Under the pieces are notes generated by a model. It had not been told where the DNA came from, made no database searches, and was given only the letters and a program-made list of their open reading frames with translations. Shown one piece after another: positions 1 to 64,000 of a stretch of 64,000 nt of DNA. The first letter of the stretch is position 1, and each line of letters starts with the position of its first letter. This DNA comes from Oecophyllibacter saccharovorans (GTDB taxonomy: Bacteria > Pseudomonadota > Alphaproteobacteria > Acetobacterales > Acetobacteraceae): the NCBI RefSeq assembly GCF_006542375.1, contig NZ_CP038143.1, positions 1,674,001 through 1,738,000 on the forward strand, given 5' to 3'. A program made the position numbers and the translations under genes.

Positions 1-842
1 GGGGCGGTAAGGGGCTTGCGGTTCATGATATCGGCGGCTGTGGTGCTGTCGAGGTCGAGATTGCGCTCCAGCGTGGGGCGCAGGTCCCCGTCAGAGACGA
101 GGCCGCAGAGCCTGCCGTCCCCGTCGATCACCCCCATGCAGCCGAAAGCCTTGCGCGTCATTTCCACGATGACCTGGCGCAGGGGCATGTCAGGCGTGCC
201 GAGCGGCATTTCCGCGCCGGTATGCATCAGCTCCTCGATCAGGCGGAGCTGGCTGCCGAGCTGGCCGCCCGGATGCAGGAGCTGGAAGTCGCGCTCCCCG
301 AATCCGCGGCGCTCCAGCAGGGCCATGGCCAGCGCATCGCCCAGCGCAAGCTGCAGCAGGGTGGAGGTTGTGGGCGCAAGCCCCATGGGGCAGGCCTCAG
401 GCACCACCGGCAGCGTAAGGCAGGTCTGCACCGAGCGCGCCAGGGTCGAGGCGGGGTTGCTGGTGATGGCGATCCGCTCGGCATTGAGGCGGCGCGCATG
501 TTTCAGCAGCGGGCCGAGCTCGGCACTTTCACCGGAGCTTGAAAGCAGCAGCAGCAGGTCATCGGCCATGAAGACCCCCAGGTCCCCGTGTGCCGCTTCA
601 GCGGGATGCACGAAGAGGGAAGGGGTGCCGGTGGAGGCAAGCGTGCTCTGGATCTTGCGCGCGATATGGCCCGACTTGCCGATGCCCGTAACCACGACTC
701 GCCCCCTGGTGTGCAGGATCCTGTCGATGGCCTGCTCGAACGCCTCGCCGAGCGGCCCTTCCAGCTCGCGCGCCAGCTGGTTAAGGCCGTCATATTGCAG
801 GCTCAGCGCCTGGCGGGCGATGCGGAGGGGCGGTGAGGTCAT
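1..842 (-). CDS. kdsD: Arabinose-5-phosphate isomerase, KdsD/KpsF family (partial, 3' end outside window)
   Basis: This gene should convert ribulose-5-phosphate to arabinose-5-phosphate, the first step towards the Kdo sugar of LPS, in the cytoplasm. I translated the minus strand by hand from the ATG at 840-842 and found about 280 continuous codons with no stop up to the window edge. The start reads MTSPPLRIARQAL. The SIS sugar-isomerase domain follows, with GIGKSGHIARK, HPAEAAHGDLG and SSSGESAE, and then a CBS-domain stretch with GVIDGDGRLCGLVSDGDLR. The start overlaps the stop of the upstream rnd gene as ATGA, so the two are probably translationally coupled. The rnd-kdsD order is a familiar alphaproteobacterial arrangement, usually followed by lpt genes that would lie to the left of this window. 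Confidence 0.93.
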   Translation of the reverse strand, partial: MTSPPLRIARQALSLQYDGLNQLARELEGPLGEAFEQAIDRILHTRGRVVVTGIGKSGHIARKIQSTLASTGTPSLFVHPAEAAHGDLGVFMADDLLLLLSSSGESAELGPLLKHARRLNAERIAITSNPASTLARSVQTCLTLPVVPEACPMGLAPTTSTLLQLALGDALAMALLERRGFGERDFQLLHPGGQLGSQLRLIEELMHTGAEMPLGTPDMPLRQVIVEMTRKAFGCMGVIDGDGRLCGLVSDGDLRPTLERNLDLDSTTAADIMNRKPLTA

Positions 843-1498
843 GAAATCCGAGCGGTATGCGAGAAGATGTCAGGCTTCTCATAACCCAGCAGGTCCAGAT
901 CTGCACGCGCCGGCAGAAAATCATAGCAGGCCTGCGCAAGCTCGCGCCGCTCCTCGCGGATCAGCATCGCCTCAAGCTTTTCCCACAATGCATGCAGGTA
1001 GAGAACGTCCGCGGCAGCGTATTGAAGCTGCTCGGGCGTCAGTTCAGTCGCGCCCCAGTCGGAGCTCTGCTGCTGCTTGGACAGCTCCACGCCCAGCAGC
1101 TCGCGGCAGAGATAAGCCAGGCCGTGCTTGTCGGTGAAGGTATAGACCAGGCGGGCGGCAATCTTGGTGCAGATCACCGAAGCCACCCGGATGCCCAGCG
1201 CATGCTGCAGAACAGCCACGTCAAAACGGGCGAAATGCATGAGCTTGGTGATGTTGGGGTCTGCCAGAAGTTTCTTGAGATTGGGGCAGTCCGCCCCCTT
1301 GCCGCCCAGACGCTCAGGGCGGATCTGCACCAGGTGCGCCTGCCCGTCACCGCTTGAAAGCTGCACGAGGCACAGCCGGTCACGATGGGGGTTGAGGCCC
1401 ATGGTCTCGGTGTCCACCGCGACGACGGGGCCGAGGTCGAGCCCGTCCGGCAGGTCGCCGTCATAAAGATGGATGGCGTTCTGCGGCGTGCTGCTCAT
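839..1498 (-). CDS. rnd: Ribonuclease D
   Basis: This is a 3'-5' exoribonuclease of the DEDD superfamily, with a role in tRNA and stable RNA 3' processing. The protein has 219 residues. The ExoI motif is VAVDTETMGLNPHRD (the D-x-E pair), the ExoII region is LMHFARFDVAVL, and the ExoIII region is LQYAAADVLYLHALW with the expected Y-x3-D. It lacks the C-terminal HRDC domain of E. coli RNase D; short HRDC-less forms of about 200 residues are usual in alphaproteobacteria. It is the first gene of a coupled pair with kdsD: its TGA at 839-841 overlaps the kdsD ATG. Confidence 0.93.
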   Translation of the reverse strand: MSSTPQNAIHLYDGDLPDGLDLGPVVAVDTETMGLNPHRDRLCLVQLSSGDGQAHLVQIRPERLGGKGADCPNLKKLLADPNITKLMHFARFDVAVLQHALGIRVASVICTKIAARLVYTFTDKHGLAYLCRELLGVELSKQQQSSDWGATELTPEQLQYAAADVLYLHALWEKLEAMLIREERRELAQACYDFLPARADLDLLGYEKPDIFSHTARIS

Positions 1499-1680
1499 GG
1501 CTCACTTTTCAAACTGTTTCTGATTTTTGTTTTGATCAGCTGCTTCTCTTGCTTCTCTGAACCCGTCTTGTGCCCGTTGCAGCATGGCCCAGGGCAGGGC
1601 CGGCGAAAGCTGTTGCCCTGTGGGCACGGCAGAGATCTTGGGGAAAGGCATTGAAGCCTCGGAAGACCCCGGGGAAGAGA

Positions 1681-1767
1681 TGGTGCCCAGAAGAAGACTC
1701 GAACTTCCACGTCCTTGCGGACACAGGTACCTGAAACCTGCGCGTCTACCAATTCCGCCATCTGGGC
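1681..1767 (-). tRNA. tRNA-Leu, anticodon CAG
   Basis: The minus strand folds as a class II tRNA. The acceptor arms are GCCCAGA and TCTGGGC with discriminator A, and CCA is encoded in the DNA. The anticodon stem is CAGGT/ACCTG around the loop TTCAGGT, giving anticodon CAG, which reads CUG. There is a long variable arm (GTGTCCGCAAGGAC region), and the T arm carries GTTCGAGTC. CUG is a very frequent leucine codon in this GC-rich DNA. A candidate promoter lies upstream at 1848-1876. Confidence 0.97.
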
Positions 1768-1847
1768 AAAGAGGCACGGCTTGCTGACTTTCCGGGAAGG
1801 TGCCTGAGCTTTCAGGCGCGCCCGGTCAGCAGCCGGTTGGTGAGGTT

Positions 1848-1876
1848 CTTTTAGCCATCCTGCCTGCAGGGGTCAA
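1848..1876 (-). promoter_or_regulatory. Candidate sigma-70 promoter for tRNA-Leu
   Basis: On the minus strand TTGACC (1876-1871) is followed after a 17-base spacer by TAAAAG (1853-1848). Five of six -35 bases and four of six -10 bases match consensus. The expected start near 1841 lies about 74 bases upstream of the mature tRNA 5' end, which would leave a 5' leader for RNase P. The assignment rests on sequence resemblance only. Confidence 0.45.
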
Positions 1877-2058
1877 GGGCCGCGTGGCTGAATTCAGGCA
1901 GGGGAGGCGAAAATTCTTCCTCCGGCTTTCAAGTCTCTTTTCCCGGCCGCCATGGCCCTCCGGAACAATCCTGCAAAATAATCCTGACCCTAAGGAAAAG
2001 AAGCGCTGCCGGAGGGTTGATGGATTTTCATGGCAGGGTCAGCAGGTTAGGGTAGGGC

Positions 2059-3951
2059 ATGATCAGATTTCCGCTGTCCGTGCCCGCTTCCCCCTCCAGC
2101 ACCGGTGCAACTGCCGCGGCCCCGCAGGCGGCCCAGGCAGCTGAGCAGCTGGGTGCGCCGCGCTGGGACCTGGGGGACCTGTATCTTTCCCCCGATGACC
2201 CGGCCCTGAAGGCGGATCTGGAGCGCTTGGAGCGCGAAGCAGAAGAATTTGAAAAGCGCTGGAAAGACCGGCTGGAGGCCACCGCCAATCCTTCCAGTCC
2301 CTCTTCACAGGACCAGGCCCCCCTGACGCCTGTCGAGCTGGCCCAGGCGCTGGAGGAATACCAGGACATCGAGGAAGGCCTGGGCAAGGTGGGATCTTAC
2401 GCCCAGCTTCTCTTTGCCGCCCAGACGACCGACCCCGCCACTGGCCGCTTCGCCCAGCATGTGCGCGAGCAGGTGACGGCGCTCTCGGTGCGCCTGCTGT
2501 TCTTCACGCTGGCGCTCAACCGTCTGGATGAAAGCTGGCTGCAGGATGAAGCCCTGGCTGCCTGGCGCCCCTGGCTGCGTGACCTGCGCATTTTCCGTCC
2601 CTTCCAGCTTTCCGATGATGTCGAGCGGGCCCTGATGGAAACCTCCGTCACCGGGCGTGCGGCCTGGGTGCGGCTTTTTGACGAGACGATGGCCGCCATG
2701 ACGGCGGAACTTGACGGCCGGACCGTGCCGCTCAATGACGCGTTCAACCAGCTCACCGACGCTGACCGCGGAAAACGCGCCCAGGCAGCCCAGGCCATCA
2801 GCGCGGCCCTGCAGGCCAACCAGCACCTTCTGGTGAGCATCACCAACACGCTTGCCAAGGACAAGGCCGTTGCGGACGGCATGCGCGGCTATCCCCGCCC
2901 GGTCAGTTCCCGCAACCGCGCCAACATGGTGGAAGACGGGGTGGTGGACGCGCTGGTGACAGCGGTGGACCAGGCCTATCCGCGCCTCTCGCACCGCTAT
3001 TACGCGCTCAAGGCGAAATGGCTGGGGCTTGAGCGCCTGCAGCACTGGGACCGCAATGCCCCTCTGCCCGGTCATACGGAACGCCTGGTGCCCTGGCAGG
3101 AGGGGCGTGAAATCGTGCGCCAGGCCTACCAGGCGTTTGATCCCGAGATGGGCGCGCTGGCCAGCCGCTTTCTGGACCGCCCCTGGATCGATGCGGCTGC
3201 CGTTGCGGGAAAATCCTCGGGCGCCTTTGCCCATCCCACGGTTCCCTCGGTGCATCCCTACCTGCTGATGAACTACCAGGGACGCGCGCGCGACGTGATG
3301 ACCCTGGCGCATGAAATGGGGCACGGCATCCACCAGATCCTGGCCGGCCAGGCGCAGGGCTACCTCAAATCCTCCACCCCGCTCACCCTGGCTGAAACCG
3401 CTTCGGTCTTCGGGGAGATGCTGACCTTCCAGTCCCTGCTGGACGCGGAGAAGGACCCCGGGAAAAAGCGTTTTCTGCTGGCAGCCAAGATCGAGGACAT
3501 GCTCAATACCGTCGTGCGCCAGACAGCCTTCTACCAGTTTGAGACACAGGTTCACGAGGAGCGGCGCAATGGCGAGCTTTCAGCCGAACGGCTGGGGCAG
3601 ATCTGGCGCGGCGTGCAGGAGCGCAGCCTGGGGCCGGCCTTTGAGTTCACGCCTGACTATGATGCCTACTGGTCCTATATTCCCCATTTCATCCATGCGC
3701 CCTTCTACGTCTATGCCTATGCGTTCGGGGACTGCCTGGTAAATGCGCTCTACAGCGTCTACCGGGAGCAGTCTGAGGGGTTTGCCGCAAAATACAGAAC
3801 CATGCTGCAGGCGGGCGGCACGCTGCGCCACCGCGAGCTGCTCGCTCCCTTCGGGCTGGATGCAGGCGACCCGGCTTTCTGGAACAGAGGGCTGGACGTG
3901 ATAGACGGATTGATCACCACCCTTGAAGAAGAGGTGGCGCACGGTTTCTGA
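2059..3951 (+). CDS. pepF: Oligoendopeptidase F-type M3 metallopeptidase
   Basis: This zinc endopeptidase degrades oligopeptides in the cytoplasm. The protein has 630 residues, normal for the M3B/PepF family. The zinc-binding motif LAHEMGHGIHQ lies at about residues 416-426, with H418, E419 and H422, and the third ligand glutamate is expected in the following TLAETASVFGEM segment. The first 35 residues are Ala/Pro rich and not conserved, but contain no clear signal peptide, so the true start could be somewhat later. A UbiB-family kinase gene follows after 54 bases on the same strand. Confidence 0.94.
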   Translation: MIRFPLSVPASPSSTGATAAAPQAAQAAEQLGAPRWDLGDLYLSPDDPALKADLERLEREAEEFEKRWKDRLEATANPSSPSSQDQAPLTPVELAQALEEYQDIEEGLGKVGSYAQLLFAAQTTDPATGRFAQHVREQVTALSVRLLFFTLALNRLDESWLQDEALAAWRPWLRDLRIFRPFQLSDDVERALMETSVTGRAAWVRLFDETMAAMTAELDGRTVPLNDAFNQLTDADRGKRAQAAQAISAALQANQHLLVSITNTLAKDKAVADGMRGYPRPVSSRNRANMVEDGVVDALVTAVDQAYPRLSHRYYALKAKWLGLERLQHWDRNAPLPGHTERLVPWQEGREIVRQAYQAFDPEMGALASRFLDRPWIDAAAVAGKSSGAFAHPTVPSVHPYLLMNYQGRARDVMTLAHEMGHGIHQILAGQAQGYLKSSTPLTLAETASVFGEMLTFQSLLDAEKDPGKKRFLLAAKIEDMLNTVVRQTAFYQFETQVHEERRNGELSAERLGQIWRGVQERSLGPAFEFTPDYDAYWSYIPHFIHAPFYVYAYAFGDCLVNALYSVYREQSEGFAAKYRTMLQAGGTLRHRELLAPFGLDAGDPAFWNRGLDVIDGLITTLEEEVAHGF

Positions 3952-4005
3952 CAGGTTTCCCCGAAAGTCTTTCAGGCAGGGACCGGTTTTAAAGAGGGAG
4001 GGCAC

Positions 4006-5367
4006 ATGGCACGTGATCGCAATCTGGACAAGACCGGTTTCGTGGACAACGTTCAGCGCCTGGTCCGCACTTCCGGTGCCATGGGCGGGGTTGCGGCGCG
4101 GCTGGCCGGTCACCGGATCGGGCTGAATACGGGCTCGGCCAACCATGCCGAAGGCCTGCGTTCCGCGCTGGGCGCACTCAAGGGGCCGCTGATGAAGGGC
4201 GCGCAGCTGCTCTCCACCATTCCGGGCGCGCTGCCCGATGAATATGCCCAGGAGCTTGCCCACCTGCAGGCCAATGCGCCGCCTATGGGATGGAGCTTCG
4301 TGCGGCGGCGCATGCGCGCGGAGCTGGGTGATGAATGGCAGAAGAACTTCCGCGCCTTCAGCCATGACGCGGTTGCCGCCGCCTCCCTGGGTCAGGTGCA
4401 TCGTGCGGTGCTGGCAGATGGGCGTGAAGTGGCCTGCAAATTGCAGTATCCGGGCATGCAGGGGGCGATGGAGAGCGACCTGCGCCAGCTGCGCACGGCG
4501 CTGGGCGTATACGGATTTTTCGGCAACACCATCCGCCAGGATGAAGTTTATGCCGAACTTGCCGACCGTATGCGTGAAGAGCTGGATTATGAGCGTGAGG
4601 CCAGCCATCTGCGCCTGTACCGCCTGATGCTGAAACACACGCCTTCGGTCAGCATTCCCGAGCCGGTCGGCAGCCTGACCACCCACCGCCTGCTGACCAT
4701 GGGCTGGCTGAACGGCCGCAGTATGAAGAGCGTGCTTGAAGCCGAGCTGTCGCAGGAAGCGCGCAATGCCATCGCGCGCGCCCTGTTCCAGGCCTGGTAC
4801 AAGCCCGTCTATCATTACGGGGTGATTCACGGCGACCCGCATATGGGCAATTTCACCATCGGCGATGACAACCGGTTGAACCTGCTGGATTTCGGGGCCG
4901 TGCGGGTGTTCACCCCCCGTTTTGTCGGCGGCGTGGTGGACCTGTTCACCGCCCTGCGTGACGGCGACGGGGAGCGGGCCTATGCCGCCTACCAGGCCTG
5001 GGGTTTCCGCAACCTGACGCGCGAGACGGCGGAAGTGCTCAATGAATGGGCGCGCTTCTTCTACCGCCCGCTCGTGACCGACCGGGAATGCACGATGCGT
5101 GAAAGCAATGACCCGGCAGAGGCGCGTGTCATCCTCGAGCGGGTTTATGAAGGTCTCAAAAAAACAGGTGGGGTGACCCTGCCGCGGGAATTCGTGCTGC
5201 TGGACCGCTCGGCCATCGGGCTGGGCAGCGCCTTCCTGCGCCTGGGTGCGCGGCTGAACTGGCACCGCATGTTCATGGAGCTGATTGAGGGCTTCAATGT
5301 CGACACGCTGGCAGCCCGCCAGCGGGAAGCGCTGACCCGTGCAGGCGTCAAACCCGTCAAGGCCTGA
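4006..5367 (+). CDS. ABC1/UbiB (AarF) family atypical protein kinase
   Basis: This belongs to the ABC1/ADCK/UbiB group, whose members support ubiquinone biosynthesis or lipid homeostasis; the exact role of this copy is not known. The protein has 453 residues. Family motifs are KGAQLLSTIPGALPDEYAQE (the KxGQ-like region, here KGAQ, near residue 64), AAASLGQVHRA (Ala-rich nucleotide loop), VACKLQYPGM (lysine of the kinase fold), HGDPHMGNF (catalytic loop) and LLDFGAVR (metal-binding DFG-like). It has no obvious C-terminal membrane anchor, unlike E. coli UbiB, and resembles the soluble AarF-like proteins. The start follows GAGGGAGG with good spacing. It lies 54 bases behind pepF. Confidence 0.88.
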   Translation: MARDRNLDKTGFVDNVQRLVRTSGAMGGVAARLAGHRIGLNTGSANHAEGLRSALGALKGPLMKGAQLLSTIPGALPDEYAQELAHLQANAPPMGWSFVRRRMRAELGDEWQKNFRAFSHDAVAAASLGQVHRAVLADGREVACKLQYPGMQGAMESDLRQLRTALGVYGFFGNTIRQDEVYAELADRMREELDYEREASHLRLYRLMLKHTPSVSIPEPVGSLTTHRLLTMGWLNGRSMKSVLEAELSQEARNAIARALFQAWYKPVYHYGVIHGDPHMGNFTIGDDNRLNLLDFGAVRVFTPRFVGGVVDLFTALRDGDGERAYAAYQAWGFRNLTRETAEVLNEWARFFYRPLVTDRECTMRESNDPAEARVILERVYEGLKKTGGVTLPREFVLLDRSAIGLGSAFLRLGARLNWHRMFMELIEGFNVDTLAARQREALTRAGVKPVKA

Positions 5368-5398
5368 GCTCAGTCTGTAAAAACCTGGCCCGAAACGC

Positions 5399-5457
5399 TT
5401 TGCCGGCCCGGCTCCCATACATAAGTGCTTACACTTGCAAGGGAGCGGACCGGCAAA
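5399..5457. repeat. Nested long palindrome between convergent genes
   Basis: The left arm 5399-5416 (TTTGCCGG, CCG, CTCCC blocks) pairs with the right arm 5441-5457 (GGGAG, CGG, CCGGCAAA blocks) with one mismatch and one bulged G. The 24-base loop contains a second hairpin, AAGTG/CACTT (5423-5436). Neither strand has a U tract after the stem, so it is not a textbook terminator. It lies between the UbiB-like gene (+) and the small gene at 5499 (-). I saw no second copy in the window. Confidence 0.7.
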
Positions 5458-5498
5458 ACCCTGGCGGTTGCCAGGCCAGGAGTAGAGAGGGGATCAGC

Positions 5499-5918
5499 TC
5501 AGGACTTGAACATCTTGCCGAGCTTACCCAGAGCGCCCTGCTCGATGGACTTGCCGATATCGGAGTTGAGGAAATCGGACACCAGCCCGCCCAGCCCATG
5601 CGAGGAGGTACCGGAGGCGGCCGTGCCAGCAGCCCCGGCTTCCGACCCGGCAGCGGTGGTGGAGGCGGCGGCAGAAGAGTTCCCCTCGAAAGCGCTCAGG
5701 GCGCCGTGGAACTGCTGCAGCAGCGTGCCGATATGGGTCTGCCCGCCTTCAAGGGTCTGGACGACCTGCTGCAGTTCCGCAGCCCAGTGGCCGGCTTTTT
5801 CATCGCCGTTCTGCGCGGCTTCCTGCATTTTGTTGATGAGATTTTCAAGCAGCTGGAAGGCCTGTTGGGCCACGCCTGCATATTGGGTATAGGCCTGTTC
5901 GAGCTTGGAGAGATCCAT
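5499..5918 (-). CDS. Small Ala/Gly-rich protein of unknown function
   Basis: I do not recognise this protein. It has 139 residues. The first 70 or so are predicted helical and amphipathic (LEQAYTQYAGVAQQAFQLLE, then a Gln/Glu/His-rich stretch). A low-complexity Ala/Ser/Thr/Gly linker follows at about residues 75-105, and the C-terminus is a short Gly/Leu-rich tail ending LGKLGKMFKS. There is no signal peptide or membrane segment. The start is preceded on the minus strand by AAGGACC and an AT-rich stretch, which fits a real start. It stands alone: it is divergent from uvrB and convergent with the UbiB-like gene. Confidence 0.7.
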   Translation of the reverse strand: MDLSKLEQAYTQYAGVAQQAFQLLENLINKMQEAAQNGDEKAGHWAAELQQVVQTLEGGQTHIGTLLQQFHGALSAFEGNSSAAASTTAAGSEAGAAGTAASGTSSHGLGGLVSDFLNSDIGKSIEQGALGKLGKMFKS

Positions 5919-6028
5919 GGAGAAGGTCCTTAATATCTGAGGTTAAGGGCGGGGCAGCCTCTGGAGGCTGTTTCCGCCAGGTCCGCGGGTGATCCTAGCC
6001 CGGATGGCGCAACTTGGCAGGGGGAAAA

Positions 6029-6061
6029 CGGCCCCGGCGAAACGATCGGAAGCCGGGGCCG
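6029..6061. other. Perfect 10-bp GC-rich hairpin upstream of uvrB
   Basis: CGGCCCCGGC (6029-6038) and GCCGGGGCCG (6052-6061) are perfect inverted repeats around a 13-base loop. Read on the minus strand the stem is followed by TTTTC, so it could work as a short intrinsic terminator for leftward transcription. Read on the plus strand it would sit in the uvrB 5' region, about 75 bases before the start codon. No LexA-type direct repeat (GTTC-N7-GTTC or GAAC-N7-GAAC) was seen here. Confidence 0.55.
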
Positions 6062-6136
6062 GCAATTAGCACACACCCCTCTTGTCTTGCGCCCTCTGGT
6101 CTTGCACGCCCTGGATCATTCCCCCATCTAGAAAAC

Positions 6137-8362
6137 ATGGTAGCCACACAGTTGCACAGCACGCGCAAGAAAAAGAAGGCCATCGAGCCACGTCAGACGG
6201 ATTTTTTTCCCGACCGCATGCCGGTCAAGGAGAAGACGCGCCGCCTGGTGGTGAAGTCGGACTATCAGCCTTCAGGTGACCAGCCCCAGGCCATTGCCGA
6301 GATCGTCCAGGGCCTGCAGGGAGGCGAGCGCGACCAGGTGCTGATGGGAGTGACGGGTTCAGGTAAGACCTTCACCATGGCCAAGGTGATCGAGGCCGTG
6401 CAGCGGCCCACCATTATCATGGCGCCCAACAAGACGCTGGCCGCGCAGCTTTACGGCGAGATGAAGAAGTTCTTCCCCGATAATGCGGTGGAATACTTCG
6501 TCTCCTACTATGATTACTACCAGCCTGAAGCCTACGTGCCGCGTTCCGACACCTTCATCGAGAAGGACAGCCAGCGCAACGAGCGCATCGACCGCATGCG
6601 CCATGCCGCCACCCAGGCGCTGCTTGAGCGCAATGACGTCATCATCGTCGCGTCTGTCTCGAGCATTTACGGCATCGGTTCGCCTGAATCCTACGCGCGC
6701 ATGAAGATCGAGCTTGCCGAAGGCCAGACGCTGGAGCGTGACGCTTTCATCCGCTCCCTGATCGAGCTGCAGTATCAGCGCAATGACCTGGCCTTTGAGC
6801 GCGGCACCTTCCGGGTGCGCGGCGACCAGATCGATATTTTCCCCGTCCAGCATGAGGACCGGGCCTGGCGCGTGCGCATGTTCGGCGACGAGATCGAGGA
6901 GATCAACGAATTCGATCCCCTGACCGGGGAGATCACCTCCCATCTGGGCGAAGTCAATCTCTATGCCAACTCCCATTACGTGACCCCGCGCCCCACTCTC
7001 AACCAGGCGATGGGCAAGATCGCGGTCGAGCTGCAGGAGCGCCTGGCTGAGTTCGAGAAGGAGGGCAGGCCGCTGGAAGCCGCGCGGCTGAAGCAGCGCA
7101 CCGAGTTCGATCTGGAGATGATGGAAACGGCCGGCGTCTGCAAAGGCATCGAGAACTATTCGCGCTACCTTACGGGCCGCCGCGCAGGCGATCCGCCGCC
7201 CACCCTGTTTGAATACCTCCCTGAAGACGCGCTGCTGATCGTCGATGAAAGTCATGTGGGCGTGCCGCAGATCGGCGGCATGGAACGCGGGGACCGCGCG
7301 CGCAAGGGCACGCTGGCCGAATACGGGTTCAGGCTGCCTTCCTGTCTCGACAACCGGCCGCTCTCCTTCTCTGAGTGGGAGGCTTACCGCCCGCAGACGC
7401 TCTTTGTCTCGGCAACGCCCGGGCCGTGGGAGCTGGAGCAGACCGGCGGCGTCTTTGCCGAGCAGATCATCCGTCCCACCGGCCTGGTGGACCCGATCAC
7501 CGATGTCCGGCCCGTTGAAGGCCAGGTGGATGACCTGCTGCATGAAGCCCAGGCCACCATCAGCAAGGGCGGGCGAGTGTTGGTCACCACCCTGACCAAG
7601 CGCATGGCCGAGGACCTGACGGAATATCTGTCAGAAGCGGGCGTGAAAGTGCGCTACCTCCATTCCGACATCGACACGCTGGAGCGGATCGAGATCATCC
7701 GTGACCTGCGTTTGGGCACTTTTGACGTTCTGGTGGGCATCAACCTGCTGCGTGAGGGGCTCGACATCCCTGAATGCCAGCTGGTGGCCATTCTCGATGC
7801 GGACAAGGAAGGTTTCCTGCGTTCCCGCACCTCGCTGATCCAGACGATCGGGCGCGCTGCGCGCAACCAGGACGGGCGGGTGCTGCTCTATGCCGATTCC
7901 ATGACCGACAGCCTGAGCTGGGCGGTGGAGGAAACCGCCCGCCGGCGTGAAAAGCAGATCGCCTGGAACGAGGCCCACGGGATCACGCCCACCACCGTGC
8001 GCAGCCGCATCGCCGACACCATGTTCGAGACCGAGGAGGAAACGCGCGCGCCCGCCAAAGCCAAAACAGCGCCCGAGGACAGCGTCTCGCTCGAGAAGGT
8101 GCGCAAGCAGATGCGCGAGGCGGCGGCAGAACTCAATTTCGAGCTGGCCGCCCAGTTGCGTGACGAGATCCGCCGCCGCGAAGCCCTGGAGCTCGGCCTT
8201 GAGGTGGAGCCTGCGGTGGATGCCGCCCTGCTGTCACCGGGGCGTCCGGGCCGCAGCCGCGCCCGCCTTGCAGGCGCCCACCCCGCCACGCAGGATTCTG
8301 ACGGGCGGAGCGGGGCCAGGAAAGCGGGCGGCAAGTCGCGCACTGCTGCAAAGAAGGCCTGA
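6137..8362 (+). CDS. uvrB: UvrABC excision nuclease subunit B
   Basis: UvrB is the damage-verifying helicase of nucleotide excision repair. It works with UvrA and loads UvrC. I chose the ATG at 6137 (741 residues, [14 protein letters not shown]) because the 41 in-frame codons upstream do not resemble the family. Motifs in order are Walker [12 protein letters not shown] (about residue 71), the DNA-gripping [12 protein letters not shown] beta-hairpin region, DESHV (Walker B), [17 protein letters not shown] and QTIGRAARN (helicase VI). A C-terminal UVR domain ([20 protein letters not shown]) recruits UvrC. A basic low-complexity tail ends [11 protein letters not shown]. An aldose epimerase gene follows after four bases. 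Confidence 0.97.
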
Positions 8363-8366
8363 GCCC

Positions 8367-9320
8367 ATGCTGGAACTGAACTGCGGCAGCAACCACGTCG
8401 TGCTTGATCCTGTGCAGGGAGGGGGGATCAGGCAGTGGCGTCATGGTGGCCATGACGTGCTGCAACCCTGCCGCTTCATGAACGACGTGGCCTTTCCGGC
8501 TGCGGGCCCGAGCGCACCGCTCAGTGCGTGCCCCATCCTGCCCTTTGGCGGCCTGCTGTCTGAAGGCAGGTTTTCGTTTGCAGGCCAGGAATATGTGCTG
8601 GGAAAAGGCACGCCTGCCCATCTCCTGCACGGCAGCAGCTGGGCCTGCCCCTGGACCGTGGCCCACCGCATGGACCGGCAGGCGATTTTCGTGCTGGACC
8701 ACGATCCGGCTGCTGCAGACAGGGCCTCGGAATGGCCTTTCGCTTATCGCGGCGTGGTTGAATACGTTCTGCACGACTGGGGACTGGCGGTGACAGTGGT
8801 CATTGAAAACCGCGACAGCGCCGAGCAGCCGGTGGGGCTGGGCTTTCTGGCCTGCCCGACAGCCGGCCCGCACGCCCGCCTGTCGCTGGACGCGCATTCC
8901 GCCTGGACAAAGGATGCCCAGGGCCTGCCTGCCGAGGAAGTGACCTGCACGGACATATGGGATTTCCGCCAGGGCCAGAGCCTGGAAGGACGCGCGCTGG
9001 ACGCCTGCTTCACCGGTTTCGGCGGCCGCGCGGCGCTGGAAAACACCCCTGCGCGTTCCCCGCAGGCGTTTGTGTTCGAAGCGGATCCGGTCTTCACCCA
9101 TCTTTCTGTCGAGCGCGCCTGGGAGGTAGTGGAGCGGGAGGGAGACGCAAAGGAGAGCGGCAGTCTCGAGTTCTTTGCGTCCACCGCCATGCCCGATGCC
9201 CTCAACCGTCCGGGCGTTGCGGGAGGCGGGATGCATGTTCTGGCGCCTGGTGCCCGGCTGGGCGGCAATCTGCGCCTGAAGCTCAGTGAGCACGCACACC
9301 GGCGGTCCCGCAGGCCATGA
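8367..9320 (+). CDS. Aldose 1-epimerase (mutarotase) family protein
   Basis: This enzyme family interconverts alpha and beta anomers of aldoses or glucose-6-phosphate-like sugars; the substrate here is undetermined. The protein has 317 residues from the ATG at 8367, four bases after uvrB. Family features are NDVAFPAAGP and CPILPFGGLLSEGRFSFAGQ at the N-terminus, the HLLHGSSWACPW segment carrying the first conserved histidine, and PTAGPHARLSLDAHSAW, near where the second histidine is expected. The last codons overlap the greB start as ATGA. The link to uvrB and greB is one of position, not of pathway. Confidence 0.85.
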   Translation: MLELNCGSNHVVLDPVQGGGIRQWRHGGHDVLQPCRFMNDVAFPAAGPSAPLSACPILPFGGLLSEGRFSFAGQEYVLGKGTPAHLLHGSSWACPWTVAHRMDRQAIFVLDHDPAAADRASEWPFAYRGVVEYVLHDWGLAVTVVIENRDSAEQPVGLGFLACPTAGPHARLSLDAHSAWTKDAQGLPAEEVTCTDIWDFRQGQSLEGRALDACFTGFGGRAALENTPARSPQAFVFEADPVFTHLSVERAWEVVEREGDAKESGSLEFFASTAMPDALNRPGVAGGGMHVLAPGARLGGNLRLKLSEHAHRRSRRP

Positions 9321-9856
9321 GCGCGGTGAAGCCCGCAGAGCCCAAGGGGGGAGGGCCAGCCACGCCGGCCTTGAACCGTTACCTGTCGCCCAAGGGGGCT
9401 GAAACCCTGCGCCAGGAGCTGCGGCATCTCTCCCGCGTCGAGCGGCCGCAGGTGGTGGAGGTCGTCTTCTGGGCTGCTGGCAACGGCGACCGGTCGGAAA
9501 ATGCCGATTACCAGTACGGCAAGAAACGCCTGCGCGAGATCGACCGTCGCCTGAGGTTTCTCACCAAACGGCTGGAAAATGCCATCATCGTTGATCCGTC
9601 TGCCCAGACCAGCCGCGACCGCGTGTTTTTCGGCGCGACGGTCTGTTATGCCGATGAAGACGACCGGCGTTTCACCGTCACCATTCTGGGGGTGGATGAG
9701 GCCGCGTTCGAGCGAGGTGAGGTCAGCCTCGTCTCGCCTGTCGCCCGTGCCCTGATGCGCGCCCGGGTCGGCGATGAAGTCTCGCTGCACACGCCTTCAG
9801 GCCCGGTGCCCATTGAGATCCTCTCCATCTCCTATCCACCGCCCGCACCCTCCTGA
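9317..9856 (+). CDS. greB: Transcription elongation factor GreB
   Basis: Gre factors insert a coiled coil into the RNA polymerase secondary channel and stimulate cleavage of backtracked RNA. The protein has 179 residues. The coiled-coil tip NGDRSENADYQYGKKRLREI with its acidic pair, followed by DRRLRFLTKRLENAIIVD, is the GreB rather than GreA signature. The C-terminal FKBP-like domain is recognisable by VFFGATVCYADEDD, SPVARALMRARVGDEV and the final hydrophobic strands. There is a 20-residue Pro/Gly-rich N-terminal extension. The start overlaps the upstream stop (ATGA), so translation is probably coupled to the epimerase. Confidence 0.94.
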   Translation: MSAVKPAEPKGGGPATPALNRYLSPKGAETLRQELRHLSRVERPQVVEVVFWAAGNGDRSENADYQYGKKRLREIDRRLRFLTKRLENAIIVDPSAQTSRDRVFFGATVCYADEDDRRFTVTILGVDEAAFERGEVSLVSPVARALMRARVGDEVSLHTPSGPVPIEILSISYPPPAPS

Positions 9857-9922
9857 AGGCAGTGCTTTTCGGACCGGCCCTTTATTCATTTTATCTCCCG
9901 CTTTCAGGAGGCTCTGTCGACT

Positions 9923-10957
9923 GTGCCCCAAATTTCCTCCCCTTCAACCCCCGCTGATCCCGCCGCACCGCGTCGCCGTGTCGCCGTGCAGATGGACCCC
10001 CTGGAACATGTCAACATCGACGGCGATTCAACCTTCGCCCTGATGCTGGAGGCGCAGCGGCGCGGGCATGAGCTGTATGTCTACGCGCCGACCTCGCTGA
10101 CCCTGCGTGAGGGGGTGGGCAGCGGCGCTGCAGGCGCAGGCCGCGTGCAGGCGCGCGCACGCCCGGTGAAAGTCCAGCGCGTGCACGGCGACCATGCGCA
10201 GTTCGGGCCGGAAGAGACGGTTGATCTGGGCGACATGGACGTCATCCTTATGCGTCAGGACCCGCCTTTTGACATGGGCTACATCACCGCGACCCATCTC
10301 CTGGAACATATTGATGGCACCGGTCCGGGCAAGGCGCTGGTGGTCAACAATCCCGCAGCGGTGCGCAATGCGCCTGAAAAGCTGCTGGTAACCCATTTCC
10401 CCCACCTGATGCCGCCAACCTTGGTGACCTGGGACCCGCAGGCCATCGCCGATTTCAGGGCCCGCTACGGCGACATCATCCTCAAGCCCCTTTACGGCAA
10501 TGGCGGTGCGGGGATTTTCCGCGTCAAACCTGATGACGAGAATTTCTCCTCCCTGCTGGAGATGCATTTCACGCGCTCGCGCGAACCGCTGATGGTCCAG
10601 CGTTACGAGCCGGCTGTCAGGCAGGGGGACAAGCGCATCATCCTGGTTGACGGCCATCCCATCGGGGCCATCAACCGCATTCCGGCCCAGGGGGAGGCGC
10701 GCTCCAACATGCATGTGGGCGGGCGGGCTGAAAGCGTTGCCCTGACCCCGCGTGACCGTGAGATCTGCGAGACGATCGGCCCTTACCTGCGCCAGTACGG
10801 CCTTATCTTCACCGGGATCGACGTGATCGGTGACTGGCTGACTGAAATCAATGTCACCTCGCCCACCGGGCTGCAGGAGCTGGACCGCTTTGACGGCATC
10901 AACAGTGCAGGCCTGGTCTGGGATGCGATCGACAAACGCCTGAAAGAGCCTGGCTGA
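9923..10957 (+). CDS. gshB: Glutathione synthetase (GTG start)
   Basis: GshB ligates glycine to gamma-glutamylcysteine with ATP, the last step of glutathione synthesis. The protein has 344 residues starting from GTG at 9923, behind an SD-like TTCAGGAGG at 9903-9911. The ATP-grasp fold is clear: [20 protein letters not shown] (N-terminal domain), [48 protein letters not shown] (ATP loop) and [15 protein letters not shown] near the active site. An Ala/Gly-rich insertion around residues 65-75 ([14 protein letters not shown]) is not typical of E. coli GshB. It is separated by 66 bases from greB. Glutathione would also serve the thiol peroxidase encoded at 31.8 kb. Confidence 0.96.
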
Positions 10958-11035
10958 ATTTTCCCTGTGCAAAGCAGCAAGAGCGGTTCTGCAGGGCGCG
11001 CCCCTTCTGCATGGCAGCCATTCTGAAACGGCGCG

Positions 11036-11329
11036 TTATTGCGCCTTAGGTGGCTCTTCGGCCCCGCCTTCTTGTGACGCGGGCGGTTCAGGCTGCGGCC
11101 TGGGCGGTGGCGCGTAGGTGAAGGGCTGGGGTGAAACGGCTTCCCCAGGCGTGCCTGAAGGCGCTTGCGGCGGCTTGTCCTTACCGAAACGGTTGGAAAA
11201 CCAGTCCAGAAGGGGCGTTTTGACATTGAGGAAGGCCAGGAAGGCCCAGATGAGGCAGCCCAGGACCGCTAGGGTCCCGACCAGATGTGCAGCGAAAAAG
11301 GCGATTATGGAAGAGGGGAGCGACGACAT
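11036..11329 (-). CDS. Small membrane protein with Pro-rich tail, unknown function
   Basis: I do not recognise this protein. From the ATG at 11327-11329 it has 97 residues. One predicted transmembrane segment (FFAAHLVGTLAVLGCLIWAF) lies near residues 10-30, followed by LNVKTPLLDWFSNRFGKDK and a Pro/Ala/Gln-rich tail of about 45 residues. A longer frame opening at 11476 adds Ser/Arg/Cys-rich residues that look non-coding, so the shorter start is preferred. It is divergent from the methyltransferase gene at 11475 and could share its promoter region. Confidence 0.6.
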   Translation of the reverse strand: MSSLPSSIIAFFAAHLVGTLAVLGCLIWAFLAFLNVKTPLLDWFSNRFGKDKPPQAPSGTPGEAVSPQPFTYAPPPRPQPEPPASQEGGAEEPPKAQ

Positions 11330-11474
11330 GGATTCAGGGACCGGATTACAGGCTTCGGAAGGGCATGATCGTGCGAGTCTGCCAGAGGGACTACTTGATG
11401 AGCAAGCGGAAGCGTGGTTGAAGAGTGCCACGCCCCTCCATGACCGGGGCGGAGGCAACGAGGTATCGAGCTCC

Positions 11475-12137
11475 ATGACAACGTCATCTCACCAGCACCC
11501 CCGCTCCGCACTTGATGCAGAGAGCGTCAGACAGGCGTACCGGCGCTGGGCGCGCATCTATGACACGGTGTTCGGAGGGATCTCGGCTTTCGGTCGCCGT
11601 CGCGCGGTGGAGGCAGTCAACAATTTGCCGGGCAAGAATGTTCTGGAAGTGGGTGTCGGCACCGGTCTGGCGCTGCCCGCTTACCGGGCTGACAAGCGCA
11701 TCACCGGCATTGACCTCTCCGAAGACATGCTGGAGCGGGCACGCGAGCGCGTCGTGCGCGAAGAGCTGAGCAATGTCGATGCGCTGGAGGTGATGGATGC
11801 CGAGAGCACCCGCTTCCCCGATAACAGCTTTGACACGGCAGTGGCCATGTTCGTGGCTTCGGTCGTGCCCAATCCGGCCCGTCTCCTCGCTGAGCTGAAG
11901 CGGGTGGTGAAGCCCGGTGGGCATATCCTGTTCGTCAATCACTTTCTGGCTCCGGGCGGCGCGCGGCTGATGGTGGAGCGCGCCATGGCCCGCGCTTCCC
12001 GGTCGCTCGGCTGGCACCCTGACTTTGCCATGGAAAGCCTGCTGCCGCCCCGTGACCTGGAGCGCTGCACCATCCAGCCTGTCCCGCCTGCCGGGCTGTT
12101 CACCTTGGTGACCCTGTCCAACGACAAGCCGGCCTGA
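11475..12137 (+). CDS. pmtA: Class I SAM-dependent methyltransferase, PmtA-like phospholipid N-methyltransferase
   Basis: It probably methylates phosphatidylethanolamine towards phosphatidylcholine at the inner membrane. The 220-residue length and opening (VRQAYRRWARIYDTVFGG) resemble the Rhodobacter-type PmtA rather than the larger Sinorhizobium type. SAM motif I is NVLEVGVGTGLALPAY, motif II is TGIDLSEDMLERARERV, then LEVMDAESTRFPDNSFDTAV and LKRVVKPGGHILFVNHF. The frame is open back to 11118, and an ATG at 11328 is possible, but the extra residues are unlike the family. A strong terminator follows at 12167. The precise lipid substrate is inferred from family resemblance. Confidence 0.8.
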   Translation: MTTSSHQHPRSALDAESVRQAYRRWARIYDTVFGGISAFGRRRAVEAVNNLPGKNVLEVGVGTGLALPAYRADKRITGIDLSEDMLERARERVVREELSNVDALEVMDAESTRFPDNSFDTAVAMFVASVVPNPARLLAELKRVVKPGGHILFVNHFLAPGGARLMVERAMARASRSLGWHPDFAMESLLPPRDLERCTIQPVPPAGLFTLVTLSNDKPA

Positions 12138-12166
12138 GCGTCTCCTTTCAAGTTCTTTCGCGCATG

Positions 12167-12211
12167 AAAAAGGCTCCCGAGCGTCTCAACCGGACGCTCG
12201 GGAGCCTTTTT
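12167..12211. terminator. Bidirectional intrinsic terminator
   Basis: A perfect 14-bp stem (GGCTCCCGAGCGTC at 12172-12185 with its complement at 12193-12206) closes a seven-base loop. It is flanked by five A on the left and five T on the right. It can stop both the pmtA-like gene from the left and the leftward operon ending at 12249. Confidence 0.93.
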
Positions 12212-12248
12212 CAGGTTCGGCAGGCTTCTCTCTTGAAGAAGCGCCAGG

Positions 12249-13244
12249 TCAGCTGGCAGGTTGCTGAATGGCTGAAAGCACCCAGTTGCCGCGACCGTTA
12301 TCGGCGCGCACGAAGGTCCACAGCTCTGTTACGGTGACAGGCTGGTCCGGGTTGCCCTCGATCACATTGCCCAGGGAATCAGTCGTCACGTCGATCATCG
12401 AATAGCGCATGGCGACCGTCGCATAGACCAGATTGCCCTCGCGCCAGGCTTCGGCAAGCTCGCCACTGATGAAGTGCACCTGCGAGACAACATTGCGCGC
12501 GCCCTGGCTGGAAAGCTCTGAAAGCTGCTGGCTGAAGTAAGAGGCCATCTCAGGCGTGGTCATGCTGCGCAGGGCGGTGAGGTTTTCCGCACTCCAGGCG
12601 TTCTCGATGTTGAGCAGGAGCTTTTCGAAATCCCGGTAATCATCAGGCGACAGGGTGACGGGCTGCGAAACCGCGCCGCCTGAAACCATGCCAGGCCGCC
12701 TGGCCGGCGCGGCACTCCCGGAGGGACGGCGCCACAGGCGCATCACCCACATGATGAGCAGGCCCAGCAGGGCGGCCTGGAACAGGAAGCCCAGGAAAGA
12801 GCTGCCACCGGTGAAGCCGCCGAAGAAGCCGTGGCCGCTCAGCATGCCGACCAGGCCTGCCCCCAGCAGGCCGCCTGCAAAGCCGGTCATGAAGGGATGG
12901 CGCTGCGTGAAGGACGGCCGGGCCATCCCCATGCCTGCCCCCATTGGCGGTCGCATCACGGGGCGTGCGCCCATCATGTTGGGCGCACCGTACGGGGCTG
13001 CGGCCGGCGGCGGCGTATAAGGGCGTTCAGGGGCAGGGGTGTAGCTGCGCTGCATGGGGCGGACCCCGTAAGGCGTCAGCGGGGTGGAAGGCGGAGCGCT
13101 CCAGGTATGGCTGCCCCGGCTGCCCATGGACCAGCCGCGCCCGGCTCGCGCCTGGGCAGCGCCTGCCGGCAGGAAGAGCGGAAAGAGCAGGGCGGCTGAC
13201 AGCAGGGCCGGCAGAACGCGCGAGACGGAGAGGGAGTGACGCAT
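12249..13244 (-). CDS. Tim44-domain membrane protein
   Basis: The C-terminal half (about residues 195-331) is a Tim44-like domain: FEKLLLNIENAWSAENLTAL, then MTTPEMASYFSQQLSEL, YATVAMRYSMIDVT and VTVTELWTFVRADNGRGNWV. The N-terminus has a signal-like segment (VLPALLSAALLFPLFLPAGA), a long Pro/Gly/Met-rich spacer, and a Gly-rich plus transmembrane region near residues 120-170 (GFLFQAALLGLLIMWVM). Tim44 is part of the mitochondrial import motor; in alphaproteobacteria related proteins are called TimA and their function is poorly defined. It is the last gene of the thrC-M16-pmbA operon, five bases after pmbA. A paralogue lies at 37482. Confidence 0.85.
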   Translation of the reverse strand: MRHSLSVSRVLPALLSAALLFPLFLPAGAAQARAGRGWSMGSRGSHTWSAPPSTPLTPYGVRPMQRSYTPAPERPYTPPPAAAPYGAPNMMGARPVMRPPMGAGMGMARPSFTQRHPFMTGFAGGLLGAGLVGMLSGHGFFGGFTGGSSFLGFLFQAALLGLLIMWVMRLWRRPSGSAAPARRPGMVSGGAVSQPVTLSPDDYRDFEKLLLNIENAWSAENLTALRSMTTPEMASYFSQQLSELSSQGARNVVSQVHFISGELAEAWREGNLVYATVAMRYSMIDVTTDSLGNVIEGNPDQPVTVTELWTFVRADNGRGNWVLSAIQQPAS

Positions 13245-13249
13245 GGTGA

Positions 13250-14611
13250 TCAGGTTCCTGCGATGGTCATGGAATCGATCCGGACGCTGGGGGCAGCGTG
13301 CGCCCGGTCATAGGTGAGGTCGTCAGCTGCGGTCAGGCTGGCGAACATGGCGGCGAGATCGCCTGCAAGCGTAACCCCTGAGACAGGCTCGGCGATCTGG
13401 CCGTTGCGGATCATGAAACCCGCAGCTCCGCGGCTGTAATCGCCGGTGAGCAGGTTGATCGCGTTGCCCATGAGCTCGGTGACAAGCAATCCTTCGGAGA
13501 TATCGGCCCGCAGCGCCTGCGGCGTGAGGGTGCCGGGCTGCATGATGAAGTTGCTGGTGCCCGGCCTGGGCGGCGCGCTGCTGGAACGCACGGCGCGTCC
13601 GTTTGAGGTCAGGCCCAGCTGTCGCGCCGTCCGGCTGTCAAGGAGCCAGTGTTCAAGCACACCGTCATCAATGACTGCAAGTTCCGTGGCCGCGCAGCCT
13701 TCCCCGTCAAAGGGGCGCGAGCCCGGGCCGCGCGCAAGGCGGGGAGAATCAGTGATGCGGATGCCTTCCCGGAAGAGGCGTTGGCCCCGCCGGTCCCGCA
13801 GGAAGGAAGCCCCGCGGGCGATCGTCGCCCCGTTGATGGCGCTGGCCAGATGGCCCAGCAGGCTGTTGGAGACGCGCCGGTCGAAGATGACAGGCATTGT
13901 TCCCGTAGTAGGCCGGGTCGGGTTGAGGCGCGCCAGGGCCCGCTCGGCTGCCTCGGTTCCGAGCTCGGCCGCGCTGCGCAGGTCCGCCTGGTGGGTGGTC
14001 GAATGGGTGGCGTAATCACGCTCCATCGCATTACCCGTGCCAGCCACCACGCTGACGCCCCGCCCGAAGCGCGTGCGCGCGTAAGCGCCGCTGAAACCGC
14101 CTGTGGTGGCCAGGGCGATCTCCTGATACTGCGCACTGGCTGAAGCGCCGCTGCTGTTGGTGATGCCTTTGCACCCCAGGGCGGCTTCCTCCATGGCACA
14201 GGCGGTTTCAATCAGCTGCTCCATGGAAGGGGGCGCGCTGGGGTCGACCAGGTCCAGCTGTTCGATCACCTGCCGGTCTGGCTGAGCCAGGGGATGCTCA
14301 GCCAGGCCATCGAAAGGGGAAGGCGGCACGGCATCGGCCATAGCGCAGGCGCGTTCGGCCAGCTGCTCCAGCGCGTTGCGCGACAGGTCGGTGCTGGAGA
14401 CGCAGGCCATGCGCCCGTTTTTGAACACCCGCAGCCCGAGCCCGACATTCTCGGCATGCTCACGCTCCTCAGGCCGTCCTTCACGCACCAGGGCCGAGTG
14501 GTCGCGGCTGCGCGTTACGACCGCATCAGCCTGGTCTGCGCCCTGTTGGCGGGCAAGCTGGAGGGCCTGTTCAAGCAGGGGCTGCAGGGAGCTCGGATCG
14601 GAAGGGGTCAT
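13250..14611 (-). CDS. pmbA: TldD/PmbA family metalloprotease subunit (TldE/PmbA)
   Basis: PmbA (TldE) forms a heterodimeric peptidase with TldD that processes small peptides such as microcin B17 precursors and helps degrade CcdA. The protein has 453 residues from the ATG at 14609-14611. It shows the family signatures DRRVSNSLLGHLASAINGA, GSRPFDGEGCAATELAVI and VTELMGNAINLLTGDYSRGA. The HExxxH zinc motif of TldD is absent, as expected for the PmbA/TldE partner. The start overlaps the M16 peptidase stop as ATGA. No tldD is in the window. Confidence 0.93.
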   Translation of the reverse strand: MTPSDPSSLQPLLEQALQLARQQGADQADAVVTRSRDHSALVREGRPEEREHAENVGLGLRVFKNGRMACVSSTDLSRNALEQLAERACAMADAVPPSPFDGLAEHPLAQPDRQVIEQLDLVDPSAPPSMEQLIETACAMEEAALGCKGITNSSGASASAQYQEIALATTGGFSGAYARTRFGRGVSVVAGTGNAMERDYATHSTTHQADLRSAAELGTEAAERALARLNPTRPTTGTMPVIFDRRVSNSLLGHLASAINGATIARGASFLRDRRGQRLFREGIRITDSPRLARGPGSRPFDGEGCAATELAVIDDGVLEHWLLDSRTARQLGLTSNGRAVRSSSAPPRPGTSNFIMQPGTLTPQALRADISEGLLVTELMGNAINLLTGDYSRGAAGFMIRNGQIAEPVSGVTLAGDLAAMFASLTAADDLTYDRAHAAPSVRIDSMTIAGT

Positions 14612-15879
14612 GAGGTCAGGCTTTCCTGAATGGCGCTCAGCGCGGGGAGATCGTCCCCGCACTCCCTGCCGATGGTAGCGAGGGTGGGGGTCGAGGAAAA
14701 CAGCCGGGCCGCCATGGCCAGGATCTCTTCTTCACGCACGGCGTCGATCATGGCGATGGTCTCGCTTGCGGGGATGACCTGGCCGTGCACCTGCACCTGG
14801 CGGGCCAGCTGGGCACAGCGGCTGCCTGTGCTCTCCTGCGACATGAGCAGTGAGGCCTTGAGCTGGGCGCGGGCGCGGGCGAGCTCCTCAGGGCTGATGC
14901 CGTCCTGCAGGCGCCTGAGCTCGTCAAGCAGGACGGGAACCAGCTCGCCCAGCTGGTCAGGCCCCGTGCCGGCATAGATGCCGAACAACCCGCTATCGGC
15001 AAAGGAGCTGGCGAAGGAATAAACGCTGTAGACCAGGCCCCGCTTTTCGCGGATCTCCTGAAACAGCCGCGAGGACATGCCCCCGCCCAGCAGGGTGGAG
15101 AGCACCATGAGCGCGTAACGGGAGGGCTCATGCAGCCCGGGTCCTTCGAAGCCCAGCAGGAAATGCAGCTGGTCAAGCGCGCGCGTTTCCTTGAACTGCC
15201 CGCCCGCGTAGCGCGCAGGCTCGGGCTTGGGCGGCGCGTGGTCGGGCAGGTCGCTGAAATGCTGCTCTACCAGCCGCACCACCTCGTCATGGTCGAGCTT
15301 GCCGGCAGCGGCGATGACGGTGTTGCGGGTGCTGTAATGCCCGCCCATGTAATTCATGAGCGTGTCGCGCTCCATTGCGGTAATCAGCGTATCGGGCCCC
15401 AGGATCGGCCGTCCCATCGGCTGATCGGGATAGGCGCGCTCCTGGAAGTGGTCGAAAATGACATCGTCAGGCGTGTCATTGGCCTGGCCGATCTCCTGCA
15501 GGATCACGCCGCGTTCGCGCTGGAGCTCCTCGGGATCGAAGGTGCTGTGGGTGAGGATGTCGCCGATGATATCGATGCCGAGCGCCAGGTCCTCCTTGAG
15601 CAGCTTGGCGTAATAGGCGGTGTTCTCGCGGGCGGTATAGGCATTGATACTGGCGCCGACATTTTCGATCTCCTCGGCAATGCGCGCGGCACTGCGCCTG
15701 TGCGTGCCCTTGAAGGCCATGTGCTCGAGGAAATGCGCCACCCCGTTGCTGCTGGCCTCTTCATGGCGGGTGCCTGCCGCCACATAAGCGCCGAAGGAGA
15801 CGGTCTCGACCTGCTCCATGCGTTCAGTGACGATTTCCAGACCGTTGTCGAGAAGGGTGCGTTGGATGGGGGCGCTCAT
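14608..15879 (-). CDS. M16B zinc peptidase, mitochondrial processing peptidase-like
   Basis: This is an M16-family zinc protease of 423 residues, close in design to the beta subunit of mitochondrial processing peptidase. The inverted zinc motif is VAHFLEHMAFKGT (HxxEH near residue 49), with the downstream glutamate expected in ARENTAYYAKLLKEDLAL. The C-terminal half has the conserved LLGGGMSSRLFQEIREKRGL and YSVYSFASSFADSGLFGIY. No signal peptide is seen. It follows thrC by 65 bases and overlaps pmbA. Known bacterial homologues act on peptides, but the physiological substrate is unknown. Confidence 0.92.
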   Translation of the reverse strand: MSAPIQRTLLDNGLEIVTERMEQVETVSFGAYVAAGTRHEEASSNGVAHFLEHMAFKGTHRRSAARIAEEIENVGASINAYTARENTAYYAKLLKEDLALGIDIIGDILTHSTFDPEELQRERGVILQEIGQANDTPDDVIFDHFQERAYPDQPMGRPILGPDTLITAMERDTLMNYMGGHYSTRNTVIAAAGKLDHDEVVRLVEQHFSDLPDHAPPKPEPARYAGGQFKETRALDQLHFLLGFEGPGLHEPSRYALMVLSTLLGGGMSSRLFQEIREKRGLVYSVYSFASSFADSGLFGIYAGTGPDQLGELVPVLLDELRRLQDGISPEELARARAQLKASLLMSQESTGSRCAQLARQVQVHGQVIPASETIAMIDAVREEEILAMAARLFSSTPTLATIGRECGDDLPALSAIQESLTS

Positions 15880-15944
15880 CGGGCGGGAAACCTCATGTGC
15901 AGTTTAAGGGGCTGAAGGGCAGGGCGGCTGCAAAGGGCCGCCGG

Positions 15945-17345
15945 TCAGGCGCGGTGCAGATGGGCGCGCACCGCTTCTTCAATGGCGGCCACTTCGCCGG
16001 GGCGGCGGGTGCAGCGTTCAGGCCGGCTGAACAGGTCAGCCAGATGTGGGGGCAGCGACGGCTCAAGTCCAGTCGCCTGCCTGACGGCATCGGGAAATTT
16101 GGCCGGATGGGCGGTGGCGGCAGCGATCATGGGGATGCCCGCTTCCCTGAAGCGCGCGCCTGTTGCAAGCCCGATGGCGGTATGGGGGTCAGCCAGGTAA
16201 CCGGCCTGGTCGTAGAAGGTCTTCATCGCCTCCAGGGTCTGGTCGTCGTCAAAGGCTGCGCCCTCGAAGACGTCGCGCATCGCCTGCCAGGCGTCATGGG
16301 GCACGGCCATGTGCCCGGTTGCGCGGAATTCCTTCACGATCGCACTGCAGCGTGCCGCATCGCGGTCGAGCATTTCAAAGAGCAGGCGCTCGAAATTGGA
16401 GGAGACCTGGATGTCCATCGAGGGCGAGAGGCTGGGCTCCACATTGCGCATGCTCATGTCATTGTTGAGCAGGAAGCGGGTCAGGATGTCATTTTGGTTG
16501 GAGCCCACGCACAGCCTGCGCACGGGCAGGCCCATCCTGCGCGCGCTCCAGGCAGCCAGTATATTGCCGAAATTGCCGGTCGGCACTGCAAAGGAGACTT
16601 CGCGGTCAGGCCCGCCAAGCGCCAGGGCGGCGCGGAAATAATAGGGGATCTGGGCTGCGATGCGCGCCCAGTTGATGGAATTGACGGCCGAAAGCCCGAC
16701 CTCCCGGCGGAACGCCTCGTCAGCGAACATGGCCTTCACCAGGTCCTGGCAGAGGTCGAAATCCCCTTCGACGGCGATGTTGAGCACATTGCCGTCAGTC
16801 ACGCTGGTCATCTGCCGGCGCTGCACTTCCGAGGTGCGGCCTTCGGGGTGCAGGATGACGATGGAGACGTTTTCAAGCCCGCGGAAGGCTTCCAGCGCAG
16901 CGGAGCCCGTATCGCCTGAAGTGGCGCCGATGATCGTCGCCCGTTGCCCGCGCTGCTGCAGGACATGCTGGAACATGCGCCCGAGCAGCTGCATGGCCAT
17001 GTCCTTGAAGGCCAGGGTGGGGCCGTGAAAGAGCTCCAGCGCGAAGAGCCCGTCCTCCACCTCGCACAGCGGCGCGACAGCCGGGTGGCGGAAGGTGCCG
17101 TAGACATCGCGGCACATCTCCTGCAAGGCTGGCCGGGCGATGTCGTCGCCCGTGAAAAGCCCGATGATCTCGGCGGCAAGGTCAGCATAGGGCAGTGCGC
17201 GCCACTCCCGCAGGGTTGCAGGCGAAAGCTCAGGCCAGGCCTCAGGCATGTAGAGGCCGCCATCCCCGGCCAGGCCGCTCAGGAGAATATCGGCAAAGCC
17301 GGGGCTGTCACTCAGCTCCGTGCCGCGTGTGGATCGGTAATGCAT
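15945..17345 (-). CDS. thrC: Threonine synthase
   Basis: ThrC converts O-phosphohomoserine to threonine using PLP. I chose the ATG at 17343-17345 (466 residues, MHYRSTRGTELSDSPGFADI), which matches the family N-terminus; the 40 codons further upstream do not. The PLP lysine lies in ELFHGPTLAFKDMAMQLLG, and the phosphate-binding region is TIIGATSGDTGSAALEAFRG. Other conserved parts are NSINWARIAAQIPYYF and FAVPTGNFGNILAAW. It heads a leftward operon with M16 peptidase, pmbA and a Tim44-domain gene, and is divergent from the TPR protein gene, with 104 bases between. Confidence 0.96.
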   Translation of the reverse strand: MHYRSTRGTELSDSPGFADILLSGLAGDGGLYMPEAWPELSPATLREWRALPYADLAAEIIGLFTGDDIARPALQEMCRDVYGTFRHPAVAPLCEVEDGLFALELFHGPTLAFKDMAMQLLGRMFQHVLQQRGQRATIIGATSGDTGSAALEAFRGLENVSIVILHPEGRTSEVQRRQMTSVTDGNVLNIAVEGDFDLCQDLVKAMFADEAFRREVGLSAVNSINWARIAAQIPYYFRAALALGGPDREVSFAVPTGNFGNILAAWSARRMGLPVRRLCVGSNQNDILTRFLLNNDMSMRNVEPSLSPSMDIQVSSNFERLLFEMLDRDAARCSAIVKEFRATGHMAVPHDAWQAMRDVFEGAAFDDDQTLEAMKTFYDQAGYLADPHTAIGLATGARFREAGIPMIAAATAHPAKFPDAVRQATGLEPSLPPHLADLFSRPERCTRRPGEVAAIEEAVRAHLHRA

Positions 17346-17449
17346 CTCCCACCTATAGCAAGGCGGGCGCGCAAGTGAGAAGTGACAGCAGCGGTTACAG
17401 AAGGCAGCATTGAAAGAGATGGGGAAAGAGACGGGAAGAAAAAGAAGAG

Positions 17450-19300
17450 ATGTCGGCAAGCCCATTTCTGCATGAAGGGGAAACCCGCGATGAAAAACTG
17501 ACCCGGGCCCGCCAGGCCCTGCAGGGCGGGCGGCTGGAGGAGGCGGCCGGCCTGGCGCGTGAAGCGGCGCTGGGCAGCATGGCCCCTGATGCGGTGCATA
17601 TCCTGGCAGCCATCGCGCTGCTGCAGGACATGCCCGCCCAGGCCATCGCCCTGGCCAGCCGGGCGCTGCAGCTTCACCCCGCTGCGCCCCCTGCGCTGCA
17701 GTCGCGCCTCCACCAGGTGCTGGGGCGCGCCTTCCTGCGCGAGGGGCAGGCGGAGGCAGCCCATGCAGCCTTTGCCCTGGCTGTGGCCCTGCTGCCTGAG
17801 GAAGCGGCAGCGCATGCAGGGCTGGGGGAAGCGGAACTGACCCTGGGCGCGGCCGCGCAGGCCAGCGCCAGTTTCCGCCACGCCCTCAGGCTAGCGCCGG
17901 CAGAGCCCATGTTGTGGTTCTGGCTGGGCAGTGCGGCGCAGCAGGCAGGCCAGCTGGAGGAAGCCGCCCAGGCCTTCGGCCGCCTGGTGGAGTTGTGCCC
18001 TGGTGATGCCGGCGCACGGGCGAGCTGGGCGGCCGTCCTGCTGGATCAGGGCAGGCTTGCGGAAAGCCGCGCGCTGCTGGAGGAAGCGGACCGCCTGCTG
18101 CCGGACCAGCGGCCCACGCTCAACAATCTAGCCCTGGTGCTGATGCGCCTTGGTGACCTGGCGGGCGCCTCAGCGCTGTTTGACAGGCTGATTGACGGTC
18201 AGGACGCGCCCGGCGAGGCGCTTTCCCCCCAGCAGGCCACGCTGAGGCTCAATCAGGGCACGGTGCTTTATGAGCGCGGTCGGCTCGCTGAGGCTGAAGC
18301 GCTCTTTCGCACGGTCAGCCAGGCGGAAGGGGGCGACAAACCGGAATCCGGTCTTTCGGGGCCAGCGGCGCAGGCGCGCTTCAACCTGGCAGCGGTGCAT
18401 CTGGCGCGCGGGGCGTGGCAGCAGGGCTGGGAAGCTTTCGAGGCGCGCCAAGGGCTAGCCGATCTCGTGCCCCAGCCCCTGAAAGCCCTGCCGCTGTGGG
18501 ATGGCAGTGCAGGCGAAGAACCGGTCTGGGTCTACGGGGAGCAGGGTCTGGGCGACATGGTGCAGTTTCTGCGCTTTCTGCCTGCGCTTTCTGCCCGCCG
18601 TCCGGTCAGGCTGTGGATGCCGCCTGACATGCAGGCCCTGGCCGGACGCGTCAGAGGGTTTGATAAAACACGCCTGCAGGCCGGCGCCCCCCACACGCCC
18701 ACGGCTGGCGAGATGCGGGTCTCCCTGCTGAGCCTGCCTTTTCTGCTTGGGGGCGGACACGGCTGCGCACCCCGGCCGGACCCTTACCTGACCCCTTCCT
18801 GCCAATCCGCCGCCAAGGCCGGGACAGCACGAAAGCGCCCCCTGGTCGGCCTCTGCTGGTCGGGCAACCCGCATTATCTTTTCGACCGCAGGCGTTCGAT
18901 GCCAGTGAACTGTCTGGAGCCTCTGCGCGACCTCAGTGGGCTGCGTTTTCGCGCCCTGCAGAAGGACGGGCCGGTGCCAGGCTGGATGGAGCGGTGCAGT
19001 GAAGAAGCCCTGGCCTCTGTGGAAGGGTTTGCCCGCGCGGTGGAGGAATGTGACCTCGTCATCAGCGTCGACACGTTGACGGCGCATCTGGCAGGCGCGC
19101 TGGGGCGCCCGTTATGGCTGCTCAACCGGCGGGGCGGTGACTGGCGCTGGCAGCAACCCCACTGGTACCGCGATGTCCTGCAGTTCATCCCGACTGAAGA
19201 AGGCTTGCCTGAAGAGGGTTGGGCCGAAACAGCTGCGCGCCTGCACCGGCATTTGCTGGCCTGGCAGCGTGAACAGGAAGGATCCGGCCCGGAAAGTTGA
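17450..19300 (+). CDS. TPR-repeat protein with C-terminal glycosyltransferase-like domain
   Basis: The protein has 616 residues. The first 350 or so are stacked tetratricopeptide repeats with the usual small-residue pattern (e.g. HAGLGEAELTLGAAAQASAS, FWLGSAAQQAGQLEEAAQAF, LNNLALVLMRLGDLAGASAL). The C-terminal 230 residues resemble a GT-B, heptosyltransferase-like fold: VWVYGEQGLGDMVQFLRFLP, VGLCWSGNPHYLFDRRRSMP and DLVISVDTLTAHLAGALGRP, then WLLNRRGGDWRWQ. This TPR plus GT-B-like layout is widespread in alphaproteobacteria and is usually annotated only as a tetratricopeptide protein. The acceptor and donor are unknown. The start follows AAGAAGAG. A TPR protein role in polysaccharide or flagellin glycosylation is possible but not shown. 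Confidence 0.8.
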   Translation: MSASPFLHEGETRDEKLTRARQALQGGRLEEAAGLAREAALGSMAPDAVHILAAIALLQDMPAQAIALASRALQLHPAAPPALQSRLHQVLGRAFLREGQAEAAHAAFALAVALLPEEAAAHAGLGEAELTLGAAAQASASFRHALRLAPAEPMLWFWLGSAAQQAGQLEEAAQAFGRLVELCPGDAGARASWAAVLLDQGRLAESRALLEEADRLLPDQRPTLNNLALVLMRLGDLAGASALFDRLIDGQDAPGEALSPQQATLRLNQGTVLYERGRLAEAEALFRTVSQAEGGDKPESGLSGPAAQARFNLAAVHLARGAWQQGWEAFEARQGLADLVPQPLKALPLWDGSAGEEPVWVYGEQGLGDMVQFLRFLPALSARRPVRLWMPPDMQALAGRVRGFDKTRLQAGAPHTPTAGEMRVSLLSLPFLLGGGHGCAPRPDPYLTPSCQSAAKAGTARKRPLVGLCWSGNPHYLFDRRRSMPVNCLEPLRDLSGLRFRALQKDGPVPGWMERCSEEALASVEGFARAVEECDLVISVDTLTAHLAGALGRPLWLLNRRGGDWRWQQPHWYRDVLQFIPTEEGLPEEGWAETAARLHRHLLAWQREQEGSGPES

Positions 19301-19329
19301 GGCCTGAAGCGCCAGACTGCGCTGCAGAT

Positions 19330-19593
19330 TCACCTGCGGGGATGTTTTGCAAGCAGGCCTTTGCCCAGTGCCAGCCCCATGACAGCCACGGGCGCGCTGA
19401 ACAGCCAGAGAAAAAATCCGTCCCGCCTGCCTGCCAGAGCGAGGGCTGCCAGCAGAAGGCACAGGATCCCGCCTGTGGTGAAAAGGGCTGTAGGGCGCGG
19501 CGGAAGAGGAGGGGCCTGGCAGCGTTTGCGAACAAACAGCGCCAGCAGCGCCCAGCCGAGCACACAGAGGGTCAGGGCTGCGAGTTCTCTCAT
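19330..19593 (-). CDS. DUF3325-type small membrane protein
   Basis: The protein has 87 residues from the ATG at 19591-19593, which overlaps the stop of the PepSY gene as ATGA. It has three predicted transmembrane segments (LAALTLCVLGWALLALFV, TTGGILCLLLAALALAG, FFLWLFSAPVAVMGLALG). Short three-helix DUF3325 proteins are typically encoded directly behind PepSY-TM proteins in iron-uptake loci of Gram-negative bacteria, and the same arrangement is seen here. The function of the family is not established. Recognition rests on size, topology and neighbourhood more than on motifs. Confidence 0.72.
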   Translation of the reverse strand: MRELAALTLCVLGWALLALFVRKRCQAPPLPPRPTALFTTGGILCLLLAALALAGRRDGFFLWLFSAPVAVMGLALGKGLLAKHPRR

Positions 19594-21167
19594 GACAGAG
19601 GGCCGGAAGTTTTCGGGCAGGGCCGGCAGCTGCGCCTCAGGTGCAACAGAACGGAAGCCCCCACCAGGCCGGTCAGCACGCCTGCCAGGTCTGTTCCCCA
19701 CAGAACCGCGCTGTAAGGCGTGGGGGAAAGTGACGGGCGGCGCGTAATGAAATCAAGCACCGGCAGCCCAAGCCCCAGCAGGCTGAGCGGCAGGAGAACG
19801 GCCCCCCAGCAGAGGGTTTGGCTTCGGGGCGTGTTTTCCGGGGCGCCTGAGAATATCCATGACAGCAGGGGCAGGAGGAAGCCTGTCCCCCAGAGCGTGA
19901 AGAAAACCTCCTCCTGCCAGAGGATGGGGTCAGGCCGGGGGGATGGCAGCCGGCTGGCCCAGAGCAGGCCGAGCGTAGCAAGGGGAAAGCCTGCAAGCGC
20001 CCAGGTCACGGCTCCCTGATACAGGCCAGCCAGCCAGCGTGGCGCGCGCGCCGGGGCAGCAGCGGCTTTGCGCGCTTCCGATTTCTGAAACAGGATCAAC
20101 CCGCTCGCCAGCACGCCCAGCCCTGCCAGACCGCAGAAGCCGTACAGCCAACGGATTGTCGAGGGCGCCCAGCGCAGGTCATGCAGGCCTCGCATGAAGC
20201 CGTAAAGGGAACACCCCTGGGCAGCCGTGACACGCTCGGCTGTATCGACATGGCTGCGCATGGGGCAGAACTGCCCGGCGTCGCTGCGGTAGAGAGTGGT
20301 CCCCGCGCCTGAGAAGAGAACGAAACCGTTCTGGCCTCTGCCCCACAGGGCTGTGCCGGTGGCCAGAAGCTCCGGGAGCGTGTGCGGCGCTGGCGTAAGC
20401 ACGCTTTGGGCCTGCAGGCGCGCTGGCGGGTTGGTGAGGCGGGTCTGCATTTTTTCAGGCAACAGGTCGGTGGCTGCAAGAAAGGTGCCGCTGACCCCTG
20501 TAAGGAGCAGCACTGCAAAAGCCAGCGTGCCTGCAAGCAGGTGCAGGTCCAGCCAGCTGCGATGGGCGCTGCCGTAAGGCCGGAACTGCAGGAAAGCAGG
20601 TTTCAGCCGCGGCCATTGCAGCAGCAGGCCGGTGAAGAGGGAAACAAGAAAACACCCCCCGGCTACTGTGACCAGCAGCGACCCCCAAGGCGCGCGCAGG
20701 TGAAAGCTGTCATGCAGCGTGACGAAAAACGCTCCGCCCGCCACGGCCTGGCCTGGCAGCCGCGCGCCGCTTGCGGGGTCGAGAGCGGGGCCGCGGAAAA
20801 CGTGACCGTCATACTGCCACAGGTGCAGGCCCGGCGCGCCAGGCTGAGGCAGGTTCAGAAAGGGGGTGGCCTTCCAGTGCCGGCTTGCTTGCAGGTCTGA
20901 GCCTTTGGAGTCGGGATGGCGGACCAGGGCCTCCGCTTCTTCCAGCGCGCGGGGTGCAAGCGGGGCCTGGGTGAGGGTGGCTGGCTGCATCCATCCCTGC
21001 AGGTCCGCGCTGAAGAGGCTCAGCAGCCCGCTATAGAAAAGCGCGGTCAGCAAAAGACCTGCCGGAAAGCCGACCCAGCGATGCACAAAACGCAACACGC
21101 CGCGCAGCCCTGCAGGTTTCCTGCCACTCGTGCCTTTGGGGGCGTTCTTTTCGCTGTTGTTTTTCAA
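19590..21167 (-). CDS. PepSY-associated TM helix (PiuB-like) membrane protein
   Basis: This 525-residue inner-membrane protein belongs to the PepSY-TM family found with TonB-dependent siderophore receptors. The start is basic (LRGVLRFVHRWVGFPAGLLL), containing the first helix and the family's conserved H-R-W motif. Two periplasmic PepSY-like segments alternate with helices: LHDSFHLRAPWGSLLVTVAG, HRSWLDLHLLAGTLAFAVLL and GFMRGLHDLRWAPSTIRWLY carry the histidines that may bind metal or heme. Members are proposed to act in ferri-siderophore reduction or iron release; that role is inferred. It is divergent from the receptor at 21338, with a Fur box between, and is coupled to DUF3325. Confidence 0.85.
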   Translation of the reverse strand: MKNNSEKNAPKGTSGRKPAGLRGVLRFVHRWVGFPAGLLLTALFYSGLLSLFSADLQGWMQPATLTQAPLAPRALEEAEALVRHPDSKGSDLQASRHWKATPFLNLPQPGAPGLHLWQYDGHVFRGPALDPASGARLPGQAVAGGAFFVTLHDSFHLRAPWGSLLVTVAGGCFLVSLFTGLLLQWPRLKPAFLQFRPYGSAHRSWLDLHLLAGTLAFAVLLLTGVSGTFLAATDLLPEKMQTRLTNPPARLQAQSVLTPAPHTLPELLATGTALWGRGQNGFVLFSGAGTTLYRSDAGQFCPMRSHVDTAERVTAAQGCSLYGFMRGLHDLRWAPSTIRWLYGFCGLAGLGVLASGLILFQKSEARKAAAAPARAPRWLAGLYQGAVTWALAGFPLATLGLLWASRLPSPRPDPILWQEEVFFTLWGTGFLLPLLSWIFSGAPENTPRSQTLCWGAVLLPLSLLGLGLPVLDFITRRPSLSPTPYSAVLWGTDLAGVLTGLVGASVLLHLRRSCRPCPKTSGPLS

Positions 21168-21247
21168 GGGCCTGCAGCGCCTGGGGCATGGGTAGGGGGC
21201 ATGGACTCGCTTCTAGCATGAACGGGTTTCAACGAGGACACGCTTCC

Positions 21248-21268
21248 AGTTGAAAATAATTCTCAACT
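21248..21268. promoter_or_regulatory. Fur box between PepSY operon and TonB receptor
   Basis: A 21-base near-perfect palindrome, AGTTGAAAATAATTCTCAACT, is centred in the 170-base divergent region. Its core TGAAAATAATTCTCA (21251-21265) matches the 7-1-7 Fur consensus TGATAATNATTATCA at 12 of the 14 defined positions. Its position allows it to repress both directions under iron sufficiency. The iron-linked genes on both sides strengthen the call. Confidence 0.82.
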
Positions 21269-21337
21269 GCATATAAGGGTCGGGCTGTCAGCTTCCGGCT
21301 GGCAGCTGTCTTTCCGCTCCGAGTCCTGGAGGGCGCC

Positions 21338-23602
21338 ATGTTCAGCCTTTTTTATGCCCCGCCTGGGCAGGGAACCCGAATCCGCCCTGCAGGCAGAAGG
21401 CGTCGACTGGCCCTGAAGACGGCCCTGATAACGGTGCTGGCCGGTCTGACCAGCGGCTCTGGCCTGGCTGCCACCCAGCCGGAGGGCCCGAAATCTCCTC
21501 GCGCTAAATCTGCTTCCACTCACCCCGCTTCAGCCAAACCCGCCCCTGGCGGGGAGGAGCGGATTCTCGTGCGGGCCAGGCGCCGTGAGCAGATGAGCGT
21601 GAGCCAGGACGGGCATCTGGGCGTGCTGGGCAAAAAGCGGGGGCTCGACGTGCCCTTCAGCGTCAAGACCTTCAGCGAGAGCCTGATCACCAACCAGCAG
21701 GCGCAGACGCTGGGCCAGGTGCTGGCCAATGACCCGGCCGTGCGCACGACCACAGGCTACGGCAATTTCTCGGAACTCTTCGTGCTGCGCGGCTTTCCCG
21801 TTCCGGGCGATGACGTGCAGCTTGGCGGCCTGTACGGCATTGCGCCGCGCCAGCTGCTCGACCCGCAGATCTTCGGGGATGTGGAAGTCGTCAACGGGGC
21901 AACGGCCTTTCTCAACGGCATGGCACCTGCCGGCTCGGTGGGCGGAACGATCGACCTGGAGTTCAAGCATGCCGGCCCCAGGCCGCTCCTGCGGGTGACG
22001 GGTGATTACACCAGCAACGCCCAGGGCGGGGGCAGCGTCGATATGGGGCGGCGCTTCGGGCAGGAAAAGCAGTGGGGCATGCGCCTCAACGTGGCAGGCA
22101 TGGACGGCCAGACCTCCGTCGAACACGAGAAGCGCCACGCCACGGCCCTGGGCTTCGATACCGACTGGCACAATGACGACACGCGCATCACCCTGGACAT
22201 GAATTACGAGAACCAGGGGGTGAACTGGGGGCGGCCTGATGTCTTTCTCAGCGGCCAGGCGACGCGGGTGCCCCATCCTGTCAAGGCGACGCATAATTTC
22301 GGCCAGCGCTGGTCCTACAACAATCTCGACTATCTGTTCGGCATGCTGGGGATCGAGCATGATTTCGGCGAGCATGTCATGGTCTACGGCAAATTCGGCG
22401 GCCTCAGCGGCGATGAGCGGGGCCGGTACGGGAATTTCTACGAAACCGACAATCAGGGCAACGGCTATAACGGCGCCATGTACGTGCCTTACCAGCAGAA
22501 CAATGAGAGCACGCTGGCAGGTATGCGGGCGCATTTTGCCACCGGCCCGGTCCATCACGAGATGAATGCGGGCGGCTCAGGCCTGTGGGAAACCGTCAAC
22601 ACGGCCTATGCGATGGGCAGCGCTTATCCGGCCAGCAACCTCTACCACCCGACCTACACGCCCCTGCCTGCCATGGGCCTGCAGGGCGGCGACATCCACA
22701 ACCCTAAGAAGATCAATGACGAGCGGCTCTACAGCCTGTTCTTCTCCGACACGATGAAGTTTTTCGATGAGCGCGTCGAACTGACGGGCGGTTTCCGCTT
22801 CCAGAACATCCTGCAGAACAATTTCAGCTACCAGACGCGGGCGAAAACCTCGGGCTATGACCGCAGCGCCATCACGCCGGTTGCAGGCCTGGTGGTGCAT
22901 GTGACGCGCCACGCCTCGCTTTACTTCAACCGGGTGGAAGGCCTCTCGGCAGGGCCCGTCGCGCCGGCGGGCACCACCAATACCGGCCAGGCATTCGCGC
23001 CTTACCGCACGGTGCAGTATGAGATCGGGGCCAAGTACCAGATGGGTCGGATCAATGCCTCGCTGGGTTTCTACCGGATGTCGCAGCCCAATGCCTTCAG
23101 CGAGGCCGACCCTGCCTTTCCCGGCCAGAGCCGCTTCGTGGTCGATGGCATGCAGCGCAACCAGGGCATCGAGGCTGATGTCAATGGCGAGATTATCAAG
23201 GGGCTGCGCTTCAACGGCGGCGTTTCCATCACCCAGGCCACCCAGCGGCGGACGGCAGGCGGGCTGACCGACGGCCTGCGCGCCATCGGCGTGCCGGGCT
23301 ACAGCATCAACGGCAATGTGGAATATGACCTGCCCTTCATCAAAGGCCTGACGCTGACCGGCCGCGTGATGCGCACCGGCCACCAGTGGCTCAACCTCGC
23401 CAACACCCAGCGCGTGCATGGCTGGACGACATGGGACGTGGGCGCGCGATATACCTTCGCCCTGCAGCCCAAGCGCCCGATGACGCTGCGCTTTGGCGTG
23501 CAGAACCTGACCAATGCCAGTTACTGGTCCTCAGCGATGGGGGGATATCTGTATGAAGGGCTGCCGCGCACCTTCCAGTTCTCCCTCAGCACCGACCTGT
23601 GA
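21338..23602 (+). CDS. TonB-dependent siderophore receptor
   Basis: This is an outer-membrane ferri-siderophore receptor of 754 residues. A basic signal peptide (RRRRLALKTALITVLAGLTS, cleavage likely near residue 45) is followed by a Pro/Ala/Ser-rich linker and a possible TonB box (EERILVRA). The plug domain runs roughly over residues 95-230 (GVLGKKRGLDVPFSVKTF, LVANDP-like LANDPAVRT, VLRGFPV, VEVVNGATAFLNGMAPAGSV), then a 22-strand barrel. The opening of the plug resembles ferrichrome and FcuA-type receptors, but the siderophore cannot be named. It ends STDL rather than in the usual aromatic residue. It is divergent from the PepSY operon with a Fur box upstream. Confidence 0.92.
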   Translation: MFSLFYAPPGQGTRIRPAGRRRRLALKTALITVLAGLTSGSGLAATQPEGPKSPRAKSASTHPASAKPAPGGEERILVRARRREQMSVSQDGHLGVLGKKRGLDVPFSVKTFSESLITNQQAQTLGQVLANDPAVRTTTGYGNFSELFVLRGFPVPGDDVQLGGLYGIAPRQLLDPQIFGDVEVVNGATAFLNGMAPAGSVGGTIDLEFKHAGPRPLLRVTGDYTSNAQGGGSVDMGRRFGQEKQWGMRLNVAGMDGQTSVEHEKRHATALGFDTDWHNDDTRITLDMNYENQGVNWGRPDVFLSGQATRVPHPVKATHNFGQRWSYNNLDYLFGMLGIEHDFGEHVMVYGKFGGLSGDERGRYGNFYETDNQGNGYNGAMYVPYQQNNESTLAGMRAHFATGPVHHEMNAGGSGLWETVNTAYAMGSAYPASNLYHPTYTPLPAMGLQGGDIHNPKKINDERLYSLFFSDTMKFFDERVELTGGFRFQNILQNNFSYQTRAKTSGYDRSAITPVAGLVVHVTRHASLYFNRVEGLSAGPVAPAGTTNTGQAFAPYRTVQYEIGAKYQMGRINASLGFYRMSQPNAFSEADPAFPGQSRFVVDGMQRNQGIEADVNGEIIKGLRFNGGVSITQATQRRTAGGLTDGLRAIGVPGYSINGNVEYDLPFIKGLTLTGRVMRTGHQWLNLANTQRVHGWTTWDVGARYTFALQPKRPMTLRFGVQNLTNASYWSSAMGGYLYEGLPRTFQFSLSTDL

Positions 23603-23637
23603 AGCGGGGCCTGCGGCTGATGTACAGCGCTCCGGGA

Positions 23638-26550
23638 TCAGGCGGCAGGACCGGTCAGCACGCGCAGCAGGGATTCCCTGAGCCGGGCGATCTGGGCAGG
23701 TGCAGTGATTTTCCGGCCGTGGGCGTCATGCAGATAGAACACGTCCACCGCGCGCAGGCCGTAGGTGGTGACATGGGCCGAGGAGATGTGCACCCCTTCG
23801 CGCTTGAGGGTGGCCGTGAGCTCGAAGAGCAGATGCGGCCGGTCGCGCCCGTTCACCTCGACGACCGTGAATTTGTCGGAAGCCTCATTGTCGATCAGCA
23901 CGCGCGAGGGCACCTGCACGTTGCCGAGCCTGCGCAAGGCAGCCGTCTGGTCAGGGGCGATCTCCAGCGCGTCCTCATCGCTGAGAGGGGGATAGGGGCC
24001 TGCCTGGCCGCCTTCAGGGTTTTGGGCGCTCAGCAGCTGGATGATCTTCGCTTCCAGCCGTTCCAGATGCGCGCGTTCTTCAAAGGCTTCGCCGTGCTGG
24101 TCCTGGATCCAGAACGTGTCAAGCGCCATGCCGTTGGAAAGCGTGTAGATCCGCGCATCCGAAATCGATGTGCCGCAGATGGCCAGCGCCTTGGCGATCA
24201 GCGAGAAGACGCCTGGCCTGTCAGGGCAGAGGACGGTCAGCTCGGTGATGCCGCGGCTTGGCAGGGGGTGCAGGTCCACCCGGATGCCGCTTTCATTGGG
24301 GTGCTGGAGCTGGGCCAGGGTGAGATGGGCATGGCGCACATGGGTATGGGCGTCAAAGCCCAGCCAGTAACCCGGCCCGCCGAGCTTCAGGAACTGGCCG
24401 ATCTCCGTCTCAGAAGTGGCAGGGCGCAGGGCACGCGCCACCTGGGCGCGCGCTTCAGCAACCCTCTGGTCATCCTCGCGCGTCTGCTGGCCGCCCTCCA
24501 GCACGTCAGCCAGCCGGGTGTAGAGGCGGTGCAGGAGCGTCGCCTTCCAGGTGTTCCATCCCCGCGGGCCGACGGCGCGGACATCGGCGATCGTCAGCAG
24601 CAGCAGCAGGCGCAGCCTTTCAGGGGACTGGATGATGTCTGCGAGATCCAGGATGGTCTGCGGGTCGTCGATGTCGCGCGAGAAGGCGGTATGCGACAGC
24701 AGCAGATGGTGCAGGATCAGCCAGGAGACGGTGTCGGTCTCTTCAGGCGTGAGGTGGAGCTGGGCGCAGATGGTCACCGCCAGCTCCGAGCCGAGCTGGG
24801 AATGGTCGCGCCCGCGCCCCTTGCCGATGTCGTGGATGAGGGCGGCCACGTAAAGGGCGCGCCTGCCCTGGAGATTGCGCGCCAGCGTGTAGGCGACGGG
24901 GATCTCATCGGCCATGCGCCCGATTTCGAGCTGGCGGAGAACGCGCACGCCTTCGATGATGTGCTCGTCAACGGTGTAGATGTGGTAGCCGTCGATCTGG
25001 GTCTGCCCCATGACCCGCGACCAGTCAGGCAGGAAACGTGCCAGCAGGCCGGTCTCGTTGAGCAGGGGCAGCCAGAAATTCTCTTCATGGCGGTGCAGGG
25101 TCCCCACAAGGGGGCGCGCTGCCAGGGGTTCAGCGCCTTTTCTGTCAGGGGCGGCGACATCGGCGTGCGGGCTTTCGCCCGTTTTGTTGTCAGCGCTTGC
25201 CGAGGGAAGCTGGGCAGGGGGGATCCGGGCCGGCGCGCAGAGCAGGTCGAGGAAAAGTTCAGCCGCTTCTGGGTTGCCGCGGAGCTCGGCGATGTGGCGT
25301 TCCTGCCGGATGAGATGCTGGACCGCATTAGGGTGGAGAGGAAGCTGGTATTTCGAGGCGACAGCCAGCAGCCGGAAGAGGTTGAGCGGCGTGTTGCTGA
25401 AGAGTTCCGACGTCATGGCAGTCAACCGGCCATTGAGGAGGTGGAAACCTTCAGGGCCGGGCAGGTAGCGGGGCGTGGTGGCGTGGAGGTGGTTCTGCAG
25501 CTGCAGCAGCATGGTGGGCTGCAGAACGCTGGTAAGCTGCATGACCGAGCGCGCCATGAGGTAGTAATGGCGCATGAAGCGCTCGACCCCGCGCTGGCGG
25601 CCGTGATTGGCATAGCCCATTCGCGCGCCGATGATGGGCTGCATGTCGAAGGTCAGGCGCTCTTCAGCGCGTCCGGCGGTGTAGTGGAGGTGCAGGCGCA
25701 CGGTCCAGAAGAAGCGCCAGATCTTATGCGCCCGGTAGGTCTCGCGCGCCGTGAGATGGCCGAGCTGCAGGCAGGAGGCGGCCAGGCCCTGCAGGCGATT
25801 GGGCTGGTCCGGACCTGGGGAAGTTCCAGAATCGCGCCCCAGCAGGGCATTGCCGATCCAGTTGAGCGCCTGCAGGTCGCGCAGCCCGCCGCCGCCTTCC
25901 TTGATGTTGGGTTCGACGAGGTAGGGAGTGTCGCCGTATTTGTGGTGTCGCCTGCCACGCTCGACGAGGCGGGCCTCGACGAATTTCTCAAGCCGCTCTC
26001 CCTGCAGCTCCCGGTGCAGCGCCTGCGACAGCTCGCCTGCCAGCGCCCGGCTGCCATAGATGGGGCGGAGGTCGAGCAGGGTGGTGCAGATGGTGGCGTC
26101 GCTGGCAGCCTCCAGGCATTGGGCGATGGAGCGCGTGGCATGGCCCACCTGCAGCCCCAGGTCCCAGAGGGTATAGAGAACGTATTCGATCTTCTCGAGC
26201 AGGGCTTCTGAGGGGGTGTCCTCGGTCAGGAAAAGCAGGTCCACATCGCTGAAGGGCGCCAGAAGCCCCACGCCGTAGCCGCCTGTCGCACAGAGGCTGA
26301 AGGTCATCTGCTGCGGATCATCCGGCAGGCCGGCATAGGCTGCCAGACCGACCAGGAGCTCATCGATCATGTCCGACAGCGCACGGGCCGCCTGCATGCC
26401 GTCCAGCGCACCGCTCTCGAAACTCTGGCGGATTTCGCGCCTTCTCCCCCCGAGTCGCAGGCGCAGTCTGGCCAATGCCTCTGAACGCGGGATGGCATAG
26501 GTCTCAAAACCGGAAAGGGTCGACAGTGCCTGGGGGGCAGTTGGTTGCAT
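23638..26550 (-). CDS. glnD: Bifunctional PII uridylyltransferase / uridylyl-removing enzyme GlnD
   Basis: GlnD senses glutamine and adds or removes UMP on PII proteins, controlling nitrogen assimilation. The protein has 970 residues, normal for alphaproteobacteria. The nucleotidyltransferase site is GGYGVGLLAPFSDVDLLFL with the D-x-D pair (about residues 91-109). The HD domain is AALIHDIGKGRGRDHSQLG. Two C-terminal ACT domains, one beginning LTVLCPDRPGVFSLIAKAL and one beginning FTVVEVNGRDRPHLLFEL, would bind glutamine. An internal low-complexity stretch (SASADNKTGESPHADVAAPD) lies before the HD domain. It follows mutS by 178 bases; mutS-glnD proximity is common in the class. Confidence 0.97.
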   Translation of the reverse strand: MQPTAPQALSTLSGFETYAIPRSEALARLRLRLGGRRREIRQSFESGALDGMQAARALSDMIDELLVGLAAYAGLPDDPQQMTFSLCATGGYGVGLLAPFSDVDLLFLTEDTPSEALLEKIEYVLYTLWDLGLQVGHATRSIAQCLEAASDATICTTLLDLRPIYGSRALAGELSQALHRELQGERLEKFVEARLVERGRRHHKYGDTPYLVEPNIKEGGGGLRDLQALNWIGNALLGRDSGTSPGPDQPNRLQGLAASCLQLGHLTARETYRAHKIWRFFWTVRLHLHYTAGRAEERLTFDMQPIIGARMGYANHGRQRGVERFMRHYYLMARSVMQLTSVLQPTMLLQLQNHLHATTPRYLPGPEGFHLLNGRLTAMTSELFSNTPLNLFRLLAVASKYQLPLHPNAVQHLIRQERHIAELRGNPEAAELFLDLLCAPARIPPAQLPSASADNKTGESPHADVAAPDRKGAEPLAARPLVGTLHRHEENFWLPLLNETGLLARFLPDWSRVMGQTQIDGYHIYTVDEHIIEGVRVLRQLEIGRMADEIPVAYTLARNLQGRRALYVAALIHDIGKGRGRDHSQLGSELAVTICAQLHLTPEETDTVSWLILHHLLLSHTAFSRDIDDPQTILDLADIIQSPERLRLLLLLTIADVRAVGPRGWNTWKATLLHRLYTRLADVLEGGQQTREDDQRVAEARAQVARALRPATSETEIGQFLKLGGPGYWLGFDAHTHVRHAHLTLAQLQHPNESGIRVDLHPLPSRGITELTVLCPDRPGVFSLIAKALAICGTSISDARIYTLSNGMALDTFWIQDQHGEAFEERAHLERLEAKIIQLLSAQNPEGGQAGPYPPLSDEDALEIAPDQTAALRRLGNVQVPSRVLIDNEASDKFTVVEVNGRDRPHLLFELTATLKREGVHISSAHVTTYGLRAVDVFYLHDAHGRKITAPAQIARLRESLLRVLTGPAA

Positions 26551-26728
26551 ACCAGCAGCTTGTTCCAGAGGAGAGGGCAGTTGCGCCAGAATTCAGGAAA
26601 ATTCAGGGATATGAACGCGGTTGGCGGCGCGAAATAAGATCCTGGAAGAACTTAAATATGTAATCCTCAGGCAGCTTCGCCCTCTTGCCGCCACAATTCA
26701 AGGGGCCTGTCCAGGGAAAGCGCGGCGC

Positions 26729-29470
26729 TTATGAATTTCTCTCCGGGCTGTTGCCGAGATGCCCCTTCAGGCGTTCCTGCAGCCGGTAAAGTGCCTCATG
26801 CGCCTGGCGCGGTGTCAGGCAGTCCGGGTCGAGATCTGCCAGAAAAGCCTCCAGGATTTCATGGCGCGGGTCCTCCTGCACTGCCTGAGGGAGTGCTGCG
26901 TCAGGGAGTTGGGGCTCAGCCTGCAGCCCCGCTGTAAACAGCGGCAGGGGCTGGACGCCCACTGCGCCTGCCCCGCCGCGCTCCTGCTCGAAATGCGCCA
27001 GGAGCCTGCGCGCCCGCTTCAGCACTGCAGCGGGCAGGCCGGCCAGGCGGGCCACGTGCAGCCCCCAGCTTCTGCCCGCCAGGCCGGGCTTGACCTCGTG
27101 CTGAAATACGACCTCGCCTTCCCACTCCCGCACGGACATGGTGGCGGCGGTCAGGTGGGGCAGGCGGCCCAGAAGCGCGCCGAGCTCGTGGAAATGGGTG
27201 GCAAAGATCGTCCGTGCCCCGAGCTGGCTGTGCAGCGCCTCCAGCGTGGCCCAGGCGATCGACAGCCCGTCCAGGGTGGAGGTGCCGCGGCCGATCTCGT
27301 CCACCACCACCAGGGAACGTGGGCCCGCCTGGTTGAGGATGGCGGCCGTTTCGGTCATCTCCACCATGAAGGTGGAACGACCGCGGGCCAGGTCGTCTGC
27401 CGCGCCCACGCGCGAGAACAGGCGGTCCACCACGCCGATCTCCGCTTCCTCGGCAGGGACGGGAAAGCCTGCCTGCGCCAGGATGACAGCGAGTGCGGTC
27501 TGGCGCAGGAAGGTCGATTTGCCTGCCATGTTCGGTCCGGTCAGCAGCATAACGTAATGGGCGGGCGGCAGCGCGCAGGAATTGGGCATGAAGCGCCCCC
27601 CGCCCTGGCGCTCCAGCGCGGCCTCCACCACCGGGTGGCGGCAGGCGCGCAGAGTGAAGCGCGTGTCCTCGGTGACCTTGGGGCGGCACCAGCGCCCGCT
27701 TGCGGCAAGCTTCTCGCAGGCGAGATAGACGTCCAGCTCGGCCAGGGCTGCGGTGATCTCGTCAAGGGCCGGGGTGTCGAGAACATGGCCGGCCAGCGTT
27801 TCGAAAAGGTGGCGCTCCAGGGTGGCCGCCTGCTCGGAGGCTTCAGCAATCGTGCGGTCGAGCTGTGAGAGTTCCTCGCTGGAGAAGCGGGCCAGGCTGG
27901 CTGTACCCTGGCGGTAATGCAGCTCGGGGCGTTCCTTGAGGCGCGCGCCGTGGCTTGCAGGCACCTCGATCACATAGCCAAGCTGACTGTGGTGGCGGAT
28001 GCGCAGGGTGTTGATCGAATATTTCCCCACAAGTTCCGCCTGCAGCCGGGCGATGACGCGCCGGCTGTCATCGCGCAGGCTGCGCAGCCTGTCGAGCTCG
28101 GGGTCGAAGCCTGCGGCGATCACCCCGCCGTCCTCCAGCCGGGCCGGCAGGGTGGGGGCAAGGGCTGCGGTCAGGCGTTCAAGCAGGCTGTCGGCACGGC
28201 CGTAGAGCGCAGCCCCCAGCTGGCGCATGGCGCCCGGCATGGCGCTGTTGCGGTAAGGGGCCAGCTTTTCGGTCAGCAGGTCGGCAAGGTGCAGCGTGTC
28301 GCGCACGGCAGCCAGGTCGCGCGGCAGGGCGCGCCCGGTGGAGATGCGCCCCAGGGCACGCGCGCAGTCGGGCACGCCGCGCAGGAGCTGGCGGAGGTCC
28401 TGGGCCAGACCCGCCTGACTGCGCGCCTCGCTGCCCAGCCAGCTCCAGGCGTCCTGGCGTGCTGCGATCAGGGCCGGGTCGGTGCTGGGGGTTGAAAGCC
28501 AGCGGGCCAGAAGACGCGTCCCTGCGGCGGTGACGGTGTGGGCGACGGTGGAGAGAAGCGTGTGTGTTTCGGTACCGTCGCGGGCCTGGAGGATCTCCAG
28601 GCTCTGGCGCGTGGCCGGATCAAGCCCCATGACGCCGGCCTGCCCGGTAGGCAGGGGGCGCTGCAGGCGCGGCAACTGGCCTGCCTGGCTGCGCCTGACA
28701 TAGTCCAGCAGCAACGCGCAGGCGGTGGCTTCCTCATCGGAAAATTCTCCCAGCGCGTCCAGCTGGGCAACCTTGTAGGCCGCGGCCATCCGGGTGCGGG
28801 CCCGTTCAGGGGTGAGGCGCGCAGGCGCCCTGATGGTCGCAGCTCCTGGCCTGAGCGGCAGGTCTTTGGTCTCCAGTGCCGGGTCGAGCAGGATTTCAGA
28901 GGGGTCAAGGCGCGCCAGCAGTTCGGCAAGCTCCGCGCGTGGCAGCGAAAGGGTTTCCACGTGGCCGGTGGAGACATCCACCCATGCAGCGCCCAGGCAA
29001 TTCCTGCGCCGCCCGCCTTGCGCCAGGGCCAGGAGGAAATTGGCGCGCCCTGCTTCCAGCAGTTCATCTTCTGTCAGGGTGCCGGGCGTTACGAGCCGGA
29101 TGATCTCGCGCTTCAGCGGGCCTTTCTGGCCTTTTCGGGGCTGTTCCAGCTGTTCGGCCACGGCAACGCGGAAACCGCGCTTGATGAGCCGCGACAGATA
29201 AGTCTGCGCAGCGCCCATGGGCACGCCGCACATGGGAATGGGCGCGCCGTTATGGGTGCCGCGCTTGGTGAGCGCGATATCCAGCGCCATTGAGGCCGCC
29301 TGCGCATCGCCGAAAAACAGCTCGTAGAAATCGCCCATCCTGAAGAAGAGAAGCGCGTCGGGTTCCTGCGCCTTGAGGGTGAACCACTGCGCCATGGCCG
29401 GGGAAGCGTTCTCCGGCGAGGGAACGGCCATCGGCGTCCCTGAAGGGGGCTGGGGCGGAAGGGCAGGCAT
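26729..29470 (-). CDS. mutS: DNA mismatch repair protein MutS
   Basis: MutS recognises mismatches and small loops and recruits MutL. I chose the ATG at 29468-29470 (913 residues); a later ATG at 29429-29431 (MAVPSPENASPAM) is also credible and closer to the usual length. The mismatch-binding motif is FFRMGDFYELFFGDA (the F-x-E element). The ATPase has Walker A TGPNMAGKSTFLRQTAL, Walker B VVVDEIGRGTSTLDGL and IFATHFHELG. The C-terminus carries the short dimer/tetramerisation tail with PLYRLQERL-like ALYRLQERLKGHLG. It lies upstream of glnD on the same strand. Confidence 0.97.
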   Translation of the reverse strand: MPALPPQPPSGTPMAVPSPENASPAMAQWFTLKAQEPDALLFFRMGDFYELFFGDAQAASMALDIALTKRGTHNGAPIPMCGVPMGAAQTYLSRLIKRGFRVAVAEQLEQPRKGQKGPLKREIIRLVTPGTLTEDELLEAGRANFLLALAQGGRRRNCLGAAWVDVSTGHVETLSLPRAELAELLARLDPSEILLDPALETKDLPLRPGAATIRAPARLTPERARTRMAAAYKVAQLDALGEFSDEEATACALLLDYVRRSQAGQLPRLQRPLPTGQAGVMGLDPATRQSLEILQARDGTETHTLLSTVAHTVTAAGTRLLARWLSTPSTDPALIAARQDAWSWLGSEARSQAGLAQDLRQLLRGVPDCARALGRISTGRALPRDLAAVRDTLHLADLLTEKLAPYRNSAMPGAMRQLGAALYGRADSLLERLTAALAPTLPARLEDGGVIAAGFDPELDRLRSLRDDSRRVIARLQAELVGKYSINTLRIRHHSQLGYVIEVPASHGARLKERPELHYRQGTASLARFSSEELSQLDRTIAEASEQAATLERHLFETLAGHVLDTPALDEITAALAELDVYLACEKLAASGRWCRPKVTEDTRFTLRACRHPVVEAALERQGGGRFMPNSCALPPAHYVMLLTGPNMAGKSTFLRQTALAVILAQAGFPVPAEEAEIGVVDRLFSRVGAADDLARGRSTFMVEMTETAAILNQAGPRSLVVVDEIGRGTSTLDGLSIAWATLEALHSQLGARTIFATHFHELGALLGRLPHLTAATMSVREWEGEVVFQHEVKPGLAGRSWGLHVARLAGLPAAVLKRARRLLAHFEQERGGAGAVGVQPLPLFTAGLQAEPQLPDAALPQAVQEDPRHEILEAFLADLDPDCLTPRQAHEALYRLQERLKGHLGNSPERNS

Positions 29471-29586
29471 GCAGGCGGGTCTTTCGTCTCTTTTTTGTTT
29501 TCGGCCGGCCTGCCTATCGCAACCAGGCGGGCCCATTCAAGGGTAGGAGAAAGATGGGCGATGCGCCACTTTACTGCAGGCAGGCC

Positions 29587-29649
29587 AGAAACAGGGGATA
29601 GAAACAGGGGTCCATGCCCCTGAGTCGCTGAAGCCCTGAGTCGTTGAAG
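29587..29649. repeat. Two short tandem direct repeats upstream of the msrC-like gene
   Basis: AGAAACAGGGG occurs at 29587-29597 and 29600-29610 (13-base period). A 16-base unit CCCTGAGTCGCTGAAG (29618-29633) is followed immediately by CCCTGAGTCGTTGAAG (29634-29649), with one difference, and by decayed pieces (CATTGAAG and CGTTGAA) up to 29670. They lie in the 220-base mutS/GAF-protein divergent region. This looks like local slippage duplication. Confidence 0.75.
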
Positions 29650-29690
29650 CATTGAAGCTGACGCGTTGAAAAAGCTGAAGGAGGGAAGTC

Positions 29691-30203
29691 ATGAGCGCAC
29701 CGCCCCGCAGGGAAAGCTGGAGCCTGGAGGATATACTTGAAGCAGCCCGGGGGCTCCTGGCTGCCGAGACAGATGTGGTCGCCAATCTGGCCAATCTGTC
29801 AGCCCTGCTTTACGAAGCCCTGCCTGACGTCAACTGGGCCGGTTTCTATGTGGTCCGTGACGGGATGCTGGTTCTGGGGCCGTTCCAGGGCCGTATCGCC
29901 TGCACCCGCATTCCCCTGGGGCGCGGCGTGTGCGGCACGGCAGCGCAGACAGGCACTGTCCAGCGCGTGGCGGATGTCCATGCGTTTGCAGGCCACATCG
30001 CCTGTGACGCCGCTTCCCGCTCGGAGATCGTCGTGCCCATCTTCCGGCCCGGGCCGGGTGGCAAAGAGCTTTTCGGCGTTCTCGACATCGACAGCCCGCT
30101 TGCAGACCGCTTCACCCACGATGATGAAGTTGCCCTGCAGCGCCTGGTTGACCTGCTGGTAGCTTCCCTGAGCGTTCAGAAGCAGGACGGGTCTGCTGCC
30201 TAA
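29691..30203 (+). CDS. msrC: Free methionine-(R)-sulfoxide reductase, GAF domain
   Basis: The enzyme repairs free methionine-R-sulfoxide in the cytoplasm. The protein is a single GAF domain of 170 residues. Three cysteines, C71 (GRIACTRIP), C81 (GRGVCGTAA) and C105 (GHIACDAAS), have spacings of 10 and 24, the same as the catalytic triad C84/C94/C118 of the E. coli enzyme. The conserved NWAGFYVVRDGMLVLGPFQG and FGVLDIDSP are also present. The start follows AAGGAGGGAAG. The gene converges on murJ; the stop codons of the two genes overlap at 30200-30203 and no terminator separates them. Confidence 0.93.
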   Translation: MSAPPRRESWSLEDILEAARGLLAAETDVVANLANLSALLYEALPDVNWAGFYVVRDGMLVLGPFQGRIACTRIPLGRGVCGTAAQTGTVQRVADVHAFAGHIACDAASRSEIVVPIFRPGPGGKELFGVLDIDSPLADRFTHDDEVALQRLVDLLVASLSVQKQDGSAA

Positions 30204-31768
30204 CCGCGGCGCCTGTTGAGACGCCGCTCAGCAAAGCTGCGCAGCTGCGCAGGCGTGACGACCCGCAGGGCCAGCAGCAGGAAGGCGTAAAGCCCGCCGC
30301 TGAGGCCGATCAGGCACATCAGGCCGATCAGGCGCGCCAGCAGGCCGTGCCAGTGCGGCAGGTCCCACAACACGGTGCGCGTGACCGCCCAGGCGCAAAG
30401 CCCCATCAGCACGGCAGCAAGCAGGATCCGCCCGGCCTGGCTCAGCGCGCGTCGGTCAGGGCGGAACAGGTCGCGCCTGTAGAGCAGGACCATGAGAACA
30501 CTCATGTTGACGAGAGCGGCTGCCGCGCTGGCCAGGGGCGGGCCAAGCCAGGCAAGCGGGCGGTAGAAAGCCAGGTTGAGGGCCAGGTTGAGGGCCAGCG
30601 TCATCAGCCCCACGCGCACCGGGGTCGTGGTGTCGCCTTCGGCAAAAAAGGCGGGGGCCAGCAGCTTGATGATGACGAAGGCAGGTAGCCCCAGCGCATA
30701 GGCGCGCAGGCAGCCGGCGGAATTGACCACGTCAGGCAGGGTGAAATGCCCGTAGCCGAAGAGAGTGCTCATGATGAGCGGCGCGGTGGCCAGAAGACCG
30801 GCTGTCGCAGGCAGGACCGGCAGGAGCGCATAGGTCATCGCCTGGTCGAGGCTTTCGCGCATCGCCACCCGGTCACCGCCTGAGGCATGGCGGCTCAGCA
30901 GCGGCAGGAGCGTGGTGCCCAGGGCTGCGCCCAGCACGCCTAAGGGAAGCTGGTTGACGCGATCGGCAAAATACAGCCACGAGATCGAGCCGGTCGGCAG
31001 CAGGGTGGCGATGATCGTGTCCACTGTCAGGTTCAGCTGCGTTACGCCCGAGCCCACGAGGCCCGGGGCCATGCGCCTGAGAAGCAGGCGGATATTGTGC
31101 GACAGAACCGGCCAGCACAGGGGCGGCAGGATATGGTGCCGCGCTGCCGCCCAGAGCAGGAGGGCAAGCTGAAGCACCCCTGACAGGGTGATGCCCCAGG
31201 CACCGGCCTGGGCGATGTCGTCATGGCCGTACCACGCGCCTGCCAGAATGGAGAGAATGCCGACGATATTGAACGTGACATAAGCTGCCGAGGCGGCGCT
31301 GAAATGATTGCGCCCGTTCAGCATGCCCGCCACCAGGGCAGCCGCACAGATCAGGACCATATAGGGCAGGGTGATGCGCGTCAGCTGCACGGCCAGCTGG
31401 TAGCGGTGCAGGTTGCCGTGCCGGAAGCCCGGTGCCAGCACGTCGATGAGCTGGGGCATGAAGATCTCCCCCAGCACCGTGAGGAAGACCAGCCACACCA
31501 CGAGCATGGAGAGCGAACGCCCTGCAAACAGCAGCGCTTTGCTGCGCCCCTCCTTCTCAAAAATGCCTGTAAAAAGCGGAATGAAGGCGGCGTTGAAAGC
31601 GCCTTCGCCAAACAGGCGGCGGAACATGTTGGGCAGCCGGAAGGCGATCTGGTAGGCATCCTGCACGCCGCCTGCCCCCAGAAAAAAGGCCAGAAGCTGG
31701 TCGCGCACCAGCCCCAGGAGGCGCGAGATCATGGTCCAGCCGCCCACGGTCAGCAGGGAACGCAGCAT
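30200..31768 (-). CDS. murJ: Lipid II flippase MurJ (MviN)
   Basis: MurJ moves lipid II across the inner membrane for peptidoglycan synthesis. It is a polytopic protein of 522 residues with about 14 predicted helices. The opening is typical: SLLTVGGWTMISRLLGLVRD, then FFLGAGGVQDAYQIAFRLPN and MFRRLFGEGAFNAAFIPLF with the conserved Arg/Asp residues. Other marks are ITLPYMVLICAAALVAGMLN and FFAEGDTTTPVRVGLMTL. It is the last gene of the leftward series tsaD-gpsA-gpx-murJ, eight bases after gpx. The C-terminus NRRRG is basic. Confidence 0.96.
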   Translation of the reverse strand: MLRSLLTVGGWTMISRLLGLVRDQLLAFFLGAGGVQDAYQIAFRLPNMFRRLFGEGAFNAAFIPLFTGIFEKEGRSKALLFAGRSLSMLVVWLVFLTVLGEIFMPQLIDVLAPGFRHGNLHRYQLAVQLTRITLPYMVLICAAALVAGMLNGRNHFSAASAAYVTFNIVGILSILAGAWYGHDDIAQAGAWGITLSGVLQLALLLWAAARHHILPPLCWPVLSHNIRLLLRRMAPGLVGSGVTQLNLTVDTIIATLLPTGSISWLYFADRVNQLPLGVLGAALGTTLLPLLSRHASGGDRVAMRESLDQAMTYALLPVLPATAGLLATAPLIMSTLFGYGHFTLPDVVNSAGCLRAYALGLPAFVIIKLLAPAFFAEGDTTTPVRVGLMTLALNLALNLAFYRPLAWLGPPLASAAAALVNMSVLMVLLYRRDLFRPDRRALSQAGRILLAAVLMGLCAWAVTRTVLWDLPHWHGLLARLIGLMCLIGLSGGLYAFLLLALRVVTPAQLRSFAERRLNRRRG

Positions 31769-31776
31769 GGCCGGCC

Positions 31777-32358
31777 TCAGCGTGCGCGCGCTGGCGGTGG
31801 GGTCTGGAGCGCGCGCCTGATCGCACGCTGCAGGCGGGGGGCTGAAGGCGTGGTGGAGGGCAGGAACCAGTCCTGCAGCCGCCCGTCGCGGCCGATGAGA
31901 TATTTATGGAAATTCCATCGCGGCCGGCCCAGAAAACCGGCCTGCCCGGCAAGCCAGCGATAGAGCGGAACCGCCTGGGACCCGCGCACATGGCTGCGCG
32001 CAGCCAGCGGAAAGGTGACGCCGTAACGCGCCTGGCAGAAGCTGGCGATTTCACCGGGCGTGTCGAGTTCCTGGGCGCCGAAATCATTGCTCGGCACCCC
32101 GATGACCACCAGCCCGTCCGAATCCTTATTCTGGCTCTGCCACAGGGCCTCAAGGGCTTCGTATTGCGGCGTGAACCCGCACCGCGAGGCCGTGTTGACG
32201 ATAAGCAGCGGGCGACCGCGCCAGCGCGAGAGATCGATCTTCTCTTCTGGCCGCATTTCCTGCTGAGGCTCGGCAGCTGAAGAGCCACTCAAAGCGGGCA
32301 GGGTGAAATCATAGGCGATCGGTTTCTGAGCACTTGAAGGGGCGGAAGAGGAAGCCAT
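31777..32358 (-). CDS. Glutathione/thioredoxin peroxidase family protein (GPx)
   Basis: This is a cysteine-type GPx of 193 residues that reduces peroxides, probably with thioredoxin or glutathione as donor. The peroxidatic cysteine lies in LLIVNTASRCGFTPQYEALE; VIGVPSNDFGAQE supplies the region with the catalytic Gln/Asn, and PRWNFHKYLIGRDG the Trp and Asn of the catalytic tetrad. An N-terminal stretch of about 40 residues is Ser/Ala/Gln rich, with YDFTLPALSG matching the family start. I chose the ATG at 32356-32358 rather than a TTG six codons upstream. It lies between gpsA and murJ in the same operon. Confidence 0.9.
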   Translation of the reverse strand: MASSSAPSSAQKPIAYDFTLPALSGSSAAEPQQEMRPEEKIDLSRWRGRPLLIVNTASRCGFTPQYEALEALWQSQNKDSDGLVVIGVPSNDFGAQELDTPGEIASFCQARYGVTFPLAARSHVRGSQAVPLYRWLAGQAGFLGRPRWNFHKYLIGRDGRLQDWFLPSTTPSAPRLQRAIRRALQTPPPARAR

Positions 32359-32427
32359 GAAGCCTGCATGCACCAATAAAAGACGGTAAGACGAAGCGGG
32401 AACGCGGGAAGAAAAGGCGGCCGAACT

Positions 32428-33399
32428 CTACTCAAGGCGCTGGGGGCGGCCGAAAAGCTCCTTGCGCACGTCCTGGGCGGTGACCTGGCCGCGCAGCAGG
32501 CGGGCGATGGCGTCAATGATGGGGGTTTCCACATCGTAACGCGGCCCCAGCTCAGCCAGGGTGGGCGCGGTCAGCACCCCCTCGGCGACGGTCGTGCGGG
32601 CAGCGAGGATGGAATCGAGGCTTTCACCGCTGCCCAGGGCCATGCCGAGGCTGTAATTGCGCGAGCCGATGCCGGTGCAGGTCAGCACCAGATCGCCCAT
32701 GCCGGCCATGCCGTAGACCGTCTTGCTCTGCCCGCCCAGCGCCTCGACCAGGCGGCCCAGCTCTGCCAGCGCGCGCGTCAGCAGGGCAGCGCGCGCGTTC
32801 TCTCCCATGCCTGCCCCGATGCACACGCCTGCCCCGATGGCGTAGACATTCTTGGCAGCGCCGGCCAGCTGCACGCCCAGCGGGTCAGTGCTGGCATAGA
32901 GGCGGAAGGCAGGCGTGCTGAGGTTTTCAGCCAGCTCCTGGGCGAAGATGCGCTGCCCTGCAGCAAGCGTTGCCGCAGCCGGCAGCCCCCGAGCCACCTC
33001 AATGGCGAAATTCGGCCCGCCCAGCACGGCCAGCGGATGGCCGGGCATGGTGCGCGTCAGGACTTCAAGGGGCATCAGGGCGGTGCCGTGCTCAAGGCCC
33101 TTGCAGCAGCTGACGACGGGCACAGCCGGCGCCAGCACCCGGGCAAGTTTGGCAGAAACCTCGCGCAGCGCCTGGGTGGGCACCACCATCAGCACGCAGT
33201 CCGCAACGGCAGGCAGGTCGCCTACGAGTTCCACATTGGGCGGCAGGGTGATGTCGGGCAGGCGCGGCGTATGGCGCGTGCCGGCGGGCAGGGGCGTGTG
33301 GCTCCAGAGCTTGACATCGGCAACAGCTGCCAGCGCGCAGGCAAGCGCCGTTCCCCACGCACCGGCCCCGATGACGGCGACGATCGGCCGGCCGTTCAT
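32428..33399 (-). CDS. gpsA: Glycerol-3-phosphate dehydrogenase [NAD(P)+]
   Basis: GpsA makes sn-glycerol-3-phosphate for phospholipid synthesis. The protein has 323 residues. The nucleotide-binding motif is VAVIGAGAWGTALACALA (residues 8-25), followed by VVPTQALREV, VSCCKGLEHGT and AVLGGPNFAIEVARGLP. The active-site lysine lies in LAGAAKNVYAIGAGVC, and TYNYSLGMALG-like NYSLGMALG with YGMAGMGDLVLTC completes the C-terminal domain. The start overlaps the tsaD stop (ATGA), so the two are coupled. Confidence 0.96.
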   Translation of the reverse strand: MNGRPIVAVIGAGAWGTALACALAAVADVKLWSHTPLPAGTRHTPRLPDITLPPNVELVGDLPAVADCVLMVVPTQALREVSAKLARVLAPAVPVVSCCKGLEHGTALMPLEVLTRTMPGHPLAVLGGPNFAIEVARGLPAAATLAAGQRIFAQELAENLSTPAFRLYASTDPLGVQLAGAAKNVYAIGAGVCIGAGMGENARAALLTRALAELGRLVEALGGQSKTVYGMAGMGDLVLTCTGIGSRNYSLGMALGSGESLDSILAARTTVAEGVLTAPTLAELGPRYDVETPIIDAIARLLRGQVTAQDVRKELFGRPQRLE

Positions 33400-34568
33400 G
33401 GTCTCCCTCCCGCCAGTGCCTGCTGGTCTGCTTCTGCTGCGCGCTCAGGGGCAGGGCGGCATTCGCTCAGGGGCCATCGCGGGCGCGGCGGCAGGTCGAG
33501 GTCGTCAGGCGCTGGGCCGCCCTGGCGCAGGTGCTCGAGCGCGGCCCAGCCGATCATGACCGCATTGTCGGTGCACAGGCGCAGGGCAGGGGCCTGAAAG
33601 CCGATGCCATGTGCCTGCGCCAGGTCCTGCAGCCGCGTGCGCAGCACGGTATTGGCCGCCACGCCGCCTGCCACCACCAGCGTCGTGGCTTCAGGAAACA
33701 GGGCCAGGGCGTTGGCGGCGCGGTCGACCATCACATCCGCCACAGCCTGCTGGAAGGAGGCGGCGAGGTCAGCTGCAACCTGCCGCGGCAGGGGCGCCAT
33801 GCCGTAGGGGACGATCTGCCGCGCCACCGCTGTCTTGAGGCCCGAGAACGAAAAATCGCAGCCTGCCCGTCCCTTGAGGGGGCGCGGCAGGTCATAGGCG
33901 TGGGGATCGCCTTCCCTGGCCAGCTTTTCCACCGCCGGCCCGCCGGGCCAGCCCAGGCCGAGCATCTTGGCAACCTTGTCGAAAGCTTCGCCTGCCGCAT
34001 CGTCAATCGTGGCGCCCAGCTGCCGGTAACGCCCCACCCCTTCGACCGCGATACACTGGCAGTGCCCGCCTGACATCAGCAGGGCCAGATAGGGAAAGGC
34101 AGGCAAAGGGGTGGTGCCGGTTTTTGTAGGACTGTGTGCCGGCTCGGGCAGGCGGGGGGTGAGAACATGGGCCTCGATGTGGTTGATGGCCATGAAGGGC
34201 CTGTTCAGAGCCATGGCCAGCCCTTTGGCATAGGTGCTGCCCACGATGACGCCGCCGATCAGCCCCGGCCCCGTGGTGGCGGCGAAGACGGCGATGTCGT
34301 CAAGCTGCAGCCCGGCGCGCTCAAGCGTGAGGTCGACCAGCGCCGGCAGGGCTTCCAGATGCGCGCGCGCAGCGATTTCAGGCACCACGCCCCCCAGCGG
34401 GGCATGGCTTTCCTGCGACAGCAGGCTTTCGCCCAGAATCCGCCCATCAGCGTCAAGAATGGCGCATCCCGTATCGTCGCAGGAGCTTTCGATAGCCAGA
34501 ACAGGGGCCGCGATAGGGGCCGAAACGGGAGAGGTCGGGTGCAGGGGGACGGAAGCGCGTTGGGGCAT
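33396..34568 (-). CDS. tsaD: tRNA N6-threonylcarbamoyladenosine transferase TsaD
   Basis: TsaD, with TsaB and TsaE, adds the threonylcarbamoyl group to A37 of ANN-decoding tRNAs. From the ATG at 34566-34568 the protein has 390 residues; another ATG at 34584-34586 is possible. The family opening VLAIESSCDDTGCAIL lies near residue 24. The metal-binding HxxxH is INHIEAHVL, followed by LLMSGGHCQ and TIDDAAGEAFDKVAKMLGLG. The C-terminal ASKHA part has FSFSGLKTAV and VVAGGVAANTVLR. A Pro/Glu-rich tail ends the protein. It heads the leftward operon and is divergent from hemC. Confidence 0.96.
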   Translation of the reverse strand: MPQRASVPLHPTSPVSAPIAAPVLAIESSCDDTGCAILDADGRILGESLLSQESHAPLGGVVPEIAARAHLEALPALVDLTLERAGLQLDDIAVFAATTGPGLIGGVIVGSTYAKGLAMALNRPFMAINHIEAHVLTPRLPEPAHSPTKTGTTPLPAFPYLALLMSGGHCQCIAVEGVGRYRQLGATIDDAAGEAFDKVAKMLGLGWPGGPAVEKLAREGDPHAYDLPRPLKGRAGCDFSFSGLKTAVARQIVPYGMAPLPRQVAADLAASFQQAVADVMVDRAANALALFPEATTLVVAGGVAANTVLRTRLQDLAQAHGIGFQAPALRLCTDNAVMIGWAALEHLRQGGPAPDDLDLPPRPRWPLSECRPAPERAAEADQQALAGGRP

Positions 34569-34651
34569 GGGGAAAGTATGTCGCATTCTGCCTGGGCTTG
34601 ACACCCCCACCGGGACGGCATCTGCCCGCAGCCCGCAAAACATGTAAAACA

Positions 34652-34680
34652 ATGACACAAGCCTCCAGATCGGTTAGAAT
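34652..34680 (+). promoter_or_regulatory. Candidate promoter of hemC
   Basis: ATGACA (34652-34657) and TAGAAT (34675-34680) are separated by 17 bases, with five of six matches to consensus in each hexamer. The expected transcription start near 34687 falls two bases before the hemC ATG at 34689, so the mRNA could be nearly leaderless. No Shine-Dalgarno sequence is visible in front of the ATG, which agrees. Confidence 0.6.
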
Positions 34681-34688
34681 ACGTGTCT

Positions 34689-35789
34689 ATGACCCGTTAT
34701 TCCTCCGCCCATCCAGCAGGCGGCGTTTCCGTACAGAATCTGCCTTCCAGCCTCCTGAGCTCCCCTGCGCTGCAGCAGGTGGCGGCACGGGCGGCGCACC
34801 GCATGCACGGCACCATGCCGCCCGAGCGGCGCAAGCTGCCGTTGCGCGTGGGCACGCGCGCCTCGCCGCTGGCGCTGGTGCAGACGCGCAATTTCCTGAC
34901 CCGCCTGACCCGCTTCTGCCCGCTCCTGCGCGACCTGGGGGCGTTTCAGGAACACCAGATGACCACCGTGGCGGACCGCAATCTCAAGGACCGCCTGTCG
35001 ACCATCGGGGGGAAGGGCCTTTTCTCGCGGGAAATCCATGACGTTCTGGTGGAAGGCAAAATCGACTTCGCCGTTCACAGCCTCAAGGACCTGGAGACGC
35101 GCCTGCCTGAAGGCCTGGTGCTTGCCTGCACCCTCAAGCGCGAGGACGCGCGTGACGCGCTGATCCTGCGCCACCGCCAGGTGGAGATCGACCCCGACCA
35201 TCCCTTCGACTGCCTGCCTGAAGGGGCCCTGATCGGATGTGCCTCCGTGCGCCGCCAGGCGCAGATGCTGCATGTGCGGCCCGACCTGCGCTTCTGCCTG
35301 CTGCGCGGCAATGTGCAGACCCGTCTCGACAAGCTCAATGGCGGCGCGTGCGATGCTACCCTGCTGGCTGTCGCCGGGCTGCGCCGCCTGGGCATGGAGG
35401 ACCGGATCGACGTTGCGCTGGAGCCGACGGTGATGCTGCCTGCAGCCGGGCAGGGCATTGTCGGCGTGACCGTGCGTGAGAGCGATCACGAGCTGCGTGA
35501 GCTGCTGTCGGCCATCGAGGACCCTGAAGCGCGCGCGGTCGCCACGGCTGAACGCGCCCTGCAGGAAGCGCTGGACGGCTCCTGCCGCACGCCGATCGGA
35601 GGCTATGCCCGCCTGCACGGCCAGACCCTCTATCTGGATGGGCTGATTGCCAGCGAAGACGGCACTTTCATGCTGCGCCGCCACATCCACGGCCCCATGA
35701 CCGAGGCAGCACGCATGGGCCATGAGCTGGCAGCCGAGCTGCGGCGCGATACGCCTGAACACATCTTTGCCGACATCATGGCCTCCTGA
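34689..35789 (+). CDS. hemC: Hydroxymethylbilane synthase (porphobilinogen deaminase)
   Basis: HemC condenses four porphobilinogens into hydroxymethylbilane for heme synthesis. The protein has 366 residues from the ATG at 34689, about 50 residues longer at the N-terminus than the usual enzyme, which would begin near LPLRVGTRASPLALVQ. The dipyrromethane cofactor cysteine lies in EALDGSCRTPIGGYA. Other conserved parts are STIGGKGLFSREI, VHSLKDLETRLP, GCASVRRQAQML and LRGNVQTRLDKL. The N-terminal extension is Ser/Ala rich and could mean a later true start (e.g. the ATG at 34803). hemD follows after 38 bases. Confidence 0.95.
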   Translation: MTRYSSAHPAGGVSVQNLPSSLLSSPALQQVAARAAHRMHGTMPPERRKLPLRVGTRASPLALVQTRNFLTRLTRFCPLLRDLGAFQEHQMTTVADRNLKDRLSTIGGKGLFSREIHDVLVEGKIDFAVHSLKDLETRLPEGLVLACTLKREDARDALILRHRQVEIDPDHPFDCLPEGALIGCASVRRQAQMLHVRPDLRFCLLRGNVQTRLDKLNGGACDATLLAVAGLRRLGMEDRIDVALEPTVMLPAAGQGIVGVTVRESDHELRELLSAIEDPEARAVATAERALQEALDGSCRTPIGGYARLHGQTLYLDGLIASEDGTFMLRRHIHGPMTEAARMGHELAAELRRDTPEHIFADIMAS

Positions 35790-35827
35790 GCCGGTCTGCT
35801 GCGCCTAGGCGTCATGAAAGCTTTCAG

Positions 35828-36532
35828 GTGAAGGGCGCGCAATCAGCGCGGCAGGTGGTTCTGGTCACACGGCCTGAGCCCGGACTGTCTGAAACCCTGG
35901 CGCAGGGGCGTGCGCTGGGCTGGGCCATGCTGGGTGCCCCCGGTCTTGAAATCATACCTTCTGCCCCCCTGCCACCGCTTGCGGCCCAGGCGCTTGCTAT
36001 CACCAGCGCGCAGGCGCTCTCGGCCCTGCAGAACCAGCCACGCGACCGGCTGTTACTGAGCGTGGGGGAGGCGACAGGCGATCGCGCCCGGGCCGCAGGC
36101 TTTGTGAATGTGCGCAGCGCCGGCGGCACGGCCGGGCAACTGGAAGGGCTGTGCCGGGAGCTGGGACTTGGCGGGGCGCACCTGGTTTTTGCCTGCGGTC
36201 GCGGTCGGCACGGGCAGGCCTATGGCGCGGAAATGGCCAGGCGATTGGGCGCAGGCTGGCAGGAAACCTACCGTGTGCGCACCTTGGCGGCCCTGCCGGC
36301 AGATGCCCTGCAGGCCCTGGCTGAAGGACGCGTGGCGGCAGTAATGTTCTGCTCGACTGAAAGTGCGGCCGCTTTCTTCGAGCTCTGCCCGCCGGTCCTG
36401 CAGGATTGTTTTGCAGCTGCGGACTGTCTCTGTCTTTCAGAGGCGATTGCCAGGCGCGCTGCAGAGGGCGTGCGGTGGCGGAAAGTGATGATCGCCTCTC
36501 CGGTCAGCGCGTTGCTGCATCAGCTTAGCTGA
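35828..36532 (+). CDS. hemD: Uroporphyrinogen-III synthase (GTG start)
   Basis: HemD closes hydroxymethylbilane into uroporphyrinogen III. The protein has 234 residues from GTG at 35828. It is a poorly conserved family, recognised here by VVLVTRPEPGLSETLAQGRA at the start, the ITSAQALSAL segment, LLLSVGEATGDRARAAGF, the central AGGTAGQLEGLC and the C-terminal AVMFCSTESAAAFFEL, plus position directly behind hemC. No ATG is available near the start: the nearby ATG at 35813 runs into a stop after five codons. Confidence 0.88.
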   Translation: MKGAQSARQVVLVTRPEPGLSETLAQGRALGWAMLGAPGLEIIPSAPLPPLAAQALAITSAQALSALQNQPRDRLLLSVGEATGDRARAAGFVNVRSAGGTAGQLEGLCRELGLGGAHLVFACGRGRHGQAYGAEMARRLGAGWQETYRVRTLAALPADALQALAEGRVAAVMFCSTESAAAFFELCPPVLQDCFAAADCLCLSEAIARRAAEGVRWRKVMIASPVSALLHQLS

Positions 36533-36541
36533 GAATGACAA

Positions 36542-36572
36542 CACGCGCCGCCCGGGAGGGGGGTAGCGCGTG
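36542..36572. other. Hairpin between convergent hemD and secB
   Basis: CACGCGC (36542-36548) and GCGCGTG (36566-36572) are perfect 7-bp inverted repeats around a 17-base G-rich loop. They sit in the 67-base gap where hemD and secB converge. There is no adjoining U tract, so terminator function is uncertain. Confidence 0.4.
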
Positions 36573-36599
36573 CTGAATGCCAGTCAAGCTGTAAAAAGC

Positions 36600-37145
36600 T
36601 CAGGCTTCGCCGGCGGGCTCGGGGAAATTCTGGGCCCGTTTTGCCTGCCACATCGCCACGAAGTCGATGGGCTGCAGCACGATGGGGGGGAAGCCGCCTT
36701 CACGCGTGACATCGCTGATGATGGAACGCGCATAGGGGAAGAGAAGGCGCGGCACTTCCACCAGGAGAATCGGTTCCACCGCTTCGGCAGGCGGGTTGTC
36801 GAGGGTGACGATGGCGGCGTAGTTCAGCTCAGCGATGAAGACCACCCGGCCCGGCTCCGGCTTTTCCTCGGTAGGGGCTTCAACGGCTTCAGCGCGGATG
36901 ATCAGCGCCACTTCATAAACCTGCTGGTCCTGCTGCAGGCGATTGGCCTGGACGTCGATATTGACGCCGACCTGCGGGGGCGTGCGTAGGGTTGCGAACG
37001 TATTGGCGCCCTGGGGGACCTCGAAGGAGAGATCGCGCAGGTACTGCAGGTTGATGGCCACCGGCATGCCGGGAGGGGCGTTCTGCTCGGGCGCGTTCTG
37101 CGCGTCAGTGGGCTGGGCGGGGGGCGTTTGATCGGTATCAGCCAT
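36600..37145 (-). CDS. secB: Protein-export chaperone SecB
   Basis: SecB holds presecretory proteins unfolded and passes them to SecA. The protein has 181 residues. After a Pro/Gln/Asn-rich acidic tail of about 28 residues come the family motifs INLQYLRDLSFEVPQGANTF, VNIDVQANRLQ, YEVALIIRAEA, FIAELNYAAIV and LLVEVPRLLFPYARSIISDV. The segment EGGFPPIVLQPIDFVAMW is the classic C-terminal SecB signature. The start is preceded by AGAAAGG. It is divergent from the Tim44-domain gene across a 336-base structured intergenic region. Confidence 0.96.
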   Translation of the reverse strand: MADTDQTPPAQPTDAQNAPEQNAPPGMPVAINLQYLRDLSFEVPQGANTFATLRTPPQVGVNIDVQANRLQQDQQVYEVALIIRAEAVEAPTEEKPEPGRVVFIAELNYAAIVTLDNPPAEAVEPILLVEVPRLLFPYARSIISDVTREGGFPPIVLQPIDFVAMWQAKRAQNFPEPAGEA

Positions 37146-37204
37146 GTCGGACCTTTCTTGGGAGATCTGCTCTGCACGGTCAGGCGCTCAAGGGAGGGAG
37201 CGGC

Positions 37205-37440
37205 CCATGAGGCAGAAAAAAGAAAAAGATTTTTATGACGCCGGCTGTATGGCTAGCATGTATCCTTCTTGGGACCAATGGCCCTCCCGCCATGCCGCGC
37301 GGGTCAGGTGAGAGGCCACTAAAAGACCGTAAGATACGGCCAAGAGAGCCTCTGGCCCCTAGGGAGTGGTTGAGATTGAACGTTTAGATGCCTAATTTAT
37401 ATCTGTCTGCTGCTGTAAACGGCAAACGGTCGGGTGATAA
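37205..37440 (-). other. Structured intergenic region upstream of secB, possible leader or sRNA
   Basis: The 336 bases between secB and the Tim44-domain gene (37146-37481) hold no family-recognisable gene but are rich in signals. On the minus strand TTGCCG, an 18-base spacer and TATAAA (ending near 37394) form a candidate promoter. The transcript would contain AGAGGC/GCCTCT pairing around a perfect CCGTA-AGA-TACGG hairpin, the hairpin ATGGC/GCCAT, then an SD-like AGAAGGA and an eight-codon frame (MLAIQPAS, 37233-37259). A U-rich run (TTTTTCTTTTTT, about 37215-37231) follows. It may be a secB leader or an independent small RNA. I could not match it to a known RNA family. Confidence 0.35.
37376..37403 (+). 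promoter_or_regulatory. Candidate promoter for the Tim44-mltA-methyltransferase-smr operon
   Basis: TTGAAC (37376-37381) and TATATC (37398-37403) are separated by 16 bases. The predicted start near 37410 gives a leader of about 70 bases before the ATG at 37482. The call is based on hexamer similarity only and overlaps the proposed minus-strand promoter. Confidence 0.45.
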
Positions 37441-37481
37441 GCTCTTAAGCTCTCTAACAGGCCGCAGGGCAGGCGGTGAAG

Positions 37482-38225
37482 ATGGATGGCGCTCAGGCGC
37501 ATGAGGAATTACTGGAACGCATGATGGCTCATATTCCCTGGGAAACCGTAACCTGGGCGGTAGTGGCGGTGGCGCTTGCCACAGCGCTTTACTGCGTGCT
37601 GGGCCGCAAGGTCGGCGCGCAGGGCGTGCGCCAGCCCCCGCGTCCTGCAGCGCCCAAAGCGGCTGCAGCTCTGCAGCGTGCCCCCCTCCAGCCGCCGCCG
37701 CTGCCCGGGAAGATGGAAAACGCTGAAAAGCCGACGCAATATGTTGTGGCGCCCGAGGCCCGGCCCTTGCTCTCGCAGGTGAGCGCTGCGGTGCCCGGAT
37801 TCACGTCGGAAGGGTTTCTGCACCAGGTCAACACGCTGTTCCGTGAAGTGCTGAGCGCCTATGTGCGCGGCGACAAAAACTTTCTGGCAGCCCATCTGAC
37901 ACCTGCTGTCATGGCGAGTTTCACCCAGGCGATGGACCGCGTGGCGCGTGAAGGCCTGAAGCTTCATGCCACTATCCGCCGCATTGAGCGCATTGCGCTG
38001 AACCGCGTGACCCTTCTGCCCGATACCGAAGACCCGGCTGCCATGATGTGCCGCCTCACGGTCGCCATAACTTCCTGGCAGCTGAGCTATGTCACCGATG
38101 CTTCAGGCACTGTGGTGGAAGGTACTGAAGCCCTGACGGAATTTCATGATCTGTGGGACCTGACCCACATGCCGGGTGCTGAAGGCGCTTCCGTCTGGCG
38201 CCTCTCGGGAACAGCCACCACCTGA
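37482..38225 (+). CDS. Tim44-domain membrane protein (TimA-like)
   Basis: The protein has 247 residues from the ATG at 37482, or 249 from a GTG two codons earlier. A single transmembrane segment (VTWAVVAVALATALYCVLG, about residues 22-40) is followed by a Pro/Ala-rich linker. A Tim44-like domain starts near residue 105 (FTSEGFLHQVNTLFREVLSA, then YVRGDKNFLAAHLTPAVMAS, MCRLTVAITSWQLSYVTDAS and TEFHDLWDLTHMP). This N-anchor plus Tim44 layout is that of alphaproteobacterial TimA, which commonly lies next to secB and mltA. It is the first gene of a rightward series with mltA, a DNA methyltransferase and smr. The paralogue at 12249 has a longer spacer. Confidence 0.85.
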   Translation: MDGAQAHEELLERMMAHIPWETVTWAVVAVALATALYCVLGRKVGAQGVRQPPRPAAPKAAAALQRAPLQPPPLPGKMENAEKPTQYVVAPEARPLLSQVSAAVPGFTSEGFLHQVNTLFREVLSAYVRGDKNFLAAHLTPAVMASFTQAMDRVAREGLKLHATIRRIERIALNRVTLLPDTEDPAAMMCRLTVAITSWQLSYVTDASGTVVEGTEALTEFHDLWDLTHMPGAEGASVWRLSGTATT

Positions 38226-38276
38226 GTGCGGCCTGGGAGGGCGGAAAGCCGATCGGCCCGGCCGGTTTGAGGGGGA

Positions 38277-39653
38277 ATGAAGAGAGCGGGTGAAAAAGAG
38301 ATCAGGATGAGAAAGAGACCTGAAAACCGTGCCGCGGGAACGCCCTCTATAGCGGGCTCAGTGCTGGCCTGGGGGCTGGTGCTGGGTGCCGGGGGGTTGG
38401 GCCTGGGCGGCTGCACGGACTCTGACACCCGTCCCCCCGCTGAAATCACGGCGCGCCCCACCAGCTGGACGGCCCTTGCCGGGCTGGAAGGTGAAAACTG
38501 GCGCGGGGTCATGGCCGGGCTTGAGCAGCAGTGCCGCCATCTTGCCACCCTGCCGCCCAATGCCGCGCTGGGCGGCGTACCTTCCCTCCCTTACGGCCGC
38601 CTGAACGCTGATTGGGCCGGGGCATGTGCCGCCCTGCCCATGGCTGGCAGCGACGGGACGGTCATCCGCAATTATGTCCAGCGCTGGTTCCAGCCTTACG
38701 TGCTGACAGACCGCGCCCTGCTGACGGGCTATTACGAGCCGCAGGTCGCCGCTTCCCTGACGCGCCAGGACGCTTTTCAGGTGCCGGTCTACCGCCGCCC
38801 GCCCGATCTGCAGCGCGCGCGGATGACGAACGGGCAGAGTGTTTTCGGGCGGTGGCAGGGACCGGCCTTTGTGCCCTATGACAGCCGGGCCATGATCGAT
38901 GCGGGTTCGCTGGCGGGTAAGGGCCTGGAACTGGCCTGGGTCAGGGACCCGGTCGACCTCTTCTTTCTGCAGATCCAGGGGTCGGGGCGGCTCGTTCTGG
39001 CAGATGGCACGACGATCCGCGTCGGCTATGACGGCAAGAACGGCCAGCCTTACGTGCCGATCGGTCGCGTTCTGGAGCGCAGGGGGGCGCTGGCACGCAA
39101 CGCGGTGAATGCCGATACCATCCGGGCCTGGCTTGCTGCCCATCCGCAGGAAGTGCGCGGTGTGCTTGAAAGCAATCCGAGCTACGTCTTCTTCCGTCTT
39201 CTCTCCGACCCGCCCCCTGTCCCTGCGCAGGCGGGTGGTGGAGTCAATGAAGCCATCGGCGAGACGGACGAGCCGGAGGAAGGGGAAGACCGTCCCGCTT
39301 CCGGTCCTGGCCGCATCCCGCGCATTACTGTCCCGGCCGCGGCTGAAGAAGGGTCTCCAGGGGCCTTCGGGGTGCCGCTGACGGCCGGGCGCTCCATGGC
39401 GATTGATCGGCGTTACGTGCCCTTCGCAGCGCCTGTATGGGTGGAAACGCAGGTGCCTGACCCGCGCACGGGCGGCCTGACCCCCTGGCGCCACATCGTG
39501 TTCGCCCAGGATACGGGGACCGATATCCGCGGGCCCGGGCGCGCAGACCTGTTCATGGGTCATGGCCCCCTGGCGCCGTGGATTGCGGGGCACCTGAGGA
39601 GTGCAGGGCGCATGGTGGTGCTGGTGCCCCTGCCACCCGCACGCCCGCAATAA
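38277..39653 (+). CDS. mltA: Membrane-bound lytic murein transglycosylase A
   Basis: MltA cleaves peptidoglycan with formation of 1,6-anhydromuramic ends. The protein has 458 residues from ATG 38277; ATG 38307 (MRKRPENRAAG) is a good alternative. A lipoprotein signal ends in the lipobox LGLGGC, so it is probably outer-membrane anchored. The MltA domain shows LLTGYYEPQVAASLTRQDAF, VPYDSRAMIDAGSL, VDLFFLQIQGSGRLVL and GYDGKNGQPYVPIGR. The 3D domain with the catalytic aspartate is near AQDTGTDIRGPGRADLFMG. A Glu/Pro-rich insertion (DEPEEGEDRPASGPG) is unusual. It lies 51 bases behind the Tim44-domain gene. Confidence 0.94.
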   Translation: MKRAGEKEIRMRKRPENRAAGTPSIAGSVLAWGLVLGAGGLGLGGCTDSDTRPPAEITARPTSWTALAGLEGENWRGVMAGLEQQCRHLATLPPNAALGGVPSLPYGRLNADWAGACAALPMAGSDGTVIRNYVQRWFQPYVLTDRALLTGYYEPQVAASLTRQDAFQVPVYRRPPDLQRARMTNGQSVFGRWQGPAFVPYDSRAMIDAGSLAGKGLELAWVRDPVDLFFLQIQGSGRLVLADGTTIRVGYDGKNGQPYVPIGRVLERRGALARNAVNADTIRAWLAAHPQEVRGVLESNPSYVFFRLLSDPPPVPAQAGGGVNEAIGETDEPEEGEDRPASGPGRIPRITVPAAAEEGSPGAFGVPLTAGRSMAIDRRYVPFAAPVWVETQVPDPRTGGLTPWRHIVFAQDTGTDIRGPGRADLFMGHGPLAPWIAGHLRSAGRMVVLVPLPPARPQ

Positions 39654-39721
39654 CTTCCGTGCTGGCCAAAGCTGCCGCTGCGCCCGGGGGCGCGGACAGG
39701 GTTCTGCGCGCCCGCAGGGAG

Positions 39722-40513
39722 ATGGTGGGGCGTCACACGCTGATCCGCGGCGATTGCGCGCGGGTCCTCAAGCGCCTGCCGCCAGGCAGCGTGGATGTGG
39801 TCGTCACTTCCCCGCCCTATAATCTGGGCCTGGCCTATAACAGCTACCGCGACCGGCGGTCTGAGGCGGATTATCTCGACTGGCTGGTGGGCATCTGCCG
39901 GCTTTTAAGCCAGGCCCTGCATGAGGAGGGATCGTTTTTCCTCAATATCGCCGGCTCTTCCGCCCAGCCCTGGCTGCCTTTCGAGCTGATGGTGCGCCTG
40001 CGGGAGTTCTTTGTGCTGCAGAATCACATCATCTGGGTGAAATCCATCTCTGTGGGCGCGGTGACGCACGGGCATTTCAAGCCGGTTAATTCCAGGCGTT
40101 TCGTCAACCGCAACCATGAGCATGTTTTCCACCTGACCCGTCATGGCCAGGTCTCCCTGGCGCGGCTGGAAGCAGGCGTGCCCTTTACCGACAAGAGCAA
40201 TATCGCCCGCCGCAACCATGGCCAGGACCGCCGCTGCCGGGGCGATACCTGGTTCATTCCTTATGAAACCGTGCACAGCCGGGCCGGCAAGTTCAGCCAT
40301 CCCGGCACGTTTCCCGTCGCCCTGCCGGAAGCCTGCCTGAAACTGCACGGCCTCCGGGAGGACCTGGTGGTGCTGGACCCCTTCATGGGCACCGGCACCA
40401 CCCTGGTTGCAGCCCAGAAGCTGGGCGCACGCGGGATCGGCATTGAAGCCGATACGGGCTATGTCCGTATCGCGCGCGAGCGCCTGCGCCAGTGTGGGGC
40501 AGGGGCACAGTGA
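39722..40513 (+). CDS. Orphan site-specific DNA methyltransferase (beta-class, N4-cytosine or N6-adenine)
   Basis: This is a DNA methyltransferase of 263 residues in the N6_N4 family. The order is catalytic motif IV VVTSPPYNLGLAYNSY (near residue 30) before SAM motif I VVLDPFMGTGTTLVAAQKLG (near residue 220), i.e. beta-class. TSPPY rather than DPPY is more typical of N4-cytosine enzymes, so it is probably not CcrM. Further marks are HIIWVKSISVG, NRNHEHVFHLT and SHPGTFPVALPEACLKLHG. I chose the ATG at 39722, which follows GCAGGGAG; an in-frame GTG at 39659 lacks an SD. No restriction gene is adjacent. Its TGA overlaps the smr ATG (TGATG). Confidence 0.87.
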   Translation: MVGRHTLIRGDCARVLKRLPPGSVDVVVTSPPYNLGLAYNSYRDRRSEADYLDWLVGICRLLSQALHEEGSFFLNIAGSSAQPWLPFELMVRLREFFVLQNHIIWVKSISVGAVTHGHFKPVNSRRFVNRNHEHVFHLTRHGQVSLARLEAGVPFTDKSNIARRNHGQDRRCRGDTWFIPYETVHSRAGKFSHPGTFPVALPEACLKLHGLREDLVVLDPFMGTGTTLVAAQKLGARGIGIEADTGYVRIARERLRQCGAGAQ

Positions 40514-41151
40514 TGGCACGTGCCCCAAGAACGCTGCACGAAGAAGAAAAGGCCCTCTGGCAGGCGGTTGCCCGCACTGTGAAGCCTCTTGCAGGCCGCA
40601 GCCCCTCTGAATCTCCTACACCTGAGCCTCTCGCGGCTTCCCCTGTCGACCACTCTTCACCTGCTCCTGTACGCGCCAAACCTGCCCGCCAATCCGTGCC
40701 GCTTGCCAGGGAGCGACCGGGCCCTGTGCAGGAGGCGGACCTGTTCCGGCAGTTTCTGAGCGGAGGTGGGAACGCCACCGGACCTGCAAGGCCCTCAACC
40801 GGCGCGCACGATCTCTATGTCGGCGCCCGTGCGCCCGGGCTGGATACGACCCAGTGGCGGCGGCTGACACGCGGCAGGATGGCGCTGGACGGGCGGCTGG
40901 ACCTGCACGGCTACGTCGTTCAGGAAGCCTTCGAGCTCTTCCTGGCTTTCATGGCGCGGGCACGGCGCATGAACTGGCGGTGCGTGGAAATCGTCACCGG
41001 GATGGGGAGCGGGCCGGAAGGGGGGGCGATTCGGCGGGAGCTGCGCCACTGGCTGCAGCGCGGTGAAATACGCCCTTCCGTGCTGGCTGTCGTTCACCCC
41101 CATGCCGCCAACCAGGGAGCTGTGAGGATTCTGCTGCGCCGCAAGCGCTGA
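40513..41151 (+). CDS. Smr-domain protein
   Basis: The protein has 212 residues from the ATG at 40513. The C-terminal 85 residues form an Smr (small MutS-related) domain: RGRMALDGRLDLHGYVVQEA with the D-L-H-G motif, FLAFMARARRMNWRCVEIVT, then GMGSGPEGGAIRRELRHWLQ and VLAVVHPHAANQGAVRILL. Smr domains are DNA- or RNA-binding, often with nicking activity. The first 120 residues are Pro/Ser/Ala rich and contain EEKALWQAVARTVKPLAGR, the usual N-terminal helix of alphaproteobacterial Smr proteins. Translation is probably coupled to the DNA methyltransferase. The function is unknown. Confidence 0.88.
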   Translation: MARAPRTLHEEEKALWQAVARTVKPLAGRSPSESPTPEPLAASPVDHSSPAPVRAKPARQSVPLARERPGPVQEADLFRQFLSGGGNATGPARPSTGAHDLYVGARAPGLDTTQWRRLTRGRMALDGRLDLHGYVVQEAFELFLAFMARARRMNWRCVEIVTGMGSGPEGGAIRRELRHWLQRGEIRPSVLAVVHPHAANQGAVRILLRRKR

Positions 41152-41318
41152 AGGGAGGGGCGGGCGCAGGAGAGGGTTAAGGAAAATTCATAATCTGTAC
41201 TGAACAGGATGTTTTGCAGCGGGCCTGCCTTATGGCGGTCGCATAACAGCGGGGTAGAGCGGTCAGGATAACTTGGCGCTCTTTCGCAGCTCGGCTATGA
41301 AGGAACGGACCGGTCAAT

Positions 41319-41333
41319 CGCAAATGATTATCA
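41319..41333. promoter_or_regulatory. Fur box upstream of the iron ABC transporter
   Basis: CGCAAATGATTATCA lies 104 bases before the GTG start of the binding-protein gene. The right half-site ATTATCA matches the 7-1-7 Fur consensus perfectly; the left half matches four of seven. The surrounding 285-base gap (41152-41436) holds nothing else I recognise. Iron control of this operon fits the transporter type. Confidence 0.65.
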
Positions 41334-41436
41334 ATTACGTGTCAGTCATCTTCAGGTATCTTCATATTCCAGAATCTGGCGCCTTTCCGGCCGGGCCGGC
41401 AAACTTCCGCAAGCGCGGTGATGAGAGGAGAGAATC

Positions 41437-42630
41437 GTGAGACTGGACACGGCTTTGCGCGCTTTGAAGCGCGCCTGTCTGCTGGCGGGCGGGAGCCTGG
41501 TGCTGGCTCTGGGGGCGGCGTGGCTGCCGAACTCCTGGGGGCTTTCCTCCCTTTCTGCGTCCCTCATCAAGGCAGCCGGCGCGCGGGAAGTGACCGATAT
41601 TCTCGGCCGCCACGTGACAGTGCCCGACCATCCCAAACGCATCGTGCTGGGCGAGGGGCGGCTGATTTATGCCCTGCAGCCGCTGGAGGGGGATAATCCC
41701 TTCAGCCGGGTGGTGGGCTGGCAGGGTGAATTCCGCACGGCTGATACCCAGAATTATGACGAGCTCCGCAAACGCCATCCGGAAGCCGAGCAGGTCGCGG
41801 TTATCGGGCGCACTTCCGCTGACACGATCAGCCCTGAAAAAGTGCTCGACCTGCATCCGGACCTGGCCGTTTTCAGCACTTCCGGCCATGGGCCAGGTCA
41901 GTCGAGCGCGGTGACGCAGCGCCTGGAATCTGCGCATATTCCGGTTATTTTTGTCGATTTCCGCGCTGATCCCGTGGCCCATACAGTGCCCAGCATGCAC
42001 ATTCTGGGCCAGGCGCTTGACCGCCCGCAGGAAGCGAAGGCCTATACCGATTTCTATCAGTCGCGCCTGGATCTCATCCAGCAGGCCACTTCCCGCGTGC
42101 CTGCAGAGAAGCGCCCGACCGTGTTCATCGACATGCTGGCCGGAACGCGCAGCTGCTGCCACACGGCGGGCAAGGGCAACATGGGCGCTTTCATCGAGGC
42201 AGCCGGCGGCCGCAACATCGCAGCGCCCCTGCTGCCGGGTTTTCTGGGGGAGGTCTCAGCTGAAACCCTGATCACCCGCAATCCCGACGTGCTGATCCTC
42301 GACGGCACGCGGGGGCCGGGCCACACCGGGCCCGGGCTGAAGCTGGGCGCGCAGGTGACGCCAGCTGTGGCACGCCAGTCGCTTGACAGCCTGCTCCAGG
42401 CACCGGAACTTTCAGAGCTCAAGGCTGTCAGGTCAGGGCGCAGCTACGGGTTGTGGCACTCCTTTTATGACAGTCCTTTCAACATTCTGGCCATTGAAGC
42501 CATGGCGAAGTGGTTTTATCCCGGTCTCCTGCCTGACCTCAATCCAGAGGCCGACCTGCATGAGATCAGCACGCGCTTTCACGGTCTGCCGGCAAGCGGC
42601 ACTTACTGGACCGCTGCCGGTGCGCCCTGA
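41437..42630 (+). CDS. Iron/siderophore ABC transporter substrate-binding protein (GTG start)
   Basis: This is a periplasmic class III (FecB/FepB-like) binding protein of 397 residues for a ferric complex. The start is GTG at 41437 with SD GAGGAGAG six bases upstream. An N-terminal signal-like segment (ACLLAGGSLVLALGAAW, no lipobox) precedes the two lobes. The family opening is EVTDILGRHVTVPDHPKRIV; later come ISPEKVLDLHPDLAVFST, IPVIFVDF, a conserved SCCHTAGKGNMGAFIEAAGG segment with an odd paired cysteine, and LITRNPDVLILDG. The permease and ATPase follow. The exact ligand is unknown. Confidence 0.87.
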   Translation: MRLDTALRALKRACLLAGGSLVLALGAAWLPNSWGLSSLSASLIKAAGAREVTDILGRHVTVPDHPKRIVLGEGRLIYALQPLEGDNPFSRVVGWQGEFRTADTQNYDELRKRHPEAEQVAVIGRTSADTISPEKVLDLHPDLAVFSTSGHGPGQSSAVTQRLESAHIPVIFVDFRADPVAHTVPSMHILGQALDRPQEAKAYTDFYQSRLDLIQQATSRVPAEKRPTVFIDMLAGTRSCCHTAGKGNMGAFIEAAGGRNIAAPLLPGFLGEVSAETLITRNPDVLILDGTRGPGHTGPGLKLGAQVTPAVARQSLDSLLQAPELSELKAVRSGRSYGLWHSFYDSPFNILAIEAMAKWFYPGLLPDLNPEADLHEISTRFHGLPASGTYWTAAGAP

Positions 42631-42671
42631 GGCCAGGAGGGCGTTCATGAAGCCGAGGGGGAGAGCCGTCC

Positions 42672-43754
42672 ATGTCGCCTGACCCTGACATGCCGCCTGC
42701 CCCTGTCATAGATGTGAAGGGCATGGACGTGCAGGGAATGCATACCGCTTACCGCCGGTTGCACCGCCGCCGCATGGCGGTGCTGGCGGTGCTGGGCGTG
42801 CTGATCTGCCTTTCCCTTCTGCTGGACTTCTCTCTCGGCCCGGCCGGGCTGACGCCGGTGCAGCTGTGGCATGCGTTGTGGCACCCGGGCGCGGGGACCG
42901 CTTCTATCATCGTCTGGCATATCCGCCTGCCTTACGCGCTGATGGCCCTGCTCGTGGGCATCGCCCTGAGCGCTTCAGGCGCTGAGATGCAGACCATTCT
43001 GGACAATCCGCTGGCCAGTCCCTTTACCCTGGGGGTGTCAGCTGCCGCGGCCTTCGGCGCTTCCCTGGCCATCGTGCTGGACTGGCGGCTGCCTTACGTC
43101 CCCGAAGACTGGATGATACCGTTCGAGGCCTTTCTCTTTGCCGTCGGCTCAGCCCTGCTGCTGGAGCTGGTGTCACGCCTGCGCGGCCATTCCACCTCCA
43201 TGGTCGTTCTGTTCGGCATCGCCCTGGTGTTCACGTTCCAGGCGCTCGTCTCGCTCATGCAGTTCATCGCTGATGAAGATGCCCTGCAGGAGCTGGTCTT
43301 CTGGACGATGGGCAGCCTGACGCGCGCCGACTGGCCCAAGATCACTGTCCTGGCGCTGGGCTGCGCCATCGTGCTGCCGTTCAGCTGGCGCGCAGCGCCG
43401 GCCCTGACCGCGCTGCGGCTGGGCGAGGACCGGGCGGCAAGCTACGGTGTGAACATCCGCCACCTGCGGATCTGGGCGCTGCTGCGCATCAGCATCCTTT
43501 CGGCCCTGGCGGTCTCGTTTGTCGGCACGATCGGTTTTGTGGGCCTGGTCGCTCCCCATATCGCCCGCCGCCTGGTGGGCGAGGACCACCGTTTCTACCT
43601 GCCGGCTGCAGCCCTTTGCGGCGGGCTGATCCTCTCGCTCGCTTCCATCGCCGCCAAAAATCTCCTGCCGGGCGTGGTGATCCCGATCGGCATCGTGACA
43701 GCCCTGGTGGGCATTCCCTTCTTTCTGGCCATCGTGCTCAAGAGGCGCATATGA
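42672..43754 (+). CDS. FecCD/BtuC family iron ABC transporter permease
   Basis: This is an inner-membrane permease of 360 residues with about 10 helices, forming the homodimeric channel for a ferri-siderophore or related chelate. The hallmarks are IIVWHIRLPYALMALLVGIA, LSASGAEMQTILDNPLASPF, TLGVSAAAAFGASLAIVL, TMGSLTRADW and the C-terminal IGFVGLVAPHIARRLVGEDH. The first 30 residues are an acidic/Met-rich extension (a start at 42723 is possible). Its TGA overlaps the ATPase ATG (ATGA). Confidence 0.95.
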   Translation: MSPDPDMPPAPVIDVKGMDVQGMHTAYRRLHRRRMAVLAVLGVLICLSLLLDFSLGPAGLTPVQLWHALWHPGAGTASIIVWHIRLPYALMALLVGIALSASGAEMQTILDNPLASPFTLGVSAAAAFGASLAIVLDWRLPYVPEDWMIPFEAFLFAVGSALLLELVSRLRGHSTSMVVLFGIALVFTFQALVSLMQFIADEDALQELVFWTMGSLTRADWPKITVLALGCAIVLPFSWRAAPALTALRLGEDRAASYGVNIRHLRIWALLRISILSALAVSFVGTIGFVGLVAPHIARRLVGEDHRFYLPAAALCGGLILSLASIAAKNLLPGVVIPIGIVTALVGIPFFLAIVLKRRI

Positions 43755-44659
43755 CCCTGGTGCAGCCCGCAGCTTCTGACATTTCTTCCGCCCCCCATGG
43801 GCAACAGGGAGAAGAAGGGGCCCTGAAAGTCAGCCATCTCAACGTTGCCTATGGGCGCAGGACCGTCATTCCCGATCTCACGCTGGCGCCGCTGCAGCCA
43901 GGGCAGGTGACGGCTCTGCTGGGCCCCAACGGTTCGGGAAAATCAACCTTCCTGCGCGCTGTCGCCGGTCTGACGCCAAGCCGCGTCCTGCAGGACAAGG
44001 GGAGTGAGGGCGGCATCTGGCTGGGGCGTGCCTGCCTGTCGAACATGAATTCTGCCGAGCGTGCGAAACTGAGCGCCTACCTGCCACAGGCTCTGCCGCC
44101 TGCCGTGCACCTGCAGGTGCTGGAGGCGGTCATGGTCGCACGCCGGGCAGGCACGCCGATGGGGGCCGAGCAGGCCCTGGCTGAAAGCGTGGCGATGCTG
44201 GAGCGGCTGGGCATTGCCGATCTGGCGCTGCGCTACCTTGACGAGCTTTCGGGCGGCCAGCGCCAGCTAGTCGGGCTGGCGCAGGCCCTGGTGAGAAAGC
44301 CTGACCTGCTGCTGCTTGACGAGCCATTGAGCGCGCTGGACCTGCGCCACCAGGTTGCGGTGATGGAGGCGGTCCGCCAGCAGACCCGGGAGCGCAACAT
44401 GGTGACGCTGCTGGTCGTGCATGACCTCAACATCGCCCTGCAGCGCGCCGATGACGTGGTTTTCCTCAAGGACGGCCAGTGCGTGGCCCAGGGGAAGGCA
44501 CAGGAAGTGACCACGCCTGAAGTGCTGGCCAAGGTCTACGGCGTGCAGGCCCGCCTGGAAGTATGCGGCCAGGGCAGGCCGCATGTGCTCGTCGACGGTC
44601 TGGCTGAAAATGCCCCTGCCAGCCTGGTCGCGCCAGGGCCTGGGAAAGCGGAAAACTGA
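43751..44659 (+). CDS. Iron ABC transporter ATP-binding protein
   Basis: This is the ATPase of the importer, 302 residues from the ATG at 43751. The motifs are Walker A LLGPNGSGKSTFLRAVAG, the signature ELSGGQRQLVGLAQAL, Walker B LLLLDEPLSALD and the His switch LLVVHDLNIALQRADD. It has a 25-residue N-terminal lead and a 40-residue C-terminal tail beyond the ATPase core, the latter including VLAKVYGVQARLEVCGQG, which is usual in FecE/FhuC relatives. Coupled translation with the permease is likely. It ends the Fur-boxed operon. Confidence 0.95.
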   Translation: MTLVQPAASDISSAPHGQQGEEGALKVSHLNVAYGRRTVIPDLTLAPLQPGQVTALLGPNGSGKSTFLRAVAGLTPSRVLQDKGSEGGIWLGRACLSNMNSAERAKLSAYLPQALPPAVHLQVLEAVMVARRAGTPMGAEQALAESVAMLERLGIADLALRYLDELSGGQRQLVGLAQALVRKPDLLLLDEPLSALDLRHQVAVMEAVRQQTRERNMVTLLVVHDLNIALQRADDVVFLKDGQCVAQGKAQEVTTPEVLAKVYGVQARLEVCGQGRPHVLVDGLAENAPASLVAPGPGKAEN

Positions 44660-44789
44660 CCCGGCCCTCCCTGGCGGGGACAGGAGAACTTTTTTTTCTG
44701 GCAAAACCTCTATAAGACGCCTCAAATGCCCAGGGCGTGAACTGCGGCGCGTGGCAGTGAGCGCAGTGACAGATGGAAAGGGAAAACGC

Positions 44790-45704
44790 ATGGCCCAGGA
44801 TGATCTCATCGAACCCGTCATCGGGGTGATCGGCGGTTCCGGCCTGTATGAAATCGAAGGGCTGGAGAACAGGGAATGGCGCACTTGTGAAACGCCCTGG
44901 GGCCGTCCCTCAGATGATCTGCTTTTCGGCACTTTCGACGGTGTGCGCTGCGTCTTTCTTCCCCGCCACGGGCGCGGCCATCCCCTGCCGCCCTCGCGGC
45001 TGAACTACCGCGCCAACATCGACGTTCTCAAGCGCGCCGGCGTCACAGACATCATTTCCCTCTCCTCAGTGGGGTCGCTCAAGGAAGAGCTGGCACCTGG
45101 GCATTTCGTGTTGCCCGACCAGCTGATCGACCAGACGCGCGACCGCCCCCGCACTTTCTTCGAGGAAGGGTGCGTCGCCCAGATCAGCATGGCCAACCCG
45201 TTTTCGAGCCGGCTGCTGAAAGTGCTGGGAGAGGAGGGCCACAAGCTCGACATGCCGCTTACGGTGGGAGGCACCTATGTGACCATCGAAGGCCCGCAAT
45301 TCGACACGCGGGCCGAAAGCGAGCTCTATCGCTCCTGGGGCGCCTCAGTCGTGGGGATGACGGCGATGCCCGAGGCGGTGCTGGCGCGGGAGGCGGAAAT
45401 CAATTACGCCGTGCTGGCCATGGTGGGCGATTATGATTCCTGGCATGCCAGCCACAACACCAGCGGCGTGGAAAACCTCCTGCGCATCCGCCAGGAGAAC
45501 AGCCACCGCGCCTGTGAACTGCTGCGCAAGGCCATTCCCATCCTGGGACAGCCGCGCCCCATCTGCCCGACCGGAGCGGAACGGGCGCTGGATCATGCCA
45601 TCATCACGCCTGCCGATATGCGCCACCCCGCCCTGCTGGCGCGCCTGGACGCCGTGGCGGGCCGCGTGCTTTTCCAGAATGACGATTGGGACGGCGAGTT
45701 CTGA
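44790..45704 (+). CDS. mtnP: S-methyl-5'-thioadenosine phosphorylase
   Basis: MtnP splits methylthioadenosine to adenine and methylthioribose-1-phosphate in methionine salvage. The protein has 304 residues from the ATG at 44790, which follows GGAAAGGG. The motifs are VIGVIGGSGLYEIEGLEN, FLPRHGRGHPLPPSRLNYRA (phosphate binding), SLSSVGSLKEE, the purine-site GGTYVTIEGPQFDTRAES, and VGMTAMPEAVLAREAEINYA. A strong terminator follows at 45750. A TATAAG hexamer lies upstream near 44711. No other salvage genes (mtnA, mtnK) are in the window. Confidence 0.95.
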   Translation: MAQDDLIEPVIGVIGGSGLYEIEGLENREWRTCETPWGRPSDDLLFGTFDGVRCVFLPRHGRGHPLPPSRLNYRANIDVLKRAGVTDIISLSSVGSLKEELAPGHFVLPDQLIDQTRDRPRTFFEEGCVAQISMANPFSSRLLKVLGEEGHKLDMPLTVGGTYVTIEGPQFDTRAESELYRSWGASVVGMTAMPEAVLAREAEINYAVLAMVGDYDSWHASHNTSGVENLLRIRQENSHRACELLRKAIPILGQPRPICPTGAERALDHAIITPADMRHPALLARLDAVAGRVLFQNDDWDGEF

Positions 45705-45749
45705 TCTCCCCGAGCCGGTCTCAGAGCTGAGACCCTTCCAGAAACCAGT

Positions 45750-45789
45750 AAAAAGCGCCGCTCTCCTGGCTGGAGAAACGGCGCTTTTT
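45750..45789. terminator. Intrinsic terminator after mtnP
   Basis: AAAAAGCGCCG (45750-45760) pairs perfectly with CGGCGCTTTTT (45779-45789), with an inner TCTCC/GGAGA pairing. A and T runs on either side allow use from both the mtnP (+) and dienelactone hydrolase (-) directions. Confidence 0.92.
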
Positions 45790-45820
45790 CATTGAGCCGG
45801 GAAGTCAGAGATCGGAAAAA

Positions 45821-46588
45821 TCAGAGATACGTTTTGAAAAATTCCAGAGTGCGCTTCCAGGCCAGGCTGGCTGCTTCGGGGTCATAGCTGGCGCGCGTCG
45901 TGCAGCCGAAGCCGTGGCCGGCACCCGGATAGATGAAGATCTTCACTTCCGGACAGGCCTTGTGGATTGTCTCCCAGTCGGCCGGGGGAATATAGGAATC
46001 CTCGGCGCCGAACTGCAGTTCCGTCGGGCAGGCAGGCGGGGGGCTGCAGTGCTGGGCGATGCCGCCGCCATACCAGCAGTTGGCCGCATTGACGGGCAGA
46101 CTCTGGGCCGCTTCCCAGGCCAGAAGTCCACCCCAGCAGAAGCCCAGAACGCCGACCGGAAAAGCCTTTTCGCCCCCTTTTGCGTGGCCTGCATGTTCCT
46201 TGCGCAATGTGTCCAGACAGGCAGCGATGAGTTGTTGGGGCACTCCGGGTGACAGCCGGTCGCGCAATGCCAGCCCTTCCGTCAGTCCGGCTTGGTCATA
46301 GGCCAGCACGGTGCCGGGACGGACTGGGTCGAACAGGGCAGGGGCCAGAACGTGGTAGTCCTGCTCTGCCAGGCTGTTGCAGACCTCGCGGATATAATCG
46401 GTCAGGCCGAAAATTTCCTGCAGGACAATCAAGCCCGCACGGGGGGTCACGCCTTCAGGAGGCAAGGCTTCCCAGGCCTGGAACGCCTGACCGTCAGCAC
46501 CTGTCAGGTCGCGTAGGTGGGCCCGGACGCTCCCGGGTGCGGAGGGCCTTTCAGGAGGAGCGGAAGAGGGGGTGGAGGCGGCTGGCAT
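45821..46588 (-). CDS. Dienelactone hydrolase family protein
   Basis: This is an alpha/beta hydrolase of the dienelactone hydrolase family, 255 residues from the ATG at 46586-46588. The nucleophile cysteine lies in VGVLGFCWGGLLAWEAA, the histidine in IYPGAGHGFGC, and the acid is expected near QFGAEDSYIP. The segment GLIVLQEIFGLTDYIREVCN is a typical family start. An N-terminal Pro/Ser-rich lead of about 20 residues is present. The natural substrate is not deducible; the family includes many non-aromatic-pathway carboxymethylenebutenolidase-like enzymes. It is divergent from groES. Confidence 0.88.
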   Translation of the reverse strand: MPAASTPSSAPPERPSAPGSVRAHLRDLTGADGQAFQAWEALPPEGVTPRAGLIVLQEIFGLTDYIREVCNSLAEQDYHVLAPALFDPVRPGTVLAYDQAGLTEGLALRDRLSPGVPQQLIAACLDTLRKEHAGHAKGGEKAFPVGVLGFCWGGLLAWEAAQSLPVNAANCWYGGGIAQHCSPPPACPTELQFGAEDSYIPPADWETIHKACPEVKIFIYPGAGHGFGCTTRASYDPEAASLAWKRTLEFFKTYL

Positions 46589-46660
46589 GGGGCGGAAATC
46601 TCCGGGTGAACGGGGGTCTGGGGAAAAGCGGGGGCAGGCTGAATTTTTTTTTACCGCCCC

Positions 46661-46689
46661 CTTGGCGCTGTCAGAATTTCTCCCCATCT
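46661..46689 (+). promoter_or_regulatory. RpoH (heat-shock sigma) type promoter of groESL
   Basis: CTTGGCG (46661-46667), preceded by CCCC, is followed after 14 bases by CCCCATCT (46682-46689). This matches the sigma-32 pattern CTTGAAA-N(11-16)-CCCCATnT closely, exactly so in the -10 block. The expected start is near 46696, about 175 bases before the groES ATG. No CIRCE (TTAGCACTC-N9-GAGTGCTAA) element is visible. Confidence 0.8.
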
Positions 46690-46691
46690 TT

Positions 46692-46753
46692 CTGACAGAC
46701 CCTGCCTACAGGGCCAAGATATCTGATGTGTTGCTTTCCGGAAGGTCTGTCAG
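46692..46753. other. 10-bp inverted repeat at the groESL transcription start and leader
   Basis: CTGACAGACC (46692-46701) and GGTCTGTCAG (46744-46753) are perfect inverted repeats with a 42-base loop that contains a smaller CCTG/CAGG hairpin. The left arm overlaps the expected start site, so it could be an operator for a repressor or, if transcription starts early enough, an RNA leader hairpin. Confidence 0.6.
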
Positions 46754-46871
46754 CCCCGTTGCCTGTATGTCTGGCAGGTGGCTGTTCCGAAGCCCGGAAA
46801 GCTGAAAACGCAATAATCCGGCAGCTCCGGGCACGCAATGGGCCTGGAGCTTGCCCAAACTGGAGTGCGCC

Positions 46872-47162
46872 ATGACGAAGTTCCGTCCCCTTCACGACCG
46901 TGTGGCGGTCCGCCGCCTGGAAGGCGAGCAGAAGACTGCCGGCGGCATCATCATTCCGGATACCGCCAAGGAAAAGCCGATGGAAGGCGAGGTCGTGGCG
47001 GTCGGACCGGGCAGCCGTGACGAGCAGGGCAAGCTGATCCCGCTGGAAGTCAAGGTCGGCGACCGCGTGCTGTTCGGCAAATGGTCCGGCTCTGAAGTGA
47101 AGATCAATGGGGATGACCTGGTGATCATGAAGGAAAACGACATTCTGGGTATCCTGGGCTGA
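46872..47162 (+). CDS. groES: Co-chaperonin GroES
   Basis: GroES caps the GroEL folding chamber. The protein has 96 residues from the ATG at 46872 ([17 protein letters not shown]). The mobile loop is [20 protein letters not shown], and the roof and core regions are [20 protein letters not shown] and [18 protein letters not shown]. It is the first gene of the groESL operon, 102 bases from groEL, with a nested hairpin between them. Confidence 0.98.
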
Positions 47163-47165
47163 TTT

Positions 47166-47220
47166 CCGCAGCAGGTTTCTCTGCCCTCCCTGGGGGGCAG
47201 GGAGGCCGGCAATTCTGCGG
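47166..47220 (+). other. Nested hairpin in the groES-groEL spacer
   Basis: CCTCCCTG (47185-47192) and CAGGGAGG (47198-47205) form a perfect 8-bp stem with a GGGGG loop. Outside it, CCGCAG (47166-47171) and CTGCGG (47215-47220) pair as well. There is no U tract, so it is probably a processing or stability element and not a terminator. Confidence 0.65.
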
Positions 47221-47240
47221 TCTCACAGGCAACCGTCTGA

Positions 47241-48923
<1,683 letters not shown>

Positions 48924-49018
48924 GCCCATCCCCTTCCTCCGGACGACCCGGCCGGGAAGCTTCGTTGTTTTCCCGGCCATCCTGCCTGCCCGCAGCTTTC
49001 CCTTGCGGCCGAGACAAG

Positions 49019-49056
49019 AAAAATCCTGCTCCCTTTTTCAGGGGCGGGATTTTTTT
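49019..49056 (+). terminator. Intrinsic terminator after groEL
   Basis: AAAAATCCTGCTCCC pairs with GGGGCGGGATTTTT (allowing G-U wobble) around a short T-rich loop, and is followed by a run of seven T. It lies about 95 bases after the groEL stop and just before the end of the convergent helicase gene. Confidence 0.88.
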
Positions 49057-49087
49057 ATGTCTTTTTATCGGAAGTCCCGCCTGGCCT

Positions 49088-52000
49088 TCAGGAGAGATTG
49101 GCTTCTGTAAGCTCCGGACCCTGGCCTTTCCGGGCCAAAAAAGCGCTGATGTCCTCCATCGCCTGTGCCAGCGGCAGGTGCTGGACGGGCACGCCTTCAG
49201 GGAAGGCTGAAAGCAGCCGGGTAGGCAGGCGCCGGTCCAGCATGACGAAGACGCCGTAATCATCTGCGCGCCGGATGAGCCGCCCGAAGGCCTGGCGCAG
49301 GCGCAGGCGCGTCAGCTGGTCGTCATAGCTGCCCGGCGCTTCGCCGCTGTCCTTAAGGAGGTGGCGGCGCCTTTCACGGTGCAGGATATCAGGCCGCGGC
49401 CACGGCGTGCGCTCGAACACCACCATGCGCAGGGCTTCGCCGGGCACGTCCACCCCGTCACGCATGGCATCGGTGCCCAGCAGGCAGCTGTGCACTTCCG
49501 TGCGGAAGATATCGACGAGCGTTGCGTTGTTCATGACGTCGACATGCTGGGCGTAGAGCGGCAGCCCACGGAGTCCGAGCGGTTCATGAATGCGCCGGTA
49601 CACTTCACGCAGGCGGCGGATGGCCGTGAAAAGTCCCAGTGCCCCGCCGCCCGCGCATTCGAACAGCTGCTGGAAGGCGCGCGCCAGAGGGGCGATCTCT
49701 CCTGAAACATCCGTGATGATATAGGCCCGTGTCTGCCGCCCGTAATCAAACGGGCTCATCAGGGCGGCGCGGTAGGGAGGCTTGAGAAAATGCGCAGCGC
49801 CCACCCGCTGTTCGGCCTTCTGCCATTCCAGGTTCTCATCGCCCTGGGGCAGGCGGTCGCGCAGGGTGGCGGAAGTCACCAGAAGACCGTGCGAGGTCGT
49901 CTGGAAGATGCGGGCAAAGGGAATGGTCGGGTCGATCCAGTGCCGGTGCAGGGCGATGTCGCGGCCTTCGCGCTGGCCTGCGCTGTTGCGGGCGAAAGGC
50001 AGGGGCACCTGCCGGATGAAATCGACAAACGCCTTTCGCTCCTCGCCTGCAACAGCGGCTGAGCTTTCGCTGAGCGTTGCATCCTCAGGTTCTTCAGAAG
50101 CGCCTGCGGTAGCGATCATGGTCCGCAGCATGGCGTTCCAGCCCTGAACGGGAGCCAGCGCGCGCCTGTAAAGGCTGCGGATAGCCGCTTCCACGCGCTC
50201 GATCTGGGCAGGTTCAAGATCGGGATCGTTTTTGAGCGCTTCGCCAAGGGCCTGGATGAGACGCCGCAGGGCGGTTTCCATGCGCTGCAGGCTGCCTGTC
50301 AGTTCCTGGGCCGCTTCAAGCAGAGAGGGGGTGAGAGGATAGAGATCGCATTCCTGCTGCTCATGCGTGCCTGAACGTGCAGCGGGCCGGGAAGGCGACA
50401 GCTCTTCTGAATCCAGCGGTTCAGGCGGGCGGGGTGAAAACCGGCCGGTGGCCAGACGGTTTTTCCCGTCTTCCATGCGTGTCTGAAGGTGCAGTTCCAT
50501 GGCGCGCAGCATGTTTTCAGCCGGATTGACAAGCTCTGTGTCCTGCACAGGCAGCGTGAGGCTTTCAGTCTCCAAACCGGTGTCAGTGCCGGTTTCCTCA
50601 GGCGGGGGCGCGTGGGTCGGCCCCCCGGCCTGTGTGGCTTCTTCCAGGCGCAGGCTCCAGCCAGGGGCCGGCAGGGCCTGGCTGGTTGCATCCAGCAGGT
50701 TCTGGAGGAACGGAGCTGCTGTAGGGACAAGCGCCAGAACGTCCTCCATACGGCGGCGCAGGCCGCGGGCACGGGAGCGACGGCCTTCCGCGCCCAGAAT
50801 CCAACGCCGCAGCTCAGCCGCTTCCAGCCCGGAAAAGGTGAGGGAGAAGGCGCTGTCAGCGGCCTGGGCGATGTGGTGCCCTTCATCGAACACGTAGCGC
50901 GTCGGCATGCCGTTTTCATCGCCGATCTTCGCGCCTGTCTCGCTCTGGGGCACCAGGGCGTTCCAGGCAGCGTGGGAGAGGGTGAGGGCATGGTTGGCAA
51001 TGACCAGGTCCGCCTGGCGGGCGCGGCGGATGCTGTGCTCGACAAAGCAGCTCTGGTAATGGGGGCAGGCGCCGTGAATGCATTCACCGCGCCGGTCGGC
51101 AATGCTGGCGAGCAGGCCGGGCGGGAACAGTTCGCCGAACCAGCCCGGCAGGTCGCCGCCCGGAATATCGCCATCCTGCGTGGCTTCCGCCCAGCGGGCC
51201 AGCAGAGCCAGGGGAATGAGCGCCTGGGCCAGATGCGGGGGGCGGTTGAGGGCCGCCTGGGTCACTTCCTCGAAATTGAGCAGGCAGAGATAGTTCTCCC
51301 GCCCCTTGCGCACAACCGCCTTGAGATGGCGTGTCTGCGGATCCGGATAAAGCCGGGTCAGCTCCTGATCGATCTGGCGCTGGAGGTGGCGGGTATAGGT
51401 GCTGATCCATACCGCGCCATCATTGTTTTCAGCCCAGAGACTGGCCGGGGCGATATAGCCGAGCGTCTTGCCGGTGCCCGTACCCGCTTCAGCCAGGACC
51501 ACATTCGGCATGCCGGGCATCTCCCGCGGTGCAAACGCTTCCGTAGCCGCAGAAGCGAAGTCAGCCTGGCCCGGCCTGGCCTCGGCCTGCGCGCCCAGCA
51601 TGCGCGCCAACCTTTCGCGGGCGGCGCGCGCACTGACGGGCTGGCTGCCGGGCAGGGGGCGGGGAGGCGCGTCCTCCCATTGGGGCAGGCGCTTCCAGAC
51701 CTGCAGGGCTTCGTGCCCTGGCGCGGCGTCGGGCTCTGTTTCCTGCACGGGCTCCTGGGAAGCGCTCGGAGAATCCAGGGCTTCCTCAAGCACGCTGCTG
51801 ACGATGGGCGCCCAGGCCCAGCCAGCGCGTGCCATGGGCCGGAGCAGGCCCCTGAGACTCTCTCCCTGGCCTGCACGCGCCTGGAGCTGCAGGTCTGCCA
51901 GGAGGCGTTCAGCCAGCTGCGGCAGCAGGTCTGCCTGGATTCCTTCCGCCTCGACTGCCTGGCGCAGCGGCGCATTCAGCGCTTCCCACGCGTCGCCGGG

Positions 52001-52357
52001 TTCTTCTTCATGCGCCTGGTCGTCTGGCAGGAGGTCCGGGGGCAGAACTTCCGGTTTTTCAGTCAGGGCGCGGGCCAGGCCGCGTGGGGTGGGGGTGACC
52101 GGGCGGGCGGGGTGGACGAACAGGAACAGCTCCAGTAGGTCCAGGCAGGGGACGGGCTGCGGCTCGGGCGGGAGGTCCAGCAGGCGCAGGGTTGCAGGGC
52201 TGTGCACCAGCAGGGGCGGCGGGAGCGTGCGCAGCTGCGTGCGGGTGGCAGCCCCGTCGAGCTCAAGCAGTTCCCCGTCCTCGGTGAGGAGGGAGGAAAG
52301 GCCGTGCCGGGCGATGAGCGCGGGCAGGGGCGGCAGGCGTGGTGCTGAAAAGACCAT
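49088..52357 (-). CDS. DinG/XPD-like ATP-dependent DNA helicase
   Basis: This is a superfamily 2 iron-sulfur helicase related to DinG and the YoaA group. From the ATG at 52355-52357 it has 1089 residues; the frame stays open further up but that part overlaps lysS. Walker A is VVLAEAGTGTGKTLGYIAP (near residue 290). Four cysteines for a [4Fe-4S] cluster are in NYLCLL, RGECIHGACPH and SCFVEH (about residues 355-440). The DEAH-like box is FDEGHHIAQAAD, and C-terminal motifs are VTSATLRDR, LLGTDAMRDGVDVPGEAL and LRQAFGRLIRRADD. The first 290 residues show no known domain and are Pro/Glu rich. It probably acts in repair or R-loop removal. Confidence 0.87.
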   Translation of the reverse strand: MVFSAPRLPPLPALIARHGLSSLLTEDGELLELDGAATRTQLRTLPPPLLVHSPATLRLLDLPPEPQPVPCLDLLELFLFVHPARPVTPTPRGLARALTEKPEVLPPDLLPDDQAHEEEPGDAWEALNAPLRQAVEAEGIQADLLPQLAERLLADLQLQARAGQGESLRGLLRPMARAGWAWAPIVSSVLEEALDSPSASQEPVQETEPDAAPGHEALQVWKRLPQWEDAPPRPLPGSQPVSARAARERLARMLGAQAEARPGQADFASAATEAFAPREMPGMPNVVLAEAGTGTGKTLGYIAPASLWAENNDGAVWISTYTRHLQRQIDQELTRLYPDPQTRHLKAVVRKGRENYLCLLNFEEVTQAALNRPPHLAQALIPLALLARWAEATQDGDIPGGDLPGWFGELFPPGLLASIADRRGECIHGACPHYQSCFVEHSIRRARQADLVIANHALTLSHAAWNALVPQSETGAKIGDENGMPTRYVFDEGHHIAQAADSAFSLTFSGLEAAELRRWILGAEGRRSRARGLRRRMEDVLALVPTAAPFLQNLLDATSQALPAPGWSLRLEEATQAGGPTHAPPPEETGTDTGLETESLTLPVQDTELVNPAENMLRAMELHLQTRMEDGKNRLATGRFSPRPPEPLDSEELSPSRPAARSGTHEQQECDLYPLTPSLLEAAQELTGSLQRMETALRRLIQALGEALKNDPDLEPAQIERVEAAIRSLYRRALAPVQGWNAMLRTMIATAGASEEPEDATLSESSAAVAGEERKAFVDFIRQVPLPFARNSAGQREGRDIALHRHWIDPTIPFARIFQTTSHGLLVTSATLRDRLPQGDENLEWQKAEQRVGAAHFLKPPYRAALMSPFDYGRQTRAYIITDVSGEIAPLARAFQQLFECAGGGALGLFTAIRRLREVYRRIHEPLGLRGLPLYAQHVDVMNNATLVDIFRTEVHSCLLGTDAMRDGVDVPGEALRMVVFERTPWPRPDILHRERRRHLLKDSGEAPGSYDDQLTRLRLRQAFGRLIRRADDYGVFVMLDRRLPTRLLSAFPEGVPVQHLPLAQAMEDISAFLARKGQGPELTEANLS

Positions 52358-52509
52358 GGCCCAGCATAGCTTCTGTGGGCAAGCGGGCGAAAGGCCTGCC
52401 TCTCCGCTCAGGAGAGAAGCGGAAAAAGGGCTTGAAAAAAGGATTGACGAACGGGTGGGCACGCGCGCAGGAGGCACAGTCTGCTCGGCACGCTGAGGGT
52501 CACGGCAGC

Positions 52510-52539
52510 TTGACCAGAGTGCAGCCCCTTCACTAGATT
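52510..52539 (+). promoter_or_regulatory. Candidate promoter of lysS
   Basis: TTGACC (52510-52515) and TAGATT (52534-52539) are separated by 18 bases. The expected start near 52546 leaves only about four bases before the ATG at 52550, where no Shine-Dalgarno sequence is seen, so the mRNA may be leaderless. Confidence 0.5.
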
Positions 52540-52549
52540 TATCCTCCTT

Positions 52550-54190
52550 ATGCAGAAAACCCAGCCCATGTCTCCTGTCCGCTCCCCTGCAGCCCCGGGC
52601 ACGCCTGATGTTTCGGACGGCAGCTTTCCCAGACTCTGGCCCTTTGAAGAGGCGCGAAAACTGGCCGAGCGGGTGGCGGACCGCGATCCGAGCCAGCCGG
52701 TCCTGCTGGAGACGGGCTACGGCCCCTCCGGCCTGCCGCATATCGGCACTTTCGGGGAAGTGGCACGCACAAGCTGGGTGCGCCAGGCCTTCACGGCTAT
52801 GACCGGCCGCCCGACCCGCCTGCTGGCTTTCTCCGATGACATGGACGCCCTGCGCAAAGTGCCGACGAACGTGCCCCAGCAGGAAATGCTGCAGGCGCAT
52901 CTGGGCCTGCCCCTGTCGCGCGTGCCGGATCCGTTCGGCACGCATGAAAGCTTTGCCGCCCACAACAATGCCCTGCTGCAGCAGTTCCTGGACGATTTCG
53001 GCTTCGATTATGAATTCGCCTCTGCCACCCGCTATTACACCAGTGGCCGCTTTGATGCCGCCCTCAAACGGGTGCTGGAAGTCCATGACGAAATCATCGC
53101 GATCATCGCCCCCACTCTGGGCGCTGAACGGCGTGCCACCTATTCGCCCGTCCTGCCCCTGCACCCTGAAACGGGCCGCGTGATGCAGGTGCCCATTCTC
53201 GCAGTCGATGCAGAGGCCGGCACGGTTACGTGGGAAGATGAGAGCGGAAAGCGTTTCGAGACCTCGGTTTACGGCGGGCAGGCCAAGATGCAGTGGAAGG
53301 CCGACTGGGCGATGCGGTGGTATGCGCTGGGGGTCGATTATGAGATGTCGGGCAAGGACCTGATCGACAGCGTCAAGCTTTCATCGCGCATCTGCCGCCT
53401 GCTGGGCAAGGAACCGCCGGCCACGCTGACCTATGAGCTTTTCCTGGATGCGCAGGGGCAGAAAATCAGCAAGTCCAAGGGCAACGGCCTGTCCGTGGAG
53501 GAATGGCTCCGCTACGGCCCCACCGAAAGCCTGGCGCAGTACATGTTCCAGCAGCCCAGCCGGGCCAAGAGGCTGTATTTCGATGTCATCCCGCGTGCGA
53601 CAGACGATTACCTGAGCCAGGTGCAGAAAGGGGCGACGCAGACGCCTGAAGAGCTGCGGGCCAATCCGGCGTGGTTCGTGCATGAAGGCACTCTGCGGCC
53701 TGAAGCCACCAGTCCGGTTTCATTCACGGCCCTTTTGAACCTGGCCGGGGTGGCCAATGCCCAGGCACCTGAAACGCTCTGGAAATTCCTCAAGCGCTAT
53801 GACGCGTCGCTCGATCCCGAGACGCACCCTTATCTGGCGCGCCTGGTCGAGCATGCGATCGTGTATTTCAATGAGCGCGTCCGCCCCGGCAAGGTCTACC
53901 GTGCGCCAAGCGAGCGGGAGCGCAAGGCCCTGGGGGATCTGGCCGCCGAGCTCGGGCAGCTGCCTGAGGGCGTGACACCTGACGAGGTGCAGAACGTGGT
54001 GTTTGAGGTCGGCAAGCGTTACTTCCCCAAAGCGGAGCTGCGTTCGTGGTTCGGCTGCCTTTACGAGGTCCTGCTCGGCCAGAAGGAAGGCCCGCGTTTC
54101 GGCATTTTCGCAGCCCTTTTCGGTCTGCCTGAAACCATCGCCCTGATCGAGGAGGGCCTGGCGCGCCCTGCCGAAAGTCCGGCGGCTTAA
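52550..54190 (+). CDS. lysS: Class I lysyl-tRNA synthetase
   Basis: It charges tRNA-Lys using the class I fold, as in archaea, spirochaetes and many alphaproteobacteria. The protein has 546 residues. The HIGH-type motif is GPSGLPHIGTFGE (near residue 58) and the KMSKS-type motif is KISKSKGNGLS (near residue 304). Other family parts are RLLAFSDDMDALRKVPTNVP, GKDLIDSV and LTYELFLDAQGQ. Starts at 52550 and 52568 are both possible. The gene lies 22 bases upstream of an MprF-like gene on the same strand; MprF enzymes use lysyl-tRNA as substrate, so the pairing may be functional. Confidence 0.96.
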   Translation: MQKTQPMSPVRSPAAPGTPDVSDGSFPRLWPFEEARKLAERVADRDPSQPVLLETGYGPSGLPHIGTFGEVARTSWVRQAFTAMTGRPTRLLAFSDDMDALRKVPTNVPQQEMLQAHLGLPLSRVPDPFGTHESFAAHNNALLQQFLDDFGFDYEFASATRYYTSGRFDAALKRVLEVHDEIIAIIAPTLGAERRATYSPVLPLHPETGRVMQVPILAVDAEAGTVTWEDESGKRFETSVYGGQAKMQWKADWAMRWYALGVDYEMSGKDLIDSVKLSSRICRLLGKEPPATLTYELFLDAQGQKISKSKGNGLSVEEWLRYGPTESLAQYMFQQPSRAKRLYFDVIPRATDDYLSQVQKGATQTPEELRANPAWFVHEGTLRPEATSPVSFTALLNLAGVANAQAPETLWKFLKRYDASLDPETHPYLARLVEHAIVYFNERVRPGKVYRAPSERERKALGDLAAELGQLPEGVTPDEVQNVVFEVGKRYFPKAELRSWFGCLYEVLLGQKEGPRFGIFAALFGLPETIALIEEGLARPAESPAA

Positions 54191-54212
54191 GGGCCTGGCA
54201 GGGCAGGGGCGC

Positions 54213-56234
54213 GTGCAGACCGTCTTAAGGGAGGAACCGCCGCCGCTTGCAGGGTGGAAGCGACTGGCGCACCGGCTGCCCGCACTGTTCGGGCTGCTGC
54301 TGCTGTGTGCGGCCAGTTTCGTGATCTGGCGCGAGCTCAAGCACCTTTCGGTGCATGACATTCTTGCCAGCCTGCGGGCCATTCCGGCCAGCGCTCTCTG
54401 GGAGGGGGCGGCAGCAACGTTCCTTTCCTATTTCATCCTCTCCTTCTACGACACCCTGGCCTGCCGCTGTGTCGGGGTGCACGTGCCGTGGCGGCGCACG
54501 GCATTTGCCGCCTTCTGCTCCTACGTTCTGTCGCACAACCTGGGCTGCTCGGCCATTTCCGGCGCTGCGGTGCGCTACAGGCTCTACAAGAGCTGGGGCG
54601 TGCCGGGGCCGAAGATCGCCTCCATCATCGCCTTCTGCTCGCTGACCTACCTGCTGGGAACGCTGGGACTGGTCGGGCTGATCCTGCTGTGGCAGCCCCA
54701 GACCATCCCATTGGTCAATCATCTGCCGCCCTGGGTGCCGCGCCTGGCAGGAGGGGCCTGTTTTGCCGCTCTGGGCGCGTATCTGGTCCTGGCCACCCGG
54801 CGGCGCGAGATCCGCTGGGGCCGTTTCAGCATCGAGCTGCCTGACTGGAAGATCGGTCTGCTGCAGATCCTGGTCAGCATGGCGGATGTTTCAGCCACCG
54901 CTCTGATCGCCTGGTGCGTCCTGGCCCCTTTCCCCCCGCATTGCACGCTGACCTTCGGCGGGTTCCTGGCAATCTACCTCATGTCCTACACGGCTGGGCT
55001 GGTCGCCAGCGTGCCGGGCGGGCTGGGCGTCTTTGATAGCTCCATGCTGCTGGCGCTGTCTCCCTGGTTCGGGGCCTCGCACATCATGGGCGCGGTGCTG
55101 GTATTCCGCCTGTTTTATTACATCATTCCCCTGGTGCTGGCGGGACTGATGTTTGCAGGCCATGAAATCTCCATCCGGGTTGCGCCGCTTCTGGCACGGC
55201 GGGGCTATATCTTCCGCCCTGATGTCGCCCAGCGGGATTCGGAAGCGGATTTCTCCGTGGGCGTGGCCGCGGGGCTGGAAGCGCTGTTCGGCGTCGGGCT
55301 GCTGCTTTACGCGCTCCTGGTCCGCCTGCCGCGTTATCCCTCCTGGTGGCATGAGGCGCTGATCCAGGTGGATGCCTTCCTGCTGGCGGTCAACGGGGTG
55401 GTGATGATCGGTCTGGCGCCCGGGCTGCTGCAGCGTGTGTCCCTGGCGTGGCGGCTTTCGATGGCCGTGCTGCTGACCACCACGCTGCTCCTCCTGCTGG
55501 GGGGCGCTGCTTGGTGGACCTATGTGCCCCTCCTGGTACTGCTGCTGGTGCTGGCGCCCTTCAGGGGCTGCTATTACCGCGAGGCCCAGTGGCGCGTCGC
55601 ACCGCTATCGCCTTCCATCCTGGCCCCGCTGTCTCTCTGGCTGATGGCTCTGGCGGCCATGGGGTGGATTGCCCACCAGCATCACGTCGGCCTGCTGTGG
55701 TGGCAGGGGCTGCTGCATGATGCCCCAGCGGTCAACGGACGCTGGTTTTTGGCGATTTCCGGGCTGTTCTGCCTGCTGGCTCTCTGGTGTGCGCTGCGGC
55801 GCTCGCGGGTGCAGCCACTGCCCTGGCTGATGAGCAACGCAGCTTCCTATGCCTGTCTCTCTGATGACCTGGCTTCTCAGCACTTTCCTGCACGCACGGC
55901 TCTGGCCCCGTCAGGGATTATTCAGGATGAAACCCATCAGGCCGCGATTGCCTTTGTCCCGACCGATATCTTCGTGCTCGGCCTCGGCACGCCGGTGGGC
56001 AGTGAGCGTTACCGGGTCGCTGCCATCTGGCAGCTGCGTGACTATGCCGAGCAGCTGGGCCGTAAGCTGGCCATTCTCCAGGCCGATGAGAGCTACCGTG
56101 AGGTCTATGCCGATCTGGGGCTGAATGTCGGTCGGCCGATCGAAGGCGGTTGGGTTTTCTGCAGCGTTGATGGCTATGAAAGGCTGATGCAGATTCTGGC
56201 CCAGTTCTCCGTCGTGCCCCGCCAGGACGACTGA
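54213..56234 (+). CDS. MprF-like membrane protein with truncated synthase domain (GTG start)
   Basis: The first 545 or so residues match the polytopic flippase part of lysylphosphatidylglycerol synthase/flippase MprF: about 14 helices, with ISGAAVRYRLYKSWGV, SVPGGLGVFDSSMLLALSPW and a conserved Arg-rich cytoplasmic loop. The remaining 128 residues cover only the first part of the DUF2156 (GNAT-like) synthase domain (SDDLASQHFPARTALAPSG to YREVYADLGLNVGRPIEGGW) and then stop, whereas complete MprF is about 850 residues. The next gene is on the other strand, so this is a real end and not a simple frameshift. Flippase activity may be kept; aminoacyl transfer is doubtful. The start is GTG at 54213, 22 bases after lysS. 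Confidence 0.82.
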   Translation: MQTVLREEPPPLAGWKRLAHRLPALFGLLLLCAASFVIWRELKHLSVHDILASLRAIPASALWEGAAATFLSYFILSFYDTLACRCVGVHVPWRRTAFAAFCSYVLSHNLGCSAISGAAVRYRLYKSWGVPGPKIASIIAFCSLTYLLGTLGLVGLILLWQPQTIPLVNHLPPWVPRLAGGACFAALGAYLVLATRRREIRWGRFSIELPDWKIGLLQILVSMADVSATALIAWCVLAPFPPHCTLTFGGFLAIYLMSYTAGLVASVPGGLGVFDSSMLLALSPWFGASHIMGAVLVFRLFYYIIPLVLAGLMFAGHEISIRVAPLLARRGYIFRPDVAQRDSEADFSVGVAAGLEALFGVGLLLYALLVRLPRYPSWWHEALIQVDAFLLAVNGVVMIGLAPGLLQRVSLAWRLSMAVLLTTTLLLLLGGAAWWTYVPLLVLLLVLAPFRGCYYREAQWRVAPLSPSILAPLSLWLMALAAMGWIAHQHHVGLLWWQGLLHDAPAVNGRWFLAISGLFCLLALWCALRRSRVQPLPWLMSNAASYACLSDDLASQHFPARTALAPSGIIQDETHQAAIAFVPTDIFVLGLGTPVGSERYRVAAIWQLRDYAEQLGRKLAILQADESYREVYADLGLNVGRPIEGGWVFCSVDGYERLMQILAQFSVVPRQDD

Positions 56235-56280
56235 GGCGCCGCAACAGGCTGGGCTCAGTTGAGGTTCAGACAGCTTGAGT

Positions 56281-56904
56281 TCAGTCCGGGTCCAGGCCTG
56301 AGTGAGGCTCACTGAAGAAGCTGTCCCGGCTTTCTTTGAGCGTGTCGTGGAAACTGCCGTCATGCCCGTAAGCGGCAAGAGAGGTGAAGCCCGGCTCGCC
56401 CCCGCTCTGGAAATGCTCCAGCAGATGCAGCCGGTCCACGACAAACTCCCGGCTGCGAAACAGGTTGTTCTTCTGGATCCAGCCTGCCGCTTCAGCGCGC
56501 CGTCCGGGTTCCAGCTGCCCGATGGTGACATGGGGGCGGAAGCGGTGGCGGGACTGCGGCAGGATGCTCTGGCGGAACTGGCGGTCGATGCGCTGCCTTA
56601 ACTGCAGCAGCGGCTCCTGAGGGACCACGGCGCAGGCCAGCCGGTCATTCCTGTTTTCCCGCGCTGGCGCTTCCAGCAGCAGGAGCTCCTTCAGGCTGAG
56701 AGAAAAAGGGCTCCAGCGCAGGCGGCTCAGTCCGAAATCCAGCTCTTCAAGAAGGCGGCCATCCGTTATCTGGCCCAGCGGGCGCAGGCAGAGAAAGAGC
56801 TGCTGCTGGGGGGTCCAGTCAACGCCGGGCAGCGTGCCGCGCAACAGGCTCAGGTCAGCGGCCAGTGCTGGCGGGAGGGGCAGGGAAAGGGAGAGTTTCA
56901 TCAC
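56281..56904 (-). CDS. 2'-5' RNA ligase / phosphoesterase family protein with degenerate first motif
   Basis: The protein has 207 residues and belongs to the 2H phosphoesterase superfamily (ThpR/LigT-like). The opening KLSLSLPLPPALAADLSLLR and the second catalytic motif RFRPHVTIGQL (H125-V-T127) are as expected. The first motif, normally H-x-T near a phrase like LHLTLRFLG, reads LFLCLRPLG here: His is replaced by Phe37 and Thr by Cys39. Loss of one of the two catalytic histidines suggests lost or altered catalysis. It is convergent with the MprF-like gene. The family is normally single-copy, with a poorly understood role. Confidence 0.78.
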   Translation of the reverse strand: MMKLSLSLPLPPALAADLSLLRGTLPGVDWTPQQQLFLCLRPLGQITDGRLLEELDFGLSRLRWSPFSLSLKELLLLEAPARENRNDRLACAVVPQEPLLQLRQRIDRQFRQSILPQSRHRFRPHVTIGQLEPGRRAEAAGWIQKNNLFRSREFVVDRLHLLEHFQSGGEPGFTSLAAYGHDGSFHDTLKESRDSFFSEPHSGLDPD

Positions 56905-57131
56905 CTGCCAGATTTACAGCTTCCAGCCCTGCAGGGCCAGCGGGCAGGCGGCTTCGGCAAAGGCATGGGTTCTGATATGGGCGTATAGGGGGGTGACTTG
57001 ACTCTCAGCAAACAAGCCCCACATTTAAGCAAACTTAAAGGCGCGCAAGCGCCGTTGTCCTGACGGACATGCCGGCGTGCCCGGTGGTCCCTTCGTTCTT
57101 AGGAACTTCCTCGCATTTCTCGGGAAATAAC

Positions 57132-57896
57132 ATGTCTAATCCTTATAATTATCAGTCAGCGGATCAGCAGGCTTTCGGCGTCATGGATGCCGGACTGCGC
57201 GCTTACATGATCCGTGTTTTCGGCTGGATGACGCTGGGTCTGGTCCTGAGTGGCCTCACCGCCTACGTCGTGGCTCACAGCTCCCTGCTGGGCGTGTTCT
57301 ATCATATCGTTGCCACGCCGACCGGCACTGCCGTTACGGGCATGACCGCGCTGGGCTGGATCGCAGCCCTGTCTCCGTTAGCTTTCGTGCTGGTGCTGTC
57401 TTTCGGGGTCAACCGGCTGTCGCGCCAGATGGCGCAGGGGCTGTTTCTGCTCTTCAGCATCGTGACGGGCGTCAGCCTTTCCACGCTGCTGCTGTTCTAT
57501 ACCGGCACTTCGGTAATGCAGACTTTCTTCATCACGGCCAGCGTGTTTGCCGCCATGGCGCTGTGGGGATACGTGACGAAGCGCTCGCTGGTCAGCTGGG
57601 GCTCCTTCCTCATGATGGGCTTGCTGGGCCTGCTGATCGCCTCCCTGGTCAACATCTTCCTGCACAGCTCGGCCATGGCAACGGTGATCTCGATCATCGG
57701 CGTGCTCCTGTTCACCGCGTTCACGGCCCATGACACCCAGCGCATCAAGCTTTCCTACCAGCAGGCCCTGGCCTACATGCCGCCTGAAGAGATCAACAAG
57801 AACAGCGTCTATGATGCGCTGGACCTGTATCTGGATTTCATCAACCTGTTCCAGTACCTGCTGCAGTTCACCGGCAACCGTTCCAACAGCAACTGA
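57132..57896 (+). CDS. Bax inhibitor-1 / YccA family membrane protein
   Basis: This is a polytopic inner-membrane protein of 254 residues from the ATG at 57132 with seven predicted helices. The signature is MRVFGWMTLGL-like YMIRVFGWMTLGLVLSGLTA near the start, VGLLGLLIASLVNIF-like LLGLLIASLVNIFLHSSAMA, and the C-terminal LFTAFTAHDTQRIKLSY with the conserved D and YDALDLYLDFINLFQYLLQF. E. coli relatives (YccA) interact with FtsH, while others are Ca2+ leak channels; the role here is inferred only. The 227-base upstream region (56905-57131) has two small hairpins, GGCGC/GCGCC with a GCAA loop (57040-57053) and GTCC/GGAC (57057-57068). A terminator follows. Confidence 0.93.
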   Translation: MSNPYNYQSADQQAFGVMDAGLRAYMIRVFGWMTLGLVLSGLTAYVVAHSSLLGVFYHIVATPTGTAVTGMTALGWIAALSPLAFVLVLSFGVNRLSRQMAQGLFLLFSIVTGVSLSTLLLFYTGTSVMQTFFITASVFAAMALWGYVTKRSLVSWGSFLMMGLLGLLIASLVNIFLHSSAMATVISIIGVLLFTAFTAHDTQRIKLSYQQALAYMPPEEINKNSVYDALDLYLDFINLFQYLLQFTGNRSNSN

Positions 57897-57928
57897 CCTT
57901 CCGGTGACAGAACCGGGGAACTGAACGG

Positions 57929-57962
57929 CAAAAGGGCCCCTCTTGATTGAGGGGCCTTTTTT
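57929..57962 (+). terminator. Intrinsic terminator after the BI-1 family gene
   Basis: AAAAGGGCCCCTC pairs with GAGGGGCCTTTT around a six-base loop and is followed by further T. It is 33 bases after the stop codon. Confidence 0.93.
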
Positions 57963-57995
57963 ATATCTGCTTCAGGTCCGGCAGCTGCCAACCAT

Positions 57996-58020
57996 GAAAA
58001 ACCCCGCCTGACCGGCGGGG
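57996..58020 (-). terminator. Intrinsic terminator of fdxA
   Basis: On the minus strand CCCCGCC (58020-58014 complement) pairs with GGCGGGG and is followed by TTTTTC. It lies just past the fdxA stop, back to back with the BI-1 terminator. Confidence 0.85.
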
Positions 58021-58028
58021 AGAAAGTT

Positions 58029-58361
58029 TCAGTCCTTTTGGGGCTCGGGAGAAAGCAGGGGCAGCTTGTCGGGCCGTCCGTCCCATTCCTTCGCATCGGC
58101 AGGCGGGGTGCCCTTCACGCTGATATTGGGCCAGGTGGCTGCAAACTTGGCGTTGATCTCCAGCCAGGGCGTTGCGCGTTCATCGCTGTCGGGCAGGATC
58201 GCTTCAGCCGGGCATTCCGGCTCACACACGCCGCAGTCAATGCATTCCTCCGGATTGATGACGAGGAAATTCTCCCCTGCGTAAAAGCAATCGACGGGGC
58301 AGACTTCCACACAATCCATGAACTTGCAGTTGATGCAGTTTTCCGTGACCACATAGGTCAT
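58029..58361 (-). CDS. fdxA: Seven-iron ferredoxin FdxA
   Basis: FdxA is a small electron carrier with one [3Fe-4S] and one [4Fe-4S] cluster. The protein has 110 residues. The cysteines are at 9, 12, 17, 21, 25, 40, 43, 46 and 50, the same pattern as Azotobacter-type seven-iron ferredoxins shifted by one residue. The C-terminal 55 residues are the usual extension ([20 protein letters not shown] and ending SPEPQKD). It lies 116 bases behind the S4-domain gene. Confidence 0.96.
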
Positions 58362-58477
58362 TGCACTCTCCGGGTGTCATTCAGGGCAGCCTGTCGCGCC
58401 CAGGGCATGGGTTCAGGGGAAAGATATGCCGAAAATATGTGGCGACTGGCAAGAGGCCAGCGACGTTTCAGACATAT

Positions 58478-58813
58478 TTACGCCCTTTTTTCGAGGCTTT
58501 CTCCTTCATTCTCCTCCACAACTTCATAAGTCAGCCGCGCTTCAGCAGCCGGGCCACGGCGCGTGGTCAGCGCGCAGACCCGCCAGACATGAACGGCCCG
58601 CTCACCCGGCCGGCCGTGGGGGGCGGGAAAGACCAGGACATCTCCCGGCCGGACCCGGGTATGGGCTTTGCGGAGCCGCTGGCCGTTGAGCCGCACCTTG
58701 CCGCTTTCTATGAAACGCGCACACAGGGCCCGTGTTTTGGCCAGGCGCGCATAATAAAGCCAGAGGTCGAGTCGCTGCGCTGAGTCCGGCTCTGCTTCGG
58801 GAGACCCATTCAT
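58478..58813 (-). CDS. S4-domain RNA-binding protein (Hsp15-like)
   Basis: From the ATG at 58811-58813 this is an 111-residue protein with an S4 domain: RLDLWLYYARLAKTRALCAR, then FIESGKVRLNGQRLRKAHTR and VRPGDVLVFPAPHG. Hsp15 in E. coli binds 50S subunits that carry stalled peptidyl-tRNA. The C-terminus (EARLTYEVVEENEGES) is acidic and not basic as in E. coli, so the function may differ. It lies 40 bases behind the SUV3-like helicase gene and before fdxA, a common alphaproteobacterial order. Confidence 0.86.
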   Translation of the reverse strand: MNGSPEAEPDSAQRLDLWLYYARLAKTRALCARFIESGKVRLNGQRLRKAHTRVRPGDVLVFPAPHGRPGERAVHVWRVCALTTRRGPAAEARLTYEVVEENEGESLEKRA

Positions 58814-58853
58814 CGTGAGAGGCCTTGTGGACGACGCGTGGCCTGGTTTGGGC

Positions 58854-61487
58854 TCATTTCTTTTTGTTCCGCGTTCTGCGCGTGCCTGAAGGAGTGGGCA
58901 GCTTTCCAGACTGTGCCTCCGACCACGCGGCGAGCCCTGCAAAGGGCGAATCAGCAAGCGGCTTTCTTCCCTTGGGTTGTCCTTTTGGTGCACCCCTATC
59001 TGGCACAGCTTCCCGTCTGCCAGCAGTTTTTCTGGTGCTCCCACGGCCTGCCTGCACCATGAGCGGCGCGGGCGGCCCGAACTGGTCTGCAGGCAGGGAG
59101 GTAGGGGGCACAGGGCGCAGCAGCAGGCCTTTCAGCAGAGCGGGCAGCTGGGCCGGGGTCACGTTCAGCCGGCTGGCCAGGTCAGGCGGGGCCTGGCGCT
59201 GACTGGCGCCCCGCCTGGGTAGGAGCTGGCCGAGAACGGTTTCGGCAATGTCGATTCTCACCCAAACAGGCCCGGCCTCAATCCATCCTGGCAGCCCGGC
59301 CCCTTCACTGGCAGGCAGGGAAACGCGACCGCCCTGCGGCGCGGTGAGCGTGGCCCCCTGCCAGAGCCCTGCCAGAAGCACCATGGTTTCCATAAGGGGG
59401 GCTTTGAGCAGGGGGCGGTGATAGATGTGGCGCGGCCCGATCACCACGCCGAGGCGGCGCAGGCTCTCTCTGTCAGAGCGGGGCAGCTGCCGGTCAGCGG
59501 CGAGGGTTGGGGTGGTGCCGCCGTCTTCAGTCAGGCGGTGTATGAGGCCGCGCAGGCCAGGCTGGCCAGCGACTTTCTGACCCAGGCTCAGGAAGGGCTG
59601 CAGCCGGACTTGCAGATGCTGCGTGACCAGACGGGTCGCATGGGCCTCCACGCTTTGCTGCTGGGCTGCGTCCTGGAACTCGCCTGGCAGAAGTCGCAGG
59701 GCGGGCTGGAAGAAACTCTCCCCCTTTTCAAGCCGGGCGATCGGTGCGCCTTGCCAGGACAGGACACCGTTTCCCGCCCATTCAAGGGCTTCAGCAGAGC
59801 TCTGCAGGAAGCGCCTGACGCGCTGGGGGAATTCCTGGCGCAGCGCTTTGCGGGCCGTGCGCATGAGCAGGGCGGCCTCAGCCCCGTCAGCCGGCATGTC
59901 GGCTTCGAGGCTGAAGCCTCTGATCTGCCCGACTTCATGGCCTTCCACGAGAATCCGCCCGTCGCGTCTGACCGCATGGAGGAGCTCAGGTTCTTCGCCC
60001 GTCGGGGCGCGGCGCAGAAGGGCGGTGGCGCGCTTGTTGACGAAGCGGGCTGTCAGGCGTTCGTGCAGCGCGTCAGAGAGCCGTTCCTCAACTTCGCGGC
60101 TGCGCTGCTGCCAGTGCCGCCCGTTGCGCATCCACCCCTGGCGTGCGGCCACATAGGCACAGATCCGCACGCCTGACAGGCGGTGCATGAGCGTGTCGAT
60201 ATCGCCTTCCGTGCGGTCAAGGCCGCGCAACTGACCGTCCAGCCACTGGGCCGGAACCTGGCCATTGCGGAGCAGTTCCTGGAAAAGCCGGCCGCAGAGC
60301 CGGGCATGGCTGCCGTCGCCTATCTTGCGGAAATCGGGGATCTGACACACATCCCACAGCAGCGAGGTGGCTTTGCGCCCCTGCGCCAGGGGGCGGATTT
60401 TATCGTCACGGATCAGGGCGTTGAGCACTTCGACGTCTGAAGAGATACGCCCTGCGATGAGCTCGGGGCGCGGAGGGCTGCGCTGGAGGCTGTGGAGCAG
60501 GGCTTCAGGCCCGCTGTAGTCAAGCTGGCTCTGGCGCCAGCAGATCTGCCTGACAGGCTCGAAATGGTGGCCTTCAATGGCTTCCACCATGGCCGTGCTC
60601 ATGGGTGGGCAGCTGCCGGTGGTGCCGAAGGTTCCGTCGCGCATGCCCCGGCCCGCACGACCGGTGATCTGCGCGATCTCCTGCACCTGCAGAGGCCGCG
60701 TCATGCGCCCGTCGAACTTGTGCAGCCCCGCCAGGGCCACGTGGTCGACATCCATGTTCAGCCCCATGCCGATCGCGTCAGTGGCAACCAGGTAATCGAC
60801 TTCCCGGTTCTGGTAGAGCGCGATCTGGGCGTTGCGCGTGCGCGGGCTGAGACGGCCCATGATGATGGCGCAGCCGCCGCGCCGCTGGCGGATGGCTTCG
60901 GCCAGGGCGTAGACCTCGGTTGCCGAGAAGGCGACGATGGCCGAGCGGGGCGGGAGGCGGTTGAGGCTGAGCGGGCCTGCATCGCTCAGCTGGGAGAGGC
61001 GGGGCCGCGTGTCGATGGTGATGCCGGGCACGAGACGGCTCAGCAGGCCACGCATGGTCTCAGCACCCAGAAACAGCGTTTCGCTGCGGCCGCGTGCATG
61101 GAGCAGGCGTTCGGTGAACACATGGCCCCGCTCCGGGTCGGCTGCGAGCTGGATCTCGTCGATCCCGACAAAGTCCATTCTCCGGTCCAGCGGCATGGCT
61201 TCGACCGTGCAGGAAAACCAGCGCGCATTGGGGGGAACGATCTTCTCTTCGCCCGTGAGCAACGCCACATTGTGCCGTCCCTTGGCCCTGACCAGGCGCT
61301 CATAGTTCTCACGCGCCAGCAGTCGCAGGGGAAAGCCCATCATGCCGCTGCCATGGGCCATCATGCGGGTCAGGGCATAGTGGGTCTTGCCTGTATTGGT
61401 CGGCCCCAGCAGGGCGTGCACTTCCCCAGGCCTGGTTGCAAATGAAGGCGCTAATGAAGACATTGAAGGCAGAGAGGGGGTCGTCAT
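58854..61487 (-). CDS. SUV3-like superfamily 2 RNA/DNA helicase
   Basis: The protein has 877 residues and resembles the mitochondrial SUV3 helicase and alphaproteobacterial MgpS-type proteins. Walker A is LLGPTNTGKTHYALTRMMA, and Walker B is the unusual DEIQ of VGIDEIQLAADPERG. Others are FLGAETMRG, VAFSATEVYALAEAIRQRRG, YLVATDAIGMGLNMDVDHVA and IAQITGRAGRGMRDGTFG (helicase VI). Residues 400-700 correspond to the SUV3 C-terminal region. The tail is a basic low-complexity stretch ending TRRTRNKKK. It may work in RNA degradation or rRNA handling. It is the first gene of a series with hsp15 and fdxA. Confidence 0.87.
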   Translation of the reverse strand: MTTPSLPSMSSLAPSFATRPGEVHALLGPTNTGKTHYALTRMMAHGSGMMGFPLRLLARENYERLVRAKGRHNVALLTGEEKIVPPNARWFSCTVEAMPLDRRMDFVGIDEIQLAADPERGHVFTERLLHARGRSETLFLGAETMRGLLSRLVPGITIDTRPRLSQLSDAGPLSLNRLPPRSAIVAFSATEVYALAEAIRQRRGGCAIIMGRLSPRTRNAQIALYQNREVDYLVATDAIGMGLNMDVDHVALAGLHKFDGRMTRPLQVQEIAQITGRAGRGMRDGTFGTTGSCPPMSTAMVEAIEGHHFEPVRQICWRQSQLDYSGPEALLHSLQRSPPRPELIAGRISSDVEVLNALIRDDKIRPLAQGRKATSLLWDVCQIPDFRKIGDGSHARLCGRLFQELLRNGQVPAQWLDGQLRGLDRTEGDIDTLMHRLSGVRICAYVAARQGWMRNGRHWQQRSREVEERLSDALHERLTARFVNKRATALLRRAPTGEEPELLHAVRRDGRILVEGHEVGQIRGFSLEADMPADGAEAALLMRTARKALRQEFPQRVRRFLQSSAEALEWAGNGVLSWQGAPIARLEKGESFFQPALRLLPGEFQDAAQQQSVEAHATRLVTQHLQVRLQPFLSLGQKVAGQPGLRGLIHRLTEDGGTTPTLAADRQLPRSDRESLRRLGVVIGPRHIYHRPLLKAPLMETMVLLAGLWQGATLTAPQGGRVSLPASEGAGLPGWIEAGPVWVRIDIAETVLGQLLPRRGASQRQAPPDLASRLNVTPAQLPALLKGLLLRPVPPTSLPADQFGPPAPLMVQAGRGSTRKTAGRREAVPDRGAPKGQPKGRKPLADSPFAGLAAWSEAQSGKLPTPSGTRRTRNKKK

Positions 61488-61718
61488 GAGGGAAAGGTCG
61501 GCGGCCCGCAGCGCAAAAGCAAGGCATGCAGGTCAGAAAATACCCCGGAAGTTGGCACCGAAAGCTCAGGCCCGGGGTTTCGCCCCCGCTGTTTCATACG
61601 TAGGTTTCTGTATCCCGCTTTCCTTGCACGGCGCGTCCTGGACTTACTGTGCAGTCGTCTTGCCTCCTTGCACGCACGCCACGGTGAGGGCGCCGTGATT
61701 TTCTGGAGCCATCCGGCA

Positions 61719-63209
61719 ATGTCCAACCCTGTTTCCGATCCTGCCCCTGGGGCCGTCCTGCCGCTTGTGGCCCCTCCAGCGTCCGGCCAGGCCGCTGACA
61801 GCGTTCTGCCGCTCTATCTCGTCGCACCTGGGGACAAGGCGGCGGTTGAGCGCCTGTGCGGGGCGGCATTGCCTTTCCTTAAGGCCCAGGGGTTTGAAGG
61901 CAAAGCGGGCGATTTCACCCTGCTGCCGGAACTTTCCAGTCTTGCGGGCCAGAAATCCGCGCAGGCGCAGGACTGCAAAGAAGAGGGCTTGCGCGGCGCG
62001 CTTTTCTGTCTGCCTGCAAAAGGCGGCCCTTATCCTTTCGGCAGCCTGGCGCAGTTGCTCCCGTCCGGTCTGTGGCGTCTGGAAGGGCCGGGCGCAGCGG
62101 GCCCTGAGCAGGCGGTCCTGCAGGCTGACGCGGTGCTGGGTTTCTGCCTGGGCCGTTACCGCTACCGGCTGGAAGGGGAGGGCTCTTCGCCTGCGCCAGG
62201 GCCGCGCCTGGTCAGGCCGCAGAACCTGCCGGCCGAGACCGAAATCCTGGCGCGCGCCATCTGGTTCGGCCGTGACCTGGTCAACATGCCCGCCAATCTT
62301 CTCGGCCCGGCAGAACTGGCTGAAGCAGCAGCCCTGGCGCTGAAAGCGCGGGGCGCCGAAGTGGAATGGGTGACTGGTGACGCGCTTGCGGTTGCCTATC
62401 CCTGCCTGGCGGCGGCAGGTGCAGGCTCGGACCGTGCGCCCGTGGTGATCGTGGGGAAATGGGGGGTGGATGACGGCAGGCGGCCCAAGCTGTCGCTGGT
62501 GGGCAAGGGGGTGTGCTTCGATACGGGCGGGTACGATCTCAAGCCTGCCTCGGCCATGCTGCGGATGAAAAAGGACATGGGTGGTGCAGCCCTCGTGCTG
62601 GCCCTGGCCTGCGCCTTGATCGAAGCCGGGGCCGAGCTGGTGCTCGAGATCCGTCTCGGCTGCATAGAGAACAGCGTTTCAGGCCATGCCATGCGCCCGA
62701 GCGATGTGGTGCAGACCCGCAAGGGCCTGACGGTGGAAATCGGCAATACGGATGCCGAGGGGCGGTTGGTGCTGTGTGACCTGCTGACCGAAGCGGCGGA
62801 GAGCGAGCCTGACATTCTGCTTGACGCTTCGACCCTGACCGGCGCTGCGCGCGTGGCCCTCGGCCCTGACCTGCCTGCCCTGTTTGCCAATGATGACACC
62901 ACTGCGGACCGGCTTATCCAGGCCGGGCGGGAAGTGCATGATCCCATGTGGCGCCTGCCTCTCTGGGATGAGTATGAGTCATGGCTGGATAGCGATATCG
63001 CTGATTGCTGCAATCTCTCCTCCCAGCCGATGGCCGGGGCCATTACGGCGGCGCTTTTCCTGCAGAAATTCGTCCCTCCCGGTCAGAAATGGGTGCATAT
63101 CGATACTTATTCCTGGAGTGACACTGCGCGCCCCGGGCGCCCGAAAGGGGCAGAAATCCTGGCGTTGCGCGCGCTGTTTAAGGCTTTTTCAAGATATCAA
63201 GACAGGTGA
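61719..63209 (+). CDS. M17 leucyl aminopeptidase family protein
   Basis: This cytosolic manganese/zinc aminopeptidase has 496 residues from the ATG at 61719; the in-frame codons upstream were not used because they look non-coding. The active site is well kept: GKGVCFDTGGYDLKPASAML, MKKDMGGAALVLALA and the signature NTDAEGRLVLCDLLTEA. Two positions differ from the most common M17 forms: CIENSVSGHAMRPSDV in place of AENMISGNAYRPGDI-like sequences, and C for A after LVL. The N-terminal domain is divergent, as usual. The 231-base gap (61488-61718) to the divergent helicase holds nothing I recognise. Confidence 0.9.
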   Translation: MSNPVSDPAPGAVLPLVAPPASGQAADSVLPLYLVAPGDKAAVERLCGAALPFLKAQGFEGKAGDFTLLPELSSLAGQKSAQAQDCKEEGLRGALFCLPAKGGPYPFGSLAQLLPSGLWRLEGPGAAGPEQAVLQADAVLGFCLGRYRYRLEGEGSSPAPGPRLVRPQNLPAETEILARAIWFGRDLVNMPANLLGPAELAEAAALALKARGAEVEWVTGDALAVAYPCLAAAGAGSDRAPVVIVGKWGVDDGRRPKLSLVGKGVCFDTGGYDLKPASAMLRMKKDMGGAALVLALACALIEAGAELVLEIRLGCIENSVSGHAMRPSDVVQTRKGLTVEIGNTDAEGRLVLCDLLTEAAESEPDILLDASTLTGAARVALGPDLPALFANDDTTADRLIQAGREVHDPMWRLPLWDEYESWLDSDIADCCNLSSQPMAGAITAALFLQKFVPPGQKWVHIDTYSWSDTARPGRPKGAEILALRALFKAFSRYQDR

Positions 63210-63530
63210 TATGCATATTGTGCATAGGTAATATGTTCATTCTTCCAGAAGGCCGCAGCACCCTTCGATAAATACTTGCGCTTCCGTTCCAAATGTCCCA
63301 CCTGATGAAGCACTACGGCACCCATTGTGCCCTTAATCAATGAGAAAGGTTCTCTTGCAGAGGCAGCTTGTCGGGGCAGGACGTGGGCCTGTTTCCAGCC
63401 GCTTCCTCCAAGCCCGTCATGCGGCACCCCCAAGGCCGGGGCTGCCTGGCTTTCTTCTCTCCGTTGGGGAGGGAGTGGGGCGACAAGCGCATGAAGCGTC
63501 TGTGCCAGGGGACCGCAAAGGAGTTTTCCG
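63210..63530. other. 321-base gap, AT-richer than its surroundings
   Basis: The start of the gap contains a dyad, ATGCA-N5-TGCAT near 63211-63225, which could be a protein-binding site. An open minus-strand frame across the gap (63197-63583) has no recognisable family, and I do not call it. The last 20 bases hold a clear SD, AAGGAG, in front of the MarR gene. Confidence 0.4.
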
Positions 63531-63926
63531 ATGTCCTCCAATGATCGTCTGCTTTGTCTGCTGCGCGACACCATCACGGCCATTGTCCGTGGCGACGGGG
63601 CTGATCTCTCGGCCCGTCAGCTGGGCGTGTTCCTGACCTGCTACCTTCAGGATGGCGCCCATACCGTCCGCGGGCTGGCCCAGGCGCTGAATGTCTCCAA
63701 GCCTGCCATCACCCGCGCGCTCGACCGGCTGGGTGAGCTGGACCTGGCACGCCGCAAGGTGGATCCGCTGGACCGGCGCTCGGTGCTCGTGCAGCGCACG
63801 CTGCGTGGGGCGGCCTATCTGCGCGAGCTGCGTACTGTCATGAACGGTGCCGAGCTTGCCGGCCGCAGCGCGCCGATGGCCGAGACGCCTTCCGTGCGCA
63901 TGGTGAGCTTCGGCGGCGCGCGCTGA
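63531..63926 (+). CDS. MarR-family transcriptional regulator
   Basis: The protein has 131 residues and is slightly short for MarR. The winged helix-turn-helix is GLAQALNVSKPAITRALDRL (about residues 48-67), followed by the wing DLARRKVDPLDRRSVLVQRT with the conserved D-x-R-D/S-x-x. The N-terminal helix DRLLCLLRDTITAIVRG gives the dimer interface; the C-terminal dimer helix is cut short compared with typical members. The SD AAGGAG lies nine bases before the ATG at 63531. What it controls is unknown. Confidence 0.85.
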   Translation: MSSNDRLLCLLRDTITAIVRGDGADLSARQLGVFLTCYLQDGAHTVRGLAQALNVSKPAITRALDRLGELDLARRKVDPLDRRSVLVQRTLRGAAYLRELRTVMNGAELAGRSAPMAETPSVRMVSFGGAR

Positions 63927-63942
63927 GGGCGGGAGAGAGACC

Positions 63943-64000
63943 ATCCCAGCCTCTTCCCGACCGCCTGTCCCCTTCCTTGACCTTGCGGCCCAGCAGAAAA
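63943..64000 (+). CDS. Possible N-terminus of a DegT/DnrJ/EryC1 aminotransferase (runs off right edge)
   Basis: The last 58 bases in one frame translate to IPASSRPPVPFLDLAAQQK and remain open. PFLDLAAQQ is the common opening of DegT/DnrJ/EryC1/StrS sugar aminotransferases (e.g. IPFLDLKAQ). Against it, no ATG, GTG or TTG lies in this frame between the MarR stop region and the motif: only ATC at 63943 follows GGGAGAGAGA. It is a short, tentative call. Confidence 0.35.
   Translation, partial: MPASSRPPVPFLDLAAQQK

Follow-up and report, generated by a model that had tools for sequence, protein, structure and literature searches.

CcrM, the GANTC enzyme of Alphaproteobacteria, is an orphan DNA methyltransferase of the beta class. 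Alphaproteobacterial origins of replication can adjoin hemE, as in Caulobacter, and the DnaA box reads TTATNCACA. Orphan methyltransferases whose motif is clustered at origins have been described: the origin-cluster section of Blow et al. (2016, PMC4752239) presents four of them, and the clustered motifs given there include GATC for Dam, TTAA in Arthrobacter and CTCGAG in Nocardia, together with an N4-methylcytosine (m4C) motif at the origins of Haloarchaea that is printed as CATG in the text and as CTAG in the legend. In restriction-modification (RM), M.RsaI makes m4C in GTAC, 87.65% of the motifs being detected (PMC6256690). We describe here that, in acetic acid bacteria, an origin packed with GTAC tracks an orphan methyltransferase (MTase). 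We consider it likely that this enzyme is a domesticated orphan of the RsaI type that makes m4C at GTAC and marks the state of the origin, and that the Smr-domain protein encoded behind it is no part of the system.

The window, a stretch of 64,000 nucleotides of the Oecophyllibacter saccharovorans genome, holds the MTase gene in the following setting:

36600..37145, minus strand: secB, a conserved marker of the locus
37476..38225, plus strand: Tim44/TimA-like gene, a conserved marker of the locus
38277..39653, plus strand: mltA (murein transglycosylase A), the usual upstream neighbour of the MTase gene
39722..40513, plus strand: MTase gene, 263 aa, from the ORF and Pfam N6_N4_Mtase
39806..39820, plus strand: TSPPY catalytic motif, residues 29-33, unchanged across an alignment of 17 orthologues
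40052..40291, plus strand: presumed target-recognition region of the MTase, residues 111-190
40511..40515, plus strand: TGATG overlap of the MTase stop (TGA, 40511-40513) and the smr start (ATG, 40513-40515)
40513..41151, plus strand: smr, Smr-domain protein with an LDLHG motif, 212 aa, apparently an ancestral neighbour of mltA

Pfam identifies HemD, SecB, Tim44 and MltA upstream of the MTase and a periplasmic binding protein downstream; for these tested neighbours, the original prediction of an orphan MTase with no adjacent endonuclease holds. The region 3′ of smr (41437-44659) reads as an iron/siderophore uptake set composed of a binding protein, a permease and an ATPase, in which Pfam was run on the binding protein only.

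The MTase scores 144.8 bits against Pfam N6_N4_Mtase (cut-off 26.7), and a DPFMGTGT motif near its C-terminus, downstream of TSPPY, gives the motif order of the beta class, from which we take residues 111-190 to lie between motifs VIII and X. The start of the gene is uncertain between 39722 and an in-frame GTG at 39659, 63 bases upstream; a homologue carries the residues MIRARREN just upstream of the position matching 39722, and the true start may be the upstream GTG. The genome to which the window belongs (G000; 1.94 Mb, two contigs) has two PF01555 genes, namely the window MTase and a CcrM-like gene at C1:383672, which matches the CcrM equivalog along its entire length with 607.8 bits but stays short of the cut-off of 830. 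The window MTase itself reaches 79.2 of the 830 bits needed, which rules out CcrM identity, as had been anticipated. Cytosine N4, likewise proposed at the outset, is still a better guess than adenine as the methylated position, in view of TSPPY, the kinship with RsaI-type systems and the m4C product of M.RsaI (PMC6256690).

Likeness to the RsaI system was drawn through viral relatives rather than from the M.RsaI protein. Phages Syn19 and ACG-2014j encode MTases that are 45-47% identical to that of the window, each from a gene overlapping one annotated as R.RsaI by its depositors, and the three MTases share the same best PADLOC model, PDLC03295. Of 80 viral loci of the MTase family, 36 have an RsaI-type restriction endonuclease (REase) gene next to the MTase ORF or overlapping it, as detected with a profile grown from the Syn19 and ACG-2014j endonucleases; the 80 loci correspond to 60 distinct MTases, 31 with an REase, and many of the contigs end near the gene. 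Seven viral MTases beside RsaI-type REases are 45-58% identical to the window enzyme, and the REase-paired relatives include ones at 57, 54 and 48%. Within the Acetobacteraceae, one genome (G041) carries an RsaI-type RM pair away from mltA (L237:2935-4588) that is missed by the PADLOC REase model. In the MTase tree, the enzymes linked to mltA/Tim44 form one supported group (SH-aLRT 99), which also takes in a viral enzyme and an Acetobacteraceae enzyme encoded at another place, and the REase-paired MTases branch just outside it. The window MTase is, by this comparison with viral relatives, a member of a family of MTases that adjoin RsaI-type REases.

The presumed recognition region of the window MTase is 62, 58 and 56% identical to those of three REase-adjoining viral relatives (L146, L147 and L151, respectively), at least as much as either catalytic part (54, 48 and 42% for the N-terminal part; 58, 57 and 54% for the C-terminal part). 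In cyanophage enzymes of the R.RsaI-labelled kind (L113, L116 and L196), this region is only 40-42% identical to the window's, with 42-44% for the N-terminal part and 54-55% for the C-terminal part. Kinship with REase-paired RsaI-type MTases, combined with the formation of m4C at GTAC by M.RsaI, leads us to infer that this orphan beta-class enzyme belongs to the RsaI-type family and to predict m4C at GTAC as its product. GTAC was then looked for in genomes, before the origin was examined. Avoidance of GTAC was discarded as a specificity test, because GTAC is under expectation with and without the MTase and its genome-wide frequency fails to separate MTase-positive from MTase-negative genomes.

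Several observations bear on the wider family. The cyanophage MTases at L113:2998-3786 and L116:2962-3774 are annotated as DNA adenine methylase (dam), while their TSPPY motif and RsaI-type neighbour suggest m4C, not adenine. A viral MTase that is 60% identical to the window enzyme (L145:2149-2904) lies inside the Acetobacteraceae orphan clade, so phages may have acquired the orphan. Paracoccus plasmid homologues of the MTase have no RsaI-type neighbour among their annotated genes. In four Acetobacteraceae genomes, REase-like genes matching PDLC03550 lie near ORFs that by eye resemble a different MTase (L140, L142, L143 and L144; L141 is incomplete), so that a hit of the REase profile does not by itself tell which MTase is the partner; L143 and L144 appear, again by eye, to hold a second endonuclease-like ORF, and the four may represent another RM arrangement.

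The orphan is conserved across the family, though in under half of it: at E <= 1e-60, 89 of 200 Acetobacteraceae genomes, O. saccharovorans among them, have a match, and none was found outside the family among 385 genomes of the class at E <= 1e-50. It is present in 34 of the 37 chosen genomes that make up the acetic acid bacteria half of the HemE tree. The MTase is under purifying selection, and among five genes compared in the named loci its median dN/dS is the lowest (MTase 0.204, Tim44 0.257, SecB 0.286, MltA 0.317, Smr 0.401); these medians are descriptive, since pairs overlap and differ between genes. One genome, G168, has a second MTase copy, 57% identical (C1:2003444-2004202), with a GTAC triplet (2003290-2003328) at a distance of 116 bases.

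The MTase TGA overlaps the smr ATG, and the coordinates confirm that the reported overlap is a true one, yet adjacency of the two genes is not conserved across the family, as the survey of other genomes proposed originally now indicates. Eighty named loci were kept from 535 relatives, all Acetobacteraceae, of which the closest, at 72-78% identity, belong to Gluconobacter wancherniae, Saccharibacter, Bombella and their kin. A cytochrome c peroxidase (CCP) gene, identified by Pfam in one locus (L110), lies between the MTase gene and smr in 59 of the 80, two of which have two CCP ORFs; six others have the MTase gene and CCP with smr absent from the stretch. The remaining 15 (L034-L048) have no CCP, smr coming next after the MTase gene in the same orientation, and are from Saccharibacter, Bombella, Parasaccharibacter and three Acetobacteraceae records without a genus. 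Since the loci without CCP belong to Saccharibacter/Bombella-type kin, the direct adjacency in the window is consistent with a lost CCP gene, and smr would have come directly behind the MTase gene in this way. Among eight adjacent MTase-smr loci measured to the first in-frame smr start candidates (the window and L004-L010), the stop-start overlap occurs in the window only; smr starts 1-4 bases past the MTase stop in L006, L007, L009 and L010, after 22 bases in L008, and after 70 or more, up to about 109, in L004 and L005. In one further locus, that of Parasaccharibacter apium AS1 (L040:6701-7977), mltA is split into two ORFs, possibly a pseudogene or a sequencing frameshift.

A link between smr and mltA extends further. 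Among 80 class genomes searched outside the family, 54 have both genes, and smr lies within 5 kb after mltA on the same strand in 40 of these and within 1.5 kb in 26. As the two are linked in Alphaproteobacteria without the MTase, this link looks older than the MTase, and MTase-smr adjacency is not independent of it. Within the family, 41 MTase-positive genomes, most of them outside the near relatives of the window, were selected for synteny: of the 34 that have both mltA and the MTase gene among the matches listed, 27 carry the latter immediately after mltA, and smr is within 5 kb downstream of the MTase gene in 16 of the 37 that have both, 19 of which have both on one contig. In 20 MTase-negative family genomes with mltA and smr, the two lie within 5 kb in only two, on opposite strands. 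The Acetobacter named loci have no mltA between Tim44 and the MTase gene, which is still present. Either neighbour can thus come and go while the MTase stays.

The Smr protein scores 53.4 bits against Pfam Smr (cut-off 25.7) and falls below the NCBIfam cut-offs for SmrA (40.3 of 180) and SmrB (26.6 of 128). In SmrB, the DLH residues contribute to the catalytic step by which mRNA is cut where ribosomes have collided (PMC10897456). An initial suggestion that Smr might nick DNA as a partner of the MTase has lost ground, as LDLHG fits an mRNA cleavage of the SmrB kind better, with the reservation that the scores are under both cut-offs. Smr looks like an ancestral neighbour of mltA and a bystander to the MTase system.

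In the O. saccharovorans genome, eight GTAC lie within about 200 bp at C1:902883-903082, adjoining hemE (901736-902764; HemE confirmed by Pfam). GTAC was the sole motif searched genome-wide for clusters, as three GTAC within about 70 bases in 42 genomes; clusters were found, those listed being a lower bound, and four of the seven overlapping triple matches of this genome fall at C1:902883-903082. Elsewhere in the genome, GTAC reaches at most three per 200 bp in 18 sampled stretches of 15 kb, and two in the window. GC skew, followed in this one genome, changes from -0.069 to +0.039 across the cluster; each of the eight 15-kb samples taken below 901 kb has a negative skew (-0.04 to -0.08), and of the ten samples starting at 903.5 kb or higher nine are positive and one, at 1.60 Mb, has -0.003. 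This change of sign places the replication origin at the GTAC cluster. The 270-bp origin core has one copy of TTATNCACA and no GANTC, and two of the eight GTAC sites are DnaA-box-like, reading TTGTACACA, which is close to that box. The flanks of the eight sites are unlike, GTAC alone being common to them. In 27 aligned origins, selected for carrying a cluster, the eight sites are retained in 26, 20, 23, 7, 27, 25, 26 and 26, respectively, and identity is 96% in shared GTAC columns, 67% in other columns and 83% in the two bases on each side.

This cluster in non-coding DNA recurs at orthologous origins. Four MTase-positive genomes (G168, G030, G037 and G061) have a conserved maf-hemE stretch bearing DnaA boxes, with 10-14 GTAC in 400 bp; Maf and URO-D were confirmed by Pfam in L273. 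Of 80 genomes chosen for a comparison at hemE, the gene was located in 78, 47 being MTase-positive and 31 MTase-negative. In the 700 bp preceding hemE, the former average 8.0 GTAC (median 8) and the latter 0.39 (maximum 2), with a Mann-Whitney p of 7e-13 that ignores relatedness, against 0.55 and 0.38 per 700 bp in the rest of the same loci. In a control comparison of all 16 palindromic tetranucleotides before hemE, the 15 others show no like contrast, the largest relative excess in MTase-positive genomes being that of TATA (0.83 vs 0.29). Six or more GTAC precede hemE in 29 of 47 MTase-positive genomes and in none of the 31 MTase-negative ones. Four of the 18 MTase-positive genomes below this number have a cluster displaced by 19.5-26 kb from hemE:

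G032:C21:59534-59699: displaced GTAC cluster
G169:C5:224029-224236: displaced GTAC cluster
G100:C12:42196-42411: displaced GTAC cluster
G157:C22:56628-56843: displaced GTAC cluster

These four genomes are Bombella- or Saccharibacter-like, and the arrangement looks like a local rearrangement in which the cluster was kept with the origin sequence. The 14 others have 1-5 GTAC before hemE; 13 of them lie outside the acetic acid bacteria half of the HemE tree and one (G049) at the base of that half, and in three (G051, G129 and G178) the MTase gene is away from mltA.

When a cluster is taken as at least four GTAC and the four displaced clusters are counted, it is found in 33 of 34 MTase-positive and 0 of 3 MTase-negative genomes of the acetic acid bacteria half of the HemE tree, and in 2 of 13 and 0 of 28, respectively, of the other half. 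The three MTase-negative genomes G066, G029 and G115 are small, nested among positives in the tree, and have 0-1 GTAC before hemE: G066 (L308) has many CTGTGGATAA-type boxes there and no GTAC, and G029 (L340) and G115 (L330) have fewer boxes, with 1 and 0 GTAC. This suggests a single event in which both the enzyme and its sites disappeared. Co-occurrence of MTase and cluster is clear on counts (29/47 vs 0/31), yet the phylogeny-corrected test, an underpowered one with three pairs on supported branches, is not significant (1.6 contrasts the same way and 0.0 opposite on average). The pattern comes down to a single gain and a single joint loss, and phylogenetic independence is weak. GTAC-dense spots away from hemE are seen in some MTase-negative genomes, with 9, 8 and 7 GTAC per 400 bp in G152 (L245), G115 (L260) and G087 (L261), and MTase-negative G150 has 18 GTAC triple matches.

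Other explanations must be weighed against this evidence. The original prediction was of a translationally coupled MTase-Smr unit for methylation-responsive repair or regulation. The TGATG overlap speaks for it, as do the downstream, same-strand smr in 15 of 15 named loci without CCP, four gaps of only 1-4 bases and, among 19 further MTase-positive genomes with both genes on one contig, the 16 in which smr is no more than 5 kb away. However, the linkage is explained by mltA-smr synteny that is older and exists without the MTase (40/54), CCP intervenes in 59 of 80 named loci, L004, L005 and L008 have gaps of between 22 and about 109 bases, the dN/dS of Smr is about twice that of the MTase (0.401 vs 0.204), and SmrB-type proteins act on mRNA (PMC10897456). 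We therefore rejected such a module on synteny in 80 named loci, 64 family genomes and 80 class genomes, and regard the unit as very improbable. An equally slim chance is given to a complete RM system whose endonuclease lies elsewhere in the genome. Viral members of the family adjoin REase genes, and PDLC03550, the REase model, missed the divergent REase of G041 that the grown profile detects, so that a search of this kind can miss one. Against this, the RsaI-type endonuclease profile has no match (E <= 1) in the ORFs of the window or of L001-L112, and the O. saccharovorans genome has no match to PDLC03550, which 4 of 200 family genomes do match, nor to the Syn19 endonuclease in a search run without a positive control. 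The cognate endonuclease on which the original prediction could have failed was thus not found in this genome, within the limited sensitivity of PDLC03550, and recurring synteny and purifying selection also argue for an orphan.

A GTAC methylase could also have been retained for other reasons, such as protection from RsaI-type systems of phages or global transcription, the GTAC cluster at the origin being a set of sites that are bound by an origin protein and contain this tetranucleotide by chance. Such a reading has more in its favour than the two above: viruses carry RsaI-type systems of the same MTase family, the cluster and the MTase coincide mainly on one clade, two of the eight sites are DnaA-box-like TTGTACACA, 14 MTase-positive genomes have no dense cluster at hemE, and the flanks of shared GTAC are themselves fairly conserved (83%). 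We nevertheless hold it to be unlikely, as the eight sites have GTAC alone in common while their flanks differ, GTAC was predicted from RM kinship ahead of any inspection of the origin, both the MTase and the cluster are absent in the nested group of G066, G029 and G115, and the cluster stays with the origin sequence where it is displaced from hemE.

Altogether, we favour a model in which the MTase is a domesticated, largely vertically inherited orphan out of an RsaI-type RM system, which most likely methylates cytosine N4 in GTAC. Given that GTAC is packed in the replication origin, the enzyme probably helps to control the timing of chromosome copying. After passage of the fork, the origin GTAC cluster would be hemimethylated, which should alter the binding of DnaA or of another origin protein, and this altered binding could help to time re-initiation or keep it in check, in analogy to Dam/SeqA. 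A narrower version, to which we lend only tentative credence, is that m4C at GTAC inside DnaA boxes (TTGTACACA) would allow hemimethylated new origins to modulate initiator binding directly, as a bacterial m4C counterpart of Dam/SeqA. If the general model is correct, an m4C-based origin mark would be added in bacteria, and a restriction methylase would be seen becoming a gene of the chromosome cycle, one family displaying the RM relatives, the orphan itself, the origin and the shared disappearance of enzyme and sites. It would also provide a testable regulatory logic for the origin of Gluconobacter, Acetobacter, Komagataeibacter and bee symbionts, a group in wide use, and make a role of m4C outside restriction directly testable with ordinary strains.

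The literature searches, of partial coverage, showed among the papers listed no published GTAC/m4C methylome in Acetobacteraceae and no GTAC at an origin of this family. Comparison with described systems helps to delimit what would be new. The M.RsaI/RsaI system of Rhodobacter blasticus 28/5 (PMC6256690) resembles the window's enzyme through the REase-adjoining viral MTases that are 45-58% identical to it, but the window MTase is chromosomal and usually behind mltA, and no cognate endonuclease was found for it. The Smr protein shares with SmrB and SmrA an Smr domain with an N-terminal extension and LDLHG, and differs in scoring under both NCBIfam cut-offs (40.3/180 and 26.6/128). With respect to CcrM, the O. 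saccharovorans genome also has a CcrM-like gene (607.8 bits), whereas the window MTase is far from the cut-off (79.2 against 830) and GANTC is lacking in the 270-bp origin core. The proposed hemimethylated origin sites after replication recall Dam/SeqA in E. coli (PMC13076061), with the difference that m4C at GTAC is predicted here instead of m6A at GATC. Of the same kind are the cases in the origin-cluster section of PMC4752239, which likewise combine an orphan MTase, a motif cluster in a non-coding origin and a correlation of the cluster with the MTase; none of the bacterial cases described in that section is given as m4C, unlike the prediction made here, and what sets the present system apart from them is its GTAC motif, its occurrence in Acetobacteraceae, an origin beside hemE and a probable descent from RsaI-type enzymes.
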